A stretch of DNA of 25,380 bases from a virus. Made by a program: the position numbers and the translations under genes. Position 1 is the first letter of the stretch; each line of letters starts with the position of its first letter. The notes beneath the pieces are model-generated. The model saw nothing but the letters and a program-made list of their open reading frames with translations, did no database searches and had not been told where the DNA came from. Positions 1 through 25,380 of the stretch are shown here, piece by piece. The stretch is taken from positions 1 to 25,380 of IMG/VR virus record IMGVR_UViG_3300022934_000163; one strand, given 5' to 3'.

Positions 1-706
1 GATCACCATCTGGCACTGTAAGAATACCCTCAAGAAGATCAGAATCAATAAGCAGTACGCCTTCAATAAAGCCATTGAACAATGCGAAGATCATATCTGA
101 ATCTGGATCTGTCAGCAGTGCATCAACAGGCGGTATTACCAGATCACGTTTGACCAAATCACCACGATATGTGGCAAGACGATCATCATTCTCTGCACGA
201 ATAATATCATTGTAGATAATAAACGGCTCGGTTGTAATCGGCAGTGAAGGAATTTCAGTTGGCGCAGATGGATTAAGAGAAACTTTTAGTGTTTCAACTA
301 ATCCAGTAGCGACTACTCTAAACTCAACCACCACCGATACATTATTGTAATCTGGTGTTGCTACAACTTTAACATTTAATACTTTAGCCCTAGGCTCGTA
401 ACGCTGAATTGCTTTCTTTATTTTGCCGATGATCTCTTCACCGGTGTCTTCATCCATCAACTCAAATAGAAGACCACCAAGATCAGCGCCATAATTTGGA
501 CGATACGGCTTTTCGAATCTGTTCGTCATCAACAGATTCTTAACAGCCTGTTTTACAGAAGCCGCATCAGTCTTTTTAAAAACATCTCCGTCAGAAGTTG
601 GCGTTCTGGCATTTAAAGACAAGTCAATATCCGAGTAGTCACGCTCTTTTACAACGCGAATGCTCGTTTCTAGATTGCCGTCTTCTGTAGAGAATTTTTT
701 AGCCAT
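1..706 (-). CDS. gp25: gp25-like baseplate wedge protein with long C-terminal extension (partial)
   Basis: The reading frame starts at the ATG at 706 and stays open to the window edge (at least 235 residues, no stop seen), so the 3' end is missing. Residues about 45-140 match the T4 gp25 wedge family: the stretch VKQAVKNLLMTN (51-62), the YGADLGGLLFE segment (72-82) and the signature EPR at 104-106 followed by a beta hairpin. In T4, gp25 (132 residues) is part of the wedge core that joins gp6, gp7 and gp53 and starts sheath assembly. Here at least 90 more residues follow, opening with a proline-rich linker (PSAPTEIPSLP) and then an acidic segment I do not recognise. The gene has its own late promoter at 732-739. 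The leader has only a weak AGG-type ribosome site. The gp25 assignment is firm; the tail could be a fused domain or lineage-specific decoration. Confidence 0.85.
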   Translation of the reverse strand, partial: MAKKFSTEDGNLETSIRVVKERDYSDIDLSLNARTPTSDGDVFKKTDAASVKQAVKNLLMTNRFEKPYRPNYGADLGGLLFELMDEDTGEEIIGKIKKAIQRYEPRAKVLNVKVVATPDYNNVSVVVEFRVVATGLVETLKVSLNPSAPTEIPSLPITTEPFIIYNDIIRAENDDRLATYRGDLVKRDLVIPPVDALLTDPDSDMIFALFNGFIEGVLLIDSDLLEGILTVPDGD

Positions 707-731
707 TGTAAACCTAAAAAGCTTTTTCGTT

Positions 732-739
732 TATTTATA
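732..739 (-). promoter_or_regulatory. T4-type late promoter for the gp25-like gene
   Basis: The minus strand reads TATAAATA, the exact T4 late promoter consensus recognised by gp55-containing RNA polymerase with gp33 and the sliding clamp. It lies in the 33-base gap between the unknown gene ending at 740 and the ATG at 706. Initiation about six bases downstream gives a leader of roughly 20 bases. The match and position are seen directly; activity is inferred. Confidence 0.75.
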
Positions 740-1477
740 TCAATCGTCAGGAAGAATTTCTAGCAGTTCGTTTTTAGTCTGAAGTTCGCCGTTATATGTT
801 GTCTCTACGTTGTACGAGTACGAAACGTCATAACTCGATGGCACCTCAGGCATTTCTAAAACTATTTGGCACGTTAAGTCACCATTTGGATCGTATGTGT
901 CGTAATCCAGGGTTAATTTGTCGTAATCGATGTAATCTTTCCAAAACACCGCTAGATCAAATGTCTTGCGTGGATCAGTCTTGCCATTCTTATCAATTAA
1001 CTGATACACAATTGCTCGACCCTCTCTGCGCAAATCGTTTACGCTACCACCGCTGGGTCGTTCACCAACATACAAAGGAATACGTGCAATCCATCCTTCG
1101 GGTCCTTTACCAAAAGAACCACCATCGTTTTCACGTGCGAGTTTCTTTGCTTGATCTTTTGAGCCTGCTGGTATTTCTTGTATCTCAAATTTTGGATTTG
1201 GCTCGTAGATGCCTTCAGACACAATTAGTCGATGCTGTCCGAACGTCATATTGCCAATCACCGTCTTCATTGCATTTGCGTGTAACACAAGATTACGTGC
1301 AATCTGTTTTAGATCGGGCGCTCCAAAAAAGCCTTTTGCATACAGCTTTTCAAACTGTGTACGTGAGCCACGCGCACCCAGAAACTTTGCGCACGTGATG
1401 CCTGGACCTAGTTTAGTCGATGACGTAATCTGACTTTCAAACTCAGGATTATATTGTGGATCAACTAATATCTTCAT
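740..1477 (-). CDS. Unknown structural-module protein (245 aa)
   Basis: I do not recognise this protein. It starts at an ATG that overlaps the stop of the needle gene (TAATG), so it is probably translated by coupling, and it is the last gene before the late promoter of the gp25-like gene. The sequence is soluble-looking, without signal peptide or membrane segment. It has a basic N-terminal half with a Gly/Ser-rich stretch near residues 110-145 and a C-terminal third rich in Asp and Tyr (DYIDYDKLTLDYDTYD), looking like beta strands. Its place between the gp5-type needle and the gp25-type wedge gene suggests a virion or baseplate protein such as a spike-tip or wedge accessory. I looked for a PAAR-like tip or an M15 peptidase motif (SxHxxGxAxD) and found neither. 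Confidence 0.6.
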   Translation of the reverse strand: MKILVDPQYNPEFESQITSSTKLGPGITCAKFLGARGSRTQFEKLYAKGFFGAPDLKQIARNLVLHANAMKTVIGNMTFGQHRLIVSEGIYEPNPKFEIQEIPAGSKDQAKKLARENDGGSFGKGPEGWIARIPLYVGERPSGGSVNDLRREGRAIVYQLIDKNGKTDPRKTFDLAVFWKDYIDYDKLTLDYDTYDPNGDLTCQIVLEMPEVPSSYDVSYSYNVETTYNGELQTKNELLEILPDD

Positions 1478-2940
1478 TACTTATTCACTCGGAATCGTTT
1501 GCTTCTGTTTTCAGCAGGATTGTTGCCTATCAAGTTAGTACCAAATCGAATCGTGCCCTGCTTCGAAGCAGATCGACCAATGTTCTTTGGTATGTTCTTC
1601 TTAAAGTCTTTATTGAGTTTACCCTGTGACACAAGATAACTCGTAAACTTACCGTTATTGAAATGTTGCGGATCACGCAACTTAGAACGTACTTCAGAGA
1701 TCGTTGGATCAAAGTTAAATAGTTCTTCATAATCGTCTGACTTGAGAATCTTGTCTTTTAATTTGGGATCTACTACTACGTTACGAACACCATAATTGCT
1801 CGATGCCAACTGCATTTCTACTACCGCTGGATTAGGAATAGGTGCAGTAGCGGGCAAAGGAATGTACGGCATAATCCCCGGCTTGGGCGGCACAGGAATT
1901 GGAGGCTTTCCAGCGCCAAGTTTAATCGCTTTCAATGCTGTAGCGGCAGCACCTGCACTCTTTGAAAAACCAGCTTGTGATGCAAACATTGCATAGTCAG
2001 CGTGAAATGCTTCAGTCGCACGACCGACAAGTGAGCCATAAAACGTAGCCAACTGTGTGATGCCTGCAGGAAAACCACCGTACGTCTTGCCGTAGTGATC
2101 AAGCAGAGGTCCACCAATCGTGCCTTTGTGACCAATCATACTTACGTGACGTGCAGTAATGTTTGCTGTAGAAGATGCGGCTACCCACTCATTTACAGCA
2201 GTTGTGATAAGATTTTCTCCTGCTAGTATTTCAGTTGTGCCCTGAGTAAACTGATTGAGATCGCCTCCTGTAATAAGATTCTGATCACCAAGCACTGTAG
2301 ACGTAGCCATCTCTACAACCTGTTCGCTTCGTGAACCACGTATTGTGTAGTTCTGATCGCGATTGACTACTTTTGTGTGTCTTCCTTTGATGTCTTCTTT
2401 CTTGTCTCCGGCAACATTGAGATTGTAATTACCAGCAACATCCACATTGAAATCACCGTCGATACGTAGATTAACATTACCTTTGTAAACAAGTGTTCCT
2501 TCTCCCTCGACGATAGTGGTTGCGTCTCCCTGAGATACTTCTACTCGCTGAGACTTAGATGATATGACAACAGAACCGTCAGCCCGCATTTCGATGCCAG
2601 CACCGGTACGATGCTTGAACAATACGCGCTCACCACCAGGAGTGTCATCGATTTCGATAACGTGACCAGATGGCGTTTCTTGCACTTGATTGTATGGGTA
2701 TTGTGACGGCTTCTGGTCAGGCACGTCAAGTGCGACTCCAAAGTCTCCACCACCCAAATCGAGATTGTTGATTCTTTCGCCCGTTGCGGCTTTGTTTACA
2801 CTAGTACCGAAAAAGTAATCGCGATTAGGATACTCACCAGACGCATCAGCGAAGCCTTCGTTAGGAACGCCAACAGTTTCTTCTTGACCTTCGCCAAGTT
2901 CATTGATTCTGCCTTGAAGATCGTCTAACTTATTCGTCAT
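1477..2940 (-). CDS. gp5: gp5 C-terminal-like cell-puncturing needle / baseplate spike
   Basis: 487 residues. Residues about 90-270 are a run of short alternating strands with repeated Val/Ile/Asn/Gly/Asp (for example GNVNLRIDGDFNVDVAGNYN and nearby repeats), the pattern of the triple-stranded beta-helix of T4 gp5 C-domain and VgrG spikes. A segment HKGTIGGPLLDHYGKTYGG follows, then a Pro-rich linker (about 330-365) and a C-terminal tail with FDPTISEVRSKLRDPQHFNNGKF-type sequence that I take to be conserved in related phages. In T4 this needle is the C-terminal part of gp5. Here it has its own gene without OB or lysozyme domain, two genes downstream of the OB-fold gene. The start ATG lies inside the end of the amidase gene (11-base overlap). 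The role is inferred as the trimeric spike under the hub. Confidence 0.8.
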   Translation of the reverse strand: MTNKLDDLQGRINELGEGQEETVGVPNEGFADASGEYPNRDYFFGTSVNKAATGERINNLDLGGGDFGVALDVPDQKPSQYPYNQVQETPSGHVIEIDDTPGGERVLFKHRTGAGIEMRADGSVVISSKSQRVEVSQGDATTIVEGEGTLVYKGNVNLRIDGDFNVDVAGNYNLNVAGDKKEDIKGRHTKVVNRDQNYTIRGSRSEQVVEMATSTVLGDQNLITGGDLNQFTQGTTEILAGENLITTAVNEWVAASSTANITARHVSMIGHKGTIGGPLLDHYGKTYGGFPAGITQLATFYGSLVGRATEAFHADYAMFASQAGFSKSAGAAATALKAIKLGAGKPPIPVPPKPGIMPYIPLPATAPIPNPAVVEMQLASSNYGVRNVVVDPKLKDKILKSDDYEELFNFDPTISEVRSKLRDPQHFNNGKFTSYLVSQGKLNKDFKKNIPKNIGRSASKQGTIRFGTNLIGNNPAENRSKRFRVNK

Positions 2941-4888
2941 CGCTTAAAATCTCGTCAACTGTTAGTGGTGCTTGATTCAGTATGTCAGTAAACTTCGATG
3001 TCTTTCCAAAAACGTTTTCAACGTAGTTGATGACTTCAAAGCCAGGATCAACTTCTTCTTCGTCAATCTCGCTGTGACCAACGATTTGACCACCAGGAAA
3101 TACTGCATAAAATGCTCGACAAAAATGATCGAATGTGTTAAGCTGGCTACGGGTCAATGACTGCGAAGACAAAAAGTTTTCTGGGTTTGGTGTACCAGAC
3201 GGCACATTGATTCCACCCACAAACACAACGCCTATACTTCTTTCGTCATGATTATTCGTTGGCGCATGTTGACCCTTAGTGTTGATCGGTCTCGCTCTTT
3301 GCAGTGATCCGTCTCGACGAATGACATAGTGGTAGCCAATTCCATCGAGTCCCAACTCCAAGTGGTATTTATTTATTTCTTCTGAACCAATATTCTTGTC
3401 AGTGTGCGTTTCTGTCCAGTGAACAACTGCCTCAGTAATGTCGCGTTTAGCATAGCGAAGTTCTGCCTGCAATTCTTCAATCGAAGAAATGTATGGGAAT
3501 CTAGGATCATCTTGCCCTTTGTTCCATTCTTTTTCGTAATTACCAATTACATAAGGTTCATTAAACACAGCGTCCTCAGGAGACACTCTGGTCGAATTTT
3601 CTATGGTAGTGTCAATTGTCTTTAAGAATTGGCGGATCGTGTCAACTGGTTTACCTGTCTTATCAAACAAGAGGCGAACAGCCTTTGAAATTTCGTCAGA
3701 ACTGCCCTGCGACCAGTTGATAATGTTATTGACTTCTTCTGAACTTAATTTGCCATTTCCAAAATCACGAACCTGCTTCTTGACATCTGTAAGTGTTTCT
3801 GTACTAATACCTTGAATAACACCTGTCTCAGAACCTTTCGCAACACGTGTCTTCACAAGTGAGCGATATGCATCACCCTTTGAAGTATAGTTTGCACGTG
3901 AACCCGAAGCTCCTTGTACGGAGTTTAAAACAGCTTCACCATCTTTACCGCCAGTAAGATTTTCGAAGTCAGACTTAGCGCCTTCTAGATTCTGCTTGAT
4001 GTTCTTCGCATCAGTAAATGAGTTTGACAGGTCTGCAATAGGATTGGTCTTGTTCTTGAGAATGCCTGTATTAAACTCAGAACTGTCTGTGTTGCCTGCC
4101 GTAATTCTAGACGATACTTCATTGACGGTGTTGTATATCAATTCGCCAGCACCATCAGAATCAATACTAGTAATCTTTTGTACCGTAGTGTTTAGATTAG
4201 AAATATTTGAAAGAGTATCACCGACAGCCGTTTCTAATTCATCGGTTACACTCGTGATAGCATTACTTGCAAAATCTTTAATACCTTGTGCAGAAAATGC
4301 GCCCATCTTTCCATCTAATAAATCTTTACCTGCATCAAGAATGCCTTGAGGACTACCTTCTACAATCGCTTTCTGTAGATTACCTGCGTCAACGCCCAAG
4401 CCCGTGATCAACTGTAGCACTGCGGCTACTGTGCCTGAAATGCCGCCCTCTGCATCGAGCGATGCTTCGATAGGAAATACAATGCCGTTTGAATCTGGTT
4501 CGCTGAATGTGACTTCGACCTTAGATGCAAACTTAGAAGCAAGATTAGAAATGGCTTCTTCAACCATTTCAGTTCCCATGTTCTCAAGGCTTTCAATTCC
4601 GTCGTCGAGCAAGCCTTCTACAGTGCCAGCAGGATCGTTCAGTTTATCCTGAAACTTATCAAATTTTGACGAAAGGCTTTGAATGCCGCCTTCTACTTGT
4701 CCAGCAATACTGCCCGCAGTAGTTTCTAAAGAATTTGTGAGATCATTTGCCGCTTGAGTCGCAGTCGATTCCAACTGTGATGTGTCAATCGATGACGCAG
4801 TGTTTGCTACTTCATCCGCTAACTGTTCTTTCGCCGTCTTTGCGGCTTGTTTGACAAGCGTTTGACCCGCTTCTATTTTAGATACCAT
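2930..4888 (-). CDS. Baseplate-associated N-acetylmuramoyl-L-alanine amidase with long helical N-terminal region
   Basis: 652 residues. The last 165 form an Amidase_2 / PGRP-type zinc amidase: VVHW with His490, the signature GYHYVIRRDGS at 518-528, then GHSE with His605 and DPG with Asp614, giving a plausible His-His-Asp zinc site. Such enzymes cut the amide bond between muramic acid and the stem peptide. The first 430 or so residues are Ala/Ser/Asn/Thr-rich, apparently helical or coiled, with Gln/Asn-rich heptad-like stretches and no signal peptide, more like a tail or spike scaffold than a free endolysin. The gene sits between the gp5 OB-domain gene and the needle gene and overlaps both (TAATG junction upstream, 11 bases downstream). 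I infer that it is virion-borne and digests peptidoglycan at infection, in place of the T4 gp5 lysozyme. A role in late lysis is less likely given its position. Confidence 0.8.
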   Translation of the reverse strand: MVSKIEAGQTLVKQAAKTAKEQLADEVANTASSIDTSQLESTATQAANDLTNSLETTAGSIAGQVEGGIQSLSSKFDKFQDKLNDPAGTVEGLLDDGIESLENMGTEMVEEAISNLASKFASKVEVTFSEPDSNGIVFPIEASLDAEGGISGTVAAVLQLITGLGVDAGNLQKAIVEGSPQGILDAGKDLLDGKMGAFSAQGIKDFASNAITSVTDELETAVGDTLSNISNLNTTVQKITSIDSDGAGELIYNTVNEVSSRITAGNTDSSEFNTGILKNKTNPIADLSNSFTDAKNIKQNLEGAKSDFENLTGGKDGEAVLNSVQGASGSRANYTSKGDAYRSLVKTRVAKGSETGVIQGISTETLTDVKKQVRDFGNGKLSSEEVNNIINWSQGSSDEISKAVRLLFDKTGKPVDTIRQFLKTIDTTIENSTRVSPEDAVFNEPYVIGNYEKEWNKGQDDPRFPYISSIEELQAELRYAKRDITEAVVHWTETHTDKNIGSEEINKYHLELGLDGIGYHYVIRRDGSLQRARPINTKGQHAPTNNHDERSIGVVFVGGINVPSGTPNPENFLSSQSLTRSQLNTFDHFCRAFYAVFPGGQIVGHSEIDEEEVDPGFEVINYVENVFGKTSKFTDILNQAPLTVDEILSDDE

Positions 4889-5757
4889 TATGAAAAGACC
4901 TCATCGTACGCTCTCTGTGCGAGCCTATCAGTTTGATTAGTTCCTTTGATATAGTCGCGATTAATAATAGCACTCGCATCTTTAATATTTGTGGTCACAA
5001 TTAATTTGCTGTTTGCGAGATTGAATCTTGTTCTCAGTTCATACAGAACGAATTGTAACTGTAAAGAAAATAGTCTCCAGTCTGAGCTAGGAGAAAACTT
5101 AACAGCAAAGTTCAATAGATCAGCAAATCGACTACCGACTTCTGTAGTGTTCTTCCATTTTACAATTCCAACGGTGGCAGATGTAGTATCGTCATCGTAC
5201 GTTACAAAAGATGACTTACCCTCAATTGCGCCCGTAATAGCCGCGGCATGTATAATCTCGTAGCCGTTGTCAATAAAAAACTTCATACACTGTTGACGGC
5301 GAAGACCGACACCAACGTCATCTTCACGATCATCTTTTAAAGGTGTTGTGACAACATTCTGAAGTCTTTCTTGGTTATATTCGAACTTGTCTTCGAACGA
5401 AATACTACGACCGCTTTGTATAGCAGTAGGAAATTCAACACGAGGCACAGAACCCAACACTAAAGGAATCTGCGAAGAGCAACCGTCAAGAAAAACACCA
5501 AACACAAATGCGCCAGACGTTAGTTGAGGAATACGACCAATGCCAGATGAGCCGCCTTCGGTTGTCGGTAACAAGACTTGTGCCCATGGCAGATCGCGCT
5601 CTGGTATTTCGTCTGTGACGGGATTGTGCACTCCGTAGATACGCACTTTCACGCGCCCTTCAAGACCTGCTGGCGGATGAGAGTTTACTACCGTACCGAA
5701 GAACCAGCGATAGTCATCACCGTAATACTCTTTTTGTATGGGTCTTAGTACATTCAT
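4888..5757 (-). CDS. gp5: gp5 N-terminal-like baseplate hub protein: OB fold plus degenerate tail-lysozyme-like domain
   Basis: 289 residues. Residues 16-105 resemble the gp5/VgrG OB fold: YRWFFGTVV, LEGRVKVRIYGVH, LPWAQVLLPTTEGGSSGIG and GAFVFGVFLDG, then a strand into LVLGSVP, the same order as in T4 gp5. Residues about 150-242 resemble the phage tail lysozyme family (PF18013-like): a QQCMKFFIDNGY helix, AAAITGAIEGKSSF, GIVKW, GSRFADLLNFA and QLQFVLYEL. The position where that family normally has the catalytic Glu of the 'ES' pair is Lys181, while a Glu lies two residues earlier (Glu179). There is no beta-helix needle; that is encoded two genes downstream. The gene starts by ATGA overlap with the gp27-like gene. 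It is probably the hub adaptor between gp27 and the spike; enzymatic activity is uncertain. Confidence 0.8.
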   Translation of the reverse strand: MNVLRPIQKEYYGDDYRWFFGTVVNSHPPAGLEGRVKVRIYGVHNPVTDEIPERDLPWAQVLLPTTEGGSSGIGRIPQLTSGAFVFGVFLDGCSSQIPLVLGSVPRVEFPTAIQSGRSISFEDKFEYNQERLQNVVTTPLKDDREDDVGVGLRRQQCMKFFIDNGYEIIHAAAITGAIEGKSSFVTYDDDTTSATVGIVKWKNTTEVGSRFADLLNFAVKFSPSSDWRLFSLQLQFVLYELRTRFNLANSKLIVTTNIKDASAIINRDYIKGTNQTDRLAQRAYDEVFS

Positions 5758-7118
5758 AGTTTAAAGTTCCGAGGCAGATCGCCCAACTTAGTCAGTCGTA
5801 ATACTGAAGTGTGCTTTTCGCTCACCAACTTATGATTTATAGCCAGTATTAAATAGTCACCAGATTTTCTCTTGTCGATTTGCTTCAGCGTGTCTTTGTC
5901 ATCTCCCTCAACGTTTGAGTTGAGGAACAGTATTCGTATCTTTTTGCCGACTGGCACAGTTCCCTGGAAGAAAAGAGAGCCATTCATTCCAATATCAATG
6001 ATATTCTTTTTCAGAATCATTCGAATGATCTTGTTCTTCACCTTCAGGCGCGACTCTATGATGGTGTTGTTGTCATCAAGAATCGAAGTTTCGTCATGAT
6101 AACTCTTAAACTGATTGTATGTGCCGCTAGAGAATATTTGGTGTATGTGTAACGAGTTGTATTCGTCAGATAACTTACCGTTAATTTCTAAAGACGGATC
6201 AAAGATGCTCTGTATCGTATCTGGCGAAATGGTCTCTGTAGAATAAAATTCGTCAACGATGTCTCTGATTGTTACATGGCTGCCTACCACAACGCCTGTG
6301 CCTGCGTCGATGTTTGCATAGTACGATCCTATTGCACCATTCTCGTACATGGCTTGCGCGTTCTCAGAACCAGCTTCACGGAATGACATGATTTCATAAT
6401 AAGGTCGTAGATTATCATCTGTGTCTGGTGCTGAGTTAATTGCCGCACTGTATCGCAAAGGCAGTTTGTCGTTAATTACATCCTCTTTTAGCAGACTGTC
6501 TAGATCAGACAGAATGAGACGATCAGCATACAAAGATGCGTACAGAAAGATCGGCGAGCCTGTGCGAGTCGTAGCACGGTCACGAATCCATTGAATCGCT
6601 TCTAGTGGACTCATGTAGGGCACTAGTATTTTTCGAATGCCTTGAATTGATCCTTCGAAGAATTGCGGCGTAACTTCTTTGCCTAACTCATTGTCAGCAA
6701 TTGTTCCAATAATGTTTTCAAGAGTGTCTGTGTACGATCGGCTAAACTGTTTGATCGAGTCAACGTAGAGATGTTCTTCGACCAGATTGATCGAAAGCAT
6801 CTCTGATCTTTCATTCATCTTTTTCGTATCAACGATCTGAGAGAAGAAGAAATACTTTATGACAATAGGCTCTTCTGGTTTTTCTGCATCACCTAAAACC
6901 AGCTTGAGTCTTTCTGTGCCTTGAATCGACAGAGTGTCTTTTAAGCCAAAGTCATCGATCAAAACAACATGACCATCGACATATGGCTTATACAGATTTT
7001 CATAAAAATTCAGTTCAAGGATATTACCACGAACGTCAACAACCTTATCTTCGTCTTTGACTGACGAAAGAATGATTGACGCTTCTAGTAGACCGAACTG
7101 AGATTGATTTTGAGCCAT
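5754..7118 (-). CDS. gp27: gp27-like baseplate hub protein
   Basis: 454 residues, beta-rich and acidic, with no signal or membrane segment. The beginning is a barrel-type region (VVDVRGNILELNFYENLYKPYVDGHVVLID, which I give here only in outline) followed by FFFSQIVDTKKMNERSEM. A second part contains SPLEAIQWIRDRAT, typical of the hub/VgrG-gpD family where the two barrel domains meet. The C-terminus KRKSGDYLILAINHKL is also typical of hub proteins. In T4, gp27 (391 residues) forms the trimeric torus that holds gp5, and here the gene directly precedes the OB-fold gp5 gene with an ATGA overlap. Calling it gp27 rests on motif style plus gene order rather than a clear sequence signature, but few other roles fit this place. 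Confidence 0.7.
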   Translation of the reverse strand: MAQNQSQFGLLEASIILSSVKDEDKVVDVRGNILELNFYENLYKPYVDGHVVLIDDFGLKDTLSIQGTERLKLVLGDAEKPEEPIVIKYFFFSQIVDTKKMNERSEMLSINLVEEHLYVDSIKQFSRSYTDTLENIIGTIADNELGKEVTPQFFEGSIQGIRKILVPYMSPLEAIQWIRDRATTRTGSPIFLYASLYADRLILSDLDSLLKEDVINDKLPLRYSAAINSAPDTDDNLRPYYEIMSFREAGSENAQAMYENGAIGSYYANIDAGTGVVVGSHVTIRDIVDEFYSTETISPDTIQSIFDPSLEINGKLSDEYNSLHIHQIFSSGTYNQFKSYHDETSILDDNNTIIESRLKVKNKIIRMILKKNIIDIGMNGSLFFQGTVPVGKKIRILFLNSNVEGDDKDTLKQIDKRKSGDYLILAINHKLVSEKHTSVLRLTKLGDLPRNFKL

Positions 7119-7873
7119 TAAACCCTCTCAAGCAATCGCTTAAATTCGCCCACTACTTTTTCGATGTACTCTTTTTTAATTACACGAATTTTTCTTGCTT
7201 CGGTGTTCTGTTGCTCAAGAAACTCAAGATTGGTAATAGGTATTTTTCCTAGACCTCCTACAGCGGAATCGGTCTGATAGAAGAAGTCAACCCAATTTTC
7301 TGAATCGTCTTCGTAGTGATGAATGCCTTGATACTCATATGCAATACCGCTCAAGGCATATAGATTTGTTCCGTCAGCATATGTTACGGCGCTTTTACCT
7401 GTGATATCACTGTCCGAAGAAATAGTCATTTCGCCTAGATCGACGTTCTTTCGAACAACAACGCCTTGACTGCCTTGCACTAACACGTCCTGTCCAACAG
7501 GATATAATTTTGCAAACGTTCTTGCATCTGCACTATCTCTTTCTTGAAACCCAAGCTTGGCTGTATAGTTCGGAAAAAGAGTGTTCTGAGCATATTCATA
7601 AAGTTGCTTCGTGTCTTTTGGCCAGCCAGTTTCACGAAGTCTTTCATTCATCAAAAAGAATGTCCAATCATACTCACTCTTGCCGTACAATTTATATGAC
7701 AGCGTGTCTGGTCTATCTCCGTCCCGAATCTCATACTCGATGTATGCGCCTTGATCGTCGCGAATCGTATCAATCAACTCAACATATTGCGTCAACTTCT
7801 GAAAGAGTACGGGCTCTTCTTCATCACCAAATAAGTAGAGTACTTTCGGAAAATTTTCAAAGTAATTCGACAT
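7118..7873 (-). CDS. gp53: gp53-like baseplate wedge protein
   Basis: 251 residues. The N-terminal half shows the gp53 pattern: YFENFPKVLYLF, then a Tyr/Asp-rich strand and IRDGDRPDTLSYKLYGKSEY with DWTFFLMN right after it (residues about 50-76). This is a LysM-like 'DRPxxISxxxYGxxxxxWxFFLxN' segment found in gp53 and other wedge proteins, and it is followed by a helical KDTKQLYEYAQ region. The C-terminus is basic and helical (IRVIKKEYIEKVVGEFKRLLERV in outline). In T4, gp53 (196 residues) completes the wedge and locks wedges around the hub. The gene is joined by one-base TAATG overlaps to the gp48-like gene upstream and the gp27-like gene downstream, so wedge and hub parts are made from one message. 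Confidence 0.85.
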   Translation of the reverse strand: MSNYFENFPKVLYLFGDEEEPVLFQKLTQYVELIDTIRDDQGAYIEYEIRDGDRPDTLSYKLYGKSEYDWTFFLMNERLRETGWPKDTKQLYEYAQNTLFPNYTAKLGFQERDSADARTFAKLYPVGQDVLVQGSQGVVVRKNVDLGEMTISSDSDITGKSAVTYADGTNLYALSGIAYEYQGIHHYEDDSENWVDFFYQTDSAVGGLGKIPITNLEFLEQQNTEARKIRVIKKEYIEKVVGEFKRLLERV

Positions 7874-9171
7874 TAGTAACCTTCCCTAACCTTCGCTTTA
7901 TCGAGCGCAACAATCTCTTGAAACGACAGCGAGATATCGACTTCGATGAATTGACCATCAGTGTGCATACCAGCCGCAGTAGCATTGAAAGAAGTCTGAA
8001 TATCTCTCAAGTAACATCTCTGTATTTTAAACGCGGGATTTTCGCCAAATCGATTCTTGATGTCGATCTCAAACATATTAGGAAATTTGTAGCCAAGAGG
8101 CACGCCAGATTCACCAAGCGGAATCTTTTCAGGATATAACTCTTGTCGAAAGAACTTGACGATGTTTTTAATTTCTCGGGCTTCCTGTTCGTTGTTCGCA
8201 ATCATTTTGAAAGCAAAAGCAAAGTTTCGAATGTTGACCTGAGAGAACAGTGTTCTTTGATTAGGCGCAGTGGCGATACGTGTCGCACTTCGTACAGCGG
8301 GCGACATTCCATCGAATGTATTACCCGCAACAGACGTACCCAGAATAGCACCGGGTCCTCGTCCAACAGCGGCACCGATCGCCGCACCTGTCGCTTCACC
8401 CACACCTTTCGCAATCGCTTGCGCGGCAAGGGCAGATGCAGTCGTAAGAAATTGTCCCTGCTGTGTCGCACCCGTAAATGGATTCTGCCCTTCTAAAGCA
8501 CCTTCTAGCGCACCGCCAATCGTGCCTAAGTTCGCAGTCTCGTATTGAGCCGCATCAGAAAATCTTAAGTCTCGAGGCAAGGGAAGAGTTACTTGACCAA
8601 CTGTCTCACCACCACCACTATTCTCATATGACATTAAAGATTGTTCTACTTCTTTTTCTGCTTGAGCAATGTCTTGTTTTGTTTCTGCATCGACTCCTTC
8701 GTCAGCCACTGAAGCGGTTGCGCTTTCGTCATTTCTTCCCTGTGCTAATGTTTTTCCAACAGCGGCGGCGCCCTCACCAACAATACCAGTAGCAAGACCC
8801 GCACCAATACTGCCAGCAGTCAAGCCAAGTGGAGTCGCGTTGTATGCCGCACTGCCAATTCCTTTGAGCAGAGATGAGAATCCGCTACCAATCTTTTCTG
8901 CAAGATCAACACCATCAACTTTGATTGCTTTGAAAATAATACGAGCAGGATAGTTTGCAGAGAGAGTTAACGGATATCTGTATTTTCTGCTTGCTTCTAA
9001 GGCTTCAACTGAGGGATCAGTTGCCTGTTCATTTTCATTATCGGGCAAGGTTTCTTCTGCAAGAACAGTAGTTTCGCCTGCTGTATTAGGCTCTGCAACG
9101 CCAGCCGCTTGACGTATTTGCTCAGGTGTTAGCTTGTCACCTACTTTAACGTCATAAATATTTTCTGCCAT
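7873..9171 (-). CDS. gp48: gp48-like baseplate tail-tube cap protein
   Basis: I take the ATG at 9171 (432 residues). A GTG nine bases upstream is in frame but less likely. After an acidic N-terminus comes YRYPLTLSANYPARIIFKAI (about 65-85), the typical first strand of gp48/gp54 proteins. A long Ala/Gly-rich middle (about 90-300, several GAAxG-type repeats) may be flexible or membrane-like but is not a normal TM helix. The last 130 residues form the conserved tube-like domain: NIRNFAFAFKMIANNEQEA, IVKFFRQELYPE, NMFEIDI, and FIEVDISLSFQEI. T4 gp48 caps the hub and templates tube polymerisation. This is the first gene of the leftward operon behind the exact late promoter at 9210-9217. gp54 is the alternative assignment. 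Confidence 0.75.
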   Translation of the reverse strand: MAENIYDVKVGDKLTPEQIRQAAGVAEPNTAGETTVLAEETLPDNENEQATDPSVEALEASRKYRYPLTLSANYPARIIFKAIKVDGVDLAEKIGSGFSSLLKGIGSAAYNATPLGLTAGSIGAGLATGIVGEGAAAVGKTLAQGRNDESATASVADEGVDAETKQDIAQAEKEVEQSLMSYENSGGGETVGQVTLPLPRDLRFSDAAQYETANLGTIGGALEGALEGQNPFTGATQQGQFLTTASALAAQAIAKGVGEATGAAIGAAVGRGPGAILGTSVAGNTFDGMSPAVRSATRIATAPNQRTLFSQVNIRNFAFAFKMIANNEQEAREIKNIVKFFRQELYPEKIPLGESGVPLGYKFPNMFEIDIKNRFGENPAFKIQRCYLRDIQTSFNATAAGMHTDGQFIEVDISLSFQEIVALDKAKVREGY

Positions 9172-9180
9172 TTGAAACAC

Positions 9181-9188
9181 TCTAAATA
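9181..9188 (+). promoter_or_regulatory. Possible late promoter for the rightward head/tail operon
   Basis: TCTAAATA on the plus strand differs from the T4 late consensus TATAAATA at one position. Initiation near 9195 would give a leader of about 30 bases to the gp4 ATG at 9226. It faces the exact leftward late promoter at 9210-9217, so the two transcripts would overlap at their 5' ends. Weak on sequence alone; the support is that this operon needs a promoter here. Confidence 0.35.
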
Positions 9189-9209
9189 ATGGGTGAGTTG
9201 TTGTTCATC

Positions 9210-9217
9210 TATTTATA
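9210..9217 (-). promoter_or_regulatory. T4-type late promoter for the leftward baseplate operon
   Basis: The minus strand reads TATAAATA exactly, 39 bases before the gp48-like ATG at 9171. Initiation near 9204 gives a leader of about 33 bases. No other promoter is seen between here and 740, and the eight or so genes are joined by overlaps, so this probably drives the whole unit. Confidence 0.75.
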
Positions 9218-9225
9218 GAGTTTTT

Positions 9226-9711
9226 ATGGCATATAAAGGAAAGTATCGAGTTAAAAACCCCACAAAGTATCATGGCGATCACACGAACGTAGTGTATAGA
9301 TCATTGTGGGAAAAACATGCGTTCAAGTGGTGCGACGATAACTCTGAAGTAGTAAAATGGTCAAGTGAAGAAACCATCATACCTTATCTATATGAAGTTG
9401 ACAAGAAGATTCATAGGTACTTTGTGGATCTAAAGATAGTCTATAAATCGGGGCGAACGATCATTGTGGAGATAAAGCCCGAAAAAGAAACGAATCCACC
9501 TGTCGGCAATCGTCGAACCAAACGTTACATCACCGAAGGCTACACTTATATTAAGAACATGAATAAGTGGGAAGCGGCGAATGAGTACGCCAAAGATCGA
9601 GGTTGGGAATTTCAAATCTGGACAGAAAAGACTCTTCAGGCTATGGGAATTATGCCTAAAGCATTGAAGCCTCTCAAACCTTACACGAGGAGAAAAAAGA
9701 CGTATAAATAG
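9226..9711 (+). CDS. gp4: gp4-like head completion nuclease (PD-(D/E)XK fold)
   Basis: 161 residues from the ATG at 9226. An upstream in-frame GTG at 9193 would lie in the promoter region and is rejected. The protein matches the T4 gp4 (gp50/65) head completion family: basic start, KYHGDHTNVVYRSLWEKHAFKW, then RYFVDLKI and RTIIVEIKP. Glu29, Asp68 and Glu82-x-Lys84 form a PD-(D/E)XK nuclease arrangement, as in TnsA-like enzymes. In T4 the protein acts at the end of packaging and is needed for heads to accept tails. It opens the rightward operon. TAGAG five bases before the ATG is the only ribosome-site candidate. The last codons (Tyr-Lys-stop) contain the late promoter motif at 9703-9710. Confidence 0.88.
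   Translation: MAYKGKYRVKNPTKYHGDHTNVVYRSLWEKHAFKWCDDNSEVVKWSSEETIIPYLYEVDKKIHRYFVDLKIVYKSGRTIIVEIKPEKETNPPVGNRRTKRYITEGYTYIKNMNKWEAANEYAKDRGWEFQIWTEKTLQAMGIMPKALKPLKPYTRRKKTYK
9703..9710 (+). promoter_or_regulatory. Late promoter motif inside the end of gp4
   Basis: An exact TATAAATA lies in the last codons of gp4. Initiation about six bases downstream falls at or near the ATG of the next gene at 9716, so a transcript from it would be nearly leaderless. The motif is seen; whether it is used, and for which gene, is open. Confidence 0.5.
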
Positions 9712-9715
9712 ACGC

Positions 9716-10306
9716 ATGAGTAATCTATTTCAGACAGTAGAGCAAGAAGCGTTTCGTGCGGGCATTCAGCCACGTACCAGAGAATCACGTGCGTGGTTTA
9801 GGCGTAAAGTGCAGAACATGCGTAACATCAATCGACGCGAGTTGATGCGAGAAGATCCTATACAGTCAAAAGCAAAGTCTGTGTCGGGTTCGATGTACAT
9901 GTTTTTCTATGACGCAAAGCACAGACAGACGCTTCCATATTGGGATTCGTTTCCTTTGATCATTGCAGTGGGACCAGCAGAAAAAGGTTTTTATGGTATG
10001 AACCTTCACTACCTGCCTATCCCGCTTCGTGCTAAGTTTCTCGATGCTCTCATGGACATTACGAACAACAGTAAGTATGATGAAACGACCAAGTTCGAAG
10101 TGTCATACGAATATTTGAATCGAGCCGCGAAGTTTAAATACTTCAAGCCATGTTTCAAGCACTACTTGACAACTCAAGTTGAAGGTAAGTTAGCCTACGT
10201 TCCACCACCTGAGTGGGAGATTGCGACATTCTTACCCGTTGCGCAATGGAATAAGAGTTCTGCTGGTCAAGTCTACAAAGATTCACGGAGAATAATGAAT
10301 GCTTAA
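9716..10306 (+). CDS. Conserved phage protein of unknown function in the head/tail operon
   Basis: 196 residues, strongly basic N-terminus (many Arg in residues 15-45), then a compact domain with SMYMFFYDAKHRQTLPYWDS, FPLIIAVGP, GFYGMNLHYLPIPLRA and a C-terminal KFKYFKPCFKHYL helix followed by EWEIATFLPVAQW. I recognise this pattern as a protein widespread in T4-like phages but cannot attach a proven function. By T4 gene order (3-2-4-53) it could correspond to a head or tail completion factor such as the DNA end protector gp2, which is only a suggestion. The ATG lies five bases after the gp4 stop and has no close ribosome site (AGGAG is about 24 bases away). It ends with an eight-base overlap into the next gene. 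Confidence 0.75.
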   Translation: MSNLFQTVEQEAFRAGIQPRTRESRAWFRRKVQNMRNINRRELMREDPIQSKAKSVSGSMYMFFYDAKHRQTLPYWDSFPLIIAVGPAEKGFYGMNLHYLPIPLRAKFLDALMDITNNSKYDETTKFEVSYEYLNRAAKFKYFKPCFKHYLTTQVEGKLAYVPPPEWEIATFLPVAQWNKSSAGQVYKDSRRIMNA

Positions 10307-10982
10307 GTCAGGATCAGTTGAAGAACTAAAGGGTGTTGTCACGGGCGGCAGAGGCTTTGCCCGTACGAATCTGTATTATGTCTATTTACCGACGTTGACT
10401 CCAAAGCAAGGCACTTACGATTTTGGTGTTTTGTGTAGTAGCGTAACGTTGCCTGCGCGTCAGTTGTCAAGTATCGAGCGAGTACTAGGTCCTACACAGC
10501 AATCCGTTGTTCACGGATTCGTAAACCCTAACGTCACAATGTCGTTTCGTATTCTAAACAATCAGAAAACACGAGACTACTTCGAAGGCTGGCAAGCACT
10601 GGCTATGCAACAATACGATGACATTGAAGGACGCTTTGAAGTCAACTATCCAGATCGATATGCCAAGAACGTTCAGATCCATCAATTAGAGAAAGGCGTC
10701 AGTTATCCAATCCTCGACAGAAATGTCGAACTTGGTCCCGTCAATCTAAACTTTGATCTCGATCTTGGCACACCTCTTGAAAAAACATACACGTGGACAT
10801 TAGATCGTGCCTATCCTGTAAGTGTCACGTACGAAACATTATCAGACCAATCTCAGAATGAGATTAGTCAGGTGAACGTAGAATTTGCTTATCACTACTG
10901 GTACGGTGAAAGCAGAGATCCGAAGAATAAAATTCAGAAAGCAATCACTGGAGTTTTAGGAACAATCGGCGCAAATATTTAA
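10299..10982 (+). CDS. Tail-tube-fold protein (gp19/gp54-like)
   Basis: 227 residues. The pattern is that of contractile-tail tube proteins: LCSSVTLPARQLSSIE (about 45-62), a strand TMSFRILNNQKTRDYFEGWQ, LDRAYPVSVTYETLSDQSQN (about 165-190) and a final strand EISQVNVEFAYHYW. Tube-family proteins polymerise into the inner tail tube. In T4, gp19 (163 residues) is the major tube and gp54 the initiator that seeds it on gp48. This protein is longer than gp19, has extra residues between the two halves, and sits next to gp26 rather than by a sheath gene, so an initiator or special tube ring is as likely as the main tube. A good GGAGAA ribosome site lies eight bases before the ATG. Confidence 0.65.
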   Translation: MLKSGSVEELKGVVTGGRGFARTNLYYVYLPTLTPKQGTYDFGVLCSSVTLPARQLSSIERVLGPTQQSVVHGFVNPNVTMSFRILNNQKTRDYFEGWQALAMQQYDDIEGRFEVNYPDRYAKNVQIHQLEKGVSYPILDRNVELGPVNLNFDLDLGTPLEKTYTWTLDRAYPVSVTYETLSDQSQNEISQVNVEFAYHYWYGESRDPKNKIQKAITGVLGTIGANI

Positions 10983-10996
10983 TGGAGAATTAAATC

Positions 10997-11689
10997 ATGG
11001 CATTACCCGTATTGAATGATACACCCAAGTACGAGTTGGAGATTCCTTCTACAGGACGACCCATCAAGTTTCGACCGTACCTGGTCAAAGAAGAAAAAGT
11101 TCTAATGATGGCGGCTGAGACGCAAGATGGTACTCAGATGATGAACGCTATTTTAGACACCATCAAAGCCTGTGTTCAAGGCGACTGCAAAGTCGAAGAG
11201 TTGACCACATTTGATCTAGAGTACTTGTTCATCAAGTTGAGATCGAAGTCTGTGGGTGAAACGTCTAACATCATGCTAGCCTGTAAGTCCTGCGAAGCAC
11301 AAAACGAGCATACGATCAATCTAGAAGAGATCGAGTGTGTTGGATCAGGCTCAGAGAAATTCATCGAACTTGACGATAAAGTCACGGTCGAAATGAAGTA
11401 TCCGGGCTACAAAGACTTAGACATTAATGCTGACGATGATGAGATGGGATTCAACGTACTTGCAAATAGTCTTAAGGCTGTCTTGGTCGGTGATGAACGG
11501 ATCGAGATCGAAGATGAAACGCCTGAAAACGTTCGTGCTTTTCTGGAGTCTATGACAAAGGATCAGTTCGAAAGAATCGGTGAGTTTTTGCTGAAGATGC
11601 CGCAGGTCAAGCACGATGTCGTATACGATTGTGTGAAGTGTGGTGAGACCAATACAACAGAACTAAGAGGAATCCAAAGTTTTTTCTGA
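10997..11689 (+). CDS. gp26: gp26-like baseplate hub assembly protein (zero-frame product)
   Basis: 230 residues with a GGAG ribosome site before the ATG. The sequence follows the T4 gp26 family (T4 gp26 is 208 residues): PKYELEIPSTGRPIKFRPY, then LVKEEKVLMMAAE, a helical region KACVQGDC, and DLEYLFIKLRSKSVGE. Two CxxC pairs (Cys96/Cys99 and Cys212/Cys215) look like a zinc ribbon split across the protein. The end LRGIQSFF runs straight into a slippery heptamer, and a -1 shift adds 58 residues (separate entry). The place between a tube protein and the tape measure is that of the tail assembly chaperone of long-tailed phages. The gp26 assignment is firm; the chaperone role is inferred from gene order and the frameshift signal. 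Confidence 0.85.
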   Translation: MALPVLNDTPKYELEIPSTGRPIKFRPYLVKEEKVLMMAAETQDGTQMMNAILDTIKACVQGDCKVEELTTFDLEYLFIKLRSKSVGETSNIMLACKSCEAQNEHTINLEEIECVGSGSEKFIELDDKVTVEMKYPGYKDLDINADDDEMGFNVLANSLKAVLVGDERIEIEDETPENVRAFLESMTKDQFERIGEFLLKMPQVKHDVVYDCVKCGETNTTELRGIQSFF

Positions 11690-11874
11690 TATGCCTCTCT
11701 CACGATGACTTAGCAAATTTTTTCAAAACAAACTTTTTGCTACAAAGGCATCATAAATACACATTGACTGAGATAGAAATGATGATGCCGTGGGAGAGGG
11801 AAGTACACATAATCCTACTGCTTCAGGCATTAGAAGAAGAAAAACAAGCACGAGAGCAAGCACAAAATGGCTAG
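10997..11874 (+). CDS. gp26 frameshift fusion, -1 extended (gp51/E'-like tail assembly chaperone)
   Basis: The -1 frame opens at 11647, after a TGA at 11644-11646, and runs to TAG at 11872-11874. It has no ATG, GTG or TTG before 11737, so it is most simply read as an extension of gp26: join(10997..11686, 11686..11874). The added part contains LSHDDLANFFKTNFLLQRHH, then KYTLTEIEMMMPWEREV and an Ile/Leu plus Glu/Lys-rich helix. The MMPWERE core is the signature I associate with the second half of tail assembly chaperones (P2 E', lambda T position). The fusion is about 288 residues. It ends eight bases inside the tape measure gene. A separate small protein from the ATG triplet at 11779 is the alternative, but it would lose the conserved front part. 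Confidence 0.7.
11680..11686 (+). promoter_or_regulatory. Programmed -1 ribosomal frameshift site
   Basis: T TTT TTC in the gp26 frame is a canonical slippery heptamer, directly before the stop TGA at 11687-11689. AGAGGA at 11666-11671 is a Shine-Dalgarno-like stimulator eight bases upstream. Downstream, ATGCCT (11691-11696) can pair with AGGCAT (11746-11751), enclosing a second stem TAGCAAA (11711-11717) with TTTGCTA (11736-11742). All parts are visible; efficiency is unknown. Confidence 0.72.
11752..11759 (+). promoter_or_regulatory. Possible late promoter upstream of the tape measure gene
   Basis: CATAAATA is one base from the late consensus and lies within the -1 frame extension, about 100 bases before the tape measure ATG. 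It overlaps the 3' edge of the stem described at the frameshift site. It could be chance in an A/T-rich stretch. Confidence 0.25.
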
Positions 11875-13219
11875 TATAACCCTTAGAGACTTAGTAGAAG
11901 AGCAAGAAGAAACAAACATGCGATTGGATGAAATCGATGATCGGTTTCTTCAGTTCTTTGATATGTTGCGGGCTGATAAACTCGACATGCTTGAGATCAT
12001 GTCAGAACTAAAAGATCAAAGACCAACAGTTCCTGCTGTGCCGCCCGGTGCTCCAGAAACTACACCTACGCCAGAAGTGGCTAGTGGTCTAAAGTTTGGT
12101 TTCGGAACATTAGTTACAAGTCTAGGCGTTGCACTTACAGCGGCTTGGGCAGCCTATATCAAAGAGATAGGAACGTTGTTTAGAGCCCTCGGAAGAGGAC
12201 TGGGCAAAATACCAGGCGTAGGTTTTATAACAAGAACCATAGGTAACATCGGAAGTTACTTCACGAATCTAAGAAGAGTTTTTTCTGGTGTCGATAGCAC
12301 AATGCGCACCGCGTCTGGTCAATTCCGAAAGATGAATTTCTTTGAAAAAGGCATCAAGTCTATAGGTGCATTTTTCAGAAGCGTTGGTGGTATGTTCAGT
12401 GGTTTTTCTGGTGGAGGTTTCATGGAAAAAATGAAGCCGCTCTCAGACTTCTTTGCTAAATTTAAGCCAATGTTCGGAAAACTGCTTGGCATTTTCAGAG
12501 CGATTGGTCGAATCTTTCTTCCTCTCACTGCAATCATCGAAGTCGGCTTGGGTATCTTCAGAGAAGTGTCTGCGCTTGAAGAGGGTGCTGGCTTTATGGA
12601 TTATCTTGAAGCTGGCGTTAAAGGTATCATCAAGGGTCTAGGAAGATTAGTCACAATGCCTCTTGATCTGCTCAAGTCTGGCATCTCATGGATCGCTGGT
12701 AAATTAGGATTTGATCAGGTTGAAGCAATGCTGGACAAATTCTCATTCACAGAACTATTTGATAGCATGGTTGATGGCGTAGCAGAAATTGTTAAAAAGA
12801 TTTTCAGATTCCCAATTGCTGTAGCAAAGGCTGGTAAAGCGGCACTTGGTGCGGCTTTCACTCCAGGTGAAAGTGCAACCGAAACGTTTGGTAAAGTCTT
12901 TAGTGAAGTGATGGCTGGTGGAGATACAGCCGAATCTGGCACTGTCACTGCTAGTGCAACGAGTGCATCAGCCGCGTCAGTAAATGAACCACCACCAGAA
13001 GAAGCCTCGCGTCCACGCACACGTGCAGACGTACGTAGACAGAGAATGGAAGCACGAGCGGCTGAAGAAGCGGGTCAAGCACCAACAGTTACAGTTGTCA
13101 ATAACACTAATGCTCCGACAACAACTACAAACAATAGTACGACAACTGGCGGTGGAGCACCTCTACCACAACCTACTCAATCAAACGGATCGCGAGCCGA
13201 CGCTTACGCTGGGGCATAA
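11867..13219 (+). CDS. gp29: Tail tape measure protein (gp29 position)
   Basis: 450 residues. It begins with an acidic coiled-coil-like stretch (about 5-55) and a Pro-rich linker, then a long run of hydrophobic and amphipathic helices rich in Gly, Phe and Lys (about 75-345). These include candidate membrane-active segments such as LVTSLGVALTAAWAAYI and FLPLTAIIEVGLGIF. The C-terminus is low complexity: Pro/Glu/Arg, then VTVVNNTN followed by Thr/Asn repeats and Gly/Ala. Tape measure proteins set tail length and enter the cell envelope at infection. It is the first gene after the frameshifted chaperone, the usual tape measure position, and overlaps its end by eight bases. T4 gp29 has 590 residues for a tail near 100 nm. 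At about 0.15 nm per helical residue, 450 would suggest roughly 65-75 nm. Confidence 0.8.
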   Translation: MASITLRDLVEEQEETNMRLDEIDDRFLQFFDMLRADKLDMLEIMSELKDQRPTVPAVPPGAPETTPTPEVASGLKFGFGTLVTSLGVALTAAWAAYIKEIGTLFRALGRGLGKIPGVGFITRTIGNIGSYFTNLRRVFSGVDSTMRTASGQFRKMNFFEKGIKSIGAFFRSVGGMFSGFSGGGFMEKMKPLSDFFAKFKPMFGKLLGIFRAIGRIFLPLTAIIEVGLGIFREVSALEEGAGFMDYLEAGVKGIIKGLGRLVTMPLDLLKSGISWIAGKLGFDQVEAMLDKFSFTELFDSMVDGVAEIVKKIFRFPIAVAKAGKAALGAAFTPGESATETFGKVFSEVMAGGDTAESGTVTASATSASAASVNEPPPEEASRPRTRADVRRQRMEARAAEEAGQAPTVTVVNNTNAPTTTTNNSTTTGGGAPLPQPTQSNGSRADAYAGA

Positions 13220-13245
13220 AAAAAGGGAGCCCGAAGGCTCCCTTT
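13217..13245 (-). terminator. Hairpin terminator between convergent tape-measure and gp32 transcripts
   Basis: A perfect 10-bp stem (13222-13231 with 13236-13245) closes a four-base loop. On the minus strand the loop is TTCG closed by C-G, an unusually stable tetraloop, and the stem is followed by seven Ts, so it is a classic intrinsic terminator for the gp32 transcript. On the plus strand only three Ts follow, so stopping the tape-measure transcript would be weaker. It sits directly on the tape measure stop codon. Confidence 0.9.
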
Positions 13246-13257
13246 GCACTACTACGA

Positions 13258-14166
13258 TCAATCTTCAGCGGCGAGTTTCGCAAAGTATGAAAGAGTATCT
13301 TCTTCACCATCTGCTGAAAGGTCTGCGGTTACAACTTCAGGTTCCGCAGGAGCACTTGCTCGGATGGGCGTTGGTGCACGGGTTGCATCTAGATCAACGT
13401 CTGCTCTTGCAGTCCGAGGAGCCGCTTCACCAAGTACAAGAGCAAGACGGGCTTTGAGTTCGTCATAGGTCTTGTACTGTGCAGGATCAGTAAACTCGTT
13501 CAGATCAAAGAGTTGATCATAGACTTGCTCAAGTTCACCATCGTCACCACCAAGCAGAGGAGCAGGAGATGCAAACTCTGACTTGTCATAGTTTCGATAG
13601 CCTTCGACATTCCGAATCTTCAGTTTGAACGAAGCACCTTCCCAGAAATCAAATGGGTTTACGGGATCTTCGTCTTGGAACTGTGGTTGCATCACGTCCA
13701 TGATCTTGTCGAAGATTTTCTTACCGAAGGTGTACAGAAAGACTTTGCCCTCATTCTGAGGATTCGCTGGGTCAGATTCGACAAGAACGTTTGCAACGTA
13801 GTGAAGACGGCGCTTCTGTGAACGTGCAGTTTCTTTGTCAGCCTCATTACCAGAGTTCCACAAACGAGAGTTCAATTCGCCAACAGGATCTTGCTGACCA
13901 ATCGAAGTCAAAGACTTTTCGATATACCATTGACCGGTAGGACCCTTGAAGCCATGATCCCAGTATCGAACCCAAGGCAGTTCGTTGCCTTCGGGTGCAG
14001 GTAGAAAACGCAGGACTGCGTAGCCATTGCCTGCTTTATCAACGGTGGGCTTCCATTGACGTTCATCGACGTAGGACTTCTTTTCGGTGGGGGCATCACC
14101 CGCTGTTGCGGCGGAGACTAGGTCGGAGATAGAATTGCGATTACGCTTGAGATTTGAAAAAGACAT
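13258..14166 (-). CDS. gp32: gp32-like single-stranded DNA binding protein
   Basis: 302 residues, close to T4 gp32 (301). The basic start FSNLKRNRNSIS is the LAST-type motif used for cooperative binding. The core has GYAVLRFLPAPEG, LPWVRYWDHGFKG, HYVANVLVESDPANPQNEG, KVFLYTFGKKIFDKI and FWEGASFKLKI, all in gp32 order. The C-terminal 70 residues are acidic with Pro/Ala and end in LSYFAKLAAED, the protein-interaction tail. The His/Cys zinc ligands of T4 gp32 (the region EN-C...CPVC) are absent: the matching stretch reads EKSLTSIGQQDPVGEL. This loss is, to my knowledge, also seen in marine T4-like phages. AAGGAAA lies six bases before the ATG. The protein coats ssDNA in replication and recombination. 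Transcription ends at the TTCG hairpin. Confidence 0.95.
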   Translation of the reverse strand: MSFSNLKRNRNSISDLVSAATAGDAPTEKKSYVDERQWKPTVDKAGNGYAVLRFLPAPEGNELPWVRYWDHGFKGPTGQWYIEKSLTSIGQQDPVGELNSRLWNSGNEADKETARSQKRRLHYVANVLVESDPANPQNEGKVFLYTFGKKIFDKIMDVMQPQFQDEDPVNPFDFWEGASFKLKIRNVEGYRNYDKSEFASPAPLLGGDDGELEQVYDQLFDLNEFTDPAQYKTYDELKARLALVLGEAAPRTARADVDLDATRAPTPIRASAPAEPEVVTADLSADGEEDTLSYFAKLAAED

Positions 14167-14190
14167 ATGTATTTCCTTGTATAAACAGTG

Positions 14191-14198
14191 TATTTAAA
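14191..14198 (-). promoter_or_regulatory. Possible late promoter for gp32
   Basis: TTTAAATA on the minus strand is one base from the late consensus, with initiation expected about 18 bases before the gp32 ATG. T4 gene 32 also has a late promoter. The A/T-rich leader is unstructured, like the T4 gp32 translational operator. All of this is suggestive only. Confidence 0.3.
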
Positions 14199-14229
14199 TT
14201 TGTCCACTTTATTCATAATATAGATGTAT

Positions 14230-14238
14230 ATAGTATCA
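14230..14238 (-). promoter_or_regulatory. Possible extended -10 promoter for gp32
   Basis: The 81-base gap before gp32 contains TGATACTAT on the minus strand, an extended -10 form (TG-N-TACTAT). Initiation near 14223 would leave a leader of about 57 bases. No convincing -35 and no clear MotA box was found. Confidence 0.3.
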
Positions 14239-14247
14239 CAAAAATTT

Positions 14248-14610
14248 TCACCAGTCAACTTTTTTCCAAATTGAATCTGCTGTAAACTCATACGATCCTA
14301 GATACTCTTTATTCCAAGCCTGAGGTTCAATCAGACTTAGAGTAATCTTGCCACTTTCGATTCGATACAAATGGTATGTCTGTCCTACTCGTGGCACAAA
14401 ATTGTACTGCGCTTGATAGATCATTTGATTATCTTCTGCAAGCTCCACTAATTGATTGTACTCTTCGTTAAGGAGAGCCAGTTTGTTTTCGAAATAATTC
14501 TTGGCTAACGATCCACGTTCCGATTTAAATAGTTCAGTATCGGGTAGCGTTATTGCTGGCGCACTGATCTCGCCGCCATACGGAAGTAACGCTTTCTTCT
14601 TTTCGGTCAT
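14248..14610 (-). CDS. DUF2452 family protein
   Basis: 120 residues. The pattern matches DUF2452: helix ENKLALLNEEYNQLVELAED, then QMIYQAQYNFVPRVGQTYHL, YRIESGKITLSLIEPQAWN and a terminal LGSYEFTADSIWKKVDW. The biochemical function of the family is not known; members occur in bacteria, eukaryotes and phages. The gene starts by a four-base ATGA overlap with gp33 and is the last gene of the gp33 unit before gp32. I see no catalytic signature, no membrane segment and no zinc motif. The place next to gp33 and gp32 suggests a replication- or transcription-related role, which is only association. Confidence 0.75.
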   Translation of the reverse strand: MTEKKKALLPYGGEISAPAITLPDTELFKSERGSLAKNYFENKLALLNEEYNQLVELAEDNQMIYQAQYNFVPRVGQTYHLYRIESGKITLSLIEPQAWNKEYLGSYEFTADSIWKKVDW

Positions 14611-14840
14611 TCAAGAGGCAGTTCATTTCCGCGCGGCAGAAAGTTTAGTTTCATAGCCTCAGCCTCAATCTTACTTTTGATCGGACCTGCAATAAACTTC
14701 TTTACATCGATTTCATCGAGGTTGTTCTTTTCACAGAAGTACAACACGGCATCAATGTAACTTAGATTTTTGAGTCTGACAATCTCCTCGATTCGCTTCG
14801 CAAATTTAGGCTTTGTCATAATCATACTACCAACTGTCAT
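14607..14840 (-). CDS. gp33: gp33-like late transcription co-activator
   Basis: 77 residues from the ATG at 14840, which overlaps the upstream stop as ATGA and has GGGGAG before it. A further upstream start would lie inside the neighbour. The body MTKPKFAKRIEEIVRLKNLS, then YIDAVLYFCEKNNLDEID and KLNFLPRGNELPLE matches the small gp33 proteins of marine T4-like phages (T4 gp33 has 112 residues). gp33 bridges the beta-flap of host RNA polymerase and the sliding clamp gp45 and, with gp55, activates late transcription. The window also contains exact TATAAATA late promoters, which this protein would help fire. As in T4, gp33 is near gp32. The assignment rests on size, pattern and context. Confidence 0.75.
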   Translation of the reverse strand: MTVGSMIMTKPKFAKRIEEIVRLKNLSYIDAVLYFCEKNNLDEIDVKKFIAGPIKSKIEAEAMKLNFLPRGNELPLE

Positions 14841-15550
14841 TCCATTTCTCCCCAAACTGCTCCGATGTCTCTGTAGTATGTACCTTTGGTTCTTACAATA
14901 CAACCATCTTTATCATACGCTGGTGCGATACAGACAGGAACAATTTTGTTTTCTCGGCGCTCGCCATAGTGTGAATCAAGCCAGACACCACTCTTAAGAT
15001 ATGTCTGCATGTTATACACGTATGTACGCGCGGTTATTTGTTCTTGTGTCAGTTTGTCGTTGTTCTTCGACGCAGACACAAACTTTTTCCAGTAATCAAT
15101 CCACTGCTTCACTTTCGTAGGATGAAGTTTATGATCATCATCAAGATCAGCAATCGATGGATGAATGGGTGGCTCATAAGCCATATGTTCGCGCAGTTTG
15201 TCTGATTTGTCAATCATCTCAAACAGTTGTCTTTTGAACTGCACCTTTACTTTTTCGGGCATGTACCCGAGCAAATAGGCTTTCCATCCGCTCTTACCAA
15301 TAGTGGCAAGAAACACGTCTGGTATCTTCAACGTCTCTTCGTAACAGTCCCAATCAGTACGATCACGAATAAACTTTTTAGTTGAATGCAGATACTCGCG
15401 CTCAGTGACTTCGGTGTGCACAAAGGCATCACACTCTAGCCAAGCGGCAATCTGTTCTTCTTCTGTCTTAGCCTTCTTAAGTTTCTCCCAGTTAGGTTCG
15501 GGAGTCAAGGTCTTCTTTTTCTTGGGAGTAAACTTAGCGCGTTTCGGCAT
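14837..15550 (-). CDS. Conserved T4-like phage protein of unknown function
   Basis: 237 residues from the ATG at 15550 (a TTG at 15577 is in frame but unnecessary). It begins with a Lys-rich tail (PKRAKFTPKKKK), then an alpha-helical middle with KKFIRDRTDWDCYEETLKIP, GWKAYLLGYMP and YEPPIHPSIADLDDDHKLHP, and ends YLKSGVWLDSHYGERRENKI with KGTYYRDIGAVWGE. I recognise this as a protein conserved in cyanophages and other marine T4-like phages near gp33, but know no function. In T4 the helicase loader gp59 lies here between gp32 and gp33; the residue pattern does not resemble gp59, so I do not call it that. Overlaps of 17 bases upstream and ATGA downstream show tight coupling with gp33. Confidence 0.75.
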   Translation of the reverse strand: MPKRAKFTPKKKKTLTPEPNWEKLKKAKTEEEQIAAWLECDAFVHTEVTEREYLHSTKKFIRDRTDWDCYEETLKIPDVFLATIGKSGWKAYLLGYMPEKVKVQFKRQLFEMIDKSDKLREHMAYEPPIHPSIADLDDDHKLHPTKVKQWIDYWKKFVSASKNNDKLTQEQITARTYVYNMQTYLKSGVWLDSHYGERRENKIVPVCIAPAYDKDGCIVRTKGTYYRDIGAVWGEME

Positions 15551-15761
15551 ATCGATCTTCAGTCCATACGTTTTCAATAACAGCGTTTTCTGCTACTTCT
15601 TCGGCTTTGTCCAATGAAGTTAGACCCTCACGTAAAATCGCGACCAGTCTAGCGTCTCGATAAATCTCAACAAAGTAACCATCGTTATCTTTGAGAACAA
15701 TCGATTCAAGCGTACTGTCATCAGACCAGTAGTTGCTAATTTCTATAGGATCTCTAGCCAT
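15534..15761 (-). CDS. Small acidic phage protein, unknown
   Basis: 75 residues, acidic, apparently a small beta-sheet plus helix: ESIVLKDNDGYFVEIYRDAR, then LVAILREGLTSLDKAEEVAE and NAVIENVW. The N-D-G-Y-F-V-E pattern with a following helix is common in small phage proteins of unknown role. It overlaps its upstream neighbour by eight bases (ATG GCT AG) and its downstream neighbour by 17, consistent with translation as part of the operon. No function is suggested. Confidence 0.7.
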   Translation of the reverse strand: MARDPIEISNYWSDDSTLESIVLKDNDGYFVEIYRDARLVAILREGLTSLDKAEEVAENAVIENVWTEDRYAETR

Positions 15762-15918
15762 TTCTAGGGTCCTGTGCCTGTTCTTTCTTTTTACGTTTTT
15801 CTTCGTCAGTAGGAACGTTTTGATTACTTTGCTTCACAGCGAAAATTCTGTCCCAATTACTTTCGAACACTTTGCGATCAACCGAGAACGGTCTCGGTTT
15901 GCTCCCTTTTCCACTCAT
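15754..15918 (-). CDS. Small basic phage protein with SNWDRIF motif
   Basis: 54 residues from the ATG at 15918; more distant in-frame starts lie inside the neighbour. The N-terminus MSGKGSKPRPFSVDRKVFES followed by NWDRIF matches a very widespread small phage protein ('SGKGDKxRP...NWDRIF') of unknown function. The C-terminus is Lys/Glu-rich and probably disordered. The gene starts inside the end of the upstream gene (41-base overlap), which is in a different frame. Confidence 0.72.
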   Translation of the reverse strand: MSGKGSKPRPFSVDRKVFESNWDRIFAVKQSNQNVPTDEEKRKKKEQAQDPRNG

Positions 15919-16465
15919 GCGTGTTCCACCAATCTGGGGCATCACGATTAGTCCATCGAGCAAAAGCGGCTTTCGCTTCAATGTAGTAATTGCGATACGA
16001 TGTTATTGAATCACCTTCGACAATGCATTGCGGGTAATGGTTCATCGCTGGTGTTGGCTCAGTAAAGCCTTCACTAGAGAACTTTTCAGGAGGTAAAAGA
16101 AGATGATAGTTCAACTTCCGATACGACTCGTGGGTTCTACCATAACGATGTTCATACTCACAGTGTAGTGCCGTCCACATGTCATACAACCACGAGTAGT
16201 TTGCAGATGAGTAGCGTACCCATTTAGCAGACGGATGGTTGATGTGACAAGCTTTATATAGCTCTTGATTCATGGTGGGATCTGGATGAAAGTATCGCTG
16301 AATCTTGCGACCCGCAGTTGATCTACCATACCAGAGTTCGCCATCTAGCACTCGATGTGCAGTTGACATGAGTTGGGCATACTCGACCAGCATTTTGACA
16401 ACATGCTTATCGCAGTGCTGTTCGGCACAAACGATAGGGTCGGGATGCAGATAAAAGACATTCAT
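15878..16465 (-). CDS. Conserved phage protein with HCDKHVVKM motif, unknown
   Basis: 195 residues. The N-terminus NVFYLHPDPIVCAEQHCDKHVVKMLVE plus AQLMSTAHRVLDG (cited in outline), the middle NHPSAKWVRYSSANYSWLYD, and the C-terminus DSITSYRNYYIEAKAAFARW form a pattern I know from many phage genomes without a proven role. The ordered His, Lys and Glu residues and the helical style faintly recall small nucleic-acid glycosylases such as endonuclease V (pyrimidine dimer glycosylase), but I cannot defend that by sequence. The gene lies downstream of thyX and a 49-residue ORF, joined by ATGA overlap, in what looks like a DNA metabolism unit. The strong overlap with the next gene (41 bases) is typical here. 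Confidence 0.75.
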   Translation of the reverse strand: MNVFYLHPDPIVCAEQHCDKHVVKMLVEYAQLMSTAHRVLDGELWYGRSTAGRKIQRYFHPDPTMNQELYKACHINHPSAKWVRYSSANYSWLYDMWTALHCEYEHRYGRTHESYRKLNYHLLLPPEKFSSEGFTEPTPAMNHYPQCIVEGDSITSYRNYYIEAKAAFARWTNRDAPDWWNTHEWKREQTETVLG

Positions 16466-16611
16466 TGCTTAGGAACTTTCCTCGTCAGTGAAAATTTGTA
16501 AACGTCACTCAACAGTTTTCTTTCTTCTGCTGATAGACTATTATACATCTTTTTATCTTTACGTTCAACCTTGCCAACTTTACGCATCAACTTGGCTTTC
16601 TTAGAATTCAT
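16462..16611 (-). CDS. Small highly basic protein (49 aa)
   Basis: The frame reads MNSKKAKLMRKVGKVERKD then KKMYNSLSAEERKLLSDV and a basic end. It fills the whole gap between thyX and the HCDKH gene, starting 11 bases inside thyX and ending with ATGA overlap to the next gene, which is the local pattern for true genes. Lys/Arg make up about a third of the residues, so nucleic-acid binding is plausible. No family recognised. Confidence 0.65.
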   Translation of the reverse strand: MNSKKAKLMRKVGKVERKDKKMYNSLSAEERKLLSDVYKFSLTRKVPKQ

Positions 16612-17305
16612 AGTGAGCCTCCACTGCCTTTGCAACGTCAGGAAAATGTTGTTTCAAAACATCCCAGCATTGATCAGCGACTCGCATATGTTCTTTCTGC
16701 GTACCGTGTGCACGTCGAAGTTCACAGTAGTGAATCCACGAGCGAAGCGTACCAGCCATGTACAGCGTTGTCTCGGTGTTACCTTCGGGCAGTACAGCGC
16801 GGGCTTGCTCTTTTGCAATGCCGTTGTCTAGTGCCCACTGATAAGTGCGCTTCGCAAGATTAACCACTTCAGACTGCTTCATATTCCAGTTTTCGTACAG
16901 ACGCTCTTGCGGAGTCTTATTGCCGCCTTTACCAAAGTCATCGGTGTCTTCTAGTTCAATAGAGTTCTGTCGATTCTTTGGATCTTGCAAGCGAGCCTCA
17001 CGAAGAGCAAATGAATCGCTCACCGCATAGCGTTGCGAAAACTCTTGAAACGAGAACGACCGATGTCGCAATATCTGGCGAGAAATGTCACGGGTTGTCA
17101 CAATCTCCATAGTGACTGACACCATTTCAAAAGGCGACCAGTGATTCTCGCGAATCAAATATTCAATAAGTTTAGGCGCAGTTTTCTCATTGTTCTGATT
17201 GGCTGGATTACTTACACGAGCCGCATATGCAATCAATTCATTCGCAGTGTTACAGCCAGTGGACGCACTGGGCGTTGTCATGCCCACAAGTGCCACTCTA
17301 CTCAT
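16601..17305 (-). CDS. thyX: Flavin-dependent thymidylate synthase ThyX
   Basis: 234 residues from the ATG at 17305, with AAGGAAAA before it. The ThyX signature RHRSFSFQEFSQRY is present at 80-93, the site that binds FAD and dUMP, and further family blocks are NHWSPFEMVSVTMEI (54-68), ARAVLPEGNTETTLYMAGTL and SWIHYCELRRAHGTQKE. ThyX uses methylene-tetrahydrofolate, FAD and NADPH to make dTMP from dUMP; phages carry it to raise the thymidine supply for DNA synthesis. Length is normal. It lies between two tiny basic ORFs that overlap its ends, inside a run of DNA metabolism genes. All key motif residues are intact, so it is expected to be active. Confidence 0.96.
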   Translation of the reverse strand: MSRVALVGMTTPSASTGCNTANELIAYAARVSNPANQNNEKTAPKLIEYLIRENHWSPFEMVSVTMEIVTTRDISRQILRHRSFSFQEFSQRYAVSDSFALREARLQDPKNRQNSIELEDTDDFGKGGNKTPQERLYENWNMKQSEVVNLAKRTYQWALDNGIAKEQARAVLPEGNTETTLYMAGTLRSWIHYCELRRAHGTQKEHMRVADQCWDVLKQHFPDVAKAVEAHYEF

Positions 17306-17438
17306 AGTCTTTTCCTTTATGTTTAATGTAACCAAGGCGAGCCGCTTTTTTGCGGTCCGCCATCACCTGTGCCCGATTGAACTTGCGAGCATGTTTCGCG
17401 ACCAGATTGTTAATCGTCTTTTTCTGTGTAGAAGACAT
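17298..17438 (-). CDS. Small basic protein (46 aa) overlapping thyX start
   Basis: The frame reads MSSTQKKTINNLVAKHARKF then NRAQVMADRKKAARLGYIKH and a short end, stopping at TAG inside the first codons of thyX. Similar tiny proteins with NRAQVMxDRKKxxR occur in many phages. It also overlaps the end of the SleB gene by 29 bases. This chain of overlaps and the basic, helical composition support it being translated. Function unknown. Confidence 0.65.
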   Translation of the reverse strand: MSSTQKKTINNLVAKHARKFNRAQVMADRKKAARLGYIKHKGKDYE

Positions 17439-18123
17439 GATCGTCGATCACCATTGTTTGAGTGAAACTATTTATCCACCAAGGGCTAGAATAGTCTGCA
17501 TGATAATACAAGCTTCCGCTCGTAATGTCAAGAGGCTTGTCCTCAACTATCGTAGTAACAAGACTCAATATTCCTCGGTACGTCTCTTCGTCTTTTGGTA
17601 TATCACTAAGACCATCGCACCACCAAGAGAAGTGACACTTGTTACGCACAGGCAGTTCGTTGCCCTTCCAGTTTTTATACGTAGGCCCTTGTTGAATAAC
17701 ATCACAGATGGTGTTTGGAAATCGAGGACTCTCAACTCGATTTAACACCACTTGAGCGACAGCGATTTGACCAGCAACAGATTGGTTTCTCGATTCAAAG
17801 TACGAGTTAAGTGCTAGACACTCAAGCTCCCGCTCATTGTATTTAGTGACCTCCGACTCAAGAGGCTGAGAGAGAGGTGAGAGAGATGCCTCTTGAGCCG
17901 AAGGATTTTCAGAAACTTCTGGACACCATATGTCGATACAGCCATCAGATCCATAATCTGACATATGCAAGCCCTCACCAGACTCTTTGTCCACTTTTGT
18001 ACCGCCAGGAAGATCGAAGATGTAACTACCGATCAATGCCGCCGATATAATCATTACACAAGCAACGCCACCCCAGAAAAAATTTTCATCAGTCAAATCA
18101 GACTGATCTAGTTTATTTCTCAT
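17410..18123 (-). CDS. SleB-type cell wall hydrolase with N-terminal membrane anchor (endolysin candidate)
   Basis: 237 residues. Residues 15-36 are a hydrophobic helix (FFWGGVACVMIISAALIGSY) with an acidic and basic start, so a signal anchor rather than a cleaved signal is likely. A Ser/Pro/Glu-rich linker (70-92) follows, then a Hydrolase_2 (SleB) domain: ECLALNSYFESRNQ with Glu110, QIAVAQVVLNRVESPRFPNT, CHFSWWCDG (163-171) and SLYYHADYSSPWW. SleB enzymes are lytic transglycosylases. This is the only free peptidoglycan hydrolase in the window, so it is the best endolysin candidate, and the anchor would suit release by membrane depolarisation (SAR-type). However, the anchor is more hydrophobic than typical SAR segments, so a permanently membrane-bound role is possible. 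It is joined by ATGA to the gene upstream. Confidence 0.85.
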   Translation of the reverse strand: MRNKLDQSDLTDENFFWGGVACVMIISAALIGSYIFDLPGGTKVDKESGEGLHMSDYGSDGCIDIWCPEVSENPSAQEASLSPLSQPLESEVTKYNERELECLALNSYFESRNQSVAGQIAVAQVVLNRVESPRFPNTICDVIQQGPTYKNWKGNELPVRNKCHFSWWCDGLSDIPKDEETYRGILSLVTTIVEDKPLDITSGSLYYHADYSSPWWINSFTQTMVIDDHVFYTEKDD

Positions 18124-18389
18124 ATGCCCAACAAACCCTCAACATAAAATAATGCTTGTATGCTTTTACCACCAACATGCCATTGATATTTGACGCCCGA
18201 GCGAGACAACTCGCCACCATCAAAATCTTTCCAATCATAGATTGTAACAGGTCCGTACTCAGACATCAACTCCCACTCAGTATTCACTTTACCGTCAGCA
18301 GAGGGATTTGAGTACGTGGGCTGACCAAGCGTCTCAACCAAATGTTGATATGTAGTATTAACGTAACCCTGTAATGAAGTGCCCATCAT
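18120..18389 (-). CDS. Conserved small marine phage protein, unknown
   Basis: 89 residues from the ATG pair at 18389, with AAGGA before it. Pattern: MMGTSLQGYVNTTYQHLVET, LGQPTYSNPSADGKVNTEWE, then VTIYDWKDFDGGEL and a closing WHVGGKSIQALFYVEGLLGI. I recognise the 'LQGYxxxxYxxLVxxxGxPT...W.I....TIYDWK....WHVGG' form as common in marine phages and some bacteria; it looks like a small mixed alpha/beta protein that could bind a ligand, but its function is not known. It overlaps by ATGA with the membrane-anchored SleB gene and by four bases with the upstream membrane ORF. Confidence 0.75.
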   Translation of the reverse strand: MMGTSLQGYVNTTYQHLVETLGQPTYSNPSADGKVNTEWELMSEYGPVTIYDWKDFDGGELSRSGVKYQWHVGGKSIQALFYVEGLLGI

Positions 18390-18526
18390 CGTAGCATCCT
18401 TGCACAAGTCAAAAAAGAATTCTCATTCAAGCAATCAGACCAGATGAAGTGAACATACCAGCCCACCATAAACACAACTATCGCTAAAGCAGTTGCATAG
18501 ATTCCAAGTTGAAGCCAGTCTCTCAT
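18386..18526 (-). CDS. Small single-helix membrane protein (46 aa)
   Basis: The frame reads MRDWLQLGIYATALAIVVFM, then VGWYVHFIWSD and a short polar tail with two Cys. Residues about 6-29 form one hydrophobic membrane helix. It starts by ATGA overlap with the 18523-19023 gene and ends inside the ATG pair of the next gene, filling the gap exactly, which supports it as a gene. One gene away from the SleB hydrolase, it could be a small holin or lysis regulator; many phages also have unrelated one-helix proteins. Confidence 0.65.
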   Translation of the reverse strand: MRDWLQLGIYATALAIVVFMVGWYVHFIWSDCLNENSFLTCARMLR

Positions 18527-19023
18527 GCCACCTCCGGAAGAGGCGCCAATTCTCCTGCCGCCTCTTTCTTTGCGAAGTATTGTTCTAACTCATCCATGTC
18601 ATCAAAGGTGAGGAGTCGCATCTCAGAGCGACCTTCTTCGGTTTGATGCCATGAACGCTCACCGAACGGAGTCGCATCCATGTTGTACTTACGTGCAATC
18701 TGCTTGCACATGAGTTCGTCACGGTCTGACATGAGAGCGCAGTAAATGGGAGATTCCCACTCATCGCAGTGATCCGACTCTTTAAAGTCGATATCATCGA
18801 CCAGAGTCTCACCAATGATGTACTCCTTAGAGTAGTCTGAAGAGTGCTCGATGCACTTCGCAACACGAGCGTAGAACGACTTGTCCTGCGCTTCCTGCAG
18901 GTTCACATCGACGATGTAGGTCTCACCGCCCTTGAACTTCCAGTACTGCGGACACTCGCCCTTACCGTCCCAGTCATGGGCGCCGTAGTTCTCGCAGAAT
19001 TGGGTTTGGATAACAAGTTTCAT
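18523..19023 (-). CDS. Acidic conserved marine phage protein, unknown; first gene of promoter P1 unit
   Basis: 166 residues from the ATG at 19023, with GAGAGG upstream. It is acidic, with the N-terminal MKLVIQTQFCENYGAHDWDG then CPQYWKFKGGETYIVD. The His/Trp/Cys pattern near the start could be structural. The middle is helical (Glu/Asp-rich), the end is LLTFDDMDELEQYFAKKE. I recognise the QTQFCENYGAHDWDG start from other phages but know no function. It is the first gene downstream of the strong promoter at 19054-19082, so probably expressed early and at high level. Confidence 0.75.
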   Translation of the reverse strand: MKLVIQTQFCENYGAHDWDGKGECPQYWKFKGGETYIVDVNLQEAQDKSFYARVAKCIEHSSDYSKEYIIGETLVDDIDFKESDHCDEWESPIYCALMSDRDELMCKQIARKYNMDATPFGERSWHQTEEGRSEMRLLTFDDMDELEQYFAKKEAAGELAPLPEVA

Positions 19024-19053
19024 AATCAAAGCCTCTCTCTAACTTACGCAGTA

Positions 19054-19082
19054 ATTATCTCAGAATTTAGTCAGTCTGTCAA
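19054..19082 (-). promoter_or_regulatory. Sigma70-type promoter P1 with A-tracts and inverted repeat
   Basis: Minus strand: TTGACA (19077-19082), 17-base spacer, GATAAT (19054-19059). Upstream are two A-tracts (19086-19092 and 19097-19102) about 10 bases apart, UP-element-like. Just at and after the -10 is an imperfect inverted repeat AATTAC-TGC-GTAAGT (19042-19056). Initiation near 19047 fits the ATG at 19023. Near-consensus for host polymerase, so probably an early promoter. Confidence 0.9.
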
Positions 19083-19226
19083 CACTTTTTTTAGACTTTT
19101 TTGTTCTAAGAATATAACCGAAAAGATGGTGCCAGTATTGGGTTAGATAGGGACTGGCAAAACCTACTCGCAAGGTTGTTAACCCTCGCTACAGGCCGAC
19201 CTACTGTTTTCAGTCTCCTGCTCTGT
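19083..19226. other. Non-coding region between promoter P1 and the upstream terminator
   Basis: About 140 bases with no credible reading frame on either strand. It holds the A-tracts of P1, then a possible long stem: GGGTTA (19139-19144) with TAACCC near 19181, enclosing a 5-bp, 7-base-loop hairpin AACCT...AGGTT. No T-loop (TTCRANNC) or acceptor pairing was found, so it is not a tRNA. It could be a leader or a small RNA. Confidence 0.5.
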
Positions 19227-19287
19227 AAAAAAGATGGGGTAGTGCCACATAGCAATCAGTAGCAATTTTCGAAAGCACATCCCCATC
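19227..19287 (-). terminator. Intrinsic terminator of the 19.3-19.9 kb unit
   Basis: GATGGGG (19233-19239) pairs perfectly with CCCCATC (19281-19287). After a 2x2 internal loop, GTGC (19242-19245) pairs with GCAC (19275-19278), leaving a 29-base loop. On the minus strand six Ts follow the stem (19227-19232). It begins eight bases after the stop of the last gene. The loop is larger than usual. Confidence 0.75.
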
Positions 19288-19294
19288 AAAAAAC

Positions 19295-19471
19295 TTAAAT
19301 CTCTAGCACGTCCTCGCAGTAGACATCCATGATCTCTTGATCACTCAGTCCAGCTTGACGCAATCGGTAGATGAAAGCGTCACTGGTGATCATCTTATCA
19401 CTCAGAGACTCAACCAAACTCAAGACATACTCGCCCATCTCACCACGGGCATACCACTTCACTTCACTCAT
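19295..19471 (-). CDS. Small acidic protein (58 aa), last gene of promoter P2 unit
   Basis: The frame reads MSEVKWYARGEMGEYVLSLV, then ESLSDKMITSDAFIYRLRQA and GLSDQEIMDVYCEDVLEI. It starts at an ATG sharing its A with the upstream stop (TAATG) and ends just before the terminator. It is acidic and helical, with a look like a small helix-turn-helix or protein-interaction domain (SDAFIYRLRQAGLSDQEI), which is not certain. Probably expressed early. Confidence 0.7.
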   Translation of the reverse strand: MSEVKWYARGEMGEYVLSLVESLSDKMITSDAFIYRLRQAGLSDQEIMDVYCEDVLEI

Positions 19472-19656
19472 TACTCTACTCCCATAATAATACCAATGCG
19501 CTTTTGCTTGTTCACATTAACCGTTACTGAGTCACCAATTCGACGGCGAGGTTCACCGACAACATCAAGATAATGCAGAGTCTCAGTGACTCGATTACCG
19601 TACTTGGTGAACTCGACCAAGTACGGATTGTAAACATACGTAGGCATTTTAAACAC
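19471..19656 (-). CDS. Small protein (61 aa) of the P2 unit, GTG start
   Basis: The GTG at 19656 lies seven bases after a perfect AAGGAGG and shares a base with the stop of the upstream gene (TAGTG), so I prefer it to the ATG three codons on, which is 20 bases from that ribosome site. The protein is basic and beta-rich, with RRRIGDSVTVNVNKQKRIGI near the end, resembling a small SH3- or KOW-like barrel. No family is assigned. Confidence 0.7.
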   Translation of the reverse strand: MFKMPTYVYNPYLVEFTKYGNRVTETLHYLDVVGEPRRRIGDSVTVNVNKQKRIGIIMGVE

Positions 19657-19931
19657 TAAGCGACCTCCTTAGGTGCAAACAATTTAGAGAAACCTTCGAC
19701 CAAGAGATTGTAAGAGAATATCTCATATCGCCAATCATTGTCGAAACTGTAGTCATCAGACTCGTAAGCTTCGTTTTCAGCTTTTTCGTAACGCTTCTCA
19801 AAACCCATAAGGGCGTCAAGGGTGCTTTCAGTGCCCATGAAACCTTTGATAATTCGAAGGGCTTGATTGAAGTCAATTTCGTTCTCAAGACCCTCTCGAT
19901 CAAACTCACACTGGTAAATAATTCTAGCCAT
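19656..19931 (-). CDS. Acidic protein (91 aa), first gene of promoter P2 unit
   Basis: Starts at the ATG at 19931 with AGGAG seven bases before it; earlier frame starts lie inside the promoter leader. MARIIYQCEFDREGLENEID opens the protein, followed by an acidic, helical body with several Tyr and Phe residues (YESDDYSFDNDWRYEIFSYN) and a short end. No known domain. It is the first gene after a strong early-type promoter. Small acidic early proteins often bind host enzymes, but nothing specific can be said. Confidence 0.75.
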   Translation of the reverse strand: MARIIYQCEFDREGLENEIDFNQALRIIKGFMGTESTLDALMGFEKRYEKAENEAYESDDYSFDNDWRYEIFSYNLLVEGFSKLFAPKEVA

Positions 19932-19962
19932 AACAACTCTCCTATCTCTCAATTACATGGTA

Positions 19963-19990
19963 ATTATCGCAGGATTTGGAGAAATGTCAA
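19963..19990 (-). promoter_or_regulatory. Sigma70-type promoter P2 with A-tracts and inverted repeat
   Basis: Minus strand: TTGACA (19985-19990), 16-base spacer, GATAAT (19963-19968). Two A-tracts lie upstream (19994-19999 and 20005-20011). A perfect inverted repeat AATTAC-CAT-GTAATT (19951-19965) covers the end of the -10 and the start point. The layout is the same as P1, including GTGTTGACA. Drives the 19295-19931 genes. Confidence 0.9.
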
Positions 19991-20014
19991 CACTTTTTTC
20001 GAAGTTTTTTTCGA

Positions 20015-20446
20015 TTATTCCGCTGTTTTTGATCGATTTCTTCGATCATACTCTTCTTTAGATCCTGGATATCTCCATGACCAGACCACGATACCAGCCA
20101 TAAAAGCGGCTGACCAGAGAACAGCAGTCAGATTGTGGGTTGTAAACCAAAGAAAGGTTAGCGAGCTGGACATGACGATCAGCATCGCATATTTGAGTCT
20201 TGTCGGAAAGACTCGATACTCGACCCAGTTCGTGAGAAATGGTCCGAAATACTTGTGATTGTAAAGCCAGTCGTGCCACTTCTGACTAGACTTACTAAAG
20301 CAGATGGCGGCAAATACAAGGAAGATTGAGAACGGAATGCCAGGCGTCACAAAGCCAATGTAAGCAATACCTACACTAATGATTCCTGCAATCTTCCAAA
20401 GCGCCCTTTTAATAGGGGAATTGGATACGTTTAAATCTCTCGACAT
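20015..20446 (-). CDS. DUF454 (YbaN-like) inner membrane protein
   Basis: 143 residues with the DUF454 pattern: RALWKIAGIISVGIAYIGFV, TPGIPFSIFLVFAAICFSKS, then SQKWHDWLYNHKYFGPFLTN and a basic FPTRLKYAML segment. Three to four membrane helices are visible (about 17-33, 37-52, 82-100, 106-123). The E. coli relative YbaN is an inner membrane protein of unknown function. The gene starts 38 bases inside the end of the bilin reductase gene, so the two are translated from one message. A membrane role linked to heme or bilin handling is an inference from that arrangement only. The last residues are charged and cytoplasmic-looking. It is the final gene before promoter P2. Confidence 0.85.
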   Translation of the reverse strand: MSRDLNVSNSPIKRALWKIAGIISVGIAYIGFVTPGIPFSIFLVFAAICFSKSSQKWHDWLYNHKYFGPFLTNWVEYRVFPTRLKYAMLIVMSSSLTFLWFTTHNLTAVLWSAAFMAGIVVWSWRYPGSKEEYDRRNRSKTAE

Positions 20447-21074
20447 ATTCTCTCTCCATTCCCAAAACGTTTGTCATCACGTCTTTACTTCTCTCGTTTT
20501 TCAACTGACCTTCGCAGTAATCTATTTTGCCCTGCTCATGCGACATTAGCGCAAACTCATTGATAAGCGGATCGCCCATGTCTAGATGTTCGAACCAAGC
20601 GTTTGCCATGAGATAACCTATGTTACAAACTTGTTCGATATCGCTTTCGTTGTTAGTAGCACCCATGACAATCATGTTGTCACTAAAAAAGTTTGCCCAT
20701 TCAGGCAACTCGCGCTTACGTGCTGGTTCAAAATTTCGTGTGATGTTTTTCCACACGCTGTCAATCTTATTTTTTGAACCAGTTGGCGACATGTCATGAA
20801 AACAACCCGTCACTTTCTTTTCACCGCAGATAACATCAAAGCCATAAATGGGCATAGGATATTGCGGGCTAGCAAAAAAGGCTGTGTGCATCATCCACAA
20901 GCCTCTTTCCTCTCTAAGATCAACAACAGACGTGTGAGCCATCTCACACCGAACAGAACTGTAGAATTTGTTTATGTGATTAGGATGCCAAGGTCCTCGC
21001 TCTTCGGGCGAGCCACATTGACTTTTACATAAGTCATCAAGATCATTGGTTAACTCGATAAACTTATTCCACAT
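20409..21074 (-). CDS. pcyX: Ferredoxin-dependent bilin reductase (PcyA/PcyX type)
   Basis: 221 residues. It follows PcyA: PMPIYGFDVICGEKKVTG, HDMSPT, RELPEWANFFSDNMIV, and a C-terminus with HEQGKIDYCEGQLKNER and EREYVERFKRIQF, close to the HRQGQIHYCQQQQKN... region of Synechocystis PcyA. His63 and Asp80 lie 17 residues apart as His88 and Asp105 do in PcyA, so the key catalytic pair seems kept. The Glu76 equivalent is not at the expected spacing; Glu44 or Glu55/56 might replace it. The family reduces biliverdin with ferredoxin electrons to a phycobilin. PcyX, described from ocean phage metagenomes that are not cyanophage, makes phycoerythrobilin, and this gene next to heme oxygenase fits that description. 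The exact product here needs testing. AAGGA precedes the ATG, 11 bases inside the heme oxygenase gene. Confidence 0.85.
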   Translation of the reverse strand: MWNKFIELTNDLDDLCKSQCGSPEERGPWHPNHINKFYSSVRCEMAHTSVVDLREERGLWMMHTAFFASPQYPMPIYGFDVICGEKKVTGCFHDMSPTGSKNKIDSVWKNITRNFEPARKRELPEWANFFSDNMIVMGATNNESDIEQVCNIGYLMANAWFEHLDMGDPLINEFALMSHEQGKIDYCEGQLKNERSKDVMTNVLGMEREYVERFKRIQFPY

Positions 21075-21594
21075 TTTTTATCCTTTCTAGTTCTTCCATC
21101 AACTTGATTTGATAACGGAAGCCTTCTTTGACTTGCTCTACGTCAAGTTCTAGTTCGCGAATGTTTTTAATACACTCTTGTCTCGACTCAAACTTATATA
21201 TGTTTCCTGGAGTCGGCACTCCTTTCGACACAATACTGCCACCAAACATCATGCCAAGATAGTTGAGATACATGTGCGAGTTTTTTTCTGCATCACGCCA
21301 TTCATCAACGCCCAAAATGTAGTCAGCATAATAGCAAGCCGAGTAAGGAGTAATCAAGCGCGAAGGTCTCTTGCCTAGAGAAAGCAAATCTTTTTCGATG
21401 GCTTCACAGCGATAGAGTGCATCGTTCGGAATACGATATTCGAAATGATTTTCCATAGCGTCAAAGATTACATACTGCGCATTCAAGTACCGAACGTAAT
21501 CGTCTTCGTCATAGTCACCATTGACAAGACGTTGTGAAAACGTTGTCTCTTCTACTTGATCGTGCAACTCTTTAGTCGCTTCTTTAATATTCAC
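21064..21594 (-). CDS. ho: Heme oxygenase
   Basis: 176 residues from a GTG start that overlaps the upstream stop (GTGA). The fold signature is clear: KELHDQVEE with His11 as the proximal heme ligand, then FSQRLVNGDY, DYVRYLNAQYVIFDAMENHF, and the distal helix YLNYLGMMFGGSIVSKG with the Gly-rich GMMFGG pattern of canonical heme oxygenases. It cleaves heme to biliverdin, iron and CO, using reduced ferredoxin in phages and cyanobacteria. The product feeds the bilin reductase encoded 11 bases further on. The size is smaller than cyanobacterial HO1 (about 240) because the C-terminal extension is missing, as in other phage forms. The pair forms a compact biliverdin-to-bilin cassette. Confidence 0.88.
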   Translation of the reverse strand: MNIKEATKELHDQVEETTFSQRLVNGDYDEDDYVRYLNAQYVIFDAMENHFEYRIPNDALYRCEAIEKDLLSLGKRPSRLITPYSACYYADYILGVDEWRDAEKNSHMYLNYLGMMFGGSIVSKGVPTPGNIYKFESRQECIKNIRELELDVEQVKEGFRYQIKLMEELERIKNVE

Positions 21595-22526
21595 TCAACA
21601 CCCCAATTCGTCACTAGCTTCATGCCGTAGTTGTTCACACCCTTCGGCACTTCGATCCCTTCTTTAAATGCCAACTTGTTCTTCTTGAAAGAATCATAGT
21701 TCACGTGATGGTGCCAGCGACCGTATCGCCACACCATCTTTGCCACGTCAGGATGCATGTCAACGAGCATCTGTGACTTAGCGACAGTACCGACCACATT
21801 GTATCTATCTTTTACTTCAAGTAGATCATCCGCTTTGAGTGCTTCGCCAGTTTTAGGATCGTAGCCAACTTCTTTGTGATAGAACTCAGCAGAGTTACCA
21901 CCCTTGACAGTCTGCGTTGCGGCTTTGCCTTGTAGAAACGCATTGAACTGTACGGTGCAGTCACCGTCTTTGAGAACGCGCAGACAGATATCGGTGTCTT
22001 CGTTGTAACGACCACGCCAGCGGTGCTTGCAATCGTTCTCGATCAGTAGACACGAATAGATGCGCGTGTTCGCCACATAAGGCGGATACTTTTGATTAGG
22101 TGCGCAGAAGAATCGATACTGAGGACCAGCGATCTTCACATTAGTGTATCGATCAACAAAGTCTTCCATCACACGAAAGCAGACACCAGACTCGACACGA
22201 ATACGCACGTTTTTATGCAGACGATAAAAGTCTTGAATATTGTCATCAAGAACCCAGTGACGCTTTGCACCAAGTTCTATTGAGTGATCCCAACACCAGT
22301 TTCTAGCCCGCCCAGGACCGTCACCGTGATTAGAGAAAGGTGCAACCAGTAGAGTAACAAACTCCCGTATCCCAAAATTGTCCAGTGCTTGTTCGTAATC
22401 TGCTTCATCTTGTGGCTCAATTGCAATGTAGTGTGGTACTTTCATACGCGCCAACGAGCGCGATGTAAACATCGACTCGTGACGCCCTTTCGAAATAATG
22501 TAAACAGGATATCTTGGATTAGTCAT
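21591..22526 (-). CDS. TET-associated glycosyltransferase-like protein (TAGT)
   Basis: 311 residues from the ATG at 22526. The N-terminus NPRYPVYIISKGRHESMFTS is the usual start of a GT-A type enzyme, and RHWVLDDNIQDFYRL carries the Asp94-Asp95-Asn metal-site motif. Other family blocks are GRARNWCWDHS, NTRIYSCLLIEND, WRGRYNEDTDICLRVLKDGD and FNAFLQGKAATQTVKGGN, and the end has HPDVAKMVWRYGRWHHHV. The TAGT family is found with phage TET/JBP-like oxygenases and is thought to sugar-modify oxidised bases in phage DNA. No TET-like gene is in this window, so the target may be encoded elsewhere or may differ. It overlaps the small acidic gene upstream by eight bases and the heme oxygenase by GTGA. 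Confidence 0.8.
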   Translation of the reverse strand: MTNPRYPVYIISKGRHESMFTSRSLARMKVPHYIAIEPQDEADYEQALDNFGIREFVTLLVAPFSNHGDGPGRARNWCWDHSIELGAKRHWVLDDNIQDFYRLHKNVRIRVESGVCFRVMEDFVDRYTNVKIAGPQYRFFCAPNQKYPPYVANTRIYSCLLIENDCKHRWRGRYNEDTDICLRVLKDGDCTVQFNAFLQGKAATQTVKGGNSAEFYHKEVGYDPKTGEALKADDLLEVKDRYNVVGTVAKSQMLVDMHPDVAKMVWRYGRWHHHVNYDSFKKNKLAFKEGIEVPKGVNNYGMKLVTNWGVE

Positions 22527-22857
22527 CGTTATCCTCAATCCAACGCATGAGTGCGTTTTTGGTAATCTCTAATCGAGGATGCCAAATCGATTTTGTCTTT
22601 CCCGATAGAGGTTGCTCGATCAACTTTGCAAACTCTTCGTAGTCTTCTTTGGTACGAAAGTGTACGTTGATCGTCTTGTAGGGTTTGTTGTCTTCTTGCT
22701 CAAACTCAGGCATGCCCTGCCAGTGTTCTTGCCACGGCTCTTCGAAGATTGCATCTTCATCTTCGCCAAGAAACTCTGCTAGAGTAGCAGGTCGATTGTC
22801 TTGCTCTTTCTTACCGATAAAATTATCGTATACAGTTTTTTCTTCAACGTTTGCCAT
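22519..22857 (-). CDS. Small acidic protein paired with the TAGT gene
   Basis: 112 residues from the ATG at 22857. The first half is acidic and probably disordered (FLGEDEDAIFEEPWQEHWQG), the second half is a compact beta/alpha unit with YKTINVHFRTKEDYEEFAKL, then IEQPLSGKTKSIWHPRLEI. The 'TIxVxFxxxxDxxxFAKLxxQ...TKSIWxP' pattern is one I know from phage genomes close to similar glycosyltransferases, with no known function. It might be a partner of that enzyme or of the nuclease upstream, from which it is separated only by a 14-base overlap. Confidence 0.7.
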   Translation of the reverse strand: MANVEEKTVYDNFIGKKEQDNRPATLAEFLGEDEDAIFEEPWQEHWQGMPEFEQEDNKPYKTINVHFRTKEDYEEFAKLIEQPLSGKTKSIWHPRLEITKNALMRWIEDNDD

Positions 22858-23527
22858 TTTTTCTACGTTGCCTCGCTTCATACTTCTCAATAGTTTCTAT
22901 CAAGGGTTTTGTCCAGTTATCACGATGTTCGATAAAGACTTGTGGCTGTTCATCATCAACTGCAATCAATGTAACCAGTTGTGTGATGGGTATGCCAGTT
23001 CTTTCTTCGAACATTATAGCATATGCAGACTCTTGCATAAAGTAGTTTTCGATATATTTTTTCTGCTTAAGTTTGCGTGATGTCTTGAAATCAATGATCG
23101 ACAACACACCATCAAACTCAGCAACACAGTCAACTCGACCAGCAACTCTCAAGTGATGAGAGAACATCGGAACTTCTTGTGCGTATATCTTACCTATACG
23201 TGTATCTAGGATTTTTTTCAGAGGTAGAAAATTGTCAATGATGTTAAGAGGATATTTCTCTTTGTAGTCTTCGACGTTGTTGAGATAGTCTTCAACGATA
23301 GCATGAACAGCCGTGCCGCGTTTAGAGGCTCGTGATGATATACGATTAGCCTCTTCTTCACCGACACGTCTGCGCCACGCTTGAATGGCGTCTTGTGACA
23401 GAATCGAAAGAACAGTAGTAATAGACGGATACTTTACGCCGTCTGGTGTTTCGTATAATCTGCCAGATTCACTCGTGTTAGACTCTAGGTCGTCATAACC
23501 TAAGTCTACACCAACATGTTCAAACAT
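22844..23527 (-). CDS. RecB/MGME1-like PD-(D/E)XK exonuclease
   Basis: 227 residues. After an acidic start come PSITTVLSILSQDAIQAWRR, SKRGTAVHAIVEDYL with His75, AQEVPMFS with Glu118, GRVDCVAEFDGVLSIIDFKTS with Asp133, Asp146 and Lys148, and YFMQESAYAIMFEE with Gln165 and Tyr169. This is the full RecB-type nuclease order, as in the mitochondrial exonuclease MGME1, Cas4 and AddB C-domains. No iron-sulfur cysteines are seen, which separates it from Cas4. Such phage enzymes trim DNA ends in replication or recombination, or degrade host DNA. It shares one base with the upstream gene (TAATG) and overlaps the small acidic gene. Confidence 0.85.
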   Translation of the reverse strand: MFEHVGVDLGYDDLESNTSESGRLYETPDGVKYPSITTVLSILSQDAIQAWRRRVGEEEANRISSRASKRGTAVHAIVEDYLNNVEDYKEKYPLNIIDNFLPLKKILDTRIGKIYAQEVPMFSHHLRVAGRVDCVAEFDGVLSIIDFKTSRKLKQKKYIENYFMQESAYAIMFEERTGIPITQLVTLIAVDDEQPQVFIEHRDNWTKPLIETIEKYEARQRRKNGKR

Positions 23528-24276
23528 TATTTTGCCTTGCGTTGCATCGCTTCTTGTGCACGTCTCTGCTTACGATTGAGTGGTGCAGTGTCGATAGGGA
23601 CTTGCATTCCACGACCGTCGCTGATATCGCTCACATCATTGCGAGTCTGTGTTGCTGATAACTTATCATTATACACTTTCACTTCAACGTTGTCAAGCTT
23701 GGGTATTTTCAGGCTGTCGTGGTTGTGATGGAGAACAAACTTGGTGTTCTTGAACTCACGGAAGATATCTCTCCAGATCGGACGCCAGTTGTTCAACAGA
23801 CGATAGTTGTTAGTATCACCACGATCACTAGACAGCACCAAGTCTGTCACGCTCCGCATGTTGAAATCGAAGATGGTATCGAATCCATACATATGAATCT
23901 CATCTGCTTTGTGCTTGTTTGCCGCGTAGTGAACTGCCATGTGACCACAGTTAAAGTTGGTCGCATTGCCCGCATACTTAGGCACGTGAGTATAGAATTC
24001 ACGAACACGATTGGCATACTTCAGATAAAATGTGCTTCGCTCGTACATCCAGATTCGAGGGCGAGTGCCGAGTACCCATTCATACTGATCAAGTTTGATC
24101 GAGCCTTCGGTCAAAGCCATCATCATCTTAAAGTCAACCATGCATGTTGCGTAGACTTCTTTAGGATCCATTTCGAACGGAGGCATGTTACATAGCAGTT
24201 TCATACCCTCGCGTTTTTCGCGAGTGTAGTAGTGTGCCTTGTCACCGTTTCCTAATACATGAATTACTTTACTCAT
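23527..24276 (-). CDS. Glycosyltransferase-like phage protein (sialyltransferase/GT29-like style)
   Basis: 249 residues. It begins SKVIHVLGNGDKAHYYTREK, a Rossmann-like GNG start, followed by MDPKEVYATCMVDFKMMMAL, LGTRPRIWMYER and the well-conserved centre NATNFNCGHMAVHYAANKHK, ADEIHMYGFDTIFDFNMRSV, then SSDRG. The NCG...A.HYA...K..EIHMYGFD block resembles the sialyltransferase-type motif that reads 'SSG..A...A...G..eI.l.GfD', which makes a sugar-transfer role likely. The last 35 residues are basic (NRKQRRAQEAMQRKAK). It forms a block with the GT8- and GT25-like genes next to it, overlapping by eight bases. The donor and acceptor are not evident. Confidence 0.65.
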   Translation of the reverse strand: MSKVIHVLGNGDKAHYYTREKREGMKLLCNMPPFEMDPKEVYATCMVDFKMMMALTEGSIKLDQYEWVLGTRPRIWMYERSTFYLKYANRVREFYTHVPKYAGNATNFNCGHMAVHYAANKHKADEIHMYGFDTIFDFNMRSVTDLVLSSDRGDTNNYRLLNNWRPIWRDIFREFKNTKFVLHHNHDSLKIPKLDNVEVKVYNDKLSATQTRNDVSDISDGRGMQVPIDTAPLNRKQRRAQEAMQRKAK

Positions 24277-24937
24277 TATACATTTTCTTCCGTATCACGT
24301 CATTGCCTTTTTGACCAGTCCAATGCATAGCCAACTTTTTAGGAGAATCTTCGCCGTCGATGATTTGAATGCGAAGCCAATTGTATATATTTGGTATGTC
24401 CGAGATGTGTGTCAGTCGCATCAAAGGGTTGAGATTCACAATGCTGTGTAACACTTCTTGATCTCCGACATTAGGCTTACCACGACACTCGTTAGCCCAC
24501 TTATGCAACATTGCTGGCTTACCACGAATTGCTATAACGCCAGAGTTGTGCCACTTTTCGCCTCGACGCTTGCTCCAAGGCTTGTCTTCGACCATACCAA
24601 TCTTGTTATCTTCAACGTACTTAAAAATGCCAGACATGTCGCCTAGCACTTCGATGTCAGTATCAATCCAACACGTCTCTACACAAGGAGAGGCTAGCAT
24701 CGCAGTTGGCTTATAAAACCAACCACCAACACGTTGTTTCGGAATCTCGATAATGTCAGCAAAGGCACTTACTTGCCAAATCCAAGATCGCATCTCTTCG
24801 CTAACACCAAAGTCAGCAAATACAATTGGCGTCTTGTTATGCTTAAGATAGTTCTCTAAGAACCACTTAAGTTGCCATTCAGTCTTTTCATCACATCCCG
24901 TGATAAAACATCGCTCATTAGACGGTAAGGATTTCAT
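24269..24937 (-). CDS. GT-A type glycosyltransferase (GT8-like)
   Basis: 222 residues from the ATG at 24937; an ATG at 24946 in the same frame is possible, and neither has a strong ribosome site. It has NERCFITGCDEKTEWQLKWF, TPIVFADFGVSEEMRSW, GGWFYKPTAMLASP, then CWIDTDIEVLGDMSGIFKYV with a DTD metal motif (Asp-x-Asp), WHNSGVIAIRGKPAMLHKW and GDQEVLHSI. These are the blocks of the GT8 and related GT-A families: nucleotide-binding start, DxD, NSG, and the DQ/DQE pair. It transfers a sugar from a nucleotide sugar; the acceptor is not known. It overlaps both neighbours and is probably part of a surface- or DNA-modification cluster. Confidence 0.78.
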   Translation of the reverse strand: MKSLPSNERCFITGCDEKTEWQLKWFLENYLKHNKTPIVFADFGVSEEMRSWIWQVSAFADIIEIPKQRVGGWFYKPTAMLASPCVETCWIDTDIEVLGDMSGIFKYVEDNKIGMVEDKPWSKRRGEKWHNSGVIAIRGKPAMLHKWANECRGKPNVGDQEVLHSIVNLNPLMRLTHISDIPNIYNWLRIQIIDGEDSPKKLAMHWTGQKGNDVIRKKMYNE

Positions 24938-25380
24938 AGCCACCATTATAGCCGTGCTTTGCAACACAGCCCTCTAGTCGTTGAATTGTAGTAAACGTTT
25001 CTTTTACAACCACTGGCCAAGGGTAATACTCTTCAAGCCAAGGGAAGTAATCTGCGTTCAAGTAAATGTCAGTAGGTCTAGCATCTGTCTTTGCTCGATG
25101 CAATAAAGTCTTAGCACCAACAGGCTTAAGACGATAAGCATGAGCACCAGGAAAGTATCTTTTACTTGACAGTGGTCCAACACCAATTTTCATCGGCGTT
25201 TCGAATCGTCCATAGCTAGGAGCACCCAATGAAATACACCCTTGATACGGTATAAACTTTGGAATGTTGTTAGTACATACTGCGTCATGCTCAAAGATTT
25301 GGTACTCAGTCTTTTCTTCGTAGCACTTCTCCCATAACGAGTGATGAGAAAGAAAGGCTGATACACAGTTTTCGATGCGT
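24918..25380 (-). CDS. GT25-like glycosyltransferase (partial, 5' end beyond window)
   Basis: The frame is open to the window edge, so the start is missing; at least 153 residues are seen. They include CVSAFLSHHSLWEKCYEE, then YQIFEHDAV, then FIPYQGCISLGAPSYGRF and a later FPGAHAYRLKPVGAKTLLHR and DIYLNADYFPWLEEYYP. The SH.LW.K and EHDA pieces, followed by GAHAY...P.GAK, are the pattern of glycosyltransferase family 25 (LPS-type glycosyltransferases). The first in-frame ATG inside the window lies deep in the domain, so the true start is upstream. The gene ends 20 bases inside the GT8-like gene. Confidence 0.72.
   Translation of the reverse strand, partial: RIENCVSAFLSHHSLWEKCYEEKTEYQIFEHDAVCTNNIPKFIPYQGCISLGAPSYGRFETPMKIGVGPLSSKRYFPGAHAYRLKPVGAKTLLHRAKTDARPTDIYLNADYFPWLEEYYPWPVVVKETFTTIQRLEGCVAKHGYNGGYEILTV

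Follow-up and report, generated by a model that had tools for sequence, protein, structure and literature searches.

The window, by which we mean the whole stretch of 25,380 nucleotides analysed here, comes from a T4-like myovirus and, over its 25.4 kb, encodes a gp32-like SSB, a gp2 DNA end protector and baseplate hub and wedge proteins. A longer IMG/VR record (the one behind locus L007) contains all of it at ~100% identity. Its nearest annotated relatives are Phage C48C1 (OQ984149) and Methylophilales phage Melnitz (MZ577097), with 60% and 57% identity in gp32, respectively. On the minus strand we observed two transcription units opened by near-identical promoters, P2 and then P1 (Table 1); a terminator-like hairpin would terminate the P2 unit before P1. 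The intergenic region between the two units (19100-19295, minus strand) is long and structured, with a strong terminator-like hairpin followed by more stem-loops (-55.9 kcal/mol, z -1.9); it could be a small RNA or a terminator alone, and an Rfam search of the whole window, this region included, gave no match. Elsewhere on the minus strand are genes for a beta-glucosyl-HMC-alpha-glucosyltransferase-like protein (21591-22538) and a ThyX thymidylate synthase (16601-17335), a possible sign of modified phage DNA or of nucleotide metabolism. A further strong terminator-like hairpin, AAAGGGAGCCTTCGGGCTCCCTTT-TTTT (13222-13245, minus strand), lies between convergent ORFs at 11867-13219 (plus) and 13258-14166 (minus), the latter being the gp32-like SSB.

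Table 1. Features of the P2 and P1 transcription units, in positions of the window.
Feature	Position	Strand	Details
P2 UP-like region	19994-20011	-	A-tracts 20011-20005 and 19999-19994, ~1 helical turn apart
P2 -35	19985-19990	-	TTGACA; GTG (19993-19991) just before
P2 -10	19963-19968	-	GATAAT, extended (upstream TG); spacer 16
P2 palindrome	19951-19965	-	AATTAC-CAT-GTAATT, perfect; predicted +1 is G 19956; centre ~-2
P2 Shine-Dalgarno	19939-19943	-	AGGAG, in AGAGA-rich leader; purine-rich Shine-Dalgarno recurs across the class
P2 first gene	19656-19931	-	91 aa (MARIIYQCEF...); 80% identical to Phage C48C1 protein
Two further small ORFs of P2 unit	19295-19656	-	61 and 58 aa
Terminator-like hairpin	19227-19287	-	GATGGGG...CCCCATC-TTTTTT; read from the sequence, then folded
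P1 UP-like region	19086-19102	-	A-tracts 19102-19097 and 19092-19086, ~1 helical turn apart
P1 -35	19077-19082	-	TTGACA; GTG (19085-19083) just before
P1 -10	19054-19059	-	GATAAT, extended TG; spacer 17
P1 palindrome	19042-19056	-	AATTAC-TGC-GTAAGT, one mismatch; predicted +1 is G 19047
P1 first gene	18523-19023	-	166 aa (MKLVIQTQFCENYG...); 52% identical to Phage C48C1 protein

Read along the minus strand, P2 is AAAAAAACTTCGAAAAAAGTG-TTGACA-N16-GATAAT-TACCATGTAATT and P1 is AAAAAAGTCTAAAAAAAGTG-TTGACA-N17-GATAAT-TACTGCGTAAGT. They have in common UP-type A-tracts, the element GTGTTGACA, an extended -10 of the form TGnGATAAT and an AATTAC-N3-GTAATT dyad, a 15-base palindrome that in both promoters starts within the -10 hexamer, in its last AAT. 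An earlier note on this DNA had described a composite module shared by P1 and P2, with two A-tracts in each promoter and an inverted repeat, perfect in P2 and with one mismatch in P1, that covers the end of the -10 and the start point. All of these elements were borne out, and the extended -10 TG can be added to them. The window has exactly two copies of the joint pattern GTGTTGACA-N15..19-GATAAT, against 0/100 shuffles; the dyad, with at most one mismatch allowed, also occurs exactly twice against 0.10 expected, and none of the shuffles had two. In normal sigma70 geometry +1 lies seven bases past the -10, and from this spacing we infer that transcription initiates at the G of GTAATT, which would put the centre of the palindrome near -2. 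An ATG follows 24-25 nt downstream of the predicted +1 in both cases, and the AGAGA-rich leader, also pointed out in the earlier note, is present and can be described more exactly as a ribosome-binding site. In their hexamers, 16-18 bp spacing, A-rich upstream sequence and location before small non-core genes, P1 and P2 have the features of T4-type sigma70 early promoters. T4 middle promoters, in which the MotA box TGCTTtA replaces the -35, are ruled out as a class for them by the presence of a consensus TTGACA, and an N4-type hairpin promoter was set aside given the consensus -35 and -10 elements.

The palindrome recurs in dozens of related uncultured water phages, nearly always at promoters. 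The search of relatives for the composite pattern that had been proposed was run, and within a single clade of uncultured T4-like phages it placed the module in at least 30 distinct promoter clusters, where the small genes that follow are mostly unrelated. Scanning viral contigs with TTGACA..GATAATTAC-N3-GTAA returned 50 stretches, 31 of them distinct; a control with the right arm reversed (TTAATG) returned 0. A viral-contig scan with no right arm in the pattern (GTGTTGACA..GATAATTAC) returned 34 stretches, among which nearly all clade members carry GTAA in register, with differing upstream, spacer and loop sequences. When a -35 was not required, at least 33 of at least 101 distinct GATAATTAC-N3-GTAATT sites had a -35 matching at five or more of six positions at 16-18 bp, versus 1.9% of random positions; most of the sites without a -35 look like chance matches in coding sequence. 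When the bare module was compared with annotated phages by BLAST, the matches were all of low complexity or unrelated. Across 257 Gb of bacterial and archaeal sequence (84,980 genomes), a pattern of similar specificity had two matches against ~1.4 expected by chance by our own calculation, and we reject a host operator visible in host genomes, the promoter-plus-dyad matches there being at chance level only.

Within 13 long records (~0.8 Mb), ATTAC-N3-GTAA is almost always placed on a -10 preceded by a -35, and the few copies found off promoters do not exceed the number expected by chance. Shared genes, mostly at ~40-60% identity, unite twelve of these records into one clade. The thirteenth, G017 (locus L051), has the motif but no ORF in common with the clade, and no RBS is evident downstream of the motif; we treated it as a chance occurrence. 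Each long record holds one to five palindrome promoters alongside promoters without the dyad, so that the element marks a subset of promoters and is not universal. Early promoters lacking the repeat had been named in advance as an observation that would count against a shared element; relatives do have them, and in part the point tells, the repeat being the mark of a subset. In the T4-sized record behind L019 (G001, 169.7 kb), a single palindrome promoter (1717-1757, minus strand) stands among many TATAAT promoters of another type, and it may have been acquired along with its small gene.

Selection was assessed on non-redundant promoter sets, 191 promoters being from clade loci and 186 from other phages. 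TAC-N3-GTAA is found in 30 of the clade promoters versus 2 in the other-phage set. Alignment of the 30 gives a class architecture consisting of an A-tract UP region, a TTGACA that mostly has GTG or CGC in front of it, a 16-18 bp spacer ending in TG(A/C), GATAATTAC-YNY-GTAATT and a short Shine-Dalgarno leader. Both A-tract blocks are conserved; the spacer is mostly variable, as is the loop (Y-N-Y), and the arms are near-invariant. The outer TT of the right arm, which was not used to define the class, is T in 24/30 and 28/30. Since some loci had been fetched with the motif, the association was retested on sites fetched by upstream sequence only: TAC and GTAA occur together in 8, TAC alone in 0, GTAA alone in 2 and neither in 19 (p=1e-5, a value that ignores shared ancestry). 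A second, looser upstream scan found the motif in 0/38 clade loci, and the motif is thus restricted to a sublineage. The genes downstream of class promoters are mostly non-homologous, and the constancy of the arms therefore does not come from linked coding sequence. We consider that constant arms beside a variable loop and spacer are better evidence for selection than p-values that ignore shared ancestry, and that the palindrome is almost certainly a real promoter element with purifying selection acting on both arms, as far as can be judged from aligned sequences.

In C48C1 and Melnitz there is no match to the exact ATTAC-N3-GTAAT. Orthologues of the downstream genes in sister phages have a sigma70-type promoter at the same place with a different start region: the 80%-identical P2 orthologue of C48C1 is preceded by TACAAT-GGGTACATAAAG, and the sister start regions before orthologues read RGYTACATAAATTRATG, ACTTGTATTGAAWT, AGTTACCTAATTGA and ATGATTTTAAAC, with ATAnGTATAG in Melnitz. 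Because the sister phages keep the sigma70-type promoter but differ in the start-site motif, we take the palindrome to be a lineage-specific cis-element, and P1 and P2 would be members of a lineage-specific class of early promoters of the host-sigma70 type, found in a clade of uncultured T4-like phages. Within a contig, start regions resemble each other more closely than they do between contigs (z=8.2). This within-contig similarity is also raised in the leader and spacer, and it is not raised in the upstream A-tract region or the -10 hexamer; because leader and spacer are included, within-genome promoter copying probably contributes. Locus L261 (11.8 kb) packs nine or more almost identical early promoters (TATAAT-ATACMCATATT/CTTGAACGGAAA) into less than 12 kb, pointing to local promoter duplication. 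A different sequence, TTTGTTnnnAAAACATG, itself a dyad, recurs in the -35/-10 spacer of Melnitz W02 early promoters and of L113, L118 and G014:12281; many of the wider clade's early promoters contain it, and it is possibly a second operator-like element.

Early promoters of T4-type phages (T4, RB49, RB43, Aeh1, 44RR and RB69; PMC1524935) resemble P1 and P2 in being host-sigma70 promoters with an A-rich UP region and a GTTGAC-like -35, in their conserved A at -11 and T at -7, in their location before small early genes and in having a phage-specific consensus. The class described here also has G at -33, as in RB49, RB43 and Aeh1 (PMC1524935). However, no palindrome at the -10/start region was described for those promoters (PMC1524935), whereas in the present class there is a 15-bp dyad whose arms hardly vary, and position -12 is mostly G. 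Other repeated phage elements offer the nearest conceptual parallels. Cluster O mycobacteriophages (the Corndog group) carry more than 30 copies per genome, some inside genes, of a 17-bp palindrome, TGTTCGG-N3-CCGAACA (PMC4351075), which is likewise short, phage-group-specific and present at many loci, with invariant arms, a variable 3-bp centre and a factor not identified. It differs in its sequence, and here one to five copies were detected per long record, fixed on the promoter -10/+1. SAS of Cluster K, an asymmetric 13-mer proposed to act in translation, and ESAS, which are 17-bp inverted repeats (PMC3203893), resemble the palindrome, as do the 13-bp stoperators of Cluster A, in being repeated lineage-specific elements near the starts of unrelated genes, with subcluster-specific variants; stoperators are transcription-regulation sites that differ from it in sequence and position. 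Sequence, fixed promoter position and low copy number rule out that the palindrome is any of these elements, and it stands apart from them in its sequence, its fixed -10/+1 place and its occurrence in a T4-like, lytic-type group.

What the dyad does can be read in several ways. One is a nucleic-acid hairpin, either a stable 5' RNA stem-loop, as the earlier note had suggested, or one formed by the non-template strand within the initiation bubble. Single-stranded P2-type arms could pair over 6-7 bp (-2 to -4 kcal/mol as DNA), and variant dyads occur at 23/161 other clade -10 elements versus a permutation mean of 6.2 (other phages, 2/184 versus 1.6). By spacing and the Y/R step, however, the predicted +1 falls downstream of the left arm, so that the two arms would not both be transcribed, and the RNA stem is weak, at about -1.8 to -2 kcal/mol in P2 and -0.1 to -0.2 in P1. 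The arms are conserved as sequence, with no compensatory change, and general Watson-Crick covariation is at most weak outside the TAC/GTA class; we therefore keep the variant-dyad excess as suggestive only, and several of the variant dyads are of low complexity, TATA-like and perhaps incidental. The RNA hairpin is thus not supported, the bubble hairpin has little in its favour, and hairpins as a whole appear very improbable. It is also unlikely, if less so, that the right arm is a conserved mRNA 5' leader serving translation, stability or RegA-type control, with the left arm a product of the -10 and chance. Leaders of the form RTAAWTnATGAGAGAGG are found repeatedly in the wider clade, and a 146-kb relative encodes a RegA-family translational regulator (PF01818), but this leaves unexplained the TAC at -6 to -4, which is predicted to be untranscribed and yet goes with GTAA.

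The reading that we favour, and hold tentatively, is a double-stranded operator for a dimeric regulator. A symmetric DNA-binding protein, encoded by the phage or by its host, would bind the palindrome as double-stranded DNA near -2, the bound dimer would compete with RNA polymerase for the -10/start region, and the regulator would in this way determine how strongly the early small-gene units with the palindrome are expressed or when they are shut off. The dyad is perfect, its sequence is conserved, its 3-bp centre is free and its bases are shared with the -10 and the start; therefore an operator is the simplest reading. Several units have in common these two-fold symmetric, sequence-conserved arms, and the shared operator put forward in the earlier note is consistent with a repeated module containing a selected palindrome, although no regulator was identified. 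Against an operator, no palindrome was found away from promoters, where one could expect an auxiliary operator to lie; the left half shares bases with the -10, making its conservation partly a promoter constraint; the YNY loop rule is asymmetric and points to initiation (Y at -1); and the start motifs of some lineages are non-palindromic.

The main rival is an intrinsic initiation-region element with no dedicated regulator, in which a discriminator TAC and an initially transcribed GTAATT would tune how stable the open complex is, which start site is chosen or how the host (or phage-modified) RNA polymerase escapes, the dyad being largely a by-product. We regard this as quite possible, if short of probable. 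It would account for the strict placement on -10/+1, for a loop that fits a Y(-1)R(+1) start and for the related non-palindromic motifs of sister phages, with RTAAWT at +1. The failure to find a regulator also fits: among at most 25 families listed for 102 small ORFs of the 146-kb relative, Pfam gave no HTH, RHH or other evident repressor, in a search that could miss a weak match; none of the matches listed for ORFs of the P1 and P2 units was repressor-like; and no convincing DNA-binding protein is encoded by a gene present in motif-bearing and absent from motif-lacking genomes. The 146-kb relative does encode a WYL_2 protein beside the RegA-family protein, and we do not claim either as the regulator. 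On the other side, TAC and GTAA occur together far above expectation and GTAA without TAC is rare, and we know of no RNA polymerase contact that requires exact mirror symmetry with a variable centre. Returning to the operator, start motifs that differ between sister phages before the same genes are what one would see with motif and factor changing in step from lineage to lineage. We hypothesize, with more doubt than confidence, a lineage-specific operator system at the start site of a subset of early promoters in a lytic-type clade, whose motif and factor would be replaced together between sister lineages. Literature searches found no published description of the palindrome.

In T4, early genes are read off strong host-type promoters and are shut off by changes to RNA polymerase. 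Melnitz is without identifiable middle promoters (PMC9004378). A conserved palindrome at the start of a chosen early subset would suggest that phages for which no middle-mode switch is known use operator-type control; TGnGATAATTAC-N3-GTAATT provides a sequence tag for tracing the palindrome regulon in metagenomes, and the palindrome itself a small, defined bait for finding the factor.
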